The position numbers and the translations under genes are program-made. Positions 1 through 64,000 of a stretch of 64,000 nucleotides of DNA are shown here, in pieces. The first letter of the stretch is position 1. The number at the start of each line of letters is the position of its first letter. The notes under the pieces are model-generated. The model did not search any database, had not been told where the DNA came from, and saw nothing but the letters and a program-made list of their open reading frames with translations. This stretch comes from Phycisphaerae bacterium (GTDB lineage: Bacteria; Planctomycetota; Phycisphaerae; Phycisphaerales; Phycisphaeraceae), in NCBI GenBank assembly GCA_030425705.1, contig JAUHZU010000012.1, forward strand, positions 1 to 64,000. The letters are read 5' to 3'.

Positions 1-26
1 GGAAGATGGTGGGGTAAGCCAGGCCT

Positions 27-236
27 TCAACCCCAGCCGAACAACCACGTCAGCAGCACGATCAACAACGCCACCAGGACCGCGAAGACCGCGACCTCCC
101 AGAACGCGCCGAAGACCCCAAAGAGGATCAGGCGGTGGGCGTCGCGGTGTTCGGTGTTGCACACCGCGCCGCACGCCGGGCACAGCTCGGGTACGTTCGC
201 CCCGAATTGCCGGCCGCACTGTTTGCACTTGAACAC
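27..236 (-). CDS. Small zinc-ribbon membrane protein
   Basis: This 69-residue protein has no recognised named function. Two CxxC pairs near the N-terminus (CKQC at about residues 4-7 and CPAC at about 19-22) form a likely zinc ribbon. They are followed by one strongly hydrophobic helix (about residues 44-66) that should anchor it in the membrane. The start is GTG, only three bases after the TAG stop of the upstream bisphosphate nucleotidase, so the two are probably co-transcribed and translationally coupled. Compact zinc-ribbon/membrane proteins recur in this window. No enzymatic motif is visible, and the role is unknown. Confidence 0.6.
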   Translation of the reverse strand: MFKCKQCGRQFGANVPELCPACGAVCNTEHRDAHRLILFGVFGAFWEVAVFAVLVALLIVLLTWLFGWG

Positions 237-239
237 GCG

Positions 240-1235
240 CTAGACCCCAAGCACGTCCTTCACCGCGGCGATGACCGTGTCGTGGAAGTTACCGTTGGTC
301 GCGACAACGCCCTTGTTCGCCCGCAGCGTCCGCCCGAGCGAGAAGTCCAGGGGCTGGCCCGCCACGTCCGTCACGGTGCCGCCGGCCTCCTCGACAACGA
401 TCATGCCCGCGGCGTGGTCCCAGATCTTTTCCTCGTAGTCCTTGCGGGTCGGCAGGCGGAGGTAGATGCTCGCGCTGCCCTTGCCGATCGCCGCGTACTT
501 GCACTGGCTGTCGATGCGGTAGGGCTCTTTGGTAATACCCAGCTTCTTCGCGATTTCGGCCGAGTCGCTCTGGTTGGAGTGGCCGGACTCGACCGACTCG
601 CAGAAGCGGGCCTTCTCGACCTCCTGGCGGGAGGCGACCGTGATCGGCTCGCCGACCATGTCGTCGCTATCGATGAGCAGGGTCTTCGCGCCCTGGCCCC
701 GGACGGCGGTGAAGATCGCGCCCTGCTGTCGGCCGACGCGCATCTTCGGGCAGCCCAGCACGCCCAGCACCACCTCGCCGTCCTCGATCAGCGCGAGTGC
801 GACGGCGTAGTGCTCCTTGCGCAGGAAGCCCTTGGTCCCGTCGATCGGGTCCAGCGTCCAGTACCGCTTGCGTTCCTTCTCTTCCGCCTCGGCCGGGTCA
901 AACGTGCCGCGGTCGATCCAGCTCAGCACCGCGGCCTCGCTGGCCTCGTCGCCGATCGACTGGCTGACCACGATCCGCACGCCCTCGCGGATCTCCTCGG
1001 AGCCGTCGGCCCGCAGGTCGTCCGCCCCCTCCTCGCCGACCACGGGGTCGTCCTGGAAGTGCTCGCCCAGCTGCTTGCAGATCACCGCCTGCGACGCAAA
1101 GTCCGCGACCGTCACCGGGCTCTTGTCCTTCTTCTCCAGCGTGTCGGCCGAGACCAGCGCCGACTGCACCTTCCGGCACACCCCGCACGCCGCACGCACC
1201 GCACGGACCGCGACAATCAGTTCCTGTTCAAGCAT
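240..1235 (-). CDS. 3'(2'),5'-bisphosphate nucleotidase (inositol monophosphatase superfamily)
   Basis: Likely hydrolyses 3'-phosphoadenosine 5'-phosphate to AMP, recycling the by-product of sulfate assimilation; related inositol-phosphate substrates are possible. The metal-site motifs of the Li+-sensitive phosphatase superfamily are intact: GEEG at about residues 67-70, DPIDGTKGF at about 129-137 and WDHAAG at about 272-277. The 331-residue length and the DPIDGTKGF form suit the HAL2/bisphosphate nucleotidase branch better than short inositol monophosphatases. The start at 1235 was preferred to an ATG three codons upstream because an AGGA lies eight bases before it. The small zinc-ribbon gene follows directly. 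Confidence 0.88.
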   Translation of the reverse strand: MLEQELIVAVRAVRAACGVCRKVQSALVSADTLEKKDKSPVTVADFASQAVICKQLGEHFQDDPVVGEEGADDLRADGSEEIREGVRIVVSQSIGDEASEAAVLSWIDRGTFDPAEAEEKERKRYWTLDPIDGTKGFLRKEHYAVALALIEDGEVVLGVLGCPKMRVGRQQGAIFTAVRGQGAKTLLIDSDDMVGEPITVASRQEVEKARFCESVESGHSNQSDSAEIAKKLGITKEPYRIDSQCKYAAIGKGSASIYLRLPTRKDYEEKIWDHAAGMIVVEEAGGTVTDVAGQPLDFSLGRTLRANKGVVATNGNFHDTVIAAVKDVLGV

Positions 1236-1366
1236 CAAGGCCATCCTGCTTCAAAGCCACTTCAATGATGAAACGACGATGATAACACCCCCCACCAGTT
1301 CAAGCGCATAGCCGGGTTGCCTTCGCAGGCCGGCAATGCCACTGGAACGCTCGGTTTGATCTGGGA

Positions 1367-2770
1367 TCAGTAGTCCCCGTGGCCGGCGGCGAGATTGTTG
1401 AACCGCGTCGTCGGGCCGTGGAACTGCAGTTTCACCACCCCGGTCGGGCCGTTCCGCTGCTTGGCGATGATGATCTCGGCCTGGTGGTTGGGCTCGTAGT
1501 CCGGGTCGCTGCGGTGGTAGTAGTCCTCGCGGTGGACCATGGCGACGACGTCGGCGTCCTGCTCGATCGAACCGGACTCGCGCAGGTCGCTCATCCGCGG
1601 GCGGTGGCCCTCGCGCTGCTCGGCCGCGCGGTTGAGCTGGCTCAGACAGATCACCGGCACGCCGATCTCACGCGCCAGCGCCTTGATCCCCCGCGACAAG
1701 CTCGACACCTCTTCCTGCCGGGAGTTCGCGCCGGGATCGCTCATGAGCTGGAGGTAGTCGACGAACAGGCACTTGATGTGGTGCTCGGTCGCCATCCGCC
1801 GGGCCTTCGCGCGCAGGGCCATGAGGTTGAGCCCGGGCGTGTCGTCGATGTACATCGGCGCCTCGGCCAGCTCGCCGACGGTGAGCTGCAGCCGGCCGAA
1901 GTCGTCCCGGCTGAGCATGTTCTTGCGGAGCTTCTGCGAGTCCACGCCCGAGCGCGAACAGAGCAGCCGCTGCGCGAGCTGCTGCTTGCTCATCTCCAGG
2001 GAGAACACACCGACGGGGATGTGGTTCACCGTCGCGATGTGCTCGGCGATGTTGAGCATGAACGCGGTCTTGCCCATCGATGGCCGGGCGGCGACGATCG
2101 TCATCTCCCCGGGGTGCAGCCCGTTGGTCATCTCGTCCAGCTCGAAGAAGCCGGTCTCGATCCCGGTGACGGCCCGGCCGTCGTGGGCCTCGAGCTTCTC
2201 CATCGTCTCTTCGAGCAGCGCGTGGAGGTCGGCGGCGTCGTCGATGCCGCGTTTCTCCTGGATCTTGAAGATGAGCTGGCCGGCCTTGTTCAGCAGGTCG
2301 TCGGCCGGGTCGTCGGTGTGGTAGCAGTCGTGCATCACCGTCGCCGACGCGTCGATGAGCTTGCGGACCAGCGCCTTCTCCCGCACGAGCGTCGCGTAGT
2401 GCCCGGCGCTGACCGCCGAGGGCACGGACTCGAACAGCTCGATGAGGTAGTCCACCCCGCCGACCTTGTCGAGCACGCCCTGGTCCGTCAGCTTCTGGGC
2501 GAGCTGGACCATGTCGATCGACTGGACCTGGTCGTAGAGCTCGACCAGCGCCTTGTAGATGGACCCGTGGGCGGGTTTATAAAAATCCTCGGGGGACTTG
2601 ACGATCTGCACGACCTCGCCGCAGACCCGCCAGTCGAGGATCATCGACCCCAGCAGGGCGCACTCGGCCTCGATCGCGCTGGGCGGGAGCTTGTCGAAGA
2701 GCTTGCCCACGTCGATGACGCGCTCGGCACGGTCGTACTTCGGGTTGCGTGGGGTGTGGGCGGTGGACAT
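1367..2770 (-). CDS. dnaB: Replicative DNA helicase DnaB
   Basis: Hexameric 5'-3' helicase that unwinds DNA at the replication fork and recruits primase. The N-terminal DnaB domain begins after a short leader (PPSAIEAECALLGSMI). The C-terminal RecA-like domain carries Walker A (ARPSMGKTAF, about residue 230), Walker B (CLFVDYLQLM) and the conserved SLSRGIKALAREIGVPV segment. The 467-residue length is typical and no intein interrupts it. An in-frame start 18 codons further upstream exists, but the residues between look non-homologous, so MSTAHTPRN was chosen. It appears monocistronic. Confidence 0.96.
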   Translation of the reverse strand: MSTAHTPRNPKYDRAERVIDVGKLFDKLPPSAIEAECALLGSMILDWRVCGEVVQIVKSPEDFYKPAHGSIYKALVELYDQVQSIDMVQLAQKLTDQGVLDKVGGVDYLIELFESVPSAVSAGHYATLVREKALVRKLIDASATVMHDCYHTDDPADDLLNKAGQLIFKIQEKRGIDDAADLHALLEETMEKLEAHDGRAVTGIETGFFELDEMTNGLHPGEMTIVAARPSMGKTAFMLNIAEHIATVNHIPVGVFSLEMSKQQLAQRLLCSRSGVDSQKLRKNMLSRDDFGRLQLTVGELAEAPMYIDDTPGLNLMALRAKARRMATEHHIKCLFVDYLQLMSDPGANSRQEEVSSLSRGIKALAREIGVPVICLSQLNRAAEQREGHRPRMSDLRESGSIEQDADVVAMVHREDYYHRSDPDYEPNHQAEIIIAKQRNGPTGVVKLQFHGPTTRFNNLAAGHGDY

Positions 2771-2899
2771 CGAGGGGCTATCGTCGCGGTTTACCTGTCT
2801 TGTGCATCGTACCCGGTCCGCCAAGTGGGAACCCTGTGGATTGGGTGACGCCGGAGAACCCGAGCATTGACAACCCGCGATGCAGTGGTTCCAGCCGCG

Positions 2900-4048
2900 C
2901 TACTCCGGCTCAGGAAGGGCATCGCAGAAGCCGGCGAGGTCGGCGAGGGTCGGGCTCTGGGCGTTGCGAACGTAGTAGCCGCTGGTCGCGGTGCCCGCAC
3001 AGAGCATCTGGTCGATGGGCAGCCCGGCGAGCAGGCCCAGGCAGAAGCCGGCGTTGAAGTTGTCGCCCGCGCCGGTGGAGAGCTTCGGGTTCTCGATGAA
3101 CGGGCCGAAGAACGTCGCGCGGTGTTCGTTACCCCGGTCGTCGAGGATCGCCCCGGCCGCGGCCCGCCGGGGGTGGACCACGCAGCAGCGCAGCCCGAGC
3201 GCCGAGCGGAGGCGCGCGGCGGTGGCTTCGATCGCCAGCTCCGGCTCGTCTTCGATCTCGATGCCCAGGACGTGCGCAACCTGCGACGCCTCTTTCAGGT
3301 TCAGCCCGAGCGTGACGCCGGTCATCGTCGCGAGGTTGGCGATCTCGTCGAGCGCGTGCTTGAGGTCCTGCTCGGTCCGCTTCTCCGGGTCGGTCAGGTC
3401 GATGAAGACCTGGGGCTTGGTCGCGTCGCCGGGCAGGACCTCGTCGGCGAGCGCATCGAACACCGTCCCGAGCAGCGGGCACATCGACCAGTTGACCACG
3501 CCCAGCAGCTTCGCGCCGAAGACGAGCTTGGCGTAGGCGTCCCGGTCGAGCACGGCGTCGATCTGCGACTGGTTGACGTTGCGGAGGGACTCGTGCTTGC
3601 CGACCATGAGCTTGCCGTCGGTGAACTCGAGCGCGTCGGTGAGGGCGGGCGGCGCGATCGGATGGAGCGTGGCGATCTCGGCGAAGCCGGCGAAGATCGG
3701 GTGCGGCCCGTCGTTCGCGGCGTTGCCGACCGCGCCGACGTAGTCGACGCGAAAGCCGGCCCGGGCCATGGCGTTGGCCATGATCGGCCCGTTGCCGCCG
3801 AGCTTCTGCTGCTTGACGACCAGCTCGTAGTTGCTGGACTTGCCCGCGGCGGCAGCGATCTTCTCGGCGAAACGGGCGATGGTGGGCACCGGGTCGTAGG
3901 TGTCCACGTCGTAGCGTTTGTCGACGACACTGATGATCGAGTCGATGAAGCCGTCGAACCCGAGGACCACGGGCGTCGCCGCGGCGGTGTCGGCAAAGGC
4001 GCGGAGGGCGGCGGCGGTCGCGGCGGCGGTGGCCTGGCGTTTCGTCAT
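2900..4048 (-). CDS. PfkB-family carbohydrate kinase
   Basis: A ribokinase-fold sugar or nucleoside kinase. It has the N-terminal substrate motif GFDGFIDS (about residues 30-37), the Gly-rich LGGNGPIMANAMAR segment, an N-x-x-E motif (NLKE) for Mg/phosphate, and the C-terminal anion-hole and catalytic-base motif STGAGDNFNAGF (about 322-333), where the Asp is the general base. The substrate cannot be assigned: the protein is longer than ribokinase (about 310 residues) and has no pathway neighbours. It is divergent from the membrane protein gene at 4144, with about 95 bases between starts. Confidence 0.85.
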   Translation of the reverse strand: MTKRQATAAATAAALRAFADTAAATPVVLGFDGFIDSIISVVDKRYDVDTYDPVPTIARFAEKIAAAAGKSSNYELVVKQQKLGGNGPIMANAMARAGFRVDYVGAVGNAANDGPHPIFAGFAEIATLHPIAPPALTDALEFTDGKLMVGKHESLRNVNQSQIDAVLDRDAYAKLVFGAKLLGVVNWSMCPLLGTVFDALADEVLPGDATKPQVFIDLTDPEKRTEQDLKHALDEIANLATMTGVTLGLNLKEASQVAHVLGIEIEDEPELAIEATAARLRSALGLRCCVVHPRRAAAGAILDDRGNEHRATFFGPFIENPKLSTGAGDNFNAGFCLGLLAGLPIDQMLCAGTATSGYYVRNAQSPTLADLAGFCDALPEPE

Positions 4049-4143
4049 GGGCCAGATGATAGCGGACGCCGATGCGGCTTCGCCCTGTCCGCTGCCCCCG
4101 CCTTCCGATATGCTGACCCGGTGCCACCGCTTCCGGAGCCGTC

Positions 4144-5520
4144 ATGCACCGCCCGCCCCACCCACACAGGCCCGGCCGACACCCCGCGCAGCCGCTGATC
4201 GACCTGGCGCTGTCGATGGTCGTGCCCCTCTGGGTCATCAAGCGCGGCTGGCGCACCATGGGGGTCGGCATGGCGTACCTCGTGCACCTGTTCGGGCTCG
4301 TGGTCGCGTTCGTCGGCCTCTCGATCGTCGATGCGGTCTTCAGCGGCTACCCCTTCATCCAGGACATGTTCGAAGAACTCGGCCGGATGGAGCCCGACGA
4401 GGCGCTGATCGTCTTCGCGAGCTTGTTTGTCACCGCGCTGACGTTCGAGTCGGGGATGATCGTGCTGGCGTGGCTGCTGATGCCCTGGGGCGCGTCCCAC
4501 GAACCGTGGCGGCGGAGCATGAACCGCGGGCTCGTCCGGCTGCTGCAGCTCACGCCGTTCTTCGCGGCGTCGCTGATCGTGCTGGTGCTGGCGATCCACC
4601 TGATCGACGAGGCGGGCGGCGGCTACTACTCGTATCGCTCGGGCAGTTACGGCAGCGCGGGCATCAGCTATGAGATGGAGCAGGCGCTGATGGCCCTGTG
4701 CTGGTTCATCTACATCCCGTCGCAGCTCATCGTCATGGTCTGCGGCGCGAGCGTGCACCACGACGCGCCGCACTGGGCCGCGAGCTCGCCCTGGCCCGCC
4801 CAGTGCGAGGGCTGCGGCTACCCGCTGGTGATGCTGCAGCGCGGGGGCTCCTGCCCCGAGTGCGGGCTCGCGGTCGAAGACAGCTTCGACACCTCGCGCA
4901 ACCAGCCCGACCGCCGGGGCGTCCTGGCCCGCATGTTCTTTGCTTCATTCCGGCCGTACACCTTTGGCAAGTCGATCCCGATCCACCGCTACGACCCGGG
5001 CTACCGCAAGGCCGCGTGGGTCGGGCTGGGCCTGCTCGCCGCGACCGTGCCGGTGGGCATCCTGTTCCTGGTGACCGTCGGCTACCTGTTCATGCCCGAC
5101 TTCAGCTTCGACTGGGAAGACCTGGCCCACGACTACGACGAGATCGTGATGATGTTCACCGCCGTGATGGGCATCACGCTCGTGAGCGGTTTGCTGCTGG
5201 GGTTCTTTAGCACGACCTTCCTGGGCAGCTTCACCCGCCTGGCGCTCCGCCGATACGCGCTCTACCCCGCCGCGCAGGCCCTGGGCTACCAGTCCGGCTT
5301 CCTCGCCTTCTGGGCGCTGGGCACTTACCCCCTCCTCGCGGTCAATATGATCGCCTGGAGCCACTACAGCCATCAGGCCTTCCAGCACACCTGGACCCCA
5401 CCGCCGATCTGGCTCCAGTTGCTGCCGATGATCTTCCCGCTCTACTACCTCTCCATGGCCGTGCTCGGCCTCGTGCTCCAGGCCCGGCTCATGAGCGGCG
5501 CAAAGTACGGCAACGGCTAG
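4144..5520 (+). CDS. Polytopic membrane protein with central zinc ribbon
   Basis: This 458-residue protein is unnamed. It has several hydrophobic segments in the N-terminal half (starting at about residues 25-65, 95-115 and 140-155), then a soluble loop with a CxxCGY...CPECG zinc ribbon at about residues 221-241, then more membrane segments in the C-terminal half (about 300-320, 345-365, 385-405, 420-450). Such a ribbon inside membrane proteins is a pattern I associate with Phycisphaerae. A GYYSYRSGSYGS linker precedes the fourth helix. The gene lies upstream of leuS in the same direction, about 100 bases away. The zinc ribbon is seen directly; function is unknown. Confidence 0.75.
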   Translation: MHRPPHPHRPGRHPAQPLIDLALSMVVPLWVIKRGWRTMGVGMAYLVHLFGLVVAFVGLSIVDAVFSGYPFIQDMFEELGRMEPDEALIVFASLFVTALTFESGMIVLAWLLMPWGASHEPWRRSMNRGLVRLLQLTPFFAASLIVLVLAIHLIDEAGGGYYSYRSGSYGSAGISYEMEQALMALCWFIYIPSQLIVMVCGASVHHDAPHWAASSPWPAQCEGCGYPLVMLQRGGSCPECGLAVEDSFDTSRNQPDRRGVLARMFFASFRPYTFGKSIPIHRYDPGYRKAAWVGLGLLAATVPVGILFLVTVGYLFMPDFSFDWEDLAHDYDEIVMMFTAVMGITLVSGLLLGFFSTTFLGSFTRLALRRYALYPAAQALGYQSGFLAFWALGTYPLLAVNMIAWSHYSHQAFQHTWTPPPIWLQLLPMIFPLYYLSMAVLGLVLQARLMSGAKYGNG

Positions 5521-5621
5521 CCGACAACCCTCCAAACCCCGTCCCCCGACAGCCCCGCCACGGGCCGATCGGCTATCCTGACGGGCCGCCCCGACACGCC
5601 AACCCCGATACCGCAACCGCC

Positions 5622-8468
<2,847 letters not shown>

Positions 8469-8475
8469 CGTGGTG

Positions 8476-8562
8476 ATGATCCCGTATGCCGATTCGGCGG
8501 CGATCTGGCTGATCGCCCTGCTGCTGGGTGCGGCCGTTAGGCTCGTGAACGCGTCGCTTTAG
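8476..8562 (+). CDS. Candidate hydrophobic micro-ORF after leuS
   Basis: A 28-codon reading frame begins eight bases after the leuS stop. It encodes MIPYADSAAIWLIALLLG followed by a short polar tail, consistent with one transmembrane helix. A GTG one codon upstream is an alternative start, and no strong Shine-Dalgarno is visible, so translation would depend on coupling to leuS. Proteins this short arise by chance. This is a weak candidate, offered because the only other content of the 190-base gap is featureless. Confidence 0.2.
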   Translation: MIPYADSAAIWLIALLLGAAVRLVNASL

Positions 8563-8658
8563 TGAAGCCGCTCACCGATTTTTTCGTGACAGATCAATAC
8601 GGAACGATCTGCCTCGCCCCTTCTGCATCACTCCCGCGCTGCGTGCGTCTTACTGGGA

Positions 8659-9327
8659 ATGACGGCCACACGAAAACACGATACCCAACCGGTCAGTATA
8701 GACGCGGGGGGCGGTGATGCGGAGCCGGGATACCTGCCCAGTTACGAGTTGATCGCGGTGGCCCCCGAGCGACCGAGCATCGACCCGCGTCTTCGGATCC
8801 TGGAGAAGCCTGCATGCTGGTGCCCGGCGTGTGGTTGCGACCTGACGCTGGTCACCACCCCACCGTGCCCGCGGTGCGACCGGCCGTTCATCCCCGGCAA
8901 CCCGACAACGACCTCCAGCGAACCGGTGAATCAGCCGCCGGTGGGTTGGTCAGATCCCAAGCGAATGGCTGCCATCGGCGCGGGGGTGATGTTCCTGTTG
9001 GCACGGCTGGTGATGCACCTGGCCGGTGCACACTGGGGCGCGATGGTCGCCGGAGAAGCGAGCGACAACCGCGCGGGTAACGCGGCAGGGGCGCTCATCG
9101 CGGTAGTTGCGGTGATCTTCGTCCTTGTGCCGTGGGTCGTCGTCAACCTCGTCCTCGCGATGCTGTCGATGGGTGAACGGCTCAACCCCCGGCTTGTCTA
9201 CTGCCTGGCGATCGGCGGCGGGATGGGGACGGTATGGATGCTCGGGCTCCACCCGGTATGGATGCTCGTCGGGGTGATCTGCGGCCTGTTCGCCGGGCTT
9301 ATGCGGGCCTGGCTCGCAGTGCGGTAG
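8659..9327 (+). CDS. Zinc-ribbon membrane protein
   Basis: A 222-residue protein of unknown function. The N-terminal about 50 residues are polar, then two CxxC pairs (CPAC and CPRC, about residues 55-75) make a likely zinc ribbon. The C-terminal two-thirds contain about four hydrophobic helices (starting near residues 98, 135, 175 and 198). The organisation resembles the larger protein at 4144, but the ribbon is N-terminal here rather than central. It is followed by trpG/pabA on the same strand, 63 bases away. Confidence 0.65.
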   Translation: MTATRKHDTQPVSIDAGGGDAEPGYLPSYELIAVAPERPSIDPRLRILEKPACWCPACGCDLTLVTTPPCPRCDRPFIPGNPTTTSSEPVNQPPVGWSDPKRMAAIGAGVMFLLARLVMHLAGAHWGAMVAGEASDNRAGNAAGALIAVVAVIFVLVPWVVVNLVLAMLSMGERLNPRLVYCLAIGGGMGTVWMLGLHPVWMLVGVICGLFAGLMRAWLAVR

Positions 9328-9390
9328 ACCGCCTGGCCACGGGCTACAATGGCCTGCCGACGGCTCACCGATACGCCATGCGACACCCCC

Positions 9391-10044
9391 ATGATCCTCA
9401 TTATCGACAACTACGACAGCTTCACCTACAACCTCGTCCAGCGGATCGGGGAGCTGATGATCGCGAATGGCCACGACGCCGAGGCGTTGCCGATCCGTGT
9501 CGTGCGCAACGACAAGATCACGGCCGAGGAAGCGTTGGCGCTCCAGCCGACCCACGTCATCGTCTCGCCCGGGCCCTGCACGCCCAACGAGGCGGGCGTG
9601 TCCATGGACGTCATCGACACCTTCGCGGGCCGGACCCCGCTGCTGGGCGTCTGCCTCGGGCACCAGTCCATCGGCCAGAAGTTCGGCATGGTCATCGAAC
9701 GCCACACCAAGCTCATGCACGGCAAGACCAGCCCGGTCCACCACGACGGCCGGGGTCTGTTCGTCGGCATGAGCAACCCTTTCACCGCCACCCGCTACCA
9801 CTCGCTCATCATCAACAAGGACAGCTTCGACGGCGACCGCTTTGAGGTCACCGCCTGGACCGACGAGGGCGAGATCATGGGGCTGCGCAGCAAACCCGGC
9901 GCGTTCGCGGCCAAGGCCGGCGGGTCCGAGCAGCCGCTCGAAGGGGTGCAGTTCCACCCCGAGAGCTTCCTGACCGTCGAGGGCCCGGCGCTCCTGGCCA
10001 ATTTTCTGGGCCTGCCCCGGCCGAAGCTGTCGACGATGATGTGA
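9391..10044 (+). CDS. trpG: Anthranilate/aminodeoxychorismate synthase glutamine amidotransferase subunit
   Basis: Class I glutamine amidotransferase supplying ammonia to TrpE (tryptophan) or PabB (folate). The family start [15 protein letters not shown] is exact. The catalytic Cys lies in [11 protein letters not shown] (about residue 85), and the His and Glu of the triad lie in VQFHPESFL near the C-terminus. Length (217 residues) is slightly above the usual 190-200. No trpE or pabB is adjacent, so the subunit may be amphibolic (TrpG/PabA); that is inference. The start was chosen over one 14 codons upstream because the family begins at this Met. Confidence 0.9.
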
Positions 10045-10141
10045 TGCTGGTCGGTGTCCGTTCTGGCCGGTGATTAAAAAGCACACCCCGTTCCGAGGAA
10101 CGAGGCATGCTGGGGGCGCGAGTAATGTTTTTCTGATCCCA

Positions 10142-10160
10142 CACAGGCCGGATGCCTGTG
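10142..10160 (-). terminator. Hairpin downstream of flagellin
   Basis: A perfect 7-bp stem, CACAGGC/GCCTGTG with a 5-base loop, lies about 25 bases past the flagellin stop, between the convergent trpG and flagellin genes. No T-tract follows immediately on the minus strand. A second small hairpin (CGTTCC/GGAACG) about 40 bases further is followed on the minus strand by TTTTT. Together they probably end the flagellin message; confidence is moderate to low. Confidence 0.35.
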
Positions 10161-10184
10161 CCATTAGTCACTCGCCAGCCGAAC

Positions 10185-11639
10185 CTAGCCGAGCAGGGAC
10201 AGGACCGACTGGGCGGTCGAGTTTGCGATGGCGAGGGTGGATGTGCCGGCCTGCTGGAGGATCTGGGCCCGGGTCAGGGCGGCGGTTTCCTCGGCGAAGT
10301 CGGTATCGCGGATGGCGCTCTCCGACGAGGTGAGGTTTTCCAGCGCGATCTGTTGCGATCGGAGGGACGTGTCGAGCGTGTTGCGTTCGAACGAGCCCAG
10401 CCGGCCGCGGAGGACGGAGACCTGGTCGATCGCGGCGTCGATGATGTCGGACGCGCCGCGGGCGTTGCCGGCGACCAGGGAGTTGGCCTGGCCGGCGACG
10501 ATGGAGTTGAGGTAGCCGACGCGGGCGTTGCCCAGCCGGGAGGCGGCGACGGACTGGATGCCGAAGCCGACCTGTTGCTGGGTGTTGATGTCGCCGCCGA
10601 TCTGGTAGGTCGCCCCGCCGCCGGTGATGGTGTAGGTGTAGGGCGTGTTGAGGACTTGGGCCGCGCCGGAGGTGAGCGTGAGCTGGACGTTGAGCGTCGG
10701 GGAGTTCACCGCGATGTCCAGGCCGTCGCCGAGCGCGAGGTTGCCGTTGATGAGGGCGAGGGTGTCGGCCCCGATGTCGCGGACAACCGCGGCACCGCCC
10801 TGGGCGTCGTAGGTGTTGAAGAACTCGCCACCGGTGAGCTTGTTGACGCTGACGAAGGCATCGGATCCGTACTCGATGGACTGGAGGATCAGGCCGGACG
10901 TCGGGTCCCCCGCCGAGGCGAGGACGGCCTGGACGCCGGTCGCGTCGCTGACGGCGTTGATGGCGACGGCGACGGCGGAGAGCGAGGTGCCCGAGGCGAA
11001 GTTGAACGCCTGGACCCCGGTACTGCCCTGCAGCTCGAAGCCGACGGCGGAGGTGAACGTGCCCGTGCCGTTGCCCGAGAGGAACAGCGAACCGTGCTCG
11101 GCGGAGTTGAGGACTTCCACCGTCACCGGGATGTTGGTGTTGAGCCCGAAGTTCGCGCCGTTGATCTGGATATCGCTGATCTGGCTGGTGACGACGCCGG
11201 AGGTGAGGTAGTCCAGCGATCCGTTGAGCAGCTTCAGCCCGGCGAAGCTCGCCGTGTTGGAGATGCGTGTGATGGACTCGATGGCGGAGTCGATCTGGAG
11301 CTGGTTGGCCTTGATCTCTTCCTTGGAGAACGCGCCGGTGTTGGCGGCCTCGACGGTGAGGGCCTTGATCGAGACCAGGAGGTTGTTGATCTCCTGGAGC
11401 GCCCCCTCGGTCGTGGCGATGACGTTGGAAGCGCGTTCGATGTTGTCGACCGACTGGCCGATGCCCGAGATCTCGGTGCGGAGGCGTTCGGAGACGATGA
11501 GCCCGGCGGGGTCATCCGCGCCGCGGTTGATCCGCAGGCCGGTCGAGAGCCGCTGGAGTCGTGTGCTCAGGTCCGTGTTGGTCCGCGCCAGGTTGTTCTG
11601 GGCGATCAGCGAGGAGACATTGGTGTTAATCCGGCTCAT
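10185..11639 (-). CDS. fliC: Flagellin
   Basis: Structural subunit of the flagellar filament. The conserved N-terminal D0/D1 coiled-coil region is clear (INTNVSSLIAQNNLARTN, then QRLSTGLRINRGADDPAGL), as is the C-terminal region ending in STLAIANSTAQSVLSLLG. Between them, about 200 residues form a variable surface domain rich in Gly, Thr and Asn. Length is 484 residues. The ATG at 11639 is chosen because AAGGAGG lies ten bases upstream; an in-frame TTG three codons earlier abuts that Shine-Dalgarno and cannot use it. The Shine-Dalgarno sits in a hairpin loop described separately, and csrA and fliW lie just upstream. Confidence 0.96.
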   Translation of the reverse strand: MSRINTNVSSLIAQNNLARTNTDLSTRLQRLSTGLRINRGADDPAGLIVSERLRTEISGIGQSVDNIERASNVIATTEGALQEINNLLVSIKALTVEAANTGAFSKEEIKANQLQIDSAIESITRISNTASFAGLKLLNGSLDYLTSGVVTSQISDIQINGANFGLNTNIPVTVEVLNSAEHGSLFLSGNGTGTFTSAVGFELQGSTGVQAFNFASGTSLSAVAVAINAVSDATGVQAVLASAGDPTSGLILQSIEYGSDAFVSVNKLTGGEFFNTYDAQGGAAVVRDIGADTLALINGNLALGDGLDIAVNSPTLNVQLTLTSGAAQVLNTPYTYTITGGGATYQIGGDINTQQQVGFGIQSVAASRLGNARVGYLNSIVAGQANSLVAGNARGASDIIDAAIDQVSVLRGRLGSFERNTLDTSLRSQQIALENLTSSESAIRDTDFAEETAALTRAQILQQAGTSTLAIANSTAQSVLSLLG

Positions 11640-11643
11640 GGTT

Positions 11644-11663
11644 GACAAACCTCCTTGTTTGTC
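11644..11663 (-). promoter_or_regulatory. Hairpin presenting the flagellin Shine-Dalgarno in its loop (putative CsrA site)
   Basis: On the minus strand the leader reads GACAAAC-AAGGAG-GTTTGTC: a perfect 7-bp stem whose 6-base loop is the ribosome-binding site, four bases before the flagellin ATG. CsrA-family proteins bind GGA in hairpin loops; the core here, ACAAGGAGGT, differs from the E. coli SELEX consensus ACARGGATGT at one position. Structure and spacing are seen directly; CsrA binding is inferred. Confidence 0.7.
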
Positions 11664-11702
11664 GGCTCGGGGGGGCGTTTGCCCCTGGGAGTGAGTATCT
11701 AC

Positions 11703-11739
11703 GGGTGGGCCGGCTTCTCGCTCCGCGTGTGGCCCACCC
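11703..11739 (-). promoter_or_regulatory. Second flagellin-leader hairpin with GGA in its loop
   Basis: A 9-bp perfect inverted repeat, GGGTGGGCC/GGCCCACCC, encloses a 19-base loop containing GCGGAGC on the minus strand. It lies between csrA and flagellin, 40 bases upstream of the Shine-Dalgarno hairpin. It could be a second CsrA contact or a processing/attenuation element. It has no T-tract and is not a standard terminator. Confidence 0.4.
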
Positions 11740-11764
11740 CATCGGGTGACGGTGTCGTTCCGGG

Positions 11765-12043
11765 TTACCCCCCGGGGGTCTGGTCGATCTTTGCACGGGG
11801 GACCGACCGCCCGTTGCGTTTACGCAGGTTCTGATCCACGCTGCCCAGGTCGTCGACCTGGACACGGCTGGCGTCGGCGTTCTCGCGTCGGATGGCCTCG
11901 TAGACCTCCTTGCGGTGGACGTGGACGGTCCGCGGCGCGTTGATCCCCAACCGGACTTTGTCGCCCCGGATGTCGACGACGGTGATCTCGATCTCGTCTC
12001 CGATCATGATCGTCTCGTCGCGTTGACGGGATAGCACGAGCAT
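11765..12043 (-). CDS. csrA: Carbon storage regulator / translational repressor CsrA
   Basis: Small dimeric RNA-binding protein that blocks ribosome access at GGA-containing leaders. The start [16 protein letters not shown] and the segment [22 protein letters not shown] are diagnostic. At 92 residues it is longer than E. coli CsrA (61); the C-terminal tail of about 35 residues is charged and Pro/Lys/Arg-rich. An extended C-terminus is typical of CsrA proteins antagonised by FliW. fliW lies immediately upstream and flagellin immediately downstream. AAGGAAGGAG precedes the ATG, and a GGA hairpin lies in its own leader, suggesting autoregulation (inference). Confidence 0.96.
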
Positions 12044-12075
12044 GCTTGGGTGGCTCCTTCCTTGGGCCGGGTCGC

Positions 12076-12097
12076 GCCCCGACATCCGTGTCGGGGC
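12076..12097 (-). promoter_or_regulatory. Hairpin resembling the CsrA SELEX site in the csrA leader
   Basis: In the fliW-csrA gap the minus strand folds as GCCCCGACA-CGGA-TGTCGGGGC: a perfect 9-bp stem with a CGGA tetraloop. Its centre ACACGGATGT matches the E. coli CsrA SELEX consensus ACARGGATGT at nine of ten positions. It ends 32 bases before the csrA ATG and is followed by a GGA-rich Shine-Dalgarno. No T-tract follows, so a terminator is unlikely. Confidence 0.6.
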
Positions 12098-12150
12098 TTG
12101 TCGAACAGGTCGCCCGCCTCACTACTTACGGGCCTGTCGTCGCCGCGCCG

Positions 12151-12597
12151 TCAGGCGCTCTGGGCATGCACGGGTGCGGACAGTTCCACCAGCGGCACCC
12201 GCGTCGTGAACCGGCGGTCGCTGAGCACGAGCTGCTCGCCGACGCGGTCGGTCACGTGGATCACCAGCGGCCCCTGCAGGTTGCCCGTCAGGGTCTCGCC
12301 GCGCTTGTTGACGATCACGAGGACCTGCGCGTCGTCGACGCTGTGGATCCCGATCTCACCCATCTGCTCGGGGCGGATCGGCACCTTGTACGTCGGGACA
12401 AACAGCGACGGGTCGGTCACCACAAAGGCCAGGTCCGGCACATCCACCGACTGCAGCCACCAGAAGTAGCTGTCCTGGCCGGACTCGATGAGCACGTAGC
12501 GCTGGTACTTGGGGAAGCCCAGCAGGCCCTTGGGGAAGGTGATGACCCGGTCGTCGCCGACCTCGATCTCGCCGAAACGTGAAGAGCTGACTCGCAT
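12151..12597 (-). CDS. fliW: Flagellar assembly factor FliW
   Basis: FliW binds both flagellin and CsrA. When secretion depletes cytoplasmic flagellin, freed FliW sequesters CsrA and restores flagellin translation (known for Bacillus and Campylobacter). The 148-residue sequence has the family pattern: RFGEIEV, ITFPKGLLGFPKYQRYVLI, WWLQSVDVPDLAFVV and a C-terminal NLQGPLVIH segment. The start MRVSSSRFGEIEV at 12597 is preferred to an ATG three codons earlier, because AAGGA lies eight bases before it and homologues begin here. The gene lies between flgL and csrA. Confidence 0.95.
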   Translation of the reverse strand: MRVSSSRFGEIEVGDDRVITFPKGLLGFPKYQRYVLIESGQDSYFWWLQSVDVPDLAFVVTDPSLFVPTYKVPIRPEQMGEIGIHSVDDAQVLVIVNKRGETLTGNLQGPLVIHVTDRVGEQLVLSDRRFTTRVPLVELSAPVHAQSA

Positions 12598-12662
12598 CTT
12601 CGACATCCTTATGCAGCCATCCATCCTGGTTCAAGTACCCGTCGGGACGTCCTGTCCGGGCC

Positions 12663-12678
12663 GGCGGCTCCTGCCGCC
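12663..12678 (-). promoter_or_regulatory. GGA-tetraloop hairpin in the fliW leader
   Basis: Between flgL and fliW the minus strand contains GGCGGC-AGGA-GCCGCC, a perfect 6-bp stem with AGGA in the loop. The roughly 145-base leader also contains several other GGA triplets, including one overlapping the fliW ribosome-binding region. It is a candidate CsrA contact; the short GC-rich stem could also be fortuitous in this genome. Confidence 0.35.
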
Positions 12679-12744
12679 TGTTTCAAGTGCCTGGGCGGTT
12701 CGGACCGGCTGCCGGGCCCGCGCCGCCGCGCAATTCGTGCGCTC

Positions 12745-14697
12745 CTAGCGCAAAAAGTCCAATAAGCTCAGCTGCAGGTTCGACGACCCGACCTGCAGCG
12801 ACGCCTGCAACTGCAGTTGAAGCTGGCTGAACCGCGTCAGCACCTCGGTCAGGTCGGCGTCTTGGAGTTCGCTGAGCATGCGTTCTTCCTGAAAACCCTG
12901 GTCTTCCACCAGGCGGAGCTGGTCTTCGATCCGTCGGCCCTGGACACCGACCCTGGCACGGGCCGAGATCACCAGGTCGATGTCCTCTTCTACGTTAGAC
13001 CCAGCAATCGTGATGCCAAGCTCGTTGTTCGTGGCCAGCGCATCGCGTAAATCCATCAGGTGGGTCAACAAATTGTCCACACGGACCTGCGCCTCGTCCG
13101 TCCCCGCCACGGTCGTGCCCGCGCCGGCGTTGCCCTGGATGCCCAGGTGCTCGGCCGCGAGACTCAGCCCGGCGTTGGCCACCACGAAATCGTTGCCCCC
13201 GACCGTGTTGTCCGTCAGCACCAGGCCGTTGCCCGACGTGGCCATCGTGATATCGAAGTCCACGCCGACGGTCAGCCCGGCCGTCGTCGCGGCGGCCTGT
13301 ACCTGCGTGATCACGTCCCCGACGTTGACCGCCGCCGCGAGATCGACCGTGAACGTTGTTCCGTCGTGAAGCGAGAACGAGAGGTCCGGCTCGCCCGCGT
13401 CGGTCGTCTCCACGCCGATGCCGTTGCGGAAGTCCGACAGGTTCGTGACGTCGCTGAGCGTCCGCAGCCCCAGGTCGCTGGCGGTGGTCCCGCCGTTCTC
13501 CCCGACCGAGAGGCTGATGCCGCTGACCTCGCTGATGATGTCCAGCCCGTCCTGGTCGGCGTTGATGGACAGGCGGACCCCCAGGCCGAGCGCTTCGACC
13601 GCGTTCTGCAGGTCCTGCACGGTGGTCGCGGTCGAGAAGTCCGCGACGGCGGAGTGTTCGCCCTGCGTAATCAGGAGCCCACTGGCCCAGTCGACACTGA
13701 TGCCCAGGTCGCTAAGCGCGGTGAGTTCCGTCAGCCGGACGTTCAGGTCCGAGCCCGCGGTCGAGCCGGACGTGGCAGAAACCGCGAGGCCGAGGTCGGC
13801 GGCGGTCGTCGCGCCCTGCGCGTCGGCGATGGTGATGGTGTCGCCCGCCGAGGCCGTGAGCGTGTACCCGCCGGGGCCGAGCGTGACCGACCCGCTGCCC
13901 GGCGACAGCGTCGTGATCGCGTCGTTGAGGCGGGTGGCGACGTCGGCCAGCGTCTCGGCGTTGGTCAGGTCCACGACGGTCGACGCCGCGTTCACCGTCA
14001 GCACCACCGAGCCGGGCGCAAAGCCCAGGTTGCGTGCGCCGTTGATGTCGGCCAATCGGACCGAGCCGGCCGCCTGCGGGTCGGTATCGATGTGCGACTG
14101 GACCCGGCTGGACAGCGCACCGAACGCGTCGAGCCCGTTGCTGGTAAACGCCTCGTTCTGGAGCCCGCCGACGTCGTTGGTCAGGTTCTCGCTGGAGCCG
14201 TTGTAGCGGATGCCGCCGAGGAAGTCCTCGAAGAGGAGCTGGTCGACACCCGCGCCGTTGTTCCCGCCGAACAGCGAGAGGTGGTTGTACTGCCGGTTGG
14301 CGATCTCGAGGATGCCGCGGAGCTGGGCGTCGATCACCTCGGCCTGTGCGCCGCGGGTCTCGGCATCCGAGCCCACCCCGATCTGGCTCGACGCGATCTG
14401 CTGCGCCTCGATCAGGATATCGGTCACGTCCCCGAGCGAGGCGTCCGCGAGGTTCAGCACGCCCGCCGCGTGGTTGAGGTTAATCAACTGCTGTTGACGC
14501 TCGAGCGCCGACTGGTTCAGGAACAGGATCGCCGAGATGCTCCCGGGCGCGTCCGACCCCCGGCTGACGGCGAGCCCGGTCGAGGCCTGGTCCTGCGCGA
14601 TGAGCAGCTCGCGCTGCGTGTCCTGCAGACGCTGCTGCAGCAGCGCGGTGGACATCAGCGTCGATGTGCGGGCCAATAGCGGGGAGATGGTAGACAT
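12745..14697 (-). CDS. flgL: Flagellar hook-associated protein 3 (FlgL), enlarged
   Basis: Joins the hook to the filament together with FlgK. The N-terminal coiled-coil region (LARTSTLMSTALLQQRLQ, then STGLAVSRGSDAPGSIS) and the C-terminal region (LSELQDADLTEVLTRFSQLQLQLQA) are flagellin/FlgL-like. At 650 residues it is about twice the E. coli length. The central 400 residues hold repeated Thr/Gly/Asp-rich beta-type modules of the kind found in flagellin D2/D3-like domains. It follows flgK by 16 bases and is last in the hook-junction group before fliW. Confidence 0.92.
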   Translation of the reverse strand: MSTISPLLARTSTLMSTALLQQRLQDTQRELLIAQDQASTGLAVSRGSDAPGSISAILFLNQSALERQQQLINLNHAAGVLNLADASLGDVTDILIEAQQIASSQIGVGSDAETRGAQAEVIDAQLRGILEIANRQYNHLSLFGGNNGAGVDQLLFEDFLGGIRYNGSSENLTNDVGGLQNEAFTSNGLDAFGALSSRVQSHIDTDPQAAGSVRLADINGARNLGFAPGSVVLTVNAASTVVDLTNAETLADVATRLNDAITTLSPGSGSVTLGPGGYTLTASAGDTITIADAQGATTAADLGLAVSATSGSTAGSDLNVRLTELTALSDLGISVDWASGLLITQGEHSAVADFSTATTVQDLQNAVEALGLGVRLSINADQDGLDIISEVSGISLSVGENGGTTASDLGLRTLSDVTNLSDFRNGIGVETTDAGEPDLSFSLHDGTTFTVDLAAAVNVGDVITQVQAAATTAGLTVGVDFDITMATSGNGLVLTDNTVGGNDFVVANAGLSLAAEHLGIQGNAGAGTTVAGTDEAQVRVDNLLTHLMDLRDALATNNELGITIAGSNVEEDIDLVISARARVGVQGRRIEDQLRLVEDQGFQEERMLSELQDADLTEVLTRFSQLQLQLQASLQVGSSNLQLSLLDFLR

Positions 14698-14713
14698 GGG
14701 TTTGTCTCAGACG

Positions 14714-16423
14714 TTAGACCAGCCCGAGCAGGGTCTGCATCAACTCATCGATCACACTGATAAACCGGGCGTTGGCCTGGTACATGCGTTGGAACTTGAG
14801 CAGGTCGATTGTTTCTTCGTCCGCGTTGACGCCGGAAAACGCCTGCTGCTGGACCTTCAGGTTCTCGGCGACGACGGTGTCGGCCTGGAGCTGCTCGCGC
14901 GCCTGCGCGGTGCGGATCGCCACGTCTTCCACGTGACGGTTCCAGTAGCCCGGCAGCGACAGCCCGTTCAGCGATTCCAGCCCGGTGTTGCGCAGGTCCG
15001 CGAGCGCCAACGCCCCGCGGTTGTCGCCGGGTAGGTGCCCCCGGCCCGCGGCGATGTAGCGCGGGTCGCCGACCAGCCCCTCGTTGATCCCGACATCGAA
15101 CGCGTCGCTGCCGGTGAAAAACGTGTTGATCCCCAGCGCCGCGAGCACCCCCGACGAGTCGTCGCTGAAGCTGAACTGGAAGTCCGTCGCGTCCGCGTCG
15201 ATCTGCAGCCGGCCGTCCGGCGTGACCGACGCGCTGATGTTCGCCACCGCGTTCAGGTCGGCGGCGATCGACGCCAGCGACGAGTCCGTAGCCGTGTTGA
15301 TCCCGTCCAGGTCGATGTTGATCGTCGTCGTCGTCCGCAGCCCCGTCGACGCCTGGGTCACGTGGACCTGGAACGATCCGTGCTGCGGCGTGAAGTTCAG
15401 CCCCGCCGCGGGGTCGGTCAGCACGGCCGAGGGGTCGTCGATTACATACGTCCCGGTGATCGCATCCAGCAGGTTCAGCCCCTGGCTCTGGCTGTGGATC
15501 TGGTTGACCTGGTAGATCAGCGTGTTGGTGAACGTGTTGAGCACATCGATCGCGTCATCGAGCGCCGTGCCGCGGAACGCGACGAGCGAGCCGAGCTCGC
15601 CGGACGTCACGTCCAGTGGGCTGCCGTCGGCAAGCACGTGCAGCGTGGTCACCAGTTCGCCATTGACCGCCTGGCTGCGGGCCTCGACGCCGCGGCTCTG
15701 CCCGTTGAGGACGACCGGGATCGAGCCGACGTAGACGTCCAGTGCGCCGCTCTCCTGCTCGACGGTCGAGATGTCCATGTAGCCCGCCAACTCGGTCAGC
15801 ACCAGGTCCCGCTGGTCGCGGAGGCCCGACGCGGTGCCGCCCGTGCCGCCCTCCTGCAGGACGATCGAGTTGTTCAGCGAGGCGAGCTGCTCGAGCAGGC
15901 CATTAACCGTGTCGACCGCATTGGCCATCCGGTCGTCCACACGCTGCTGCATGTCGGCGAACGCGCCGCGCATGCTCTGGATGAAGTCCGTCAGCGTCCC
16001 GGCCTCCTCGACGACCAGCGTCCGCAGCGACAGGTCCTGCGGGTTGTTCGCGAGGTCGGACCAGGCGTTGAAGAACGTCGCCAGCCGGGTCGAGAGGTCG
16101 ACGGTCGACAATTCGTTCTCGATCGCCTCGATCTCGCTGAAGAGGTTCTGCGTCGAGAGCGAGCTCGACTGGTCCGAGAGCGCCGCGCGGAGCCGGGCCT
16201 CGAGCGCCTCGTCGACGACGCGCTGGATCTCGCTGATCTGCGCACCCTGGCCGATGAACTGGCCGTTCTGGATTTCCTGGGCCCGCACCGCGGTGACGTG
16301 GGCGTCGGTGCGGTGGTAGCCCTCGGTCGCGATGTTCGCGAGGTTGTTGCCCGCGGCCTGGATCGCGGCCTGCGAGGTGAACAGCCCCGAAGCGCCGATC
16401 TGTAGTGAGCTGGTCAATCCCAT
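14714..16423 (-). CDS. flgK: Flagellar hook-associated protein 1 (FlgK)
   Basis: First hook-filament junction protein. The rod/hook family N-terminus is explicit: MGLTSSLQIGASGLFTSQAA followed by AAGNNLANIATEGYHR. The C-terminus (NLKVQQQAFSGVNADEET, then LLKFQRMYQANARFISVIDEL) is the conserved FlgK/FlgE tail. Length is 569 residues, close to E. coli FlgK (547). The gene lies 15 bases downstream of flgN and 16 bases upstream of flgL, in the expected operon order. Confidence 0.95.
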   Translation of the reverse strand: MGLTSSLQIGASGLFTSQAAIQAAGNNLANIATEGYHRTDAHVTAVRAQEIQNGQFIGQGAQISEIQRVVDEALEARLRAALSDQSSSLSTQNLFSEIEAIENELSTVDLSTRLATFFNAWSDLANNPQDLSLRTLVVEEAGTLTDFIQSMRGAFADMQQRVDDRMANAVDTVNGLLEQLASLNNSIVLQEGGTGGTASGLRDQRDLVLTELAGYMDISTVEQESGALDVYVGSIPVVLNGQSRGVEARSQAVNGELVTTLHVLADGSPLDVTSGELGSLVAFRGTALDDAIDVLNTFTNTLIYQVNQIHSQSQGLNLLDAITGTYVIDDPSAVLTDPAAGLNFTPQHGSFQVHVTQASTGLRTTTTINIDLDGINTATDSSLASIAADLNAVANISASVTPDGRLQIDADATDFQFSFSDDSSGVLAALGINTFFTGSDAFDVGINEGLVGDPRYIAAGRGHLPGDNRGALALADLRNTGLESLNGLSLPGYWNRHVEDVAIRTAQAREQLQADTVVAENLKVQQQAFSGVNADEETIDLLKFQRMYQANARFISVIDELMQTLLGLV

Positions 16424-16438
16424 GACGGTGTACCGGGG

Positions 16439-16963
16439 TTACGCGGTGAGGTTGATCGTGCCGATCGCGGGCAACGCCGACTGGCGCTGGCCCGGCCGGT
16501 CGTAGCCCGCGCCGCGGGTGCTGGCCTGTCCCAGCGACTGGACGAGCCCCTGCATGTGGCTCATCAGCGCCTGCGTCGCGCGACGCGTGACCGACGACTG
16601 CTCCTTGACCGATTCAATCCGTTCACGCAGCTGCGCACGCAGCACAAGCAGACGCCCGCGCGCCGGCTCGGGCAGCAGCTCCGCGACCTCACGCATCTTC
16701 AGCGAACGCTCGGCCCCCGGCTGCAACGCCGACGTCAGGGACGCGACGAGCTCCAGCCGACGCTTCTCCTGCTCCGTAATCTGCTGGACCACGGCGTTCT
16801 CCTGCCGCGACAGGTCGGAGACGGCCTTCTCATCTGCCGTACGCAGCGCCTCACGCTGGCGACGCATCAGCCCGAGCAGGTGCTCGTGGTGCTGCGTCAG
16901 CCGTTGAAGCACGGCCTCGAGCTGCGCGATCTGGTTCGCGATCGGTTTATCCATGGCGTTCAT
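16439..16963 (-). CDS. flgN: FlgN-like export chaperone for hook-associated proteins
   Basis: A 174-residue, largely helical protein with heptad-rich segments (IANQIAQLEAVLQRLTQHH, then a second helix rich in Glu, Arg and Gln). It lies immediately upstream of flgK-flgL, which is where FlgN, the type III export chaperone for FlgK/FlgL, is usually encoded. FlgN is poorly conserved, so position and length support the call more than sequence does. The start overlaps the end of flgJ by 17 bases; an alternative ATG lies at 16954 with CAGGG nine bases before it. Confidence 0.72.
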   Translation of the reverse strand: MNAMDKPIANQIAQLEAVLQRLTQHHEHLLGLMRRQREALRTADEKAVSDLSRQENAVVQQITEQEKRRLELVASLTSALQPGAERSLKMREVAELLPEPARGRLLVLRAQLRERIESVKEQSSVTRRATQALMSHMQGLVQSLGQASTRGAGYDRPGQRQSALPAIGTINLTA

Positions 16964-17414
16964 CCCTGATGGCAACGGACGGCTGGCTTGTCGCGGCGCC
17001 CACAGCCGGGGCACGCGCCGGACGCGCGGTCTTGCCGGAGACGCCGAACTCCGCCGCGACGGCATTAACGAGGTCGAACCCGGCACCCGAAGCGATCCGG
17101 TCGGACAGCTCCTGGTCGAGCTGCTGCTGGAAGACCGACTCGCCCCGCCCGCCGTGGAACATGTTGGCCGCGAGCGGGTCGCTGCGGAGCTGCTCGAACA
17201 GCGGCATGATGAAGGTCGTCGAGACGAGCTGCTCCGCGGCCTGACGGACGCCCGCTTCGTGCTCAGCGCGCTTTGCCTCTGCCTCGACCGCGGAGTGCGC
17301 GGCCGACATCGCCCGGGCGAACCCCGTGACTGCGCCGCCGCGTGTCGCGCGCGGCCCGGCTCCGCTCGGGGCGGGGAGCGTGGTGGTCGGGTGGATGGGA
17401 TCGGTCACGGTCAT
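16947..17414 (-). CDS. flgJ: FlgJ-like rod-binding protein lacking the muramidase domain
   Basis: Acts in flagellar rod assembly. The central region (AAEQLVSTTFIMPLFEQLRS, then MFHGGRGESVFQQQLDQELS) fits the rod-binding domain of FlgJ. At 155 residues it lacks the C-terminal peptidoglycan hydrolase of gammaproteobacterial FlgJ, as is common outside that group, so another enzyme must open the wall. An upstream in-frame TTG could extend it by four residues; the ATG at 17414 is preferred. It lies between flgI and flgN, and its last bases overlap flgN. Confidence 0.82.
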   Translation of the reverse strand: MTVTDPIHPTTTLPAPSGAGPRATRGGAVTGFARAMSAAHSAVEAEAKRAEHEAGVRQAAEQLVSTTFIMPLFEQLRSDPLAANMFHGGRGESVFQQQLDQELSDRIASGAGFDLVNAVAAEFGVSGKTARPARAPAVGAATSQPSVAIRDERHG

Positions 17415-17445
17415 GGTTTCACGCAATGAAACAAGGGGTTTCAGG

Positions 17446-18516
17446 TCAGTTCCGTTCCACGAGGTCGGCGAGGAGACTGCCGCTCGCGTGGAGCTGGCGG
17501 ACGATGCTGATACGGTCCTCGACGGGGAGGTTGAGGGTCTGGAACGCGTCGATCAGTTCCTGCAGCGTGGCCTCGCGCGGCCGGCCCTGCTCGTCGAGAC
17601 CCAGCGCGATGCTGTAGGTGTCGATCGAGATGCTGGTCGGCCGGATCGCGACGTTGGCGCTGAACGAGATCGTGCCCGCGTCCTCGTCGATGATCACCTT
17701 CGCGACCGCGCTGGCAGAGATCAGGTCCTGCCCGATGTCGGTCACGAGGATCTGCGAGATGAACGGCCCCGGCTCGTCGCGCTGGTACTCGGGCAGGGTG
17801 ACAAAGACGTTGCGCTGGTCCAGGGCGACGGCGATCGGCGGGCCGTCGGCCGCGAAGATGCCGTTGATCGCGTCCGCGAGCTGCACCGCGAGCGGCCAGG
17901 ACGCGTTGTTCTCGTTGATGACCAACTGAAGCCGGCCGCCCGAATCGATCGACTCCGGCGCGATATCGCGCAACATCTGCGCCCCGCCCCGCAGGCCCGC
18001 GTGTGTCGGCCGTTCCTCGTCGGTCACGCTCAGCCGGCCGTACGCGATCGCGTACGCCTCGGGCTCGATCACCTCGCCGGTCTCCGCGTCGATCCCGCCG
18101 GGGCCGAACAGCACCGTCTCGACCAGCACCCCGCCGGTCAGGTCGGCCTGCCCCACCGCCGCGACGTTCACATCGCTGACCTGGCTGCCGACGCGGGCGC
18201 CCTCGGCCGGGACCCTGGCGCTGACATACACCAGCGCGACGCTCTGGCCCTCCATCAACTCGTCGAGCGTGATGTTCTCGTCCAAGCGCGTCGCGATCGC
18301 GTGCGCGAGCGGGCGGTACGCGGCGGGCATGTCCTGGTCGCCCGTGCCATCAAGCCCGACGACCAGCCCGAAGCCGGTCACCACGTTCTCCACCGAGCCC
18401 TGGATGCGGACCAGGTCCTGGATCTTCGTGGCGTGGGCCTGGGTACAGACCAGCAGCGTCACCGCCGACAGCAGCCAGTGTTTCACGGTCCGGGTACGCA
18501 ATCCTTGCGCGGTCAT
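17446..18516 (-). CDS. flgI: Flagellar P-ring protein FlgI
   Basis: Forms the periplasmic peptidoglycan-associated ring around the rod. A signal peptide (about residues 1-29, ending THAHA-like at QAHA) precedes the mature protein. The family motif GFGLVVGLDGTGDQD and the C-terminal LQELIDAFQTLNLPVEDRIS segment are clear. At 356 residues it is full length. It is the first gene of its unit: a sigma-54-type site lies about 40 bases upstream and a terminator for flgH lies just beyond. AAGGATGG precedes the ATG. Confidence 0.95.
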   Translation of the reverse strand: MTAQGLRTRTVKHWLLSAVTLLVCTQAHATKIQDLVRIQGSVENVVTGFGLVVGLDGTGDQDMPAAYRPLAHAIATRLDENITLDELMEGQSVALVYVSARVPAEGARVGSQVSDVNVAAVGQADLTGGVLVETVLFGPGGIDAETGEVIEPEAYAIAYGRLSVTDEERPTHAGLRGGAQMLRDIAPESIDSGGRLQLVINENNASWPLAVQLADAINGIFAADGPPIAVALDQRNVFVTLPEYQRDEPGPFISQILVTDIGQDLISASAVAKVIIDEDAGTISFSANVAIRPTSISIDTYSIALGLDEQGRPREATLQELIDAFQTLNLPVEDRISIVRQLHASGSLLADLVERN

Positions 18517-18556
18517 GGGTCCATCCTTGGTTCGAACTGCGAATCACTGCTCTATG

Positions 18557-18572
18557 TGCAAGCACGATGCCA
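18557..18572 (-). promoter_or_regulatory. Sigma-54-type promoter for the flgI operon
   Basis: The minus strand reads TGGCATCGTGCTTGCA. Against the sigma-54 consensus TGGCAC-N5-TTGCW it has the invariant GG and GC at the correct 10-base separation, plus TTGC. Transcription would start about 12 bases downstream of the GC, giving a leader of about 30 bases before flgI. It lies between the flgH terminator and flgI. The same TGGCATCG...TTGC pattern precedes the flgF unit. Confidence 0.75.
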
Positions 18573-18591
18573 CAACATGACTACGCAGCAG

Positions 18592-18615
18592 AAAACCCCC
18601 GCCTCTCGGCGGGGG
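18592..18615 (-). terminator. Intrinsic terminator after flgH
   Basis: Reading the minus strand, CCCCCGCC-GAGA-GGCGGGGG is followed at once by TTTT. This is an 8-bp GC stem with a tetraloop and a U-tract, 28 bases past the flgH stop. It should separate the flgF-G-A-H transcript from the flgI unit, whose own sigma-54-type promoter follows. Confidence 0.85.
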
Positions 18616-18643
18616 CTCTAGGGCAAGCGGTGTTATGCGGGGG

Positions 18644-19408
18644 TTAGAACCCGAAGATGAAGTCCAGCACGCGGGTGAGGATGCCCTTCTCGGTCGAGTC
18701 CTTCAGCTCGCCCTCGTGCTGCTTGTCGATGAACAGGTCGTAGAGCTGGGTCGAGAGGACCGTGTTCTCCGGCGTGATGTCTTCGACCCGGCAGATGCCG
18801 GTCGCGGTGATGGTCACTTCCTCGCCGTCGTTGACCAGGGTCTTGCGTGCTTCGAGGACGAGCGTGCCGTTGGGTTTGACGTCGATGACCCGGGCGGTGA
18901 TCCGGCCGGTCATGGTCTCCGAGCGGGTGTATTCGCCGGCCCCCTCGAACTCGGAATCGAAGTTCACATCGAGCTGGATCGTGCCGTCTTCGAAGGTGTT
19001 GGGCGTGAGCTGCAGGTCGAGCAGGTCGCTGAGGTTGAGGCGCGGGAACTCCTGGATGCCTCCGACAAAGTCGGTCTGCTTCTCCGTGCTGGTCTCCGCG
19101 TCGAGCTGGGTATCGAAGGCCTCACGGACGATGATGGTGACCAGGTCGTTCGGGGCGTACTCGATCGGGTCGGGGCGTGTGGCGTAGACAGCGGTGTAGC
19201 GGGCGACGTCGCGGTTGAGCCGCGGGCCGGGGTTGCGGCGGCTCACGTCGTCGGGCGTGCCGTAACGGTCGGCGGCGGCCTGGTCGTTGCTCGTGCCGCT
19301 GCGGCCATAGAGCGACGAAGTCTGCCCCGCCGCCGCACCGGTCAGAAGAACCGACACGCCCACCGCCATACCCCACGCTGTTGCCTGCTTCATCGTCTGC
19401 TTCCGCAT
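18644..19408 (-). CDS. flgH: Flagellar L-ring protein FlgH (no lipobox)
   Basis: Forms the outer-membrane ring of the basal body. Family features include the SSLYGRSG segment after the signal peptide, NDLVTIIVREAFDTQLDAET, and the C-terminal GICRVEDITPENTVLSTQLYDL region. The start at 19408 has AGGAG eight bases upstream. The signal peptide (about residues 1-29) ends LLTGAAAGQ with no Cys, and the only Cys is far downstream. The protein therefore cannot be lipidated at the N-terminus, unlike FlgH of Proteobacteria. The gene starts one base before the end of flgA, so they are coupled. Confidence 0.92.
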   Translation of the reverse strand: MRKQTMKQATAWGMAVGVSVLLTGAAAGQTSSLYGRSGTSNDQAAADRYGTPDDVSRRNPGPRLNRDVARYTAVYATRPDPIEYAPNDLVTIIVREAFDTQLDAETSTEKQTDFVGGIQEFPRLNLSDLLDLQLTPNTFEDGTIQLDVNFDSEFEGAGEYTRSETMTGRITARVIDVKPNGTLVLEARKTLVNDGEEVTITATGICRVEDITPENTVLSTQLYDLFIDKQHEGELKDSTEKGILTRVLDFIFGF

Positions 19409-19409
19409 G

Positions 19410-20498
19410 TCACTCTCCTGGGTTGGATTCGTTGGATTCGCGTTCCACACCGACACGGACCTGATTCGGGCCGGTCACCTGCGCGAGGAAGACCTCGCGG
19501 GTCGACTGGTGCTCGACCTCGATCATCTGCCCGACCGACCCCTCCTCCAGCGCCTTGCCGGAGAAGCTGATCCGCACGCCGTTGCTCAGGTACGTCACGT
19601 CGACGACCGCACGCCGGCGGACGGCCAGCGCGGCCTGCACCGCGCCGGCAGCGACGACGTCGCCCGGCTCGAGATTGCGTGACGCGACCTGCCCCACCAC
19701 CAGTTCGGTGTCGTCAACAACCAGGCCCGCATCGCTGTCGACCAGGGTTTCCTGCAGACGCACCTGCTGCCGGGCGATCAGCTCGCCCTTGCGGATCGGC
19801 TCGGTCGCGACCACGGCGAGCACGCGCTGCCGGGTAGTGACCCGCAGCGTCCGCTCGCCGGTCCGGCGGGTGCCCTGGTACTCGTAGATGTGGAACGTCG
19901 TCGTCCCGAGCGCGATCTTGAACGCCGGCTCAACCCGGTAACGACCGGCAACGATGCTGCGCGACAGCAGCTCTTCATCGCGTTCGCGGAACTCGAACTC
20001 CAGCTCCGCACGCCCCAGCTCCAGCCCCTCGGCCAACTGCCGCTGCACCTCTTCACGCACGGTGGCCGGGGTGTAGACCGTCACCGGCCGCTGCTCGGGT
20101 GACACCGCGACGCCGGGATCTTCGGTGGCTTCTACCGGCTCGGCCGGGGCCTCGCGCTCGATGCGGACGACCCTGCACGTGCCGTAGCCGACCAGGTCGA
20201 GCCGGCCCATCGCGGCGCCGCGGGCCCGCAGCGCGACCTCGATCGCGTCGATGTCGAGTGTGGTCTCGCCGCCCTCGAGCCGGCCGACGGGCAGGTCCGC
20301 GAGGGTCTGCGCGTAGTCGCCGGTGAGCTCCGCGACCTGGCCGAGCGTGATCTCCGGGCCCTCCGAGCCCGCGACGTCGTGCACACGGGCCGTGTCCGCC
20401 GACGCCAGCTCCGCCAGGCCCAGCGCTAACAGCAGCGCGACCAACAGCAGCAGCGGGCGGATCAGGTGCATCATCGAAGCGGGCTCGTCGTGTCGCAT
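19410..20498 (-). CDS. flgA: Flagellar basal-body P-ring formation protein FlgA
   Basis: Periplasmic chaperone for FlgI assembly. A signal peptide (Leu-rich, about residues 12-34) leads into a long N-terminal region and a C-terminal SAF-type domain: VVATEPIRKGELIARQQV, RNLEPGDVVAAGAVQA and VDVTYLSNGVRISFSGKALE. At 362 residues it is longer than E. coli FlgA (219); the extra N-terminal part includes a Pro/Glu-rich linker near residues 120-135. The ATG at 20498 has GGAGG seven bases upstream. It lies between flgG and flgH. Confidence 0.9.
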   Translation of the reverse strand: MRHDEPASMMHLIRPLLLLVALLLALGLAELASADTARVHDVAGSEGPEITLGQVAELTGDYAQTLADLPVGRLEGGETTLDIDAIEVALRARGAAMGRLDLVGYGTCRVVRIEREAPAEPVEATEDPGVAVSPEQRPVTVYTPATVREEVQRQLAEGLELGRAELEFEFRERDEELLSRSIVAGRYRVEPAFKIALGTTTFHIYEYQGTRRTGERTLRVTTRQRVLAVVATEPIRKGELIARQQVRLQETLVDSDAGLVVDDTELVVGQVASRNLEPGDVVAAGAVQAALAVRRRAVVDVTYLSNGVRISFSGKALEEGSVGQMIEVEHQSTREVFLAQVTGPNQVRVGVERESNESNPGE

Positions 20499-20600
20499 TG
20501 GTCGGCCTCCATGCCGGGTGCGGGGGTCGGGTCCTGGGGTCCGTGTCTCGGGGCCGGCGTCCTGCCAGACCCGCTCATGCTTTACCGTTCACCGGGCTCG

Positions 20601-21407
20601 TTAGAACCGGCGGAGGTTGCCGACGACCTGCAGCACCTCGTCCGCGGCCTGGATCGTCTGGCTGTTCATCTCGAAGGCCCGCTGGGTCTTGATCAGCGAG
20701 ACCAGCTCGGTCACCGGGTTGACGTTGGACGTCTCGATCTGCCCCTGGGCCAGGGTTCCAAAGCCCTGCTGGCCCGGCTCCCCGCTGATCGCCTCGCCGG
20801 AGATCTCGGTCGCGACGTAGATGTTCCCGCCGATGGACTGCAGGCCCGACGGGTTGATGAACTTGTGCATCGTGATGTTGCCAACGGGCGACTGGTCGCC
20901 GTTGGCCAGGATCGCCGAGACCGTGCCGTCCGAGGCGATGTTGACACCGACCGCGTCCTCCGGCACGTTGATCCCGTCGGCCAGGATCGGGCCGTCGCTG
21001 TTGCCCAGCACCAGGTCGCCGTTGGCGTTCTTGAAGAAGTTGCCGGCCCGGGTGTAGCCCTCGCCGCCGCCGAACTCTTCGAGGATGTTGACCTTGAAGA
21101 ACCCGTCGCCCTCGATGTAGACGTCGTAGGGGTTGTCGGTGATGACCGGCGAGCCGACCGTGAAGTCGAACTGCGTGTTGCTGACGCGGGTGCCCAGGCC
21201 GACCTGCAGGCCCGCGGCCGGGGTCGTGTCTTCGCCGTTCTCGACGCCGGGCTGCCGGCGTTGCTGGTAGATCAGGTCCTCGAAGTTGACGCGCGAGGCC
21301 TTGAAGCCGTTGGTGTTGACGTTGGCGAGGTTGTTGGAGATCACGTCGATCTCGGTGGACATCGCGTTCATGCCCGAGGCGGCGGAGTGGAGTGCTTGGA
21401 TGGCCAT
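20601..21407 (-). CDS. flgG: Flagellar distal rod protein FlgG
   Basis: Forms the distal rod. The N-terminus MAIQALHSAASGMNAMSTEI, NNLANVNTNGFKASRVNF, the FlgG-typical YQQRRQPG loop and GLQVGLGTR are diagnostic. The C-terminus SNVNPVTELVSLIKTQRAFEM is the family tail. At 268 residues it matches E. coli FlgG (260). It lies downstream of flgF and upstream of flgA, the classical order. No strong Shine-Dalgarno precedes the ATG, but the start is fixed by homology. Confidence 0.95.
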   Translation of the reverse strand: MAIQALHSAASGMNAMSTEIDVISNNLANVNTNGFKASRVNFEDLIYQQRRQPGVENGEDTTPAAGLQVGLGTRVSNTQFDFTVGSPVITDNPYDVYIEGDGFFKVNILEEFGGGEGYTRAGNFFKNANGDLVLGNSDGPILADGINVPEDAVGVNIASDGTVSAILANGDQSPVGNITMHKFINPSGLQSIGGNIYVATEISGEAISGEPGQQGFGTLAQGQIETSNVNPVTELVSLIKTQRAFEMNSQTIQAADEVLQVVGNLRRF

Positions 21408-21422
21408 GGGGTTGGGTTCTCG

Positions 21423-21444
21423 GGTCTAGGGTCTAAGGTCTAGG
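21423..21444. repeat. Three-unit 7-bp tandem repeat in the flgF-flgG gap
   Basis: The plus strand holds GGTCTAG-GGTCTAA-GGTCTAG-G, a short direct repeat just upstream of flgG. The roughly 120-base gap also contains the palindrome GTTCACAGTGAAC. No function can be assigned. Confidence 0.5.
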
Positions 21445-21527
21445 CGGTGGGAGACGACTGATGTGCTTGCCGACGGTGCCGCTATTGGTTTGCATTTCTG
21501 CTCACTGTTCACTGTGAACTTCTGTGC

Positions 21528-22322
21528 CTAACTGAGCCGAGCAAAGGTGTTGATCGCCTGGTTCATCATCTGGTCGTGGTAGCGGATCATGTTGGCGTTG
21601 CCGGTCGCGGCCTTGGTCGCGGCGACGATCTCCATCATGGTCTGGATCGGGCTGGTGCCCGACGCCTCATAATGGAACTGCCGGACGTCCGGGGTGTCCG
21701 CGCGCTTGCGCGTATTGCCCAGCGTCATGTCGAACAACCCCTTGCCGCGGTACTCCAGCGACGCGGTGTCGGCGGTCACGACCTGCAGCGTCGCCGAGCC
21801 CAGCTCGTTACCGTGGCTGTCGAGGAACATCACGTCCCCCCGGCTGGAAATGTCGACGTTCACGGTGCCGGCGGGGATCTTGATCGGCGAATCCCCGTCG
21901 TCCAATACCGGGTGGCCCGCGGAGCTGACGATCAGGCCGTCGGCGTTGCGGAACCGGCCGTTGCGGGTGAGGTGGACTTCGGACCGGCCGGTCTGTTCAT
22001 CCTCGGCCTGCACCGCAAAGAAGGTGTCGCTGCCGGTCAGGGCGACGTCCAGCTCCTTGCCGCTGTCGATCAACGCCCCGACCGCGAACGATGTCCGGTG
22101 GTTCGCGGCAAACACGCCGCCGCCGAGTTGTTCGAGCATCCGGCGGGACAGCTCCGGGTCGAGCGTGCCGTCCTCGATCATCTCCGGGTCGCGGGACTGC
22201 ACGTCGGCGATCTGCGGCTTGAAGCCGGGCGTGTTGATGTTGGCCAGGTTGTTGGACAGGACATCCAGCCGGTGCGAGTTCACCAGCACGCCGGACGCGG
22301 AGACGTACATGCCGTAGTTCAT
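21528..22322 (-). CDS. flgF: Flagellar proximal rod protein FlgF
   Basis: A rod protein of the FlgF/FlgG family. The N-terminus (MNYGMYVSASGVLVNSHRLD, then VLSNNLANINTPGFKPQ) and C-terminus (GTSPIQTMMEIVAATKAATG, then MIRYHDQMMNQAINTFARLS) fit FlgF better than FlgG, which has its own adjacent gene. Length is 264 residues. The start at 22322 has GGGAG seven bases upstream and overlaps the stop of the preceding small ORF in an ATGA arrangement. A much longer open frame upstream is Arg/Gly-rich and not coding. Confidence 0.9.
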   Translation of the reverse strand: MNYGMYVSASGVLVNSHRLDVLSNNLANINTPGFKPQIADVQSRDPEMIEDGTLDPELSRRMLEQLGGGVFAANHRTSFAVGALIDSGKELDVALTGSDTFFAVQAEDEQTGRSEVHLTRNGRFRNADGLIVSSAGHPVLDDGDSPIKIPAGTVNVDISSRGDVMFLDSHGNELGSATLQVVTADTASLEYRGKGLFDMTLGNTRKRADTPDVRQFHYEASGTSPIQTMMEIVAATKAATGNANMIRYHDQMMNQAINTFARLS

Positions 22323-22528
22323 GACCGGCTCCCTGCACGTTGAGCGGTGGATGGCGTGTCGTGGGCTTCCCCCCCGCCCATGGCGACCGCCTGCCGCACG
22401 GCCTCGAGCCGGTGCTGCGCCGCGGCCCGGTGCGCCAGCCGCAGCAGCACCGCGCCGAGGTCCTCGCCCTCGGCGAGTGAGAGCAGGCCGGTCGCGGTCG
22501 GTTCGGGCTCGTGGGGCGTTCGTCGCAT
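22319..22528 (-). CDS. Small ORF leading the flgF operon
   Basis: A 69-codon ORF starts at ATG 22528 with GGGAG six bases upstream and ends by overlapping the flgF start (ATGA). It lies directly downstream of the sigma-54-type site, so it would be the first gene of the flgF-flgG-flgA-flgH transcript. The product is polar with one amphipathic helical stretch (LLSLAEGEDLGAVLLRLAHR). It has no recognised family. It could be a flagellar accessory protein or a leader ORF that couples translation into flgF. A second in-frame ATG at 22540 is possible. Confidence 0.5.
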   Translation of the reverse strand: MRRTPHEPEPTATGLLSLAEGEDLGAVLLRLAHRAAAQHRLEAVRQAVAMGGGEAHDTPSTAQRAGSRS

Positions 22529-22569
22529 CGTGTCTCCCATCCGCGCAGCCGCGCGGCACAAGAGACAAC

Positions 22570-22585
22570 AGCAACCCCGATGCCA
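22570..22585 (-). promoter_or_regulatory. Sigma-54-type promoter for the flgF operon
   Basis: The minus strand reads TGGCATCGGGGTTGCT, with GG and GC at the 10-base sigma-54 spacing and TTGC at -12. The first eight bases, TGGCATCG, are identical to those of the flgI-operon site. Predicted transcription start is about 30 bases before the small ORF at 22528. Confidence 0.75.
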
Positions 22586-22771
22586 GAACAGCATCGCCAG
22601 CAACGCGCATGTCGATCACGGCCTACGTGCAAAATCGGCCCAAAGAAACAAGGGATTTGCAGGTGAACATGGATCACCGGACGATTGCGGAGTCGCCCTG
22701 CGAACCGCGTTCGCGCCGACCGCGTTGCGCGGCAGCCCCGCCGCCGCGCAGTTCCTGCGCTCCCGGGCCCG

Positions 22772-23878
22772 TTACGTCAGCAAGCCGGCGTGCCGGGCGA
22801 ACAGCTTGTCCAGCCGGTCGGCCAGGTCGCCTTCCGCGTCGGTCGCGTGCAGCTTCCGGCCCGCGGCTTCGAGCAGGTCGATGAGGTGGTGGTAGTCCTC
22901 CACGGCGATCGTCTCGGGCGCGATCCGGCCGTTCGCCTCGTCCATGTTGTGGTAGTTGCCCAGCGGCAGGCAGAGGCAGGTGCTGCGGTAGCCCAGCGCG
23001 CGGAAGGCCGTCGCCTCGCACGTCCCGCCCGGCATGAGCTTGCGCTGGTAACGGAACGAAGCGTCCTTCTTCGCCAGCCCCTCGGCGAGGGCCACAAGCT
23101 GCGCGTTCAGCCCCGGGTCGAACGTGCTCATCTTGTCGCCCAGCCGGATGATCGGCCCGCCGCCGATGGGCGATTCCGCGAAGCTCTTGCTGTTCTCCAG
23201 GCACAGCAGTGTCGCCCCCCTTGGGATCGTGCCCGACTTCGCCGCCGCGATCGCGCCAACAAACCCGACCTCCTCGGCCCGGGTGAACAGCAGCCGGACA
23301 TCGCCCAGCCCGCGCGGCCGGGCCAGCCAGCGCTCGAAGCACGCCACCGCCGCCGCGACCGCCGCGAGGTCGTCGCACGCCGGGGTCCGCAGCCGGCCCC
23401 CGCTGATCCGCGGCGCGGGCAGCGCCCAGGTCATCAGGTCGCCGGCCGCGACAGCCGACTTCTTCGACAGCCGGGCGCTGACGAGCTGGTCGTGCTCCCG
23501 AGAGCGTTGACGGTCCAGCGACGTGATCGTGCCCGTGACCCGCGTCCCGTCCGCCGGGTACACCGCGATGCGTGTGCCCTCGAAATAGCCGTCGTGTACG
23601 CCCCCGCGGAACTCGGCGCGGATCGTTCGGCCGTCGTCCTCGACGCCGGTCACGGCGAAGGCCGGGTGGTCCAGGTGCGCGGTCAGGTAGATTGGTTTGC
23701 TCGACCGCGCGGCCTTACGCTTGACGACCAGATTGCCGTAGCGGTCCGCCCGCAGCGTGAGCTTGCGCCGGTGCTGATCCGCCCACCGCTTAATCCACTC
23801 GACCACGCGGCCCTCCAGCCCCGCGGCGGTCGGCAGGCCGGTCACTTCAAGCAGGTATTGTTCGTGGCGTTTACGCAT
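22772..23878 (-). CDS. M42-family metallo-aminopeptidase
   Basis: A cytoplasmic two-zinc aminopeptidase or glutamyl/cellulase-associated peptidase of family M42. Likely metal and catalytic residues are visible: LTAHLDHPAF (first His-x-Asp), PACDDLAAVAA (bridging Asp), RAEEVGFVGA (catalytic Glu pair), CLENSKSF (acidic ligand, here Glu) and NYHNMDE (His ligand). Length is 368 residues, in the family range. It lies downstream of the flagellar locus on the same strand but outside its operon. The specific substrate cannot be told. Confidence 0.85.
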   Translation of the reverse strand: MRKRHEQYLLEVTGLPTAAGLEGRVVEWIKRWADQHRRKLTLRADRYGNLVVKRKAARSSKPIYLTAHLDHPAFAVTGVEDDGRTIRAEFRGGVHDGYFEGTRIAVYPADGTRVTGTITSLDRQRSREHDQLVSARLSKKSAVAAGDLMTWALPAPRISGGRLRTPACDDLAAVAAAVACFERWLARPRGLGDVRLLFTRAEEVGFVGAIAAAKSGTIPRGATLLCLENSKSFAESPIGGGPIIRLGDKMSTFDPGLNAQLVALAEGLAKKDASFRYQRKLMPGGTCEATAFRALGYRSTCLCLPLGNYHNMDEANGRIAPETIAVEDYHHLIDLLEAAGRKLHATDAEGDLADRLDKLFARHAGLLT

Positions 23879-23994
23879 AACGGGCAGTTCTACCCGAAGC
23901 GGCTCAGAGCGTCCACAGCGAAGCGCATCCCGTGATGCATCAGCCGACGCCCCATGCCACTGTGCCGCCGCGCGCTCTGTGATACCTTGCGCTG

Positions 23995-24852
23995 GTGAAC
24001 CCCGCGGACCCCCCAGCGATCGATGCGCGCGACCTCGTCCTCCGGCGCGGGAGCACGACGATCCTCGACCGTGTGACCTGCCGGGTCGAGCGCGGGCAGG
24101 CCGTCGCGATCCTCGGGCCCAACGGCTGCGGGAAGACCACCTTCGCCCGAACCCTCGTCGGCCAGCTCTTCCCCACCGCCGGGTCGCTCCATGTCCTCGG
24201 CCAGACGCTCGGCCACACCGACATCCGCGCGCTCCGCAAGCGCGTCGGCCTGGTCAACCCCACCATCGACAACAACTTCGCCCACGTCACCGGGGCCGTC
24301 GTCGACGCCTCGCTCAGCACCACCGACGCCGTCTGCACCGGCTACTTCGCCAGCGTCGGGCTCTACGACACGCCCAGCGCCGACCAGCGCGGACACGCCC
24401 GGCAGCTCCTCGCCTCCGTCGGGCTCGCGCACCGCCTGGACCACACGCTCGGACAGCTCTCCACCGGCGAACAGCGGCGGGCTCTCATCGCCCGCGCACT
24501 CGTCCACCAACCCGAACTGCTTATCCTCGACGAGCCCACTGCCGGCCTCGACCTCCGCGGACGGGAACAGGTCCTCGCCACCGTCGACCGCCTGCTCTCC
24601 TCGCCGAGCCCCCCGGCCGTGCTGATGATCACCCACCACGTCGAGGAGCTGCCGCGCCAGACCACGCGTGTCTTCCTGATGCAGCACGGCCGCTTCGTCG
24701 CACAGGGCCCGCCCGAACACGTCATCACCCCCGAACACCTGTCCGCCGTCTTCGGCTGCAAGGTCTTCGTCCAACAACGCCACGGCCGGTACTGGCTCGA
24801 AGTCCTTCCCGAGGCGTGGCTGGAGTTGGTGGGCACAGATGTTGGCTCGTAG
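23995..24852 (+). CDS. ABC transporter ATP-binding protein
   Basis: Nucleotide-binding subunit of an ABC transporter. Walker A GPNGCGKT (about residues 41-48), signature LSTGEQRRALIARAL (LSTGE in place of LSGGQ), Walker B LLILDEPTAGLDL and switch His in MITHHVEELP are present. Layout and length (285 residues) resemble the YlmA/ModF-type ATPases. The start is GTG, fixed by the family N-terminus. No permease or binding-protein gene is adjacent, so the transported substrate is unknown or the protein is a stand-alone ATPase. It converges on the nuclease gene. Confidence 0.82.
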   Translation: MNPADPPAIDARDLVLRRGSTTILDRVTCRVERGQAVAILGPNGCGKTTFARTLVGQLFPTAGSLHVLGQTLGHTDIRALRKRVGLVNPTIDNNFAHVTGAVVDASLSTTDAVCTGYFASVGLYDTPSADQRGHARQLLASVGLAHRLDHTLGQLSTGEQRRALIARALVHQPELLILDEPTAGLDLRGREQVLATVDRLLSSPSPPAVLMITHHVEELPRQTTRVFLMQHGRFVAQGPPEHVITPEHLSAVFGCKVFVQQRHGRYWLEVLPEAWLELVGTDVGS

Positions 24853-24856
24853 AAAG

Positions 24857-25522
24857 TCAAACAACTAGAACTGTGACATCTACAGTCTTTCCTTCTTTAG
24901 AGCGTGAACCTTCAATGTCCATGAGACTCTCCGAGTTAGGTAAAAACGAATCGGGATCATAAACAACACACATGAGCTTTTTACAGCCAGGATGAACTCG
25001 GTAGTGCTCCACATCAATTATCAGTTCATCACCCTCCTTCTTTGCATGAGCAGCGCTTCTAACAAACTTCATTTCAATTACCAAATCGTACTTTGGCAAC
25101 AAAAAATCCATGCGCGTACTCGAACCCGCATAACTCGGCGTGTACTCCTCAGGTCGGATATCTTTGACCCATGGTCGCAGCAGAGCATGAAGCAAATCTT
25201 GCACGTCATACTCGCTTGAAAATGAAAGAGTAGGAACCTCTTTTCTTCGATGAGATAAGGGATGCATTGCTCTTCGTAATCCATTGCAGAGTACTGCTAA
25301 GAGGTCTTCAATGTCACTTGGGCACAGTGTTTCTCTCTGCGTCTCATCCGCCATGGGTACTGGACGCTCTATGTACTCAGCATCGGTTGGAAGTACTCGG
25401 CCAAACCGATAGTAGCGTAAGCCATTCTGTTCTAGCGCATCTACTATTCGGCTTCGTTTTTGCTCCCATGCCATCTCTTCCACAAAATCAGAGGGGCGTA
25501 CATCCATAAACTCTTCAATCAC
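24857..25522 (-). CDS. DpnII/MboI-like PD-(D/E)xK nuclease-domain protein (orphan)
   Basis: The C-terminal about 110 residues match the pattern of the REase_DpnII-MboI domain as I recall it: LLHALLRPWVKDIRPEEYTP, SSTRMDFLLPKYDLVIEMK (Asp and E-x-K of the nuclease core) and EHYRVHPGCKKLMCVVYDP. The N-terminal half is unassigned. No methyltransferase is adjacent, so a classical restriction-modification system is unlikely; a defence nuclease or restriction relic is plausible. Base composition is visibly more AT-rich than its neighbours, suggesting transfer. The start may be GTG 25522 or ATG 25507. It converges on the ABC ATPase gene with only four bases between stops. Confidence 0.7.
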   Translation of the reverse strand: MIEEFMDVRPSDFVEEMAWEQKRSRIVDALEQNGLRYYRFGRVLPTDAEYIERPVPMADETQRETLCPSDIEDLLAVLCNGLRRAMHPLSHRRKEVPTLSFSSEYDVQDLLHALLRPWVKDIRPEEYTPSYAGSSTRMDFLLPKYDLVIEMKFVRSAAHAKKEGDELIIDVEHYRVHPGCKKLMCVVYDPDSFLPNSESLMDIEGSRSKEGKTVDVTVLVV

Positions 25523-25793
25523 ATTTCCTAGGACTTCAAGGCTATCTGTGTTAGAATCGTTTCCTGCGCGAAACAGTCAGTCTTTCCATTTGCTGGTATG
25601 GGATAGATCAGGCGGCTCACCCGGCGCACCAGAAGTAATGAACAAGGAATCTAATGTGGCATGCGAACCTGTACTAGCCCAGACCTCACCTACAACTGCA
25701 CATAATCCACGAGATAGACGTATGTTGCTCAAACCGTTTTCCTTCGAGCATCTGGAATGAGGATCAATCTGACTCGGAGTTAGTGTATCAGTC

Positions 25794-27971
25794 CTAGTCC
25801 TCCCACCGCCATCTTAGCCACAGCGCGTTGAGCACCACGCTCACCGAACTCAGCGACATCGCGAGGGCCGCGAACATCGGGTGGATGATGCCCAGCGCGG
25901 CGAGCGGGATCAGGAAGATGTTGTAGATGCTCGCCCAGAGCAGGCCGAAGACGATGCGCTGCATCGTGGCCCGGCCGAGGCGGACCGCGACGGGGAGGTT
26001 CATCAGGTCGCTGCCGACGAGGACGACGTGGCCCGCGTCGCGCGCGATGTCGGTGCCGCCGGCGATGGCGATGCCGATGTCCGCCTCGGCCAGCGCGGGC
26101 GCGTCGTTGATCCCGTCCCCCACCATCGCGCACGACTTACCCATCCGCTGCAGCCGGAGCACCTCGTTACGCTTGTCGGCCGGCTTCACCTCCGCGAGGG
26201 TGCGGGTGATGTCCAGCCGACGCGCGACCTGGTCGGCGGCGCGCTGTGCGTCGCCGGTCAGCATCACGACCGTCAGCCCGAGCTTCTTCAGCGCGCTCAC
26301 GGCGTCGGCCGCCTCGGGCCGGACCTCGTCGGCGAGCCCCAGGATGCCGACGGCGACACCGTCGACCGCGACGCCGACCACCGTGCGCGAGGCGCGCAGG
26401 CGCTGCTCAACCTGCTCCTCGAACCCGTCGGGGATCGTCACCGCGTGCTCGCGCAACGCGCTGAGCCGGCCCACCGTGATGACCTGGCCCTCGACGTTGC
26501 CGCGGACACCGGCCGCGGTCAGCGACTGGAAGTTGGAGACCGGCGGGAGGTCGATCGGCCCGCCCCGGCCTTCGGGATACTGCCCCGCGTGCTTCACCAG
26601 CGCCTTGCCGATCGGGTGCTCGCTGTCCTGCTCGACCGCCGCGGCCAGGCGGAGCATCGCGCGTTCATCCAGCGATGCGTCGACCGGGACCACGTCGGTG
26701 ACCTGCGGCTTGCCCGTGGTGAGCGTGCCGGTCTTGTCCAGGAGGATGTGCGTGAGCTTGCCGGCCCGCTCGAGCGCGGCGGGGTCCTTGATGAGGATGC
26801 TCCGCTCCGCGCCCAGCCCCGTGCCGACGAGGATCGCCATCGGCACCGCCAGCCCCAACGCGCACGGGCAGGCCACGATCAGCACCGCGATCATGTTCTG
26901 CAGGCCGGCGGTCCAGTCCTGCATGCCCAGCCCCCAGCCGAGCAGCGTCATGACCGCCACCGCAACAACCGCGGGGACAAAGACCCCCGCAACACGGTCC
27001 GCCAGGCGCTGCACGCCGGCCTTGTTGGTCTGCGCCTGCTCGACCATCGTCACGATCTGCCCGAGCAGCGTCTGCCCGCCCGTCGCGGTGACGGTGAACT
27101 TCAGCGAACCGGTCTGGTTGATCGTGCCGGCGAAAACGCGGTCGCCTTCCTTCACGTCGACCGGCTCGGGCTCGCCGGTGATCATCGCCTGGTCGACCGT
27201 GCTCTGGCCGGCGCTGACCTTGCCGTCCAGCGGGATGCGCCCGCCGGGGCGGACCAGGACGGTCGCGCCCTCCTTGATCTCGGCGATGGGGGTCTCGGTC
27301 TCTTTGCCCAGACGCACGACGGTCGCGGTCTCAGGCGCGAGGTCGCGCAGGCCCTGGAGCGCGGACGCGGCGGACCGGCGGGCTTTGTGCTCGAGCGCGT
27401 GGCCGAGCGTGATGAACCACAGGATCGCCCCGGCCGTGCCGAAGTGCAGCGCGTGCCCGCCGGTGAACAGCGGCGGGATGCTCGCGGCGTAGGCGACGCC
27501 GCTGCCCAGCGCGATGAGCGTGTCCATGTCGGCCCGGCCGTGACGCAGGCCCTTGGCCATGCCGCGGAAGAACGGCCCGCCGAGCACGCCCATCAGCAGC
27601 GTCGCCGCGGCAAGCTGGACCCAGGGCCAGACACCGCCGTGCAGCCCCGCCATGTGCGCGACCATCAGCCCCAGCGCGACAGGCAGCGTCCACATCGCGC
27701 GGGGCAGCGCGGTAGCACGCGGGTTGGCGTGTCTTTGATGCGAATGGCTGGTGGAGGCCGACGCATCGATCGACTCGGCACCGTAACCCGCTGCGCGGAC
27801 CGCCTGCTCCAGGTGCGACACCACGAGCCCGCGGCCCTTCACGGTCGCCCGCTCGGTCGTCAGGTTGACCGACACCTCCGTGACCCCCGCGACCCTGGCG
27901 AGCGCTTTCTCGACGTGCGACACACAGCTCGCACAGTTCATGCCGCTCACATGGAACTCGAGGGTCTTCAC
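25794..27971 (-). CDS. copA: Copper-translocating P-type ATPase
   Basis: P1B-type ATPase exporting Cu+ across the inner membrane. One N-terminal heavy-metal-associated domain has GMNCASC at residues 10-16. The metal-transport motif CPCALG lies in the sixth helix. The actuator TGEPEPV, the phosphorylation site DKTGTLT, the HP motif (SEHPIGKAL) and the hinge GDGINDAPALA are intact. A His-rich stretch (SHSHQRH) follows the metal-binding domain. Length (725 residues) is normal. It is divergent from the MazG-like gene; a REP-like element lies in the shared upstream region. Confidence 0.95.
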   Translation of the reverse strand: MKTLEFHVSGMNCASCVSHVEKALARVAGVTEVSVNLTTERATVKGRGLVVSHLEQAVRAAGYGAESIDASASTSHSHQRHANPRATALPRAMWTLPVALGLMVAHMAGLHGGVWPWVQLAAATLLMGVLGGPFFRGMAKGLRHGRADMDTLIALGSGVAYAASIPPLFTGGHALHFGTAGAILWFITLGHALEHKARRSAASALQGLRDLAPETATVVRLGKETETPIAEIKEGATVLVRPGGRIPLDGKVSAGQSTVDQAMITGEPEPVDVKEGDRVFAGTINQTGSLKFTVTATGGQTLLGQIVTMVEQAQTNKAGVQRLADRVAGVFVPAVVAVAVMTLLGWGLGMQDWTAGLQNMIAVLIVACPCALGLAVPMAILVGTGLGAERSILIKDPAALERAGKLTHILLDKTGTLTTGKPQVTDVVPVDASLDERAMLRLAAAVEQDSEHPIGKALVKHAGQYPEGRGGPIDLPPVSNFQSLTAAGVRGNVEGQVITVGRLSALREHAVTIPDGFEEQVEQRLRASRTVVGVAVDGVAVGILGLADEVRPEAADAVSALKKLGLTVVMLTGDAQRAADQVARRLDITRTLAEVKPADKRNEVLRLQRMGKSCAMVGDGINDAPALAEADIGIAIAGGTDIARDAGHVVLVGSDLMNLPVAVRLGRATMQRIVFGLLWASIYNIFLIPLAALGIIHPMFAALAMSLSSVSVVLNALWLRWRWED

Positions 27972-28035
27972 GAAGGGGATTGTAGGGGCTTGGGCGTCGG
28001 CGCATCACCATTGCGGTGGGAACATGATCGCGATG

Positions 28036-28105
28036 AGCCGCCGCGTCACACGCGGCGGGGTGCGGGGGTCTTGGCGGGGGACCCGCCGCGTGTGACGCGG
28101 CGGCT
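28036..28105. repeat. REP-like paired hairpin element, copy 1
   Basis: Two perfect 24-base inverted arms (28036-28059 and 28082-28105, starting AGCCGCCGCGTCACAC) flank a 22-base spacer. Each arm is itself a hairpin: CCGCCGCGT-CAC-ACGCGGCGG on one side and the same with GTG on the other. It lies in the divergent copA/MazG-like upstream region. A second copy is at 33827. The arrangement is like the doublets of REP/BIME elements. Confidence 0.8.
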
Positions 28106-28169
28106 ATTGTCACCGGCAAAGCCAACCACCAGGGTCGCGCCCGCGCCGACGCAGTATCATGCCCCCACC

Positions 28170-28496
28170 ATGAGCCCAAACCACCTCCCCGACGGCAAGC
28201 CGCTGACGATCAAGGCCTTCCAGCAGCACATCCACCAGCGCTACTTCGAGACGGACAAGGCCCGCGGCACGCCGGGCACGTTCATGTGGCTGGTCGAGGA
28301 GATCGGCGAGCTGGCGACCGCGCTGCACAAGTCCGTCGGCGAGGGTGGCGACACCTCGGGAGACGACGACCCGGCCGGCGAGTTCGCCGACGTCCTCGCG
28401 TGGCTGTGCACGCTGGCGAACATCAACAACGTCGACCTCGAAGAAGCGATCCGCGACAAGTACCTCCGCGGCGACGGGCCTAAGGGGCACAAGTAG
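28170..28496 (+). CDS. MazG-like nucleotide pyrophosphohydrolase
   Basis: A 108-residue all-alpha NTP pyrophosphatase of the MazG superfamily, likely hydrolysing non-canonical or damaged NTPs. The metal-binding helix motifs are EEIGELATAL (E-E-x-x-E) and GEFADVLAWLCTLANINNVD (E-x-x-D). The start is an ATG that gives a normal-length single MazG domain. No toxin or nucleotide-metabolism neighbour is present. It converges on the acetyltransferase gene. Confidence 0.82.
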   Translation: MSPNHLPDGKPLTIKAFQQHIHQRYFETDKARGTPGTFMWLVEEIGELATALHKSVGEGGDTSGDDDPAGEFADVLAWLCTLANINNVDLEEAIRDKYLRGDGPKGHK

Positions 28497-28549
28497 GAGT
28501 TACGCTCAGGGCGTGTACGTAGGCACAATGGCCTCATTCGCCGGCCGTT

Positions 28550-29098
28550 CTAGCGGCTTTGCCACTCGCTGCGCAGCAGCGTGCCCACCGCGAGGTCGAC
28601 AAACTGCTCGAAGCGCACATAGTGCTGTCGGCGGACGCCCTCGGGGGTAATGCCGAGCTTGTGCATGACGCGTTCACTGGCGGTATTGCCGACGAAGTAG
28701 CCGCAGGTGATGGCGTTGAGCCCGAGGTCCTCGAAGCCGAAGCGGATGACCTCGCGGGCGGCCTCGGTGCAGTAGCCCTTGCCCCAGTAGGGCACGCCGA
28801 CCCAGTAGCCGATCTCGGCCCGCCGGTGCGTCGGGTTGGGGTGGATGCCGACACCGCCGATCAGATCACCGGTCACGGCCAGGCGCATCGCGAAGGGGTA
28901 GCCCGTGCCGGCCGAGATGATCTCGGCGTGGCAGGCGATCCAGGCCCGCGCATCGTCGTGGCTGTAGGGGTGCGGGATGCTGAGCGTCGTCGCGGCGATC
29001 CGCTCATCCCCGCACAGCTCGGCCAGCCGCGGGATGTCCGCATCCGTCATGCGGTCGAGCGTGAGCCGGGCAGTCGTGAGGGTGGGCAGGGTGTCCAT
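28550..29098 (-). CDS. GNAT-family N-acetyltransferase (RimJ/RimL type)
   Basis: Acetyl-CoA-dependent N-acetyltransferase of 182 residues. The RimL-like start LPTLTTARLTLDRMTDADIP, the acetyl-CoA motif region (RRAEIGYWVGVPYWGKGYCT) and the NTASERVMHKLG segment are typical. The substrate is unknown; relatives modify ribosomal proteins or small molecules. The start at 29098 is supported by GGGAG eight bases upstream and by the family N-terminus, although the frame stays open further upstream. Confidence 0.85.
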   Translation of the reverse strand: MDTLPTLTTARLTLDRMTDADIPRLAELCGDERIAATTLSIPHPYSHDDARAWIACHAEIISAGTGYPFAMRLAVTGDLIGGVGIHPNPTHRRAEIGYWVGVPYWGKGYCTEAAREVIRFGFEDLGLNAITCGYFVGNTASERVMHKLGITPEGVRRQHYVRFEQFVDLAVGTLLRSEWQSR

Positions 29099-29157
29099 CG
29101 ATATACTCCCGCAGTGAATGATTAAGACGCGGGGTATGCACGACGAATCGCCAAAAG

Positions 29158-29457
29158 CTATCTGGATTCTTCGTAGTACGACAAACCGTTTTCGTGCAAA
29201 CACGACTCGAAGCTGACACCGTCTCCATCTACGATTCGGATCAATCCCTCGTCTGCCAGACAACTCCCGCCATCAAAAATCACAAGACTACCGTGATACA
29301 AACCACGCATCTCCTCATTCAAGATGCTAGTAATTCTCTTCATTGAGTCGTTATCTAATCCCAGTTCACCAATTCGACGCGCCATACGTTGAGCGGTTGT
29401 TCTATGACTACTGGCAAAGACGTGGAGAAACGGCTCTTGCATTGGGCTAATGTTCAT
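29158..29457 (-). CDS. Hypothetical protein, lower GC than neighbours
   Basis: A 99-residue protein of unknown function, beginning MNISPMQEPFLHVFASSHRT and ending with a segment containing LVIFDGGSCLADEGLIRIVD. The mix of aliphatic and acidic residues looks like a genuine folded protein. It sits between dxs and the acetyltransferase, and its codon use is more AT-rich than both, consistent with acquired cargo. A further upstream in-frame start (29490) is possible. The DGG...DEG pattern suggests an immunity- or adaptor-like small protein, but that is speculation. Confidence 0.5.
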   Translation of the reverse strand: MNISPMQEPFLHVFASSHRTTAQRMARRIGELGLDNDSMKRITSILNEEMRGLYHGSLVIFDGGSCLADEGLIRIVDGDGVSFESCLHENGLSYYEESR

Positions 29458-29501
29458 TATGTAGCAACCCCATTCACAAGATGTCAGCATATCCCAGAGC
29501 T

Positions 29502-31511
29502 TTACTTCGGCAGCCGGGCCGGATCGGTTTCGACGGCGTGGCTTGCCGGGTGGGCGTCGGGGAGCTGCTGGTCCAGCAGCTCACGCACGTTCCGCGCGAC
29601 GTGCTCGGGGGTGAGCCCCGCGGCGGCGAGCTGATTGGCCCGGCTGTCCTGGTAGAACCACTGCTTGGGCATCGCCATCCGGCGGATGCCCTGGGTTGAG
29701 AGCCCGCGGGACTGGCACGCGTCGAGGACGATGCTGCCGAACCCACCGTCGAGCGTGTGGTCTTCGATCGTGATGATCGGCGTGCCGCGCTTGACCAGGG
29801 TCTCGATGAGTCCGAGATCGACGGGCATCGCGAAGCGTGCGTCGTAGACCGACACGTCGTAGCCCTGCTGATCGAGCGCGGGCAGCGCGGCCAGGGCGGT
29901 ATTGACCATCATGCCGTAGGCGAGGATGGCGACGTCGGGCGCGTCGTTCTTCGCGGCGCGGACGCAGTGGGCCTGGCCCAGCTCGAACGCCGGGGCCGGA
30001 GCGTGGCCGCCGCCGTGGGCGGGCACGTTGTCACGTGGGTAGCGGATGAAGGTCGCGCCGTCTTCGTAGTCGGCCATAAACCGCAGCCCGAGCTTGAGCG
30101 TTTCCTCGTCGTAGGGCGCGAGCTGCACGACGCCGGGCAAGGCGCGGAGCATGGCGATATCCATGAACCCGTGGTGCACCGCGCCGTCGCCGCCGACGAA
30201 CCCGGCCCGGTCCATGCACACCCGGACCGGCAGGCCCTGCAGCGCGACTTCCTGGAACACCTGGTCCACCGCCCGCTGGGCGAATGTCGAGTACACGGCG
30301 AAGAAGGGCTTGACCCCCTTGGGGTTGTCTTTCGCGGCCTTGGCCATGCCGGCACACATGTCCATCGCGTGGGACTCGCAGATGCCGGTATCGATCATGC
30401 GCTCGGGGAAGCGTTCGCCGACCTTCGTGAGCCCGGTGCCGTCGGGCATCGCGGCGGTGACGGCGACGATCGATTCGTCCTGCTCCATCAGCCCGATCAT
30501 CGCGTCGGCGTAGGCGGCGGTAAACGACCGGCCGGACGACTTCACATCGACCCGGCAGCCGTTGACGGTGAACGGTTTGGGGCTGTGGAACGTGGTCGGG
30601 TCGCCGGTGGAGAAGTCGAAGCCCTTGCCCTTGACCGTCTTGGCGTGGAGGAGGACCGGGCGGTCGATGTCCTTGATCTCCTGGAGCATGGGGATGAGCT
30701 TGTCCAGGTCGTGCCCGTCGACGGGGCCGACGCAGACCAGCCCGAAGTGCTCGAAGAGGTGCTCGCTGGCAAGCATGGCCTTGAACGCATCGGTGGAGCG
30801 GTGGTAGAACTCGCCGAGCGCGTGGCCGCCGGGCATCCGGTCGAGGATCTTCCTGGAGCGTTCCTTGAAGCCGGTGTAGGTGTGGCTGACGCGGACACGG
30901 TCGAAGTAGCCGGCCATCGCGCCCTGCGGCTTGGCGATGGACATGCCGTTGTCGTTGAGGACAACCAGGAACTGGCGCTTCAGCGTGCCGGCGTTGTTGA
31001 GGCCTTCGAGGGCGACGCCGTTGACGATCGAGGCGTCGCCGATGAGCGTGACGCACTTGCGGTCGGCCCGTCCGGCGAACTGGTCGCCGCGTGCCATGCC
31101 GACGGCCGTGCTGATCGCGGTGCCGGCGTGGCCGACAGAGAACAGATCGAACGCGGACTCGCGGGGCTCGGGGAACCCGGCCATGCCCTCGGCGGTTCGG
31201 AGCTTGCCGAGCATCGGCAGCCGGCCGGTGATGAGCTTGTGAGGGTAGCACTGGTGGCCGACGTCGAACAGCAGCCGGTCGCCGCCGGTGGCGTCCTCGC
31301 CCTCACCCTGCTCGGGGCCGAAGTCGAAGACGTAGTGCATCGCCAGTGTGAGTTCGACCACACCGAGGTTGGGCGCGAGGTGCCCGCCGGTGCGGGAGAC
31401 CTGGTCGCAGATGGCGTTCCGGATGTCCTGTGCAAGGTCCTTGAGCTGCTCGACCGAGAGCGCCTTGAGGTCGGCGGGGCCGTGGATGGTCTGGAGCAGG
31501 TCGTAGGTCAT
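29502..31511 (-). CDS. dxs: 1-deoxy-D-xylulose-5-phosphate synthase
   Basis: Thiamine-diphosphate enzyme joining pyruvate and glyceraldehyde 3-phosphate in the first step of the MEP isoprenoid pathway. Dxs features include GHQCYPHKLITGR, the ThDP/Mg motif region GDASIVNGVALEGLNNAG (variant of GDG-x-x-N), NDNGMSIAKPQGA, and the transketolase C-terminal half with DRAGFVGGDGAVHHG. Length is 669 residues, slightly above the usual 620-640. It lies beside a polyprenyl synthase gene on the same strand, linking two isoprenoid steps. Confidence 0.94.
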   Translation of the reverse strand: MTYDLLQTIHGPADLKALSVEQLKDLAQDIRNAICDQVSRTGGHLAPNLGVVELTLAMHYVFDFGPEQGEGEDATGGDRLLFDVGHQCYPHKLITGRLPMLGKLRTAEGMAGFPEPRESAFDLFSVGHAGTAISTAVGMARGDQFAGRADRKCVTLIGDASIVNGVALEGLNNAGTLKRQFLVVLNDNGMSIAKPQGAMAGYFDRVRVSHTYTGFKERSRKILDRMPGGHALGEFYHRSTDAFKAMLASEHLFEHFGLVCVGPVDGHDLDKLIPMLQEIKDIDRPVLLHAKTVKGKGFDFSTGDPTTFHSPKPFTVNGCRVDVKSSGRSFTAAYADAMIGLMEQDESIVAVTAAMPDGTGLTKVGERFPERMIDTGICESHAMDMCAGMAKAAKDNPKGVKPFFAVYSTFAQRAVDQVFQEVALQGLPVRVCMDRAGFVGGDGAVHHGFMDIAMLRALPGVVQLAPYDEETLKLGLRFMADYEDGATFIRYPRDNVPAHGGGHAPAPAFELGQAHCVRAAKNDAPDVAILAYGMMVNTALAALPALDQQGYDVSVYDARFAMPVDLGLIETLVKRGTPIITIEDHTLDGGFGSIVLDACQSRGLSTQGIRRMAMPKQWFYQDSRANQLAAAGLTPEHVARNVRELLDQQLPDAHPASHAVETDPARLPK

Positions 31512-31691
31512 GCGTTGGATTTCAGCGGTGAGGCGGGAAGTCCGGGGCGTGGGATTCTAGCGGGTCGCTGGGGTCTTCACCGGGGGAACCCCCGGATCGG
31601 CCAAGTCTCTGTATTGTAGAGTAATCGTCCCAACGGGCCAAGAGGGTTGAAGGATTCCACGCCCAGCCCACGGGCAGGGCTACGGGAACGC

Positions 31692-32579
31692 CTACTTGTC
31701 CCGCGTCGCGAGGGTCCGGGCCATCTGACGCAACGGCTCGGCCGGCGGGCCCAGGGGTTCGATCGCGGTGAGGGCCTGGTCGAGCAGCTTGTCGATCTCC
31801 GTCCGTGTGCCGTCGACGCCCAGCAGCCCGGGGTAGGTCAGCTTGCCGGCCGCGGCGTCCTTGCCGGTCTGCTTGCCGACGGTTTCGGTGGTCTGGGTGA
31901 CATCGAGCAGGTCGTCGACGGCCTGGAACATCAGGCCCAGAGCGTAGGCGTAGGTCGTCAGCCGCATGAGCTGATCGGGGACGGCCCGGGCGCAGAGCCC
32001 GCCCATGGAGCCGGCGGCCTGGAGCAGTGCGGCGGTCTTATTGCCGTGGGTCCGGCGGAGCCGCTGCATGTCCGTCTCATCCTCGGGGAAGCCGCCCATG
32101 GTGTCGTAGACCTGGCCAGCGATCATCGCGGTCGTCGAGGAAGACAGCGTGCGGACCAGTTCCACCCCGGCCGCCGGGTCCGGGTGCGGCCACTGCGCGA
32201 GCAGGTAGAACGCCAGCGACGTCATCGCGTCGCCGGCGAGGATGGCCATCGCCTCGTTCGTGTGGCGGTGCAGGGTGGGTCGGCCGCGGCGGAGGTCGTC
32301 GTCGTCCATCGCCGGCAGGTCGTCGTGCACCAGCGAGAAGCAGTGGATCAGCTCCAGCGCCCCCGCCGCCGAAACAGCGTCCGTCGCCGACCCGCCGACC
32401 GCTTCACAGGCCCGGACACAGAGGATCGGCCGAACGCGCTTGCCCCCGCCGAAGAGCGCATACGCGATCGCATCGCGCAGGCCATCGGGCAGATCGACCG
32501 CACGCAGGACCGCGTGCAGCCGCTCGTCCACCGACGCGATCAGCTCGGCGTCGGTCGGCGAAGACGTGCTGGCGGTCAT
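31692..32579 (-). CDS. Polyprenyl (farnesyl/geranylgeranyl) diphosphate synthase
   Basis: Trans-isoprenyl diphosphate synthase condensing IPP with allylic diphosphates. The first Asp-rich motif is HDDLPAMDDDDLRRG and the second is FQAVDDLLDVT. GGGKRVRP at the N-terminal side binds IPP. At 295 residues with two residues between the first aspartates of the first motif, it fits type II farnesyl- or geranylgeranyl-producing enzymes; chain length cannot be fixed from sequence alone. It is upstream of dxs in the same direction, with a 180-base gap. Confidence 0.9.
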   Translation of the reverse strand: MTASTSSPTDAELIASVDERLHAVLRAVDLPDGLRDAIAYALFGGGKRVRPILCVRACEAVGGSATDAVSAAGALELIHCFSLVHDDLPAMDDDDLRRGRPTLHRHTNEAMAILAGDAMTSLAFYLLAQWPHPDPAAGVELVRTLSSSTTAMIAGQVYDTMGGFPEDETDMQRLRRTHGNKTAALLQAAGSMGGLCARAVPDQLMRLTTYAYALGLMFQAVDDLLDVTQTTETVGKQTGKDAAAGKLTYPGLLGVDGTRTEIDKLLDQALTAIEPLGPPAEPLRQMARTLATRDK

Positions 32580-32654
32580 GTCACTACGGCTCGGCATCCG
32601 CACAGTTTAGCGGCAGAAACCAACACGCTCGCGGCAATACTGTGTCGATAGCCG

Positions 32655-33758
32655 CTAGAGGCGGGTCTGCACCCAGTCCGCGATCGCGTCGGCACCGTCG
32701 GGCGGGCGGTGTTCGACCAGGGCGCGGCGCATCTGGTCCAGCCGGGGGGTGTTGTGCATGATGCCGCGCAGCGGGCCGAGCAGCTCGTCGGCGTTGCGCT
32801 TCACGTCCGCGTGGTCCTGCAGCAGCAGCCCGCCCCCGGCCTGCACGACCGGCGCGGCGTTCAGCCGCTGGTGCTGGTCCTTGTGGAACGGGTACGGCAG
32901 GTACAGCGAGGGCACCGCGTTGGCCCAGCCCTCGGCGACGCTGCCCGCGCCGCTCCGGCAGACACACAGCGACGCGGCCGACCACGCCAGCCCCATCTCG
33001 CCACAGAACGCGAGCACCTGAGCCGCGATCCCCCGCGCGGCGTACGCTTGGGCCACCGCCTCCCGGTCCTGCTCGCCGGACAGGTGCAGCACCTGCCAGC
33101 CGCGGAACGGCGACTGCGCGGCGTTGCGGCCGGCGATCTCGATGAACGCCTGGTTGATCGTCCCGCCCCCCTGCGACCCGCCGAACACCAGCAGCGTCGG
33201 CAGCTCCGGATCCAGCCCAAGCCGCTTCCGCGCGTCGCCGGGCGAGGACGTGCCGATCACGCTCCGGCGCAGCGGCACGCTGACCACCTCGGCCTGCTTG
33301 AGCACGCCCGTCTTGTACGCGCTGAACACCTGGCCCGCCGACCGCGCCGACCAGCGGTTGCTCTTGCCTGGCACGGCGTCGAGCGACACCAACGCGACCG
33401 GCAACCCCGACCGTTTCGCCGCCGAGACGCTCGGCCCGCTCACGAACCCCCCGGTCGCCACCATCACCTTCGCGTCGTGCTCGGCGATCAGCCCCGCGAC
33501 CAGCCCGACACACTTCTGGTACGCCTGGTAGAACGCCCAGGCCTTCGCCGGGTGCAACGACAACGGCAGCGCGGGCAGTGCCGTGCCCCGCAGGTCGCCG
33601 GTCTCAAGGACCGTCGCGTCCACGGCCCGAGTGCTGACGACAAAGTGTGCGTTGACCGAAACACCGCGCTCCTCGAGCCGTTCGAGCACCGCGACGTTGG
33701 GGTAGATATGCCCCCCCGACCCCCCGCCGACGAACAGGATGGTGGGCTTGGTGGGCAT
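32655..33758 (-). CDS. murG: UDP-N-acetylglucosamine--N-acetylmuramyl-(pentapeptide) pyrophosphoryl-undecaprenol GlcNAc transferase
   Basis: Converts lipid I to lipid II at the inner face of the inner membrane. The start MPTKPTILFVGGGSGGHIYP carries the first Gly-rich loop. VATGGFVSGP, VFGGSQGGGTINQAF and a C-terminal ICRSGAGSVAE-like segment (CRSGAGSVAEGWA) are MurG motifs. Length is 367 residues. ftsW lies directly upstream on the same strand, a remnant of the division/cell-wall cluster. The intergenic gap between them holds a REP-like element. Evidence for peptidoglycan synthesis in this planctomycete-like genome. Confidence 0.94.
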   Translation of the reverse strand: MPTKPTILFVGGGSGGHIYPNVAVLERLEERGVSVNAHFVVSTRAVDATVLETGDLRGTALPALPLSLHPAKAWAFYQAYQKCVGLVAGLIAEHDAKVMVATGGFVSGPSVSAAKRSGLPVALVSLDAVPGKSNRWSARSAGQVFSAYKTGVLKQAEVVSVPLRRSVIGTSSPGDARKRLGLDPELPTLLVFGGSQGGGTINQAFIEIAGRNAAQSPFRGWQVLHLSGEQDREAVAQAYAARGIAAQVLAFCGEMGLAWSAASLCVCRSGAGSVAEGWANAVPSLYLPYPFHKDQHQRLNAAPVVQAGGGLLLQDHADVKRNADELLGPLRGIMHNTPRLDQMRRALVEHRPPDGADAIADWVQTRL

Positions 33759-33826
33759 GGGATGCGCCGGGTGAAGGCGTGCACAATGGTCGCCGCGTGA
33801 ACCAGACGGCATCCTAGGATGTGTTC

Positions 33827-33894
33827 GCCGCCGCGTCACACGCGGCGGGGGGCGGAGGGTCCTAACGTGATCCCGCCGCGTGTGACGCGGCGGC
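33827..33894. repeat. REP-like paired hairpin element, copy 2
   Basis: Two perfect 23-base inverted arms (33827-33849 and 33872-33894) flank a 22-base spacer, the same spacer length as the copy at 28036. Arm sequences are identical to copy 1 over all 23 bases. The spacers are related but diverged. It lies between ftsW and murG, within a same-strand gene pair. Confidence 0.8.
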
Positions 33895-33934
33895 TAGGGT
33901 TGGATGGCTTAGGGGTAGGGGCGATGCACAACAC

Positions 33935-35161
33935 TTACGCCGTGAGCCGGAGCTGTGGCTTGGAGTCGTCTTCATCCGTTTGGGTGTCGGCATCGTCGGT
34001 GTCGTCGCCGGGCTGATTGGCGGCCTCCAACGCGTTGGCGTTGTCGATCGCGGCGACGAGGCCGACGGCGAACGCCGTCATGATCCAGCCGGTGCCCCCG
34101 GCCGAAACCAGCGGCAGCGCGATGCCCTTGGTCGGCACGACCACCGTCACGACGGCGATGTTGATGACCGCCTGCGCCCCAATGGTGATGAGCACGCCCA
34201 GTGCGACCAGCCGGCTGAACGGGTCCTTGCTGTCGCGCACCACGCCGAGCCCGACCCAGAGGATCGCCAGGAACAGGCCGATCACCAGCGCGGCCCCGGC
34301 GATCCCCAGCTCCTCGGTCAGCACCGGGAAGATGAAGTCGGTCGTGTCTTCGGGCAGGAAGTACTTCTGCACCGAGTTGCCCAGGCCGCTGCCGGGCACG
34401 CCGCCCTGCGCGAAGGCGAGTTGGGACTGGATCGGGTGGTAGCCGGCCCCCTCGGGGTCGATCCACGGGTCGCGGTAGATCAGCAACCGCTTCACGCGGT
34501 AGGGCTCGGCCATAATGGCGTAGAAGATGCCCGTGCCCGCGGCGACGCCGGCGGGGATCAGTGTCCAGACCCGCATGCCCCCGGCCAGCAGCAGCGCGAC
34601 GGCGACCGCGCCGACGAGCACGGCCGTGCCCAGGTCTTCCTTCACGATCAGCACACAGCCCGCGACGATCAGCAGCACCGGCGGGATCACGCCGAAGAAG
34701 AACTTGTGCATCACCCCGCTCCGCCGGGCGCACCACCAGGCGACGGCGAGGACCATCGCCCACTTCACCAACTCGCTGGGCTGGAAAGTGATCGGCCCGA
34801 GCTTCAGCCAGCGGGCCGCGCCGTTGACCTCGTGGCCGATGCCGGGGACCAGCGTGAGCCCCTGCAGCGCGAACGCGGCGAGGATGAGGACCAACAGCGG
34901 GTTGATCACCCCCCGCCGGGCGAACAGCGCCCGCAGGTCCACACGCGAAGCGATGATCATCGCGACGATCGCCAGCCCCGCGTAGAGCGTGTGCTTGGTC
35001 ATGAACATCGCCCAGGGTCCGGCCCCGGCGAAGGGGTCGGTCAGCGGCGCGGCGTCCACCCCACTCACCGAAACGTTCGCCCCGGCCGAGTGCACCATGA
35101 TGACGCCCAGCCCCAGCAGGGCCGCGGCACAAGCCATCAAGATATGCGCAGACCGGACCAT
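33935..35161 (-). CDS. ftsW: Cell division protein FtsW (SEDS-family glycosyltransferase)
   Basis: Polytopic SEDS protein that polymerises lipid II at the septum. About ten hydrophobic segments are visible. The family motifs AARWLKLGPITFQPSELVKW and PTKGIALPLVSAGGTGWI (loop with conserved Pro-Lys/Thr-Gly) are clear. A charged C-terminal tail (DDTDDADTQTDEDD) is unusual. Position directly upstream of murG supports FtsW over RodA. Length is 408 residues. Confidence 0.93.
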   Translation of the reverse strand: MVRSAHILMACAAALLGLGVIMVHSAGANVSVSGVDAAPLTDPFAGAGPWAMFMTKHTLYAGLAIVAMIIASRVDLRALFARRGVINPLLVLILAAFALQGLTLVPGIGHEVNGAARWLKLGPITFQPSELVKWAMVLAVAWWCARRSGVMHKFFFGVIPPVLLIVAGCVLIVKEDLGTAVLVGAVAVALLLAGGMRVWTLIPAGVAAGTGIFYAIMAEPYRVKRLLIYRDPWIDPEGAGYHPIQSQLAFAQGGVPGSGLGNSVQKYFLPEDTTDFIFPVLTEELGIAGAALVIGLFLAILWVGLGVVRDSKDPFSRLVALGVLITIGAQAVINIAVVTVVVPTKGIALPLVSAGGTGWIMTAFAVGLVAAIDNANALEAANQPGDDTDDADTQTDEDDSKPQLRLTA

Positions 35162-35401
35162 ACGGGGTTACATCGGCGGGGTGCAGGGGAGGGTGTGAAT
35201 AGTACCCGGCGCGGCATGAAAGGGGGTTGCGCTGAGGGCTAGATGCCGCAGAGGTTTGCAGATTGCACCGCCAAAGCCCAGGGATTGCATCCGTGGGTCA
35301 CCCATCCACGCGAAAGGCGGGCTTCGGTGTGACCCCAAACCCTCCGCGCCGTGCGGGCGTATCCTTATAGACCTCGTTTCCCCCATCTGCCGGAGCAACC
35401 C

Positions 35402-38400
35402 GTGGCACGACCGACCCTCGCCGTCCTCTCGCTGACCGCCGCCCTCGCCGCCTGTTCGACGCCTGGCAGCGCGACCGGCAAGCCGTCCAAGCAGTCCCAC
35501 CCGCTCGCCGACCAGCCCGTCGCCGTGCCCGCGCCGCCCGCCGAGGGCACCGTCGACCTGCCCCGCTTCCCGGCGATCAGCCCCGACGGCCAAACCCTCA
35601 GCTTCTCCTGGCGCGGCGACCTCTGGCGCGTCCCTGCGGCCGGCGGCACCGCCCAACGCCTCACCGCCCACCCCGCGAACGACACCACCAGCGTCTGGAG
35701 CCCCGACGGCACACGCATCGCCTTCAACTCCGAACGCTCGGGCTACTGCAACGTGCACCTCATGGACGCCGACGGCGGCAACGTCCGGCAGGTCACCGCC
35801 GAGGACCAGTTCCTCTGGCTGCACGACTGGTCCCCCGCCGGCGGAGCCGACCGCCTCACCGTCGCCGGCTACGTCGAGGGGGATGTCCACCGCGCGCCCC
35901 GGCCCTACACCGTCTCGATCGACGGCGGGCCGATCCAGCGCATCCACGACGCCTTCGGCCGACAAAGCGCGGTCAGCCCCGACGGCCGACACATCGTCTT
36001 CGTCCGCGGCGGTTCGGGCTGGGACCGGCCGTTCATCGTCAACGCCGACAACCGCGACCTCTGGCTCTACGACACCGAAGCCGGCACATTCACCCAACTC
36101 ACCGACAACCCCGGCAACGACGGCAAGCCCAAGTGGCTGGACAACGACACCATCGTCTACCTCTCCGCCCGCCCGCCGGCCCGCGTCAACCTCTACGCAC
36201 TGGACCTGGGCCAGGACGACGATAACGCCACGGCGCTCACCGCTTTTGAAGACGACGACGTGCGCGGGTTCGATGTCGCCAAAGGCGGTTCGGCCGCGGT
36301 CGTGCAGGTCTGGGACACGCTCTACACGGTCGACCTGACCCGCGACGGCGCGGCGCCACAAGCCGTCGCCATTACCGCCCCCGCCGACCTGGACGACACC
36401 GTGCTCGTCCGCCAGCTCGCGGGCAACAGCGACGAGGCCGCCCTCTCGCCGGACGGCAAGGTGATGGCCACCGTAATCCACGGCGAGCTGTTCATCCGCA
36501 CGGTCGACAGCGAGAACCCGCCCCAGCGCATCACCCGTACCGCCGCGCGAGAGATGTCGCCGGTGTGGTCGCCCGACGGCGTGTCGCTGTACTTCGTGTC
36601 GGATATGGACGGCACGCTGAGCATCTACAAGGCCCACGTCACCCTCACCCGCGGAGACGTCGAGGCCGCGCTCGCCCCCGCGGCGCCCGAAGAAGAAGCG
36701 GAAGCCGAGGAAGCAGAAAACGCCGACGAGACGGCAGAAGATGGCGCGGAGGACGAGGCAGAAGACGCCGAGCAAGCCGCGGACGATGCGGCAGAGGATG
36801 CCGCGGCGGAGGAAGACAAGGCGGAAGGCCCCGACCCCGCGGACTGGCGCGGCGCGTTGCGGTTTGAGGTGACGCCTGTCGTGCAGACCGCGCACCACGA
36901 CGCCGACCCCTCGCCCGCGCCCGACGGCCGGTCCCTCGCCTACCGCCGCGGCAACGGCGACGTGATGCTCCTCGACCTCGCAACCGGGGAAGAACGCCTC
37001 TTCCTGCCGTCCTGGGACACCGGCACACACTGGGCCTGGAGCCCGGACAGCACCTACCTCGCCCTCAGCTTCGAAGACCAGGACCACAACGCCGACATCT
37101 GGGTCGGACCCGTCGACGGCAGCACGCCGCTCGTCAACATCACCAAGCACCCTGCCGGCGATTACTTCCCCTCCTGGTCGGCGGACAGCCGGATCATCGC
37201 CTTCACGTCCTACCGCAACGACGACCAGGGCGACGTCTATGCCGTCTACCTCGACAAGGCGCTGGAGACCTACACCCCCCAGCAACTCGCGGACTACTAC
37301 GAGGAGGCGTCCGCCGCCGCGAAGAAGCTCGAGCCCATCGCGCCGGTGAGTGTTGAAGCAGCCGACGACGAGGACACCGAGGAAGGCGAGGCAGGAGCAC
37401 CGCACGACTTCGAGTTCGCGCTCGAAGATGCGTACCTCCGGCTGCGACGCCTCACGAGCAGCTCCGGCTCGGCGTGGAACGTGCGCATCCTCCCGTCCGG
37501 GGCGCAGGTCGCCTTCACCCGCGGGAACAGCGCCTACGTCGTCGGCTGGGACGGCGGGGACGAGACCAAGGTCGCCGACGGCGTCGACCCGCAGCACCTC
37601 ACCCTCACCGGCGGCGCCTTCGTCGCCCTGCGCAGCGGCAACCCCGCCACCGTCGCCATCCCCGGCGGCAAGGCGGAGAACACCACCTTCCCCGGCACGG
37701 TGCGTGTCGACCGCCACGCCGACAACCGCCAACGCTTTGTCGAGGCCTCCCGCGCGATCTCGATGCAGTTCTACGACCCGACGTACAAGGGCATGGACTG
37801 GGACGCGATCACCGCCAAGTACCTCCAACTCGCGTCGCGTGCCTGGACCGCCGACGAGTTCAACGACGTCGCGAACCAGTACCTGGGCCTGCTCGACGCC
37901 TCGCACATGGGCATCCGCACGCCCGAGCCAAGCAGCCCCGTCCGTCAGCCCAACGGCTACCTCGGGGCGCGTTACGAACGTGTCGCCGACGGCTTCGAGG
38001 TCGTCGAGATCTATCACCAGACCCCCGCGGCCGAGGGCACGATGCGCCTCCACGTCGGCGACGTCATCACCCACATCGACTTCGAGCCGTTCGAAGACCA
38101 CGACACCCTCAACGCCCGGCTCGTCGGGCGCGTCGGGCGCGAGACCGCCATCACCGTGCGTCGGCAGCCCGAACACCTGCCCGAGCGGCCCGCCCCCGAC
38201 AACGCCGACGACGCGGAGGGCGACAACCCCGCCGGGCCCGGCGAGGTCGTCCTGCTCGTCACGCCGATCAGCCAGAACCGGCTCGAAGACATCCGCTACG
38301 ACAACTGGCAGCTCAACAACAAGCGCCTGGTCCAGGAATGGTCCGACGGCCGGCTCGGCTACATCCACATCCGCTCGATGGGCGCGGCGTCGCTGGCGGA

Positions 38401-38926
38401 CTTCGAACGCGACCTCTACGCCGCCTGCGAGGGCAAGCTCGGGATGGTCGTCGATGTCCGCGACAACGGCGGTGGCTGGACGACCGACCGCCTGCTCGCC
38501 TCCATCATGACCCGCCGGCACGCCTACACCGTGCCCCGCGGCGCCGACCCGACTCGCACCAACTCCTACCCCAACGACCGCCTGTTCATCGCCCGCTACA
38601 ACCTGCCCATGAACGCGCTGTGCAACGAAAAATCCTTCTCCAACGCCGAGATCTTCTCACACGCCTTCAAGACCCTGGAACGCGGCACGCTCGTGGGCAA
38701 CACCACGGCCGGCGGCGTGATCTCCACCGGCAGCTACCGCCTGCTCGACGGCACGACCGTCCGCATCCCCTTCCGCGGGTGGTACCTCACCGACGGCTCG
38801 GACATGGAGAACAACGGCGCGGTCCCGGACCTCATCGTCCCCCAGACCCCCGAGCACGAAGAGGCCGGCGACGATCCGCAGCTCCGTGCGGCGGTCGAAG
38901 ACCTGCTGCTGCGGGTTGAAGAGTAG
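35402..38926 (+). CDS. Tricorn-like S41 protease, lipoprotein
   Basis: Large multi-domain protease of 1,174 residues. The GTG start at 35402 has GGAG six bases upstream and yields a lipoprotein signal with lipobox LAAC, so it is probably anchored in the periplasm. Two beta-propeller regions with TolB/WD-type repeats (PDGQTLSFSWRGDLWRV; PDGRSLAYRRGNGDVML) occupy roughly residues 55-420 and 480-640. An extremely Glu/Ala-rich acidic segment (about 425-477) separates them. A PDZ domain (about 853-921) and a C-terminal S41 domain with NEKSFSNAEIF (nucleophile Ser near 1080) follow. Likely degrades oligopeptides. Confidence 0.88.
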   Translation: MARPTLAVLSLTAALAACSTPGSATGKPSKQSHPLADQPVAVPAPPAEGTVDLPRFPAISPDGQTLSFSWRGDLWRVPAAGGTAQRLTAHPANDTTSVWSPDGTRIAFNSERSGYCNVHLMDADGGNVRQVTAEDQFLWLHDWSPAGGADRLTVAGYVEGDVHRAPRPYTVSIDGGPIQRIHDAFGRQSAVSPDGRHIVFVRGGSGWDRPFIVNADNRDLWLYDTEAGTFTQLTDNPGNDGKPKWLDNDTIVYLSARPPARVNLYALDLGQDDDNATALTAFEDDDVRGFDVAKGGSAAVVQVWDTLYTVDLTRDGAAPQAVAITAPADLDDTVLVRQLAGNSDEAALSPDGKVMATVIHGELFIRTVDSENPPQRITRTAAREMSPVWSPDGVSLYFVSDMDGTLSIYKAHVTLTRGDVEAALAPAAPEEEAEAEEAENADETAEDGAEDEAEDAEQAADDAAEDAAAEEDKAEGPDPADWRGALRFEVTPVVQTAHHDADPSPAPDGRSLAYRRGNGDVMLLDLATGEERLFLPSWDTGTHWAWSPDSTYLALSFEDQDHNADIWVGPVDGSTPLVNITKHPAGDYFPSWSADSRIIAFTSYRNDDQGDVYAVYLDKALETYTPQQLADYYEEASAAAKKLEPIAPVSVEAADDEDTEEGEAGAPHDFEFALEDAYLRLRRLTSSSGSAWNVRILPSGAQVAFTRGNSAYVVGWDGGDETKVADGVDPQHLTLTGGAFVALRSGNPATVAIPGGKAENTTFPGTVRVDRHADNRQRFVEASRAISMQFYDPTYKGMDWDAITAKYLQLASRAWTADEFNDVANQYLGLLDASHMGIRTPEPSSPVRQPNGYLGARYERVADGFEVVEIYHQTPAAEGTMRLHVGDVITHIDFEPFEDHDTLNARLVGRVGRETAITVRRQPEHLPERPAPDNADDAEGDNPAGPGEVVLLVTPISQNRLEDIRYDNWQLNNKRLVQEWSDGRLGYIHIRSMGAASLADFERDLYAACEGKLGMVVDVRDNGGGWTTDRLLASIMTRRHAYTVPRGADPTRTNSYPNDRLFIARYNLPMNALCNEKSFSNAEIFSHAFKTLERGTLVGNTTAGGVISTGSYRLLDGTTVRIPFRGWYLTDGSDMENNGAVPDLIVPQTPEHEEAGDDPQLRAAVEDLLLRVEE

Positions 38927-39002
38927 AGGACGATATTCTCGCGGATTGGGTGTAGTGCTTCCACAGATTGACCGGGTTGCATGAGCAAGCCCGGAGCGTC
39001 TA

Positions 39003-39824
39003 TCACCCTACCAGTTCCTGCCGCAGCCACGACACGCCTTCGGCCTCCAGCAGCCGCTCGGGCTCAGCGCTATACAGAGCGTCGCGCACCTGCTCGGCCG
39101 AGACCACGCGCGGGTCGTACGCGATGCTGTGACAGACGTCGCCCACACCGACCGCCGCCTCGGGGCGCGCCGGGGCGAGCCCCGCGATGATGATGGCGTG
39201 GGTCGGCCGATCGCTGTGCGCCAGCGCCCCGGCCAGGTCGTCGTACCCATTGCCCGCGACCTGCGCCGCGACCTGGAACCGTAGGTACTCCGTCAGGGTG
39301 TCGAACAACACCGGGAAGTCGGCGGCTGGCGTGTCTTCGCAGGTCTGCACGACCCCACCGGCACGCTCGGCCCACCCGACGACCCGCACCCGCCCGAGGA
39401 CGCCGTCCACGTCGAATCGGTCAATGAACTGCAGCTTGTCGCAAAGCCCGATCGTGGACGGCCCCCGGTTGATGGACGCCCCGAGCCCACCCACATCCGC
39501 GTCCGTTCCGCCTGATTGATCATCGCCGGTTCCCGAATACGGCTGGGGCATCTGCATCGCCGTCCACAGCCGCGGGACAAAGCGGTCCAACCCGTCGGGG
39601 CCGTACTCCAACTCCCCGGCCAGCGCGAGCCCTGCCTGTACCCCCGCCGTCTCCGCGCGGTTGTGGTCGACATGGAGTCTTACAGTCGACCACGGGCACG
39701 CGGGGCGTTCCTCTGCGGGGTCGGCCGAGCCGCCCGGCGGGGCATACACCACCGCCACCCCGCCCGGTATGACGCCGGGCCCCTGCCCCACCAACCACAA
39801 GCCCACCATGTGCGACAAGTCCAT
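39003..39824 (-). CDS. Hypothetical protein
   Basis: A 273-residue soluble protein with no recognised family. It starts MDLSHMVGLWLVGQGPGVIP, and a second Met five codons in is an alternative. The N-terminal third is Gly/Pro-rich. The middle (WTAMQMPQP...GGTDADVGGL) looks like a flexible loop. The C-terminal third is helical and ends LEAEGVSWLRQELVG. No signal peptide or membrane segment is seen. It converges on the tricorn-like gene; the clpP terminator lies upstream on the same strand. Confidence 0.55.
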   Translation of the reverse strand: MDLSHMVGLWLVGQGPGVIPGGVAVVYAPPGGSADPAEERPACPWSTVRLHVDHNRAETAGVQAGLALAGELEYGPDGLDRFVPRLWTAMQMPQPYSGTGDDQSGGTDADVGGLGASINRGPSTIGLCDKLQFIDRFDVDGVLGRVRVVGWAERAGGVVQTCEDTPAADFPVLFDTLTEYLRFQVAAQVAGNGYDDLAGALAHSDRPTHAIIIAGLAPARPEAAVGVGDVCHSIAYDPRVVSAEQVRDALYSAEPERLLEAEGVSWLRQELVG

Positions 39825-39878
39825 CGGCAGAGTGTACCGGCCGCCGCCTGACCCATCGCTCTACATCACGTCCAGAAA

Positions 39879-39905
39879 AAACCCGCGCCGATCCGGCGCG
39901 GGTTT
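39879..39905 (-). terminator. Intrinsic terminator after clpP
   Basis: On the minus strand an 11-bp stem (AAACCCGCGCC/GGCGCGGGTTT) with a 5-base loop runs straight into TTTTTT. It lies 36 bases past the clpP stop and is a textbook intrinsic terminator. Confidence 0.85.
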
Positions 39906-39940
39906 CCTGGTGTGTGTATGTTCATAGTGCGATACCGTGA

Positions 39941-40633
39941 TTACTTCTTGTCTTCGGCCGGGGGCGGCATCAGCACCTCGTCGACCAGGCCGTACTCCGC
40001 GGCCTCCTTCGCCGAGAAGAACTTGTCGCGCTCGACATCCTTGGCCACCTGCTCGACCGACTGCCCGGTGTAGCCGGCCAGCAGCTCGTTCAACTCGTCA
40101 CGTGTCTTGAGGATCGCCTCGGCCTGGATCTGGACATCGGTCGTCTGGCCGTAGACCCCGCCGTAGGGCTGGTGGATCATCACCTTCGCGTGGGGGAGGC
40201 AGTAGCGCTTGCCCTTGGCCCCGGCGGCGAGGGTGAGGGCTCCGCCGGACATCGCCTTGCCGACGCAGTAGGTGGCGACGTCGCAGCTGATGTGGCGCAT
40301 CGTGTCGATCATGGCGAGGGTGTCGTCGACGCCGCCGCCGGGCGAGTTGATGTAGAGGTGGATGTCCTGGCCGGGCTTGTGGTTGGCCAGGTGCAGGAGG
40401 CGCATGACGACACCCATCGCGCTGCCGTGGTGGATCTCACCGATCAGGAAGATGATGCGGTTTTCGAGCAGCAGCTCGTCGATGGTCATCTCGCGGTAGC
40501 GCTGCATCGGCCCGGCGAGGCGGGGGTCGGCGTAGCGCGGGTCGCGATCGGCCCCGCCGGCAAACAGCGCGTCCGCGGGCGCGGTCATGAGTTCCGGGGA
40601 GCGGGCGAGGAGGGCGAAGGGGTCGTGGGGCAT
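39941..40633 (-). CDS. clpP: ATP-dependent Clp protease proteolytic subunit
   Basis: Serine protease that forms a tetradecameric chamber and works with ClpX/ClpA-type unfoldases. The catalytic Ser lies in KAMSGGALTLAAGAKGKRY (about residue 129), the His in MIHQPYGG (about 154) and the Asp in the C-terminal DVERDKFFSAKEA region. IHLYINSPGGGVDDTLAMID is conserved. The Ser context is MSGG rather than the usual ASMG. About 45 residues precede the core; a later start at 40588 is possible. No clpX is adjacent, suggesting one of several ClpP paralogues, as planctomycetes often have (inference). Confidence 0.92.
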   Translation of the reverse strand: MPHDPFALLARSPELMTAPADALFAGGADRDPRYADPRLAGPMQRYREMTIDELLLENRIIFLIGEIHHGSAMGVVMRLLHLANHKPGQDIHLYINSPGGGVDDTLAMIDTMRHISCDVATYCVGKAMSGGALTLAAGAKGKRYCLPHAKVMIHQPYGGVYGQTTDVQIQAEAILKTRDELNELLAGYTGQSVEQVAKDVERDKFFSAKEAAEYGLVDEVLMPPPAEDKK

Positions 40634-40954
40634 GGGCGTGGGCTCGTGGGGGAGTTCGTCGTCCGGGTCGCACCCTCGTCAACTACAGGTACGACATGGG
40701 TCTGCCGTCGATCCGTCGACGGCCGGGGCATGATAGCCCTGTGTCTGATCGGCGGGAAACGGGCACGGCATCAAGCGAATTCCCCGGATGCGCTACACCC
40801 CACCACGCAACAGGACGCCGACCGATAAACGGGGGCGTCCTGAGCCGGGGATCGGGTCTCGGGTGATGCGTGAGCCGTGAAGCCGGTGAAGCGACGTGTG
40901 GGTCTCGGTCGTGCCTCGCAATGCCTCGCGCTGCGGATCGGGTCTCGGGGGGGC
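40634..40954. other. Intergenic stretch upstream of clpP
   Basis: No convincing gene. It holds a perfect 15-base direct repeat, GGATCGGGTCTCGGG, at 40850-40864 and 40935-40949, and an 8-bp inverted repeat AGGACGCC/GGCGTCCT (40813-40820 and 40835-40842) that could end the upstream coiled-coil gene. The clpP promoter should lie here but no box was identifiable. Confidence 0.4.
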
Positions 40955-41248
40955 TTAGTCGATCGGGCCATCGGCGTCGTCGGCGTTGCCGGCCTGTTCC
41001 TGCTCGAGCATCTCGCGGAGGTACTTGTTCTCCCGACGGGTCGCCTCCAGGTCGAAGACCAGGTACTTGATCGACAGGCGGAGGAAGTCCATGGACTCCT
41101 GCAGGTCGCTGACGGTCTTCTTCATCTGGGCGTGCCGCTCGCGGGTCTTCTCCGCGAGGTCGGTGAGCTTGTCCCGCTCGGCCTTCGGGAGCGTCGAGAT
41201 CTCGCTCATGAGGCCGGCGAGTTTGGTCTGGAAGGTCTTTTCGTCCAT
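40955..41248 (-). CDS. Small coiled-coil protein
   Basis: A 97-residue acidic, helical protein of unknown function beginning MDEKTFQTKLAGLMSEISTL. Heptad patterning (ERDKLTDLAEKTRERHAQMK, then a second helix SMDFLRLSIKYLVFDLEATR) suggests a coiled coil. The C-terminus is acidic (NADDADGPID). An in-frame ATG seven codons earlier is an alternative start. It lies on the same strand as clpP but 320 bases away. Confidence 0.65.
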   Translation of the reverse strand: MDEKTFQTKLAGLMSEISTLPKAERDKLTDLAEKTRERHAQMKKTVSDLQESMDFLRLSIKYLVFDLEATRRENKYLREMLEQEQAGNADDADGPID

Positions 41249-41571
41249 CGTGTATCCGTTCGTGTGCATGCGGTCTGAGGGGGACGCCCATCGGGTCATG
41301 AACGCCGGGCACCGTCTCCGCCGGGGCCTGAGTTAGTTGTATCACGGGGGTCTGAGAAGGCCAGCCGAATGTGAACGCCGTGCGCGGGGGCCGCAAAAAC
41401 CGGCCTTGGCAGGGCAGAAAACGCAGTTTCTGCACCCGATAACCCCAAAACACCGGTACGCACCTTAGAGATCGGGTCGGCCCGGTGCTGCGGGATGTTG
41501 CGTGGGGGCAACACAACAGGGGAAGCCGCCATTGGGCCCTTCGCTGCGTGGCCTCAATAAGATCGGATGGC
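41249..41571. other. Intergenic stretch without a gene
   Basis: No supported coding region. A 7-bp hairpin GCAGAAA/TTTCTGC (41414-41433) and a TGTTGC...GCAACA inverted repeat near 41495-41512 are visible, without a T-tract or other recognisable RNA features. Confidence 0.4.
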
Positions 41572-42753
41572 TTACTCCCGCTCCAGATCGACCCAGACCA
41601 GGCGGTGGTCGCTGGCGTCGAGCAGGTAGGCGAGAGGGTCGTCGGCGGTCGGCCAGAAAACGCCACTGCCCGCGACACTTAGGGCCACGCTCGGCAAGGC
41701 ATAGTCCACACGCAGGTTGCCCGAGCCGCGTTCGGGGTCGTCGTTCCAATCGGCGGTGTCGGCCGCGGGGTCGGAGCGGTGGGTTTGGTTAGCGCCGCCG
41801 TCAAGCAGGGCGGCCCGAGCGCCACCGGTGCTGACCGGCGCAATGGGCTGGATCGAAGCGTGGTCGAGCAGGACCCGCACCGCCCCGGGCCGTGAATCCC
41901 CATCGTTCGGATCCGCATTGAGGTCGCCGAGGACGATGAAGCAGGAGTCGACGGACAGAGCATCGATCATGCGCGGGATCAGCGCGATCTCTGCGGCGTT
42001 ACGGCGGCCGTTGCGGTCCTCGGGCCCGTCGAACACCGGCGGGGTCGGGTGCGAGACCAGCAGGTGCAGCGTCATCATCCCGGGTACCGCGACCGGCACA
42101 TCCGCGTGGGTCTTGGACGACAGCCGCAGCACCTGCGCCGCTTCGTCGCTGTAGTAGCCCGTCGCTTGCAGTGACTCGGGGCTCGCGTCGATCCAGCGCA
42201 GTTCGCGAAACGTCCGGATGTCATCTTCGACGATCGGGTACTTCGAGAGCACCACCATGCCGTAGTGCCCGGGGTAGTTGCCCCAGCCGTGCGCGTCTTG
42301 GGGCACACTCAACTCCCCATCACCGTTGAGATCGACCCCGGCCGACACACCCGTGTTGACCGGCGGCGCATAGCGGTACGGGTAGACGATCGGCCGGGCC
42401 GCGTTCTGCGACACGCCGAGGTACCGCTCCTGGAACGCGTCGTAGGCCTCGTCGGTCGGGTCGAAATCGACCTCCTGCAGCAGCACGATGTCCGGCCGGA
42501 CGCGCTGCAGCACCTCGGCGACCCGCTTCGCCTGCGCATCCGTACCCGACCTCATCGCGTCGCGCAGCGCGCCGGGCTCGTCGCGGCTCATCGCGGTGTT
42601 GAACGTCGCGACGCGCAGCACCCCATCGTGTTGAGCAAGCCCCGGGGGTGTCGAGACCGCCTGGCAACCCGTCACGCAGAACAGGCAGAGCCAGAAGAAA
42701 ACCACGCCCCAGCAGGCGGGCGTGGTGGTCGTGTAGCATCGTATGTGGGCCAT
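41572..42753 (-). CDS. Endonuclease/exonuclease/phosphatase-family lipoprotein
   Basis: A 393-residue member of the EEP superfamily, probably an extracytoplasmic metal-dependent phosphoesterase or nuclease. The N-terminal hydrophobic segment ends in lipobox VTGC (Cys30), so it is likely lipid-anchored. Motifs include VATFNTAMS, DIVLLQEVDFD (catalytic Glu), VVLSKYPI, IVLGDLNADPNDGD and a C-terminal SDHRLVWVDL. An inserted acidic loop GVDLNGDGELS resembles a calcium-binding or dockerin-type motif. It follows the prepilin-like gene by about 25 bases and may share its transcript. Confidence 0.87.
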   Translation of the reverse strand: MAHIRCYTTTTPACWGVVFFWLCLFCVTGCQAVSTPPGLAQHDGVLRVATFNTAMSRDEPGALRDAMRSGTDAQAKRVAEVLQRVRPDIVLLQEVDFDPTDEAYDAFQERYLGVSQNAARPIVYPYRYAPPVNTGVSAGVDLNGDGELSVPQDAHGWGNYPGHYGMVVLSKYPIVEDDIRTFRELRWIDASPESLQATGYYSDEAAQVLRLSSKTHADVPVAVPGMMTLHLLVSHPTPPVFDGPEDRNGRRNAAEIALIPRMIDALSVDSCFIVLGDLNADPNDGDSRPGAVRVLLDHASIQPIAPVSTGGARAALLDGGANQTHRSDPAADTADWNDDPERGSGNLRVDYALPSVALSVAGSGVFWPTADDPLAYLLDASDHRLVWVDLERE

Positions 42754-42777
42754 CGGTCGGCGATCCTCTCGCGGGGC

Positions 42778-43743
42778 CTACTGGACCTGGTAGCCGTTGA
42801 AGTCTTCCGGGTCGTCGGTGTCGCCGGCATTGAGGACGGTCGATCCGGAGGGGAACCAGAGGTCGACTTTGCGGGAGTCCTCCTGGGAAAGCGACTCGCC
42901 GTGGCCGTCGAGGAAGCCGACGTTCATCGCGTCGTTGCCGTGGCGGTAGGCGTATCGGCGGGCGTTGTCCTGCTGCTGCTCGTTGCCCCATTTGTAGGGG
43001 TTGCCGTTGCTGACCAGGACCGAGATGCCCGGGCCCAGGGAGGCCCAGTTGCCGCCGCCGACCTGCTTGACCGCGCCGTTGAAGGTCGCGTCCCCTGAAC
43101 CGGCATCGACGTAGCGTGCACCCTCCATCACGATCGCCTTGCCCGACATGTTCGCGAGCCGGTCGAGCTGCGTCGGGTCGTTGACCGACGACGCCACGGT
43201 CGCTGCGACCCAGTTGTACTGATAGATCTCACCCGACCCGTTGTTGGACCAGGAGACCATGAAGTTCGAGTTCATCGAGTAGCTCGACACCGGCGATTCA
43301 TCGGGCACACTCAGCGACCCGAACGCCTGGTCGGTGTAGGTCTCGGAGTTCGACGGACAGCGGAAGTCTTCCTCGAAGATCTTCTGGACACGCGCGGAGC
43401 GGTCGCCGGGCAGGCCCAGTGAAGAACCGAGCGCCGGGCTGACCCAGTCGAAGTTCTGGGTCGGCTCTTCGGGTGTGTTCTTGAAGGCGTACCCGTTGTC
43501 GAGCAGCGTGAGCTGTCGGCCGGAGGTGTTCGGCCCGGGGGTGTGGTTCTTGTTGTCGGCCGAGTAGGTGAAGATGCCCTGGCCAGCGCCGCGCATGTGG
43601 CCGAGGCAGACCGAGGCGCGGGCGGACTTACGGGCCGCGCCCAGCGCGGGCAGGAGGATACCGATAAGCAGCGCGATGATCGAGATCACCACGAGCAGTT
43701 CGATCAGGGTGAAGCCGTGACGCTTGGGGGTCTGGCGTGTCAT
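42778..43743 (-). CDS. Prepilin-type N-terminal methylation protein
   Basis: A pseudopilin-like protein of the kind abundant in planctomycetes. A short positively charged leader precedes GFTLIELLVVISIIALLIGI (type IV prepilin peptidase site before Phe and N-terminal helix). The C-terminus carries RHGNDAMNVGFLDGHGES, similar to the H-x-DG tail found in planctomycete prepilin-like families. Length is 321 residues. Its cleavage by a prepilin peptidase and surface role are inferred. The EEP lipoprotein gene lies immediately downstream. Confidence 0.88.
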   Translation of the reverse strand: MTRQTPKRHGFTLIELLVVISIIALLIGILLPALGAARKSARASVCLGHMRGAGQGIFTYSADNKNHTPGPNTSGRQLTLLDNGYAFKNTPEEPTQNFDWVSPALGSSLGLPGDRSARVQKIFEEDFRCPSNSETYTDQAFGSLSVPDESPVSSYSMNSNFMVSWSNNGSGEIYQYNWVAATVASSVNDPTQLDRLANMSGKAIVMEGARYVDAGSGDATFNGAVKQVGGGNWASLGPGISVLVSNGNPYKWGNEQQQDNARRYAYRHGNDAMNVGFLDGHGESLSQEDSRKVDLWFPSGSTVLNAGDTDDPEDFNGYQVQ

Positions 43744-43792
43744 GGGGTTACTCCGGCACGGGATAAGGGTATGTCCGATAGTCTAGTGGAAT

Positions 43793-43824
43793 GGCCCAGC
43801 CCCTGCGGCGGCGGGGGCTGGGCC
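43793..43824 (-). terminator. Strong hairpin after the PEP-CTERM gene
   Basis: An 11-bp GC-rich inverted repeat, GGCCCAGCCCC/GGGGCTGGGCC, with a 10-base loop lies between the PEP-CTERM gene and the prepilin-like gene. No T-tract follows. It could act as a terminator or as an mRNA-stabilising hairpin. Confidence 0.45.
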
Positions 43825-43894
43825 GTGCTGGCTTCAAATCTCAGCGGCGATCTTGGAAATCAAGCGGGTTTTCTCCTCCGCCCGTGGGGTCGGG

Positions 43895-44605
43895 TCAGGC
43901 CCGGCGGCGGCGGGCGATAAGCAGGCCGCCCAGGCCCAGCAGCGCCAGCGAGCCGGGCTCCGGGACCGCGGTACCGTCAGAATCGATCGTCAGCGTCGGG
44001 CCATCCGCCGAACTGTTGCTGAAGCCGGCATAGGTCGCGGCCGTGTCGTCGGCGTCGGGGGTGATGACCAGGCGGATGGTTGAGCCGGCGTTCAACGCGG
44101 CGATCAGGTCGGCTTCGGCCGCGCCGGGCGTCAAGGTAAACATGTCCACATCACCGCTTGTCCCGACGACATACGTCCCGGAACCGAGCAGCGTCAGGCC
44201 GGTAAACAGCGGATCGACCGACGCCATGCCGTTGCTACCCGCCTGGTACTCGATATCGCCGCTGTCGATCAGGCCGGCCGCGGTCGCGTCGGTCCAGTAG
44301 ATGCTGACCGGGCCGTCGGTCGAGAACCCGGCGTTGGCCTGGGTCATCGAGAGCGAGATCGAGGTGATGTTGGATACGCTGCCGGGGGTGAAGAACTGCG
44401 AGCCGTCGAAGTCGACCACGCCGAAGCTGGCGAAGGTCCCGTTGCCGTCACCTTCGATGTTGAAGAAGTTCGAGTTGCTCGTTTCACCACGGACCCCGCC
44501 GGGCTGGACCGTCGAGTTATCTACGGCTTCACTGCTCATCACGTCGGCGTTGGCGTAGGTGCCGATCAGCGCCAGGGCGAGGGCGGTCGTCAACTGCATC
44601 TTCAT
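43895..44605 (-). CDS. PEP-CTERM sorting-domain protein
   Basis: A secreted 236-residue protein. A signal peptide (about residues 1-20, MKMQLTTALALALIGTYANA) leads to a beta-rich Asn/Gly/Asp/Thr body. It ends with the PEP-CTERM signal VPEPGSLALLGLGGLLIARR and Arg tail, which targets proteins to the exosortase pathway for surface anchoring. AAGGAG lies nine bases before the chosen ATG. No catalytic motif is visible; a surface or extracellular-matrix role is likely. No exosortase gene is in this window. Confidence 0.9.
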   Translation of the reverse strand: MKMQLTTALALALIGTYANADVMSSEAVDNSTVQPGGVRGETSNSNFFNIEGDGNGTFASFGVVDFDGSQFFTPGSVSNITSISLSMTQANAGFSTDGPVSIYWTDATAAGLIDSGDIEYQAGSNGMASVDPLFTGLTLLGSGTYVVGTSGDVDMFTLTPGAAEADLIAALNAGSTIRLVITPDADDTAATYAGFSNSSADGPTLTIDSDGTAVPEPGSLALLGLGGLLIARRRRA

Positions 44606-44850
44606 CTGATCATCTCCTTGGGAGTCGGTTCCAGGTTGACCGGCCCACGACACGTGAGCCGTACGGCAAGGAGTATGCCCAGCCGGGATAAACATCTGGT
44701 TATCCCTATGCAAAGAATGTGTGTTTCGCACGCAGACCACCCGTGGATACGCGCAGTCTGTGGCGGATCGGTTAGCGTTGTGTGAGGTCTGGGTTTGCAT
44801 CCGCAAGCGCGGCGGCACAGCGCGACCCGTGTGTAAGCAACCGCCGGGCC

Positions 44851-45942
44851 CTAGAGCCGGACCCTGCCGCTGCCTTTCACGATCTCGCCGAGGCGGAAGA
44901 CCTCTTCCCCCAGACGCCGGAGCTGCTGCTCGATCGCGTCGGCGAAGTGCGGGCGGACAATCAGCGTGTAGCCCACGCCCATGTTGAACACCTTCAGCAT
45001 CTCCGCGTCCGCGACCCCGCCCTTCTCCTGCAGGAACCGGAACACCGGCGGCACGGCCCAGGCCTTGCGGTCCAGCTTCGCGTCCAGGTCGTCCGGCAGC
45101 GCACGGTTCAGGTTGCCCGGCAGGCCGCCGCCGGTGATGTGCGCCATCCCGCTGACCGGCTTCTTCACCTTGTACTTGTGCAGCACCTCGATGACCGGCC
45201 TCACGTAGATTCGCGTCGGCGCGAGCAGCACCTCGCCCAGCGTCATCTTCGGGTCGAGTTCGGGATAGACCTTGTCGAGCTTCAGCTTCGCCTGCTTTAC
45301 GATCGCACGCACCAGCGAGTAGCCGTTGCTGTGGACTCCGCTCGACGCGAGGCCGAGCACGATATCGCCTTGCTCGACCCGCTCGGCCCCGGCGATGACC
45401 TTCTTCAGCTCCACGACCCCCACCGTGAACCCCGCGAGGTCGAAGTCGCCGGGCTTGTAGGTGTCCGCCATCTCCGCCGTCTCGCCCCCGAGCAGCGCGC
45501 ACCCCGCCAGCGCGCAGCCGTCGGCCACACCCTTGACGATCTGCGCTGTCTCCTCCGGCACGACCTTGTGGATGCCCACGTAGTCCAGGAAGAACAGCGG
45601 CTCGGCCCCCTGCACGATCAGGTCGTTGACGTTCATCGCCACACAGTCCTGCCCGATCGTGTCGAGGATGCCCAGCTGCGCCGCGAGCTGGACCTTCGTC
45701 CCCACCCCGTCGGTGCAGGCGACGAGCACCGGGTCCTTGTAGTTGCGCTGGAAGAGCTTCTCGTTGTAGTCGAGGCGGAAGCAGCCGGCGAACGCGCCGT
45801 GCCGGCCGAGCACCCGCGGCCCGTAGGTCCGCCGCATGTGGTGCTTGATGAGGCCGACGACCGCGTCGCCCGCCTCGATATCGACGCCGGTGTCGGCGTA
45901 GGTCAGCGGCTTGCTCGGCTTGCGGGAGGACTTCTTCGCCAT
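44851..45942 (-). CDS. purM: Phosphoribosylformylglycinamidine cyclo-ligase (AIR synthetase)
   Basis: ATP-dependent ring closure giving aminoimidazole ribonucleotide, the fifth step of purine biosynthesis. PurM motifs: YADTGVDIEAGDAVVGLIK, VACTDGVGTKVQLA, DCVAMNVNDLIVQGAEPLFF, LLGGETAEM and GMAHITGGGLPGN. Length is 363 residues. It is divergent from the Fur-family gene with about 150 bases between starts. The N-terminus is Lys/Ser-rich (MAKKSSRKPSKPLTYAD). Confidence 0.95.
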   Translation of the reverse strand: MAKKSSRKPSKPLTYADTGVDIEAGDAVVGLIKHHMRRTYGPRVLGRHGAFAGCFRLDYNEKLFQRNYKDPVLVACTDGVGTKVQLAAQLGILDTIGQDCVAMNVNDLIVQGAEPLFFLDYVGIHKVVPEETAQIVKGVADGCALAGCALLGGETAEMADTYKPGDFDLAGFTVGVVELKKVIAGAERVEQGDIVLGLASSGVHSNGYSLVRAIVKQAKLKLDKVYPELDPKMTLGEVLLAPTRIYVRPVIEVLHKYKVKKPVSGMAHITGGGLPGNLNRALPDDLDAKLDRKAWAVPPVFRFLQEKGGVADAEMLKVFNMGVGYTLIVRPHFADAIEQQLRRLGEEVFRLGEIVKGSGRVRL

Positions 45943-46093
45943 AGGGCGGACAGTGTACCGGCCCCGCCGACGCGGGTTGCCGGGGCCAGCGCCCTGACCC
46001 CCCTTCCCAGATGTGGAAATCCCGGTTTCCCCCGGCTATCATGCTCCTAACCCTTTCACTCGGCCAGCAATCTGCCGATATCCCCGAAAGACC

Positions 46094-46540
46094 ATGACCC
46101 CCGACTGCACGGAACATTCCGCCCAGCTCTTCGCGAAGCACGGCCTGCGCTGCACCAAACAGCGGCACGCCCTCTACGCCGCCCTGACCGAGTCCCGCTG
46201 CCACCCCACCGCCGACGAACTGTACCGCCAGGTCCAGGACCACCTGCCTGGGCTCTCCCTGGCGACGGTCTACAACACGCTCGAGTGCTTCTGCAAGGCC
46301 GGGCTCATCCAGAAGCTCCCCGACGCGGGGTGCAACGGCAGCGCCCGCTTCGACGCCCACGCCGACCAGCACACCCACCTCCGCGACGCGGTCACCGGCG
46401 AGATCCAGGACGCCCCCGACGACCTCTCCGCCGAACTCCTCGCCCAGATCAAGGACGAGGTCCTCGCCAAGGTCAAGGCCCGCACCGGCTTCGAGGTCGA
46501 CGCCGTCCAGATCGAACTGGTCGGGCGGTTCGGGAAGTAG
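46094..46540 (+). CDS. Fur/PerR-family transcriptional regulator
   Basis: A 148-residue metal- or peroxide-responsive repressor. The winged-helix domain is clear (LRCTKQRHALYAALTE; PTADELYRQVQDHLPGLSLATVYNTLECFCKAGLI). The dimerisation domain has HADQHTHLRDAVTGEIQD, where the family normally has HHHHLxCxxCG. The C-terminal CxxC is also missing, so the structural zinc site is absent. Its metal and targets are unknown. The ATG was chosen by homology; an upstream start would add 27 non-homologous residues. Confidence 0.88.
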   Translation: MTPDCTEHSAQLFAKHGLRCTKQRHALYAALTESRCHPTADELYRQVQDHLPGLSLATVYNTLECFCKAGLIQKLPDAGCNGSARFDAHADQHTHLRDAVTGEIQDAPDDLSAELLAQIKDEVLAKVKARTGFEVDAVQIELVGRFGK

Positions 46541-46666
46541 GAGTAAGGGTCGAGGGGTGAGGATCGAGTTGGGGGTCGAGCTAAGCAATATTCAACCGCT
46601 GGCCGAATGCTGAGTTTCACGAAGCGTCGGATCGCGTCACGGCAAACTCAAGTAACCCGACACACG

Positions 46667-46888
46667 ATGAAGACCATTGACCAATACCACAAGTGGGTCG
46701 AGTGGAGCGAAGAGGACGCCGCGTACATCGGCCGCTGCCCCGACCTGATCACCGGCATCCACGGCGACGACCCGGTGGCCGTCTACCGCGACCTCTGCCG
46801 GACCCTGCAAGAGGTCATCGACCACTACGAATCGCAAGGCCGCGACCTGCCCACCCCACGGACCCGGCCGATGCAGGATGTGGCGTGA
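46667..46888 (+). CDS. HicB-like antitoxin-fold protein
   Basis: A 73-residue protein with the partial RNase-H fold of HicB: YHKWVEWSEEDAAYIGRCPD, LITGIHGDDPVAVYRDLCRT and LQEVIDHYESQGRDLP. HicB usually partners the small HicA toxin; none is seen upstream (126-base gap) or downstream, and the C-terminus ends soon after the fold without a DNA-binding domain. It is therefore a solitary HicB-type protein of unknown partner. The ATG was selected because the preceding in-frame residues lack homology. Confidence 0.72.
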   Translation: MKTIDQYHKWVEWSEEDAAYIGRCPDLITGIHGDDPVAVYRDLCRTLQEVIDHYESQGRDLPTPRTRPMQDVA

Positions 46889-46895
46889 ACCTGCA

Positions 46896-47504
46896 TCAAT
46901 ACTCCCGCTCGATTTCTATCTCCCGGCTCAGCAACACCTGAAAATACAAGATTTGATCGTGGCTCACTGCCTTACCTTCCGGGTCAATATCGACCTCCAA
47001 ATCAGCTGTCCACGTTGGAGCATCAAAGCGCCAGTCTAGCTCAAGGACCGAGCTATCCATATCACCTGCAACATCGTTGACTCGGAACTCACGCCAATCG
47101 CCCTTTGCGCCCGCGGCATTCAACCTCGCATGGATGATGAACCGACGCTTTGGTGGCGAGCGCAACAAGAATACCCAAGACTTTGCAAGCCGTACACGAA
47201 GCATGACTATCGCATCCTCTTCGCCTCGCATCGAACACAAACGTTGTACGCCCAGTGCTTTCTTTACAGAGAACCTGCGGCTTGTAAAAGGGCGATACTT
47301 TTTGTTCCTCGCAAGCCAAACAGCCCCACGGCAATAAGACATGCCTGCTATCACAACGATGACTCACGTAACAATCAACCCGACGACCCTAACCCCCAAG
47401 CCACTCGTCTGTTGTACGACAACCACTGTTAGCAGAATTGCGAAACCTAATGCGATCACGAAGGACAGCAGGCGGTTCAACACAATCCGGCGAGTGACAA
47501 ACAT
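46896..47504 (-). pseudogene. Membrane protein gene interrupted by an in-frame TGA
   Basis: Reading in one frame from ATG 47504 to the stop at 46896 gives 203 codons with a single internal TGA at 47366-47364. Residues before it (FVTRRIVLNRLLSFVIALGF, then ILLTVVVV) form one membrane helix. The helix spanning the stop continues smoothly (VVGLIVT-stop-VIVVIAGMSY), and a soluble C-terminal region follows. The start lies one base after the stop of the upstream VWA gene (TGAGATG), so it is the last gene of that operon. It is a pseudogene, a recoded gene, or a sequencing error. AT-richer than its neighbours; no family recognised. Confidence 0.55.
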
Positions 47505-47505
47505 C

Positions 47506-49509
47506 TCAGATATGCATCCGCCGCGTGTACACCAGCCACTCCACCGCCAGCAGCGCCAGCGCGCCCCACACAAACCACGGCCAGATTTCTTTACGGATCG
47601 CCACGGCCTCCTGCTGGCCCTGCACCGCGGCGCTCGTGCCGATCTTCAGCGTCTCGGCGACGCGCGTGTCGCTCTCCTGCTGGTCGAGCAGGTTTACCAT
47701 CAGCTCCTTGTCGCGCTCGTCCACGCCGTCGCGCGTCGTGTAGAGCCCGACCCGGGGGAACGGGTCGACGGTGACCGCGTTGCCCACGGCCCGGCCGGTC
47801 AGCGTCGCCGGGCCGTTGTACGTCACGTCGTCGAGCGCGCGGTCCACGATCAGCGTCGCGTTCTCGCCGGTGTAGTAGCTGACCCCCGCCGAGTCCACCG
47901 CGCCGCCCAGCCCCAGCGACGGCAGCGCGTTCTGGAAGAAGGCCGGGAAGCTGACCCGCAGCGGCCAGAGCGATTCGTACACATCAAACCCCACCACCAC
48001 GTGCCGGACACCGTCGCGCGTGAGCTCGGCCATGACCGGCCCCTCCCCGCCGATCGCGAGGATCCGCCCGTCGACCGGGACGACCAGCCGGCCCGGCTTG
48101 CGCAGCGGGATGTCCGACAGCTCGACGTTCGCCAGCAGCTCGCTGCCGCGGTCCCACTGCGTGATCAGCTCGTTGGACGGCGCATCGTCCCGCGCCTCCC
48201 GCCGGGCGAACCCGTCGATCGGCGGGGCGGCCGCGAAGTACAGCGCGTTCACGATCGGTGTCTCGCTCGGCTGGTAGCGGTCAAAGATCAGGACATCAAA
48301 ACCCACCTGCTCCAGGTCGTCGGTCGCGCCCGCCGCCTCGCCGTCCCACCCGCCACGGCGGAGCTGCTCGGGGTCTTGCTGCTCGTACTGGTCGGGCGTC
48401 ATCCGGACCAGGTGCTGGACCTTGGCGGCCTGGATCGCACGCTCGATGTACGCGTTGCCCTCGGTCACCAGGAGCACACGCAGCTCGCGCGACGCGACCA
48501 GCCGCAGCCGGGCGCTGTCGTCGGCCGCGAGCGCGTCGGCGTGGTCGTGGCTGACGCGCACCGTCGCGTCGCCGGTGTAGACGAAGTCGAAACTCACCCC
48601 GGTCGTGCCCGGCTCTCCCGCGGGCGACGCCTCGGTCGGTTCGGTCGCGGCGGGGACCGTGACGCGCTCGATCTTCATGTCCCGGCCGTCGAGGTTCAGC
48701 GTCAGGTTGGCCGTGATGGCCGCGTCGCTGTAGTTCGCCAGGCGCGCGAAGACCTGCACCTTCCGCGGCTGCTCGAAGTCCCGCCGGGCGCTGAGCGCGA
48801 CCAGCGCCAGGTTGTCCGACGGGCCCGGCTCGCCGATGCGGTGGAACAGCACCTCCGCGTTCGCCAGCGCGAGCGGCTCGTCGGTCTGCTGCTGGACCCG
48901 GCCGTCGGAAAACACGTGCACGGTGAGCTGGTTCTCACCGGACGCGCCCTGCCGGGCGTGCGGCTCGATCGTGGCGATCGCCGCGTCGAGGTGGCTGCGC
49001 TGGTCGGTCGGTTCGATCGCGCGGATCGCCCGGCGGACCTCGGTCAGGTCGGTCGTGAAATCGGTCAGCACCCGCGCCCGGTGCGACACGGCGATGACCA
49101 TGGCCGAGCCGCCCGCCTCGCCCGCGCCGAGCTGGTCGACCAGGTCCAGCGCCCGGCGTTTCGCGTCGCTCAGCCGGTCCTTGCCGTCGATGTCCGTCGC
49201 GTTCATGGACGCGGAGTGGTCGATCACGATGACGACACGCTGCCCGGGGTCGGCAAAGGCGTCCTGCGTCGGCCGAGCCATCGCGATCAGGAGCGCGAGC
49301 AGCAGCAGGAGCTGGATCCAAAGCAGCAGGTTGTTCTTGATCTTCTGGAACGGCGCGTTGACCTGCAGGTCCTGCACCGCCCGCTGCCAGAGCAGCGTCG
49401 ACGGGATCACCATCCGCTTGCGCTTGAGCTTGAGGAAGTACAGCGTCACCAAGGCCGGGACGGCGATCCCGGCGGCGATCAGGGCGGGGATAAGGGAGAT
49501 GAAGTTCAT
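47506..49509 (-). CDS. BatA-type VWA-domain membrane protein
   Basis: A 667-residue inner-membrane protein. It starts MNFISLIPALIAAGIAVPAL (the BatA/aerotolerance N-terminal helix), followed by the cytoplasmic FLKLKRKRMVIPSTLLWQRA segment and a second helix (LLLWIQLLLLLALLIAMARP). A VWA domain then carries the MIDAS motif VIVIDHSASMNATD. The long extracytoplasmic region ends with a C-terminal helix (PWFVWGALALLAVEWLVYTR). It belongs to the MoxR-DUF58-VWA operon, known to assemble or activate envelope complexes. The chosen ATG excludes a non-homologous upstream extension. Confidence 0.88.
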   Translation of the reverse strand: MNFISLIPALIAAGIAVPALVTLYFLKLKRKRMVIPSTLLWQRAVQDLQVNAPFQKIKNNLLLWIQLLLLLALLIAMARPTQDAFADPGQRVVIVIDHSASMNATDIDGKDRLSDAKRRALDLVDQLGAGEAGGSAMVIAVSHRARVLTDFTTDLTEVRRAIRAIEPTDQRSHLDAAIATIEPHARQGASGENQLTVHVFSDGRVQQQTDEPLALANAEVLFHRIGEPGPSDNLALVALSARRDFEQPRKVQVFARLANYSDAAITANLTLNLDGRDMKIERVTVPAATEPTEASPAGEPGTTGVSFDFVYTGDATVRVSHDHADALAADDSARLRLVASRELRVLLVTEGNAYIERAIQAAKVQHLVRMTPDQYEQQDPEQLRRGGWDGEAAGATDDLEQVGFDVLIFDRYQPSETPIVNALYFAAAPPIDGFARREARDDAPSNELITQWDRGSELLANVELSDIPLRKPGRLVVPVDGRILAIGGEGPVMAELTRDGVRHVVVGFDVYESLWPLRVSFPAFFQNALPSLGLGGAVDSAGVSYYTGENATLIVDRALDDVTYNGPATLTGRAVGNAVTVDPFPRVGLYTTRDGVDERDKELMVNLLDQQESDTRVAETLKIGTSAAVQGQQEAVAIRKEIWPWFVWGALALLAVEWLVYTRRMHI

Positions 49510-49525
49510 GGTCGTTGTACGAAAG

Positions 49526-49557
49526 ATGAAACCACCGATGCACACGGATGTACACGG
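49526..49557. repeat. Left arm of the 32-bp inverted repeat flanking the GxxExxY gene
   Basis: The sequence begins ATGAAACCACCGATGCACAC. It matches the reverse complement of 49951-49982 at 29 of 32 positions. To its right the CACGGATGTA unit continues with 10-base periodicity. With the right arm it brackets the GxxExxY gene, suggesting a small insertion cassette. Confidence 0.75.
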
Positions 49558-49574
49558 ATGTACACCGATCGGGA

Positions 49575-49946
49575 TCAGAGTGAGAGGCGTTTGACCTCCA
49601 CGCGTGGTTTGCCAAAGTTGATGAGTAGGCAGACTTTTAGGCCAGTGGCTTTTAGATAGTTCAGGCATTGGGCTTTATGGATGTCAGTTAATGCCGTGAC
49701 CGCCTTGAGCTCGATGAGTACCGACTCGTTAGCCACCAGATCAGCCACATACTCTCCAACCACCACACTATCGAACTGTACGACAATCGAGTGTTGTTGC
49801 TGCACTTGCAGCCCTGCCTTCCGGCAGGCATGAGCCAGTGCATTTTCGTAGACCTTCTCAAGAAATCCTGCCCCCAACTCGTTCTGCACCTCATAGGCGC
49901 ATCCGATCACACGCTCGGTGACATCGTCTAGTGCCTCCAAAGGCAT
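49575..49946 (-). CDS. GxxExxY-family protein (PDDEXK-like)
   Basis: A 123-residue protein of the GxxExxY family, whose fold is related to PD-(D/E)xK nucleases. The motif GFLEKVY (G-x-x-E-x-x-Y) follows AYEVQNELGAG, and the nuclease-like core appears in YVADLVANESVLIELKAV (D and E-x-K). The cellular role of the family is unknown. It is AT-richer than its neighbours and is inserted between the DUF58 and BatA-type genes inside an operon. The ATG at 49946 is favoured; an earlier one (49991) would translate through the flanking repeat. Confidence 0.85.
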   Translation of the reverse strand: MPLEALDDVTERVIGCAYEVQNELGAGFLEKVYENALAHACRKAGLQVQQQHSIVVQFDSVVVGEYVADLVANESVLIELKAVTALTDIHKAQCLNYLKATGLKVCLLINFGKPRVEVKRLSL

Positions 49947-49950
49947 TGAT

Positions 49951-49982
49951 CCATGTGCATCGGTGTGCATCGGTGGTTTCAT
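49951..49982. repeat. Right arm of the 32-bp inverted repeat flanking the GxxExxY gene
   Basis: Inverted partner of 49526-49557 (29 of 32 identical). It begins CCATGTGCATCGGTGTGCAT and ends a few bases before the DUF58 stop. The ATCGGTGTGC unit is again repeated with 10-base spacing. Confidence 0.75.
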
Positions 49983-49987
49983 TCCGT

Positions 49988-50926
49988 TCATCCGATCAGC
50001 CCCCGCTGCCGCAGATACTTCAGCACCAGCGTTTCGAAGGGCACCTCGGTCTCGCTGATCATGTAGGCGAGGCCCTTGCGGTGGGCCTGGTCCTTGATGT
50101 GGTTGCAGTAGGCCTGGAGCGTGGCCTTGTACTTCTTGATCAGCGCGGGGCTGACGGAGACCTCGGCCACGTCGCCGTCTTCGAGGTCGGTCAGGCGGAG
50201 GTCGCCGATGACCTTGCCCTTGACCGGGTCGACCTCCTGCGGGCTGAGCAGGTGGATGAGGTAGCTGTCGCGCTTGTCGCCGGAGAGGTAGTTGAATGCC
50301 TCGGACAGGTCGCCCTTGTCCCAGAAATCGCTGACGACAATCACGACGCCCGGCTGCCGGTTGGCGACGGCCAGGGTCTTGAACGCGCTGGTCAGGTCGC
50401 CGGGCCGCTTCGCGTCGCGCGGGACCGCCCGCTGGCGGTTGAGGAACTCGAGCAGGCGCGGGATCGGCTGCCGGCCGCGCATGCCTGTCGCCTGGTCGAT
50501 CATGCCGTCGGCGACGCTGTGGATGCTCGTGCGGTTGTGGTGCGTCAGCGCGATGTAGCCCAGCGCCGCACAGAGCTTCTTGGCGTATTCCAGCTTGTTC
50601 GGCTCGCCGTAGTCCATGCTGCCGGACGTGTCGAGGACGATCGAGACCGACAGGTCTTCTTCCTCCATGAACAGGCGGATGAACAGCTTGTCCAGCCGCA
50701 TGTAGAGGTTCCAGTCGACAAAGCGCAGGTCGTCGCCGGTGACGTAGCTGCGGTAGTCGGCAAACTCGACGGACTGACCGCGCTTCTTGGAGCGGCGTTC
50801 GCCCTGCATCGTCCCGCGCAGCATCTTCCGCGACAGGATGTCCAGCCGGTCGAGCTGCCGCATGAAGTCCGGCGACAGCAGATCGCCAGTACGGGTACTA
50901 CGGGATGGTGACGGTGCTTGGGTCAT
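49988..50926 (-). CDS. DUF58 domain-containing protein
   Basis: A 312-residue soluble protein with the DUF58 signature (YRSYVTGDDLRFVDWNLYMR) and a VWA-like fold whose MIDAS is LSVSIVLDTSGSMDYG. DUF58 proteins are encoded next to MoxR ATPases and BatA-type VWA proteins, and this one is: MoxR lies two genes upstream. It probably links MoxR activity to the membrane VWA proteins (known association; mechanism inferred). The GxxExxY insert follows directly downstream. Confidence 0.92.
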   Translation of the reverse strand: MTQAPSPSRSTRTGDLLSPDFMRQLDRLDILSRKMLRGTMQGERRSKKRGQSVEFADYRSYVTGDDLRFVDWNLYMRLDKLFIRLFMEEEDLSVSIVLDTSGSMDYGEPNKLEYAKKLCAALGYIALTHHNRTSIHSVADGMIDQATGMRGRQPIPRLLEFLNRQRAVPRDAKRPGDLTSAFKTLAVANRQPGVVIVVSDFWDKGDLSEAFNYLSGDKRDSYLIHLLSPQEVDPVKGKVIGDLRLTDLEDGDVAEVSVSPALIKKYKATLQAYCNHIKDQAHRKGLAYMISETEVPFETLVLKYLRQRGLIG

Positions 50927-50974
50927 GGTTTCTGCACCGCAGAGGGGCGGAAGGCGTGGAAAAAGAATTGCAAG

Positions 50975-51322
50975 TTAGCCACCTCCCCTGTGTGATTGAC
51001 TTTTCCAGTCTTTCCACCAGTGTTGCAACCCGCGAACAAGTTCATGCGTTTTTTTCTGATCAAATAATGAGAGCCCCATATGAACGCGCGCAACCTGCTC
51101 CAGCCATGAAACGATCTCATGTGCCGTCCTTCCCTCATCCAGCATGGCGACCACCCTCCCCGAGTAGCTGTCGTATTCGTCGTATGCTCCGCGCTGTTCA
51201 GTAGGCCTGACACCGATCGGGTCCCACTCACGCAATACCTCCATCACCTTCAAGTGGCCCTGTACATCCGGCCTCTTCAAGTAGTCTGACTGCTGCGTCT
51301 GCTCACTGGGGTCTAGGACCAT
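50975..51322 (-). CDS. Hypothetical protein inside the MoxR operon
   Basis: A 115-residue soluble protein with no confident family. It contains GHLKVMEVLREWDPIGV, DEYDSYSGRVVAMLDEGRTA and WLEQVARVHMGLS, a pattern I recall from DUF1871-like small proteins. AGAGGAA precedes the ATG by nine bases. Its base composition is lower in GC than moxR and DUF58 on either side, so it may be acquired cargo. It sits between moxR and DUF58 with gaps of about 50 bases, so it is probably co-transcribed. Confidence 0.65.
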   Translation of the reverse strand: MVLDPSEQTQQSDYLKRPDVQGHLKVMEVLREWDPIGVRPTEQRGAYDEYDSYSGRVVAMLDEGRTAHEIVSWLEQVARVHMGLSLFDQKKTHELVRGLQHWWKDWKSQSHRGGG

Positions 51323-51374
51323 CCTGTGCTTTCCTCTACGTCTACCGCGCCTCTGCGGCCGAACTACTGCCTAC

Positions 51375-52418
<1,044 letters not shown>

Positions 52419-52446
52419 GGTGGGAACCTTTCTCTATCAATGATGG

Positions 52447-52499
52447 AACCACCGATGAAACGGGGATCAATCTGTGTGGATCGGTGCGCATCGGTGGTT
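52447..52499. repeat. CACCGATG-type inverted repeat between moxR and the giant VWA gene
   Basis: An 11-bp inverted repeat, AACCACCGATG/CATCGGTGGTT, brackets a spacer containing GATCGGTGCGCATCGG. The CCACCGATG core is the same as in the repeats around the GxxExxY gene, indicating a shared repeat family. It overlaps the final bases of the downstream reading frame. Confidence 0.55.
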
Positions 52500-55400
52500 A
52501 CTTCTCTTCGTCCTCGTTCAGCCGTTGCTGTGCCCGGCGTTTCGCGTCGAGCAGGCGGGATGTTGTCGGGCCCTGGTCCTTTTGTTTCTCGCTCTTGCGC
52601 TGGGCGGCGGAGACGATGGGCTTGGCCTCGACGCCTTCCTTCGCGCCGCCCACGGCCGCGGCGAAGTCCGATCCGGCCTTGGCGAGGTCTTCCTCGCTGG
52701 CGACGAACTTGCGGGTGCGGGAAGCGGCGGGTTTCGCTTTCGCCGCAGGCGCGGGCTTGCCGACGGCGCTGGCCTGGGCGTTCTGCTTGACGCGAGAGGC
52801 GAGGCCGCCCAGCGCACTGGGCGCTTGACCCGCGGTGTCGCCCGCCTCTGCCCCGGCCTGGTTGAGTTGTTCGGTCGTCGCGGCGCGTTTGGCCTTGAGG
52901 GCGGCCATGGTCGACTGGCCCTCGACCTTGCGGGTGCTCATCGTGCCGGCGACGGTGTTGAGCCGGCCTTTCGCCCAGGCACCGATCTCGCGGGCGTCCC
53001 ATGCGATGCGGCGGCAAGCGACGTCCATCAGCAGGATCAAGAGCAGCAACGGCATGAGCTGCCAGCGCAGCGGCCGGGTCGAGACCGACTCGAACGGCTG
53101 GTCGCGGTCGAACAGCTTCGCGGCGGTCGGGTCGGCCGAATCCAGCACGCGCCCGCCGGTGAGGTCGGCGATTTCCTGCAGCACCGCGCGGTTGGACGTG
53201 AAGGTGCGCAGCTCTCCGCCTGCCAGGTTCGTAGTCCCGCCGATGACGCGTCGGCGGTCGCCTTCCTCGCTGACCATCTGGAGGTCGGCGATGTAGTTGC
53301 CCGCCTCGTGCGCGGGGACGCGGGCTTCGTAGAGCCCGGGGCCGACCTGCTCGAGGCGGACCTCGCTGACGCTGCCGTCGGGCCGGGTCACCGCGCCGCG
53401 GACCGTGAGGTTGTTGCCGAACGAGGCCCCCTGCGCCCCGGCAGGCTGTTCGAAATCGAGGTCGCCCGCGGCGTCGAGCCGGAGGACCAGCGTGTCGCCG
53501 ACGATGCGGGTCGAGAGGTCGGCCTCGATGGACGCCGGCGGCCGGGAGATCTGGCGGATGGTCCGGCCCCAGAAGTCGGCGTAGCCGCCCCAGCCCAGCC
53601 AGTCCTGCCCCCAGCGGTTGTGCGCATCCGCAGTGAAGGCGGCGGCCCGGCCGAGCCCGACCTGGTGGTGGGCGAAGATGGGTTCGCCCTCGGGCCCGAC
53701 GATCGGCATCATGATGCGCGGGTCGCGCTTGGGCCCGGTCAGCACGAAGCCGCGGAGGTCGGGCACGCTGCTCAGCCCGGCGATGATCGGCGAGCCGGTG
53801 TTGCGGAGCTGCGGCGTGAACAGCAGCTCGCGGATCAGGTTCTTGCGGATGAGGCGGGCCTCTTTGATAAAGACCTGCGGGAGGTTATGCGGGTCGATGA
53901 CGGGGTAGAACGTGCCGTTGCCCGTCTGGGCGAGGGCGTTGAGCTGAGCGGCGTTGTGCCCGTCGCCTACGCCGATGGTGGAGATGGTGATGTTCTGCTG
54001 GGCGAGGGTGCCGCCGAGCTGGAGCAGGTTGGGGTAGTCGCCCCAGCCGTCGGTGATGACGATGATGTGCTTGACGGCGGCGTCGGCGGTGTTGATGTTG
54101 CTGAGGGCCTGGACGGCGGCGTTGACGCCGGCGGAGATGCTCGTCCCGCCGCCGGGCGTCATCGAGCGGACCTTGTCGGCGGTGCCGGCCGGGTCGGAGT
54201 TGAACCCGAGCTTGACCAGCCAGTGCGGCCCGGTGTCGAACGCGACCACGCCCACGAGGTCTTGCGGGTAGAGGGTCGACAGCGCGAGCACGGCGGCCTC
54301 GGACGCGACGTTCTGCTGGGTCAGCGCGCTGCCCGCGACGTTGCCGAACATCGACCCCGACCGGTCGATCACCAGGACCAGCGCCCCGGACGGGAGCTGG
54401 ACCTGGCTGGGGATCTGGCAGGAGACGGGGAGGATGTACTTGTCGATGGGTGTGTTGGTCCAGCCGCCGGCGCCGAAGGAGTCGGGCCCGCCGACCATCA
54501 TGAACCCGCCGCCGAAGTCGTGGACGTACTGGGCGAGGTGTTCCTGGGTGATGGGCGAGACGTTCTCGGCCGGGACGTTCTGGAAGATGATCGCGTCGAA
54601 GCGTTGCAGGTCCTGCGGGCGGGTGGGCAGCCCCTCGGGCGTGACGATCTGGGTCTGTACGCCGTGCTGCGCGAGGGTGCGGGGAAGGATGCGGCCCGGC
54701 TCGCCGCCCACCCCGTCGACGACGAGCACGCTGCCCTGGCCGGCGACGAGGGTGAACGCCTCGGCCTTGTCGTTGGCGACGACGGTGTTGACCGCGCCGG
54801 TCGTGTCCGCCGGCTGGAAGACGACCTCGTAGCGGTTGACGCCGGCCTCGGTCATCGGCCGGTCGATGTAGGTCCGCAGGATGTAGTCACCAAAGCCCGT
54901 GTCGCCGCCGTCCTCCGCGTCGCGGTTGACGCGGCGCCAACGTTCGGCGGGGATGGGCCGGCCGGTCCCGTCCTGGTCCGGACCGTTGAGGTCGACGAGC
55001 TGGTCGTTGTGGCGGAGATGGATGAACCCGTCGACCGGCGCGGTGCCGCGGAGGACCACCTCCACCGGGACGGTCTGCCCCTCGCGGGCCTCGCTGGGCA
55101 CGTAAACGCCCTCGACCATCACCTCGTTCTCGATGCTGTACTCGATGGGCAGCACGTCGATGGGGATGCCCGCGGCGGCGGCGGCGCGGACGGCCTCCAT
55201 CACGCTGCCGTCGGTGAAGTTGCCGTCGCTGACCAGCACCAGTCGGAGGGCGGAGTCGGCGGACTGCTTGGAGGCCATGCCCGACTCGATGGCGCGCTGC
55301 GCGTTGGTGCCCTCGTAGGGCTGGTCGACCACGCCATCGGGGATCGCCGGCTCGCCCAGCGACGGCCGGGACCGCACGGTGGGCCGGCCATCAAAGACCT

Positions 55401-55926
55401 GCACCCCGAACGCGTCGCCCTGCCGGTTGCCGGCCGCGGCCTGGAGGAGGTAGCGCTTGACCCACTGCTCGGTGGACAGCGGCTGGCCGGACTCGTCGAG
55501 CGCATCCGCCGGCGGGCGGGCGAAGCGGCGGACGGACTCGCTGGTGTCGATCAGCGCGACGACGGTCAGCTCGTCGTGACGCTGCACCGTGCGGAACCCC
55601 GCGAGCATCACCACCACCAGGAGCAGCAGGAGCAGGCGGAGGTACACGGCCGACCACCGGCGCGGCGGCTCGAGCTGCTGCAGCGAGATGGCCCCGAGGG
55701 CGAAAAACGGGATGGCCGCGAGCGCGAGCAGCAGGAGGATCGGCCGGTCGAAGTCCATCTTCGCCGAGAGCCCGAAGGCGAACCAGATGCCGGTGCCCAG
55801 GAGCAGCATGCCGCCCAGCGCGATGGCCTGGCGTAGGACGTTGGGCGGCGGGCTGTCGCGGCGCTTGGCGACCGCGGGGACGTGCCCGAGCCCGGCCCAG
55901 GCGAGCCACAGCGCCAGCAGTACCAT
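52498..55926 (-). CDS. Giant VWA / GATase-like membrane protein
   Basis: A 1,142-residue membrane protein. N-terminal hydrophobic helices (about residues 1-15, 33-55, 60-80, 95-110) precede a first VWA-like domain (VVALIDTSESV near 120). A type 1 glutamine-amidotransferase-like domain (DGVGGEPGRILPRTLAQHG, about 400-490) and a second VWA with MIDAS LVLVIDRSGSMFG (about 514) follow. A late helix (LMPLLLLILLMDVACRR) precedes an Ala/Lys-rich cytoplasmic tail. Such proteins accompany MoxR/DUF58. The ATG at 55926 lacks a good Shine-Dalgarno; an ATT 16 codons earlier has AGGAG eight bases before it. Confidence 0.85.
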   Translation of the reverse strand: MVLLALWLAWAGLGHVPAVAKRRDSPPPNVLRQAIALGGMLLLGTGIWFAFGLSAKMDFDRPILLLLALAAIPFFALGAISLQQLEPPRRWSAVYLRLLLLLLVVVMLAGFRTVQRHDELTVVALIDTSESVRRFARPPADALDESGQPLSTEQWVKRYLLQAAAGNRQGDAFGVQVFDGRPTVRSRPSLGEPAIPDGVVDQPYEGTNAQRAIESGMASKQSADSALRLVLVSDGNFTDGSVMEAVRAAAAAGIPIDVLPIEYSIENEVMVEGVYVPSEAREGQTVPVEVVLRGTAPVDGFIHLRHNDQLVDLNGPDQDGTGRPIPAERWRRVNRDAEDGGDTGFGDYILRTYIDRPMTEAGVNRYEVVFQPADTTGAVNTVVANDKAEAFTLVAGQGSVLVVDGVGGEPGRILPRTLAQHGVQTQIVTPEGLPTRPQDLQRFDAIIFQNVPAENVSPITQEHLAQYVHDFGGGFMMVGGPDSFGAGGWTNTPIDKYILPVSCQIPSQVQLPSGALVLVIDRSGSMFGNVAGSALTQQNVASEAAVLALSTLYPQDLVGVVAFDTGPHWLVKLGFNSDPAGTADKVRSMTPGGGTSISAGVNAAVQALSNINTADAAVKHIIVITDGWGDYPNLLQLGGTLAQQNITISTIGVGDGHNAAQLNALAQTGNGTFYPVIDPHNLPQVFIKEARLIRKNLIRELLFTPQLRNTGSPIIAGLSSVPDLRGFVLTGPKRDPRIMMPIVGPEGEPIFAHHQVGLGRAAAFTADAHNRWGQDWLGWGGYADFWGRTIRQISRPPASIEADLSTRIVGDTLVLRLDAAGDLDFEQPAGAQGASFGNNLTVRGAVTRPDGSVSEVRLEQVGPGLYEARVPAHEAGNYIADLQMVSEEGDRRRVIGGTTNLAGGELRTFTSNRAVLQEIADLTGGRVLDSADPTAAKLFDRDQPFESVSTRPLRWQLMPLLLLILLMDVACRRIAWDAREIGAWAKGRLNTVAGTMSTRKVEGQSTMAALKAKRAATTEQLNQAGAEAGDTAGQAPSALGGLASRVKQNAQASAVGKPAPAAKAKPAASRTRKFVASEEDLAKAGSDFAAAVGGAKEGVEAKPIVSAAQRKSEKQKDQGPTTSRLLDAKRRAQQRLNEDEEK

Positions 55927-56011
55927 GCCGGTGACATACGCGATGGCCAGGATCAGAAGGATCGCATCAAAAATCGCCCGGGCTCCTGTTGGTGCCTCAA
56001 TCGTATCACGG

Positions 56012-56039
56012 AGGCCACAGAGTCACAGAGGCCACAGAG
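56012..56039. repeat. 11-bp direct repeat in the operon gap
   Basis: AGGCCACAGAG occurs twice, separated by TCACAG, in the roughly 170-base gap between the DUF4175-like gene and the giant VWA gene. Similar CACAGAG-rich short repeats occur near GxxExxY genes in other genomes (recalled, not checked). Confidence 0.4.
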
Positions 56040-56095
56040 CAAAACCGATGTGCCCGAAGCGGGGCTGGCTGAGCGTGTCACGCTGCATGGCCGCG

Positions 56096-58132
56096 CTACT
56101 CGCCGTCACTTGAGGATTCGCTCACCTCGTCGGGCAACTGCTGGAAGTAGTCGCGGATGCCGTCGTGGTAGCGGCGCGGGACGCGGTCTTCGGTGACGGC
56201 GCGTTCGGCGGCGGTGCGGGCCTCGGTCATCGCCTGGTTGTATTCGACCTGCGCCTCACCGGCCGCCATCTCGCCGTTCTCCGACCACGACGCGATGACC
56301 CGGCCGTTGCCCTGCTGGATGTCGTTGGCGGCGTGGGTCTGGTTGGGGTTGTAGCTGGATTGTGCGCCGTATGGGTTGCCGCCGGGCGCGGTGCCCCACT
56401 GCCCCGGCTGCCCGCCGGCCCCGTTGCCCTGCTGGTTGAGCTGGTTCATGGCCTGCTGCATCTGCTGCTGCTGTTGCTGAAGGCGCTGGAGCTGGTTCTG
56501 CATCTGCGCCATCTGGTTGATCGCGTTTTGCGCGGCGGAAGCCCCCTGGCCCTGACCCTGCTGGCCCTGGCCTTGTTGCCCCTGTTGGCCTTGCTGGCCT
56601 TGCTGGCCCTGTTGACCCTGTTGACCCTGTTGACCTTGTTGACCTTGTTGGCCCATCTGCTGGGCCATCTGCTGCAGGCCTTGTGACAACTGCTGCTGCA
56701 TCTGGCCGGCCTGGCCCTGGCCCTGGGCCTGCTGCATCTGCTGCTGGAGCTGCTGCATCATCTGCTGGGCCTGCTGCTGTGCCTGCTGCTGGCTCATGCC
56801 CTGCTGCTGGAGCTGCTGCTGCAACTGCTGCTGCATCTGTTGCATCTGCTGCTGCATGCCTTGTTGACCGCCCTGCTGGCCTGGCTGCTGACCCTGTTGG
56901 CCTTGCTGCCCCTGCTGCTGGCCTTGCTGGCCCTGCTGATTCTGTTGGCCTTGTTGATTCTGCTGGCCTTGCTGGCCCTGTTGACCCTGCTGCTGCTGCA
57001 TCGCCTGCTGCATCTGCTGGGTCATCTGCTGGGCGGTCTGCTGGGCCTGCTGTTGGCTCATCCCCTGCTGCTGGAGCTGCTGCTGCAGGTTCTGCTGCGC
57101 CTGCTGCTGCTGCTGCTGCTGTTGCTGCTGCTGGTTCTGTGCGTGCTGCTGAAGCTGCTCGGCAAGGTTTTCGAGCTGCTGCTGCGCCTGCTCCCGCTCC
57201 TGCTCGGTCATCTCCTCGTTGTTCTCGATCTGCTGCTGCATCTGCTCGACGGCCTCTTGCGCGGCCTCGAAGTCGTTGCGGTTCATCGCGGACTCGAAGT
57301 CGTCGGCCGGGCCGTCCATCCCCGAGTCGAGCTGGCTGTTGGCGTTCTCCAGCGGGCGGAACGCCGACTCGACGATGTCCGACTGCTCGCTCAGCCGGCC
57401 TTCCTCGGCCGAGGCGAGCGCGGCCGCCTGACGACGCAGCTCCTCGGCCTTCTCCGGGTTTGCGCGGATCTCTTCGGCCAGGGACATCAGCTCCGCCCGC
57501 AGCTCGTCGGGGTCGCCCTCGACATACTCGGTGTTGGTCGTGTCCTCGCCATCGGGCAGGTTCTGGGTCGTGTTGATGATGATTTCTTCGGCCTGCTCGG
57601 CGGTGCGGCGCTGCTGCTCTTTCTCCGCCTGCCGGGCCACCTGGTCCAGAGGGTCGGCCTCGGGGAAGAACACCGCCGCGACCACCAGCCCCATCACGAC
57701 CGGCACGAGGTTCCACACCTTCGTGAACCGCACCGGTACGGCCTGCGCGACCATCGCCCGGGCCTGCTGCGCCGCTTCGTCGGCCTCGCGCGCCACCTGG
57801 CGGGTCAGCTCGGTCTGCGTCGGCAGCGACGCGGTGTACAGCGCGGTCCCCAGCTTATCCTTGAGCTTGAGCTTGTCGTCCAGCAGCACCGCCGCCTGGG
57901 CCTCGGTCGGCACCGACCGCAGCGACAGCACCAGCGCGCCGAGCAGCAGCAGGCCGGCCGGCACGGCGTACGCCCACAACGGCAGCGACACCAGCGGCAG
58001 CAGCTGGTCGGCGATCCGCATCAGGCAAGCGGCGGACAACGCCAACAGCGCCGCCCAGCCCAGCCAACGGACCGCCGCCGCCAGCACCACCCGCCGCCGG
58101 GTCTTCGCAACGCTTCGCTGGATCGAGGTCAT
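56096..58132 (-). CDS. DUF4175-like membrane protein with a large Gln-rich domain
   Basis: A 678-residue protein heading the VWA operon. Two N-terminal helices (about residues 18-40 and 50-70) and a third (VWNLVPVVMGLVVAAVFFPE) anchor it. A Glu/Ala-rich helical region follows (about 160-295). Residues about 300-590 are almost entirely Gln, Gly and Met, with an 11-Gln run, repeated 'GMSQQQAQQ' modules and a run of eight Gly-Gln-Gln units. The C-terminus returns to normal composition (GRVIASWSENGEMAAGEAQV). Overall layout resembles DUF4175 proteins, which also have Gly/Gln-rich segments. Function unknown; probably an envelope partner of the MoxR system. Confidence 0.8.
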   Translation of the reverse strand: MTSIQRSVAKTRRRVVLAAAVRWLGWAALLALSAACLMRIADQLLPLVSLPLWAYAVPAGLLLLGALVLSLRSVPTEAQAAVLLDDKLKLKDKLGTALYTASLPTQTELTRQVAREADEAAQQARAMVAQAVPVRFTKVWNLVPVVMGLVVAAVFFPEADPLDQVARQAEKEQQRRTAEQAEEIIINTTQNLPDGEDTTNTEYVEGDPDELRAELMSLAEEIRANPEKAEELRRQAAALASAEEGRLSEQSDIVESAFRPLENANSQLDSGMDGPADDFESAMNRNDFEAAQEAVEQMQQQIENNEEMTEQEREQAQQQLENLAEQLQQHAQNQQQQQQQQQQQAQQNLQQQLQQQGMSQQQAQQTAQQMTQQMQQAMQQQQGQQGQQGQQNQQGQQNQQGQQGQQQGQQGQQGQQPGQQGGQQGMQQQMQQMQQQLQQQLQQQGMSQQQAQQQAQQMMQQLQQQMQQAQGQGQAGQMQQQLSQGLQQMAQQMGQQGQQGQQGQQGQQGQQGQQGQQGQQGQGQQGQGQGASAAQNAINQMAQMQNQLQRLQQQQQQMQQAMNQLNQQGNGAGGQPGQWGTAPGGNPYGAQSSYNPNQTHAANDIQQGNGRVIASWSENGEMAAGEAQVEYNQAMTEARTAAERAVTEDRVPRRYHDGIRDYFQQLPDEVSESSSDGE
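56573..56653. repeat. 9-bp minisatellite encoding Gly-Gln-Gln repeats
   Basis: Nine consecutive 9-base units (variants of TTGTTGACC and CTGTTGGCC on the plus strand) encode the Gly-Gln-Gln run of the DUF4175-like protein. Synonymous differences between units suggest that the peptide, rather than the DNA, is conserved, but unit number could vary by slippage. CTG/CAG-rich tracts continue to about 57240. Confidence 0.8.
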
Positions 58133-58532
58133 GCCGGGTTCCTTTGTTCACAAGTCCACGGAAGGGTTCATCGGGCCGATCGGCGGGAAGCACCCGCCCA
58201 GGCAGCGCGTCCCTCACGACAGACGCACCACAGGCCCTTGCGATCCATGGGCCGGGCAGATCACCCGCCGACCTATTTTAGGGTGCCCATTCGCCGGATA
58301 CCACAGCCAGGCCCAACAAAGGGGGCTTGGCCGACAGATTTCCTCGTTTTGGGACGCCAGCCGGCCCCGGCCGGCCGATCGGGCGGCGGCCCAGTCCCGA
58401 CCCCCGGCAGGGTTTGACCAGCCGGTCGAGCCCGCAGGGTTTCACAAGTGCCCCATCCGGGCGATCGGGCGCTTATCTGTGGCCACCGGTCGGCCGATAA
58501 CGACAGCACCTGGAGGCGCGGAGGAGCAGCGG
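58133..58532. other. Divergent intergenic region, no gene seen
   Basis: A 400-base gap between the divergent DUF4175-like operon and the GspB-like gene. It contains GGCCGG-rich palindromic patches near 58355-58385 and should hold both promoters. GGAGGAG lies just before the plus-strand gene. No reading frame with plausible composition was identified. Confidence 0.45.
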
Positions 58533-59492
58533 ATGGCTGTGGAAACGACTCAGTTCCGTGTGGTCGGTGTGGACAAGGACACCGGCGAAGATGTGTCGAT
58601 CGTCCTGGACGCGGCGACCAAGGCGGCCGCCGAGGTCAAGGCCGAGAAGCTCAACATCGACACCACGCATATCGTGCGCATGAAGCGGCACGACGATCCG
58701 CCCGCCGACGAGCATACGCAGTACGCCCAGGACGCGGCCGAAGCCCGCTCTACGACCCCGACCGACAAGCTGATTGAGGAGGTCGTCCCCCAGGAGACGC
58801 CCCGCGAGAAACCGACCGCCTACACACCGCCCGCCCCGGCACCCGCCCGGCCGCAGCCGCAGCCCGTGGAAGAGCCGGTCGTGCTCGCCGCGGTCAGCCG
58901 GCCCGCCTACAGCGCTCCGAGTGTGAAGTGGGGCGGTCAACGCCCGACCGGCAGAAGCGCGGTCCTGTTTGTCCTGGCGGTGCTCCTGGGCATCGCGGGC
59001 GGCGGGTACTACGTGCTGGTGCAGGAGCCCGGCTCCGCCGGCGCGGACGAGGCGGACCTCTACAACGAGGGCCTGTTTGACGACGGCTCGGAACTGCTCG
59101 TGCCCCAGGCCGACACCCATGCCCGGCTGAACCACAACAACGCCTTCGGCGACCGCGGCACACGCCCGCGCGCCACGGCGCAGAACCCCGTTACGCCACC
59201 CGCCGACAACACGCCGCCGACCCAGGCCCCGGTCGTGCGCAGCAACACGCCTCCCCAAGGCGCGGACAATCCTGCAACGCCCGCCGGACAGCCCGTCCGG
59301 CTCGAGCTGCAGTCCGTGGTCGTCAGCCATGAAGGCCGCTTCGCTGTCATCAACGGCAAGATGTACCCCCAGGGTGCGACGCTGCACGGCTGCACGCTGC
59401 TCAACATCGCCGACGACCGGGTCCTGCTCGACCGCGGTGGCGAACGGTTCACCCTACGCATCGTGACCAATCAGGAACTCGAACGCGAGTAG
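58533..59492 (+). CDS. Single-pass membrane protein with GspB-like C-terminal domain
   Basis: A 319-residue bitopic protein. The N-terminus TTQFRVVGVDKDTGEDVSIV, with regular Ala/Lys helices after it, resembles a small cytoplasmic domain. A Pro-rich linker (about residues 90-125) precedes one helix (SAVLFVLAVLLGIAGGGYYV, about 147-166). The C-terminal region RLELQSVVVSHEGRFAVING, KMYPQGATLHG and RVLLDRGGERFTLRI has the pattern of the periplasmic domain of GspB/PilP-type secretion proteins. GGAGGAG lies eight bases before the ATG. A role in type II secretion or pilus assembly is inferred, with no such genes nearby. Confidence 0.62.
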   Translation: MAVETTQFRVVGVDKDTGEDVSIVLDAATKAAAEVKAEKLNIDTTHIVRMKRHDDPPADEHTQYAQDAAEARSTTPTDKLIEEVVPQETPREKPTAYTPPAPAPARPQPQPVEEPVVLAAVSRPAYSAPSVKWGGQRPTGRSAVLFVLAVLLGIAGGGYYVLVQEPGSAGADEADLYNEGLFDDGSELLVPQADTHARLNHNNAFGDRGTRPRATAQNPVTPPADNTPPTQAPVVRSNTPPQGADNPATPAGQPVRLELQSVVVSHEGRFAVINGKMYPQGATLHGCTLLNIADDRVLLDRGGERFTLRIVTNQELERE

Positions 59493-59525
59493 GCCCGGAC
59501 AGCCAGGCAACACCCGAACCGATAC

Positions 59526-59555
59526 GACAACACCCCGCTTGCGTGGGGTGTTGTC
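59526..59555. terminator. Bidirectional-type hairpin between convergent genes
   Basis: An 11-bp perfect stem GACAACACCCC/GGGGTGTTGTC with an 8-base loop lies between the convergent GspB-like gene and the coiled-coil gene. No strong T-tract is present on either side. Its position between converging stops supports a terminator role. Confidence 0.7.
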
Positions 59556-59597
59556 GCTTCCAAGGTCGTTTGTGTAAGCCGGGCCGGCGTCTGTCTA

Positions 59598-60113
59598 TCA
59601 GGCGGCTTTGCGCGCACGCTGCTTGTTGCGTTTGCTGCGGCGGGTCGGGGTGACCTCGCCGATCACCACCTCGGCGTCATCGAGCCCGGCGATGGCGTCG
59701 ATCAGCCGCTGGGTCTGGTCCGCGGCGCGGGTGCGTTGCCGTTCGAGCTCGGCGGTGGTCTGCTCGGCCTTCCGCCGGGCGTCGCGGGCGGCGGCGAGTT
59801 CTTCTTCCAGCGTCGCCTGCCGGGCCTGCAGCGCCTCGGCCGCGCGGCGGAGCTGTTCACGCTGGCGGTCCGCCGACGCGATTTTGTCCTGACACCGCTG
59901 CCGGGCCTGCTCCGCCTCCTGCTGCGCGATGGCCAGGGCCTTGCGTTCCTGCGTCAGCTCGTCCTCGTGCCGTTTCTTCTCGGACGCGAACGCCTCGGAC
60001 CGCGATTCGTGCCAGGCCATCAGCTCCGACATCTTCTTCTCGACCCCCGCCACAAGCCCGTCCACGCCATCAATCGGCGCGGCACCCCCGCTGTTGTCGC
60101 TGCTGTCCGTCAT
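59598..60113 (-). CDS. Coiled-coil protein
   Basis: A 171-residue, highly charged helical protein of unknown function. Residues about 20-135 form a continuous coiled coil (VEKKMSELMAWHESRSEAFA; EEELAAARDARRKAEQTTAE). The N-terminus is Ser/Asp/Gly-rich, and the C-terminus is strongly basic (RRSKRNKQRARKAA), which could bind nucleic acid or membrane. GAGGTGA precedes the ATG. It is isolated between the GspB-like gene and the ABC exporter pair. Confidence 0.72.
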   Translation of the reverse strand: MTDSSDNSGGAAPIDGVDGLVAGVEKKMSELMAWHESRSEAFASEKKRHEDELTQERKALAIAQQEAEQARQRCQDKIASADRQREQLRRAAEALQARQATLEEELAAARDARRKAEQTTAELERQRTRAADQTQRLIDAIAGLDDAEVVIGEVTPTRRSKRNKQRARKAA

Positions 60114-60283
60114 CGTGAATCACCTCGCTGTTGGGCTGCGAATCATTCCTCTAACCCGCACGATCGGCACAATCAGCGCGCGGGTTTAGGAGCGGGCACG
60201 ATTCAAATTTCGAAGGCAGCAGCTCACCAGCAACAGCACAAGATGGCCTTCTCGAAACCCCAAACCCAAGACCCGCTACCCGA

Positions 60284-62128
60284 TCACGCCTCGCTCGCGT
60301 GGATGAACTGGCGGTAGAGGTGGGCGTACCGGCCGCCCTGCTCGAGCAGCGCGTGGTGCGTGCCGCGCTCGATGATCCGCCCCGCGTCGAGCACCAGCAC
60401 CTCGTCCGCGTGCCGGATCGTGCTCAGCCGGTGGGCGACCACAAAGCTCGTCCGGCCCGACAGCAGCTTCGCTAACGCCTCCTGCACCCGCTGCTCGGTC
60501 ATCGTGTCCACCGCGCTCGTCGCCTCGTCGAGGATCAGCACCCGCGGGTCGGCCAGCATCGCCCGGCAGAAACACACGAGCTGCCGCTGCCCCAGCGAGA
60601 GACTGCCGCCCTTTTCCCCGACGTCGGTCAAGAGCCCGTCCTGCAGCCGCTCGAAGATGTCCAGGCAGCCCAACGCCTCCGCGGCGGCGATGACCTCATC
60701 GTCCGTCGCGTCGGGCCGGCCGACCCGGATGTTGTCCATCACACTGCCCGTGAACAGGTAGTTGCTCTGCAGCACGATGCCGATCTGCTTCGCCAGCGAA
60801 TCGGTCGTGACCCCGCGGGTGTCGTGCCCGTCGATCAGCACCCGGCCGGCGGTGGGCAGGTAGAACTTGGCGATCAGCGAGATGATCGATGTCTTGCCGC
60901 TGCCCGTCTGGCCGACGAGCGCGATCGTCCGGCCCGGCTCGGCGACGAAGGAGATGCCGTGCAGCACCGGCTTGGCCGGGTCGTAGCCAAACGTCACGCC
61001 ATCCAGCTCCACCCGGCCGGTGATCGGCGGCAGCGGGGCCGCGTCAGGACCGTCCATCTGCTCGGGCTCGGTGTCCAGCAGCCCGAACACCCGCTCGGCC
61101 CCGGCCATGGCGGTCAGCGCGTCGTTGTACTGCCGGCCGATGTTCGCGATCGGGTTGAAGAACTGAGGCATCAGCAACGCAAACACCACCAGCGCCGCGA
61201 ACAGCTCCGCCTCCGAGCCGCCCGCCCAGCCGGCGAAGAACTCCATCCGCAGCACCTGCACCCCGCCCAGCGCGAGCAGCAGCGCCATGAAGAACTGGCT
61301 GTTCAGCTCGATGATCGGCAGGAAGACCGCCTGCAGCCGAGCGGACTTGAGGTGGTACTCGGCGTGGTCCTCGACCAGGCCGCCGAACAGCTCTGCGTTC
61401 ACATCCTGCCGCACGAACCCCTGCGTCACGCGGATGCCGTTGATCGACTCGGCCAGCGTCGCGGTGACCCGGCTGTAGCTCTCCTGCGTCGCGCGGTAGG
61501 TCACGCTCAGCCGGTCGCGGAAGTACTTGCTCAGCCGCCAGAGCACGGGCGCCATCAGCAGCACCACGAGGAACAGCGGCGGGTCGTACCAGAGCATCAC
61601 CGCCGCGGCGACGAGCATGCTGCCCACCTGCACCATCGACACGAAGACAACGCTCTGCACGCCCATCCGCACCGCCTCGGCGTCGGACGTGATGCGCGAG
61701 ATGATCCGCCCGAGCTTGGTCTTGTCGTAGAACGACATCGACATGCGCTGCAGGTGGTCGAACACCTCCCGGCGCAGGTCCTGCACGACCGCCTCGCCCA
61801 GCTCGAGCGCCAGCCGCATCCGGAAGTGGAACACCACCGCCGTGGACAGCGCCAGCGCGAAGAAGCCCGACGCGCCCCACAGGATGCCCCGCCAGTCCTG
61901 CGCCAGCACCGGCCCGTTCAGCACCGCCGCCAGGCACCACGCCATCGCCGGCAGCTGCACCGCCCGCAGCAGCACCAGCACGACCAGCCAGTTCCGCTTG
62001 CGCGCGTGCGGGCCGGTGTACCCCCACAGCCGGCGGATCACGCCCAGGCTCAGCGGCCGCTGCTTCGCCTCACGGTCGGACTTGTCGACATGCGTGAGGA
62101 TCGGCGGGTTGTTGGGCCTTGTTTTCAT
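60284..62128 (-). CDS. ABC exporter subunit (fused permease-ATPase), consensus Walker B
   Basis: A 614-residue half-transporter with six membrane helices (about residues 45-330) and a C-terminal nucleotide-binding domain. Walker A is VGQTGSGKTS, the signature is the non-canonical LSLGQRQ, Walker B with catalytic Glu is VLILDEATSAVD, and the switch His is in VVAHRLSTIR. Its start overlaps the stop of the upstream partner gene (ATGA), so the two are made together, most likely as a heterodimer. Substrate unknown: lipids, drugs or peptides are typical. Confidence 0.92.
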   Translation of the reverse strand: MKTRPNNPPILTHVDKSDREAKQRPLSLGVIRRLWGYTGPHARKRNWLVVLVLLRAVQLPAMAWCLAAVLNGPVLAQDWRGILWGASGFFALALSTAVVFHFRMRLALELGEAVVQDLRREVFDHLQRMSMSFYDKTKLGRIISRITSDAEAVRMGVQSVVFVSMVQVGSMLVAAAVMLWYDPPLFLVVLLMAPVLWRLSKYFRDRLSVTYRATQESYSRVTATLAESINGIRVTQGFVRQDVNAELFGGLVEDHAEYHLKSARLQAVFLPIIELNSQFFMALLLALGGVQVLRMEFFAGWAGGSEAELFAALVVFALLMPQFFNPIANIGRQYNDALTAMAGAERVFGLLDTEPEQMDGPDAAPLPPITGRVELDGVTFGYDPAKPVLHGISFVAEPGRTIALVGQTGSGKTSIISLIAKFYLPTAGRVLIDGHDTRGVTTDSLAKQIGIVLQSNYLFTGSVMDNIRVGRPDATDDEVIAAAEALGCLDIFERLQDGLLTDVGEKGGSLSLGQRQLVCFCRAMLADPRVLILDEATSAVDTMTEQRVQEALAKLLSGRTSFVVAHRLSTIRHADEVLVLDAGRIIERGTHHALLEQGGRYAHLYRQFIHASEA

Positions 62129-63990
62129 TCAGCGTCCTCCCCGATCCCCAGCAGCCGGCGCGACTCTTCGTCCGCCATCTGGACCTCCGCGGCGTTGCGG
62201 TAGTGGGCGCTGGTCTGCATCAGCTCGTCGTGCGTGCCGACCTCGGTGACCCGGCCGTCCTCCATCACCATCACGACGTCCGCTCGCTTCAGCGTCGAGA
62301 ACCGGTGGGCCACGATAAAGGTTGTGCGGTTGCGCATCGCCTGGTCCATCGCCTGCATGATCAGGTGCTCAGTCTCCGGGTCGATCGCGGCGGTGGGGTC
62401 GTCCATCAGAAGGATCGGCGGGTCCAGCAGCACCGCCCGCGCGATCGCCAGCCGCTGGCGCTGCCCGCCCGACAGCCCGTTGCCGCCCTCGGTGAGCACG
62501 GTGTCGTAGCCCGCGTCGAGTTCGCGCTCGATAAAGCCGTGCGCCTGGGCGATCTGCGCGGCCTGACGCATCTGGTCGTCTGTCGCCTCGGGGTGGCCGA
62601 ACGTCACGTTGAAGCGGACGGTGTTGGAGAACAGGAACGTCTCCTGGAACACGACGCCGACGTTCCGCCGCAGGTCGTCCAGGTCGTAATCGCGGAGGTC
62701 GACGCCGTCGATCAGGACACGGCCTTGCTGGGGGTCGTAGAAGCGCGGGATGAGCGACAGCAGCGTGCTCTTGCCCGAGCCGGTCGCGCCAAGGATGGCG
62801 ACGGTCTGACCCGGCTGAGCCTCGAACGACACGCCACGCAAGGCGTCCGCACCGTCGGCCCCGCCGTAGCCGAACGTCACGTCCTCAAACGTCACCCGAC
62901 CCTCGGCCCGCCCGAGGCGCACGGCCGCGGCCCCCGGCGGACCCTGGATCTCGACCGGCTCGTCGAGCACCTCGAACACCCGCTGCGCCCCGGTCATCGA
63001 CCGCTGCACCGCGTTGGCGATCTGCGCGAGGTTGCCGACCTGGCTGGAGAACTGCTGCAGCAGCCCGGCGAAGACGAACAGGCCCGAGCCGAATGCGAAG
63101 CCCGGGTCGTGGATGTACAGCCACCCGCCGTAGACCAGCAGGACCAGCAGGTTGACCGCGGTGAACATGCCGATGGTCGGCACGAACGTCGCGACCCGCC
63201 AGAAGATCCAGCGGTGCTGGTCCGCGACCGCGTCGTTGGCCCGCTTGAACTTCGCACGCTCGCGCTCCTGCAGCGCGAAGCCCTTGACGACGTGGACCCC
63301 CTGCGCGTTCTCCGAGAGGACGAGCACCGCCTTGTCGAACAGCTCGCGGTTGACGCGGTAGGCCGGGCGAACCGTCCGCGAGAACAACGTCGTCAACACC
63401 CACAGCAGCGGCGTGGTCGCGAGGCACGCGAGCGTCAGCTTCACGTGGATGCTCAGCATGTACGCCAGGAAGAAGGCCAGCGAGATCAGCAACATGACGA
63501 CCTCGATCATCACGCCGTCGATGAACCGGCGGACCGCCTGCACATCGCCGGTAACCCGGTTGATGATCGACCCGGACTCGTTGGCGTCGAAGAAGCGGAA
63601 GCTCAGCCGCTGCATCTTGTCGTAGACCTGCTTGCGGAGGTCGACGACGATGTCGCGGACCAGCACCGCCTTCCATACCCACGACTGCCGGTCGAGCACA
63701 AACCGCAGCGCGGCGACGGCGAAGACGGCCCCGGCGATCACGAGCACCTTCGTCATCGCCGACCAGCCGGCCGGCGGCTCGAACCCCAGCGGCCAGCGAG
63801 GCGGCTTGCCGGACTCGCCGATCGCCTGGCCGATGACGTCCAACCCGAGCCCGATGAGCCCGAGCCCGGAGAGCGCCAGCGCGAGCAGGACCATCTGCAG
63901 CACAACGATGCGGAGGACCTGATCCTTGTAGCCCCAGGTCAGCCGGAGCAGGCGCAGGATGAGCGCGACGGTGGACGCCTGCGCGGGCAC
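62125..63990 (-). CDS. ABC exporter subunit (fused permease-ATPase), degenerate Walker B
   Basis: A 621-residue half-transporter. Six membrane helices precede a nucleotide-binding domain with Walker A LGATGSGKST, canonical signature LSGGQRQRLAIARAV, and Walker B ILLMDDPTAAID, where the catalytic Glu is replaced by Asp. Partner residues therefore form one consensus and one degenerate ATP site, as in TM287/288-type heterodimeric exporters. The start is GTG close to the window edge; a start outside the window cannot be excluded. The downstream partner overlaps by four bases. Confidence 0.9.
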   Translation of the reverse strand: MPAQASTVALILRLLRLTWGYKDQVLRIVVLQMVLLALALSGLGLIGLGLDVIGQAIGESGKPPRWPLGFEPPAGWSAMTKVLVIAGAVFAVAALRFVLDRQSWVWKAVLVRDIVVDLRKQVYDKMQRLSFRFFDANESGSIINRVTGDVQAVRRFIDGVMIEVVMLLISLAFFLAYMLSIHVKLTLACLATTPLLWVLTTLFSRTVRPAYRVNRELFDKAVLVLSENAQGVHVVKGFALQERERAKFKRANDAVADQHRWIFWRVATFVPTIGMFTAVNLLVLLVYGGWLYIHDPGFAFGSGLFVFAGLLQQFSSQVGNLAQIANAVQRSMTGAQRVFEVLDEPVEIQGPPGAAAVRLGRAEGRVTFEDVTFGYGGADGADALRGVSFEAQPGQTVAILGATGSGKSTLLSLIPRFYDPQQGRVLIDGVDLRDYDLDDLRRNVGVVFQETFLFSNTVRFNVTFGHPEATDDQMRQAAQIAQAHGFIERELDAGYDTVLTEGGNGLSGGQRQRLAIARAVLLDPPILLMDDPTAAIDPETEHLIMQAMDQAMRNRTTFIVAHRFSTLKRADVVMVMEDGRVTEVGTHDELMQTSAHYRNAAEVQMADEESRRLLGIGEDAE

Positions 63991-64000
63991 ACCGTCGGCC

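Follow-up and report, generated by a model that had tools for sequence, protein, structure and literature searches.

A covarying hairpin around the flagellin Shine-Dalgarno sequence as a predicted CsrA operator in the Phycisphaerae

In the genome of a Phycisphaerae bacterium, the ribosome-binding site of a flagellin gene forms the loop of a hairpin downstream of fliW and csrA, which raises the question of whether this hairpin is an RNA site through which CsrA, opposed by FliW, controls flagellin translation in a planctomycete. We addressed this in the window, i.e., the whole stretch of 64,000 nucleotides that was analysed (contig JAUHZU010000012.1), and across the genomes of the class. On comparative sequence grounds, we consider it highly probable that the hairpin acts as a CsrA translational operator in a FliW-CsrA-flagellin homeostat with csrA autoregulation.

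Genes and hairpins of the cluster

The minus strand of the window carries fliW, csrA and flagellin in that order, with three hairpins between or before them:

12151..12624, minus strand: fliW, 157 aa as the longest ATG frame (PF02623, E 5.8e-34)
12076..12097, minus strand: csrA leader hairpin GCCCCGAC-ACGGAT-GTCGGGGC, perfect, 32 nt upstream of the csrA start codon; putative site of CsrA autoregulation
11765..12043, minus strand: csrA, 92 aa with a C-terminal extension (PF02599, E 2.4e-25)
11703..11739, minus strand: upstream hairpin in the flagellin leader, from the centroid structure, with a 9-bp stem and a 19-nt loop
11644..11663, minus strand: flagellin leader hairpin GACAAAC-AAGGAG-GTTTGTC, predicted to be a CsrA site from sequence, fold, conservation and covariation
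10185..11639, minus strand: flagellin gene, 484 aa, with its ATG at 11639-11637, from Pfam and translation

The initial annotation had named csrA and fliW as the two genes immediately upstream of flagellin in a bacterium with L and P rings. Both statements hold, as the Pfam matches place csrA and fliW next upstream on the same strand and identify FlgK, FlgN, FlgI (P ring) and FlgH (L ring) further upstream. The flagellin itself matches Flagellin_N (E 5.9e-32) and Flagellin_C (E 5.2e-16). The CsrA of the window carries L4, V42, R44, I51 and N55, and its best solved relative is the CsrA of the FliW-CsrA complex 5dmb; the FliW matches the solved structures 2aj7 and 5dmb_A. Translation of fliW likely starts nine codons inside the longest frame, at MRVSS, the methionine of which is kept in 137 of 141 class loci.

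Read from 11663 to 11644, the flagellin leader consists of GACAAAC, AAGGAG and GTTTGTC, followed by AACC and the start codon, in exact agreement with the earlier description of a perfect hairpin that has the ribosome-binding site as its loop and ends four bases before the ATG. The Shine-Dalgarno sequence AAGGAGG thus lies in and beside an ANGGAN hexaloop, a loop described for the CsrA homologue RsmE in PMC7652899. The 7-bp stem exceeds what CsrA would need, since the SELEX hairpins reported for CsrA in the same source mostly have four or fewer contiguous pairs. In a 42-nt leader this stem is the minimum-free-energy fold, at -8.2 kcal/mol; 24 of 200 shuffles are equally stable (z = -1.25), so that the energy of a single sequence proves nothing, and, with z = -0.61 in a second test of this leader and z = -1.74 for the csrA leader, folding energy was dropped as uninformative. 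The leader holds no second ANGGA. Its only other GGA, in the 19-nt loop of the hairpin at 11703..11739, reads GCGGA, and this hairpin is a weak candidate for a second CsrA contact.

The rarity of such hairpins was gauged in 456,236 bases of the genome (the window and 392,236 further bases), which contain 522 perfect hairpins with a 6-nt loop and at least six Watson-Crick pairs. ANGGAN forms the loop of three, where about two are expected from uniform loop use; by number, ANGGAN hairpins are not enriched. All three have at least seven pairs (0.7 expected), and two fall in the fliW-csrA-flagellin cluster, in the flagellin leader and in the csrA leader, which is an unusual placement. The third, GCCGTCG-ACGGAT-CGACGGC (40704-40723, minus strand), lies about 70 nt upstream of a frame at 39941-40633 that was named ClpP-like by eye, and may be there by chance. 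Genome-wide, the pattern ACANGGANGT gave 99 sites against 82 for its reversed control; this is no useful enrichment and was not used to define a regulon. Between 11600 and 12200 neither promoters nor terminators were predicted, and no known RNA family was matched at the Rfam gathering score in the whole window.

Conservation and covariation in the class

Of the 298 genomes of the class Phycisphaerae, 224 gave a match to the N-terminal part of the flagellin. Subtraction leaves about 155 that encode FliW as well as flagellin, and the main flagellin leader was read in 142 genomes; second flagellin copies (L101, L102 and L275-L282) stand outside all of these main-leader counts. L239, where flagellin lies about 5 kb from fliW, was omitted. 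In 141 of the 142 genomes, fliW and csrA are found upstream of flagellin on the same strand (88/88 and 51/52 loci in two batches, with L022 and L032 added).

The sequence CANGGAGG is present in 138 of 141 class leaders. The A of the loop precedes N in 139 of 141, and N is A in 54, C in 37, T in 26 and G in 24. This combination of a fixed A and GGA with a free N is as in the ANGGAN motif of PMC7652899; a bare Shine-Dalgarno sequence would be expected to favour A at N. Pairs 1 to 5 of the stem are formed in 139, 139, 120, 112 and 114 of 141 leaders, two rows being misplaced, and pairs 6 to 8 in 64, 52 and 28; most of the window's family continue the stem to 7 bp. In this register, 94 of 141 leaders have five or more contiguous pairs and the other 47 have fewer. 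If the stem is instead sought around every GGA up to 25 nt from the start codon and the best one kept, at least 5 bp are reached in 95 of 141 flagellin leaders, against 11 of 141 csrA and 6 of 141 fliW leaders. Two loci of one genus (L241 and L244, with CGTGGAGG) were anchored on the wrong GGA; their stem is short either way and both the 94 and the 95 are unaffected. Regardless of stem, 56 of 141 csrA and 20 of 141 fliW leaders have CANGGA in the 25 nt next to the start, and ANGGA occurs in 19 of 27 flagellin leaders of FliW-less genomes, so little weight can be put on the short motif by itself.

Covariation of the two sides of the stem was examined in two tests. The first, a shuffle test, took one leader per genus out of the first 88 (70 leaders, 64 distinct rows); 92.2% of cells were paired against 86.5% after shuffling, and the covariation score was 0.204 against 0.126, with none of 500 shuffles as high on either measure. 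Changes on both sides are seen in four of the five pairs, which 7 of 500 shuffles equalled. A control in which the register was slid separates from the real stem on percent paired and covariation score only; its double-changed cells at +1 to +3 numbered 11, 11 and 14 against 13, i.e., not clearly fewer. The second test mapped changes by parsimony onto a tree of 141 rows, built with FastTree from FliW and CsrA, with independent columns as the null. Double changes that preserve a pair numbered 18 (null mean 3.5, maximum 14, 18 reached in 0 of 200 simulations) and pair-breaking changes 36 (null mean 61, minimum 42, none of 200 as low). As many paired cells as observed, 624 of 705, arose in 11 of 200 simulations, and compatible changes on one side only showed no excess (22, null 29.6). 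The A-U that the window has for U-A at pair 2 is one of the double changes and recurs in L268. Conservation of the stem in relatives had been put forward at the outset as a point on which the idea would stand or fall; judged from these alignments, the stem is conserved well beyond chance, and with compensatory changes.

Several lineages carry variants of the element. In five loci of one family (L230, L231, L238, L254 and L256) the leader reads CCGTTC-ANGGA-GGATGG, with the register shifted and the stem kept around a 5-nt loop with two G-U pairs; such loci are scored as short-stemmed among the 141. In one genus (L043 and kin), where the stem at the Shine-Dalgarno sequence has decayed, a hairpin with an ACGGAG loop, of 5 bp when one G-U is allowed, lies just upstream. 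A second flagellin of another genome (L275) has GTATC-ACGGAC-GATAC before its ATG, a CsrA-type loop that is not a good Shine-Dalgarno sequence. Further upstream, at the place of a second site, ANGGAN hairpins with at least four Watson-Crick pairs are found in 8 of 139 class leaders (0.3 in shuffles) and in 4 of 13 leaders outside the class (0.1 in shuffles). The control loop NAGGNN, which overlaps ANGGAN in that AAGGAT fits both, also gives 8 of 139 in the class, and the claim of an upstream second site is therefore kept weak.

The csrA leader and the association with FliW

The csrA leader has a CsrA-type hairpin of its own, which the initial annotation had missed. The element at 12076..12097 folds as a 9-bp stem with CGGA as its loop; an in-frame ATG lies inside it, from which the list of open reading frames extends csrA to 106 aa. 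We scanned the last 150 nt or less upstream of csrA for ANGGAN loops closed by at least five Watson-Crick pairs and found them in 33 of 141 class loci (shuffle mean 0.13, maximum 1). Each of six control loops gave 0 of 141, and versions of the loop with 5 or 7 nt gave only 2 of 141 each. The stems of these hairpins are unrelated, and stems that differ so widely around a kept loop are a sign of a protein reading the loop. Of the 94 loci whose flagellin stem reaches 5 bp, 28 belong to these 33, as do 5 of the other 47.

Outside the class, 80 FliW-bearing genomes were listed and 40 FliW loci taken, 35 with csrA beside fliW and 13 with flagellin in reach; several of the remaining loci end at a contig end. 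None of these 35 fliW-csrA pairs has an ANGGAN hairpin in the csrA leader, and their median fliW-csrA gap is 19 nt, against 183 nt in the class. The flagellin stem is short or absent in several of the 13. Within the class, the csrA hairpin is also missing from all 30 csrA leaders taken from FliW-less genomes.

The association between hairpin and fliW was also approached from the other direction, by a pattern made of the hairpin and the flagellin start and blind to fliW, which was run over a collection of genome contigs. It matched at least 119 stretches; among the 80 matches listed with titles, 79 bear planctomycete names and one is Leptolyngbya sp. PLA1. All 108 matches with at least 1 kb of upstream sequence have csrA and fliW upstream, in a set that partly overlaps the 141 genomes. 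For the converse, 69 class genomes with flagellin have no FliW match, from which 30 loci were taken and 27 flagellin starts retained (minus L377, L387 and L394). A stem of at least 5 bp occurs in 0 of these 27 leaders, the starts taken for L378 and L401 being doubtful, and CANGGA in 3. These genomes mostly have a divergent flagellin type, so that ancestry confounds this control; four of them (L373-L376) have the usual type, in mostly incomplete genomes, and three of the four have CANGGA.

The CsrA sequences divide along similar lines. L4, V42, R44, I51 and N55 are each present in 141 of 141 CsrA proteins of the FliW-bearing class set, all of which are 71 aa or longer. Position 55 was read in 30 of the 56 FliW-less class genomes with a CsrA match (L403-L432), and is K in 23, N in 2 and another residue in 5; position 51 is I in 29 of the 30. 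According to PMC7829508, V51 and N55 are FliW contacts of CsrA in C. jejuni, and N55 also in B. subtilis. N55 is a CsrA residue that tracks the presence of FliW.

Alternative readings and a proposed circuit

Folding energies that are not significant, and three ANGGAN hairpins among 522, which is near expectation, would suit a chance palindrome around a Shine-Dalgarno sequence. This is hardly credible, and we regard it as refuted by the conservation across the class and the covariation on the tree; the placement of two of the three hairpins in one cluster also speaks against it. The inverted repeat could instead be a DNA operator for a transcription factor, in keeping with a fairly uniform stem sequence, as much of the class has CAATC/GATTG. 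However, pair 3 is G-U in 21 of 141 leaders, a pair that forms in RNA and breaks a DNA palindrome, and thus points to an RNA element. The distance of the element from the flagellin start codon is near-fixed, and the csrA leader hairpins share its loop and not its stem, which makes a DNA operator very unlikely.

Closer to the evidence is a hairpin that serves, without CsrA, to present the ribosome-binding site or to stabilise the mRNA of a very abundant protein. Flagellin is made in bulk, the Shine-Dalgarno sequence does sit in the loop, and both stem and loop are conserved. We nevertheless think it unlikely, as a nearly fixed loop A with a free N fits CsrA better than pairing with the anti-Shine-Dalgarno, and as hairpins with the same loop occur away from the Shine-Dalgarno sequence in most of the 33 csrA leaders concerned and, in some flagellin leaders, further upstream. 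The L275 loop, a poor Shine-Dalgarno, and the absence of the stem from the FliW-less leaders examined point the same way. It is also conceivable that CsrA binds and FliW is not its antagonist, control being exerted by an sRNA, for example, or FliW merely accompanying flagellin. The contact between FliW and CsrA is a predicted one here, and the genome has a second, short CsrA. Against this stand the joint occurrence of I51 and N55 with FliW and the near loss of N55 without it (though I51 stays), the solved FliW-CsrA complex as best match of the window CsrA and the adjacency of fliW and csrA in all but one of the class loci, and we hold such an arrangement to be quite unlikely.

We therefore return to a CsrA operator and propose the following mechanism, in which CsrA binding, repression, antagonism by FliW, binding of flagellin to FliW and csrA autorepression are all modelled on known systems. 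A CsrA dimer would bind the ANGGAN loop that holds the flagellin Shine-Dalgarno sequence and keep the 30S subunit off. FliW would bind CsrA at the helix behind the RNA pocket (I51/N55) and at the C-terminal extension, and the message would be released. Unsecreted flagellin would bind FliW and so free CsrA, such that flagellin made but not exported would shut off its own synthesis. By binding the hairpin in its own leader, CsrA would further limit its own production, which would hold it near the level of FliW. Four parts that such a circuit calls for are present in the window: a fliW homologue, a CsrA with R44, V/I51, N55 and an extended C-terminus, a sequence and structure motif that is the predicted CsrA site over the flagellin Shine-Dalgarno sequence, and a CsrA-type hairpin in the csrA leader. 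The suggestion that the FliW-CsrA-flagellin feedback operates in a planctomycete thus gains support from the hexaloop, the covarying stem, the FliW-contact residues and the way in which hairpin and N55 are largely missing without FliW.

The core of the circuit is of a known kind, and the csrA hairpin may make it a variant. It seems to us somewhat probable that a second RNA loop was gained in this class. Through CsrA hairpins in a widened fliW-csrA gap, CsrA would repress its own synthesis along with that of flagellin, and one kind of RNA element would then also hold the FliW:CsrA balance on which the flagellin threshold depends. Where FliW is missing, so are the flagellin hairpin, the csrA hairpin and, in nearly all cases, N55, as if these had been lost together.

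The parallel first drawn was with B. subtilis. It stands in that the same three components (Hag, FliW and CsrA) and the FliW contact N55 recur (PMC6529632, PMC8523840, PMC7652899, PMC7829508); the closest parallel that we found, however, is flaA of C. jejuni (PMC4894983). B. subtilis is Gram-positive and has two CsrA sites in the hag leader, where CsrA occludes the Shine-Dalgarno sequence, and in the portions of PMC6529632, PMC8523840 and PMC7652899 that were available this site is not described as a covarying hairpin loop. C. jejuni is Gram-negative, and PMC4894983 describes ANGGA in the loops of leader hairpins with compensatory changes among relatives, a second stem-loop that covers the ribosome-binding site, as the window hairpin does, and antagonism of CsrA by FliW. 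Its 45-nt leader has two such stem-loops against one clear ANGGAN hairpin in the window. Unlike in C. jejuni, as far as that account goes, fliW, csrA and flagellin are here adjacent, and part of the class has a further ANGGAN hairpin in front of csrA. Analogous to the predicted autoregulation is E. coli CsrA, which binds its own message over the Shine-Dalgarno sequence and inhibits its own translation; there, CsrA is opposed by the sRNAs CsrB and CsrC, and fliW is absent from the Gammaproteobacteria (PMC7652899, which also describes the FliW mechanism). A term search of the available text of PMC6529632, on B. subtilis, found no mention of autoregulation, and the titles and abstract openings of the literature matches listed report none for csrA in FliW systems.

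The initial annotation knew of no description of this control in planctomycetes. That stands for the flagellin leader, for which the literature matches listed include no study of FliW-CsrA in Planctomycetes or Phycisphaerae; the use of FliW by the phylum had already been suggested, as PMC4682653 lists Planctomycetes among the groups that may use it. Separately, csrA of Planctomycetia has been linked with sigma-54 promoters (PMC12316311). A well-understood motility homeostasis loop would be carried into a phylum for which the literature matches listed gave a prediction from gene presence only (PMC4682653). The conservation of the hairpin suggests that the feedback known from Bacillus and Campylobacter matches flagellin supply to need here as well, the hairpin provides a putative RNA operator that lends itself to direct tests and has compensatory variants in nature, and the predicted csrA autoregulatory site bears on how the FliW:CsrA balance is set.

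The same genome has two further flagellins (L101 and L102, at C14:426959-429473), with no csrA or fliW match upstream; their leaders keep CGGAGG but form stems of 2 bp at most. It also encodes the second, short CsrA (C4:114370-114534; L002 1501-1701). Gap placement in the alignment is ambiguous at N55 of this protein, for which we make no claim. The protein has 66 aa from its conserved start, is 40% identical over 62 positions and lies away from fliW.
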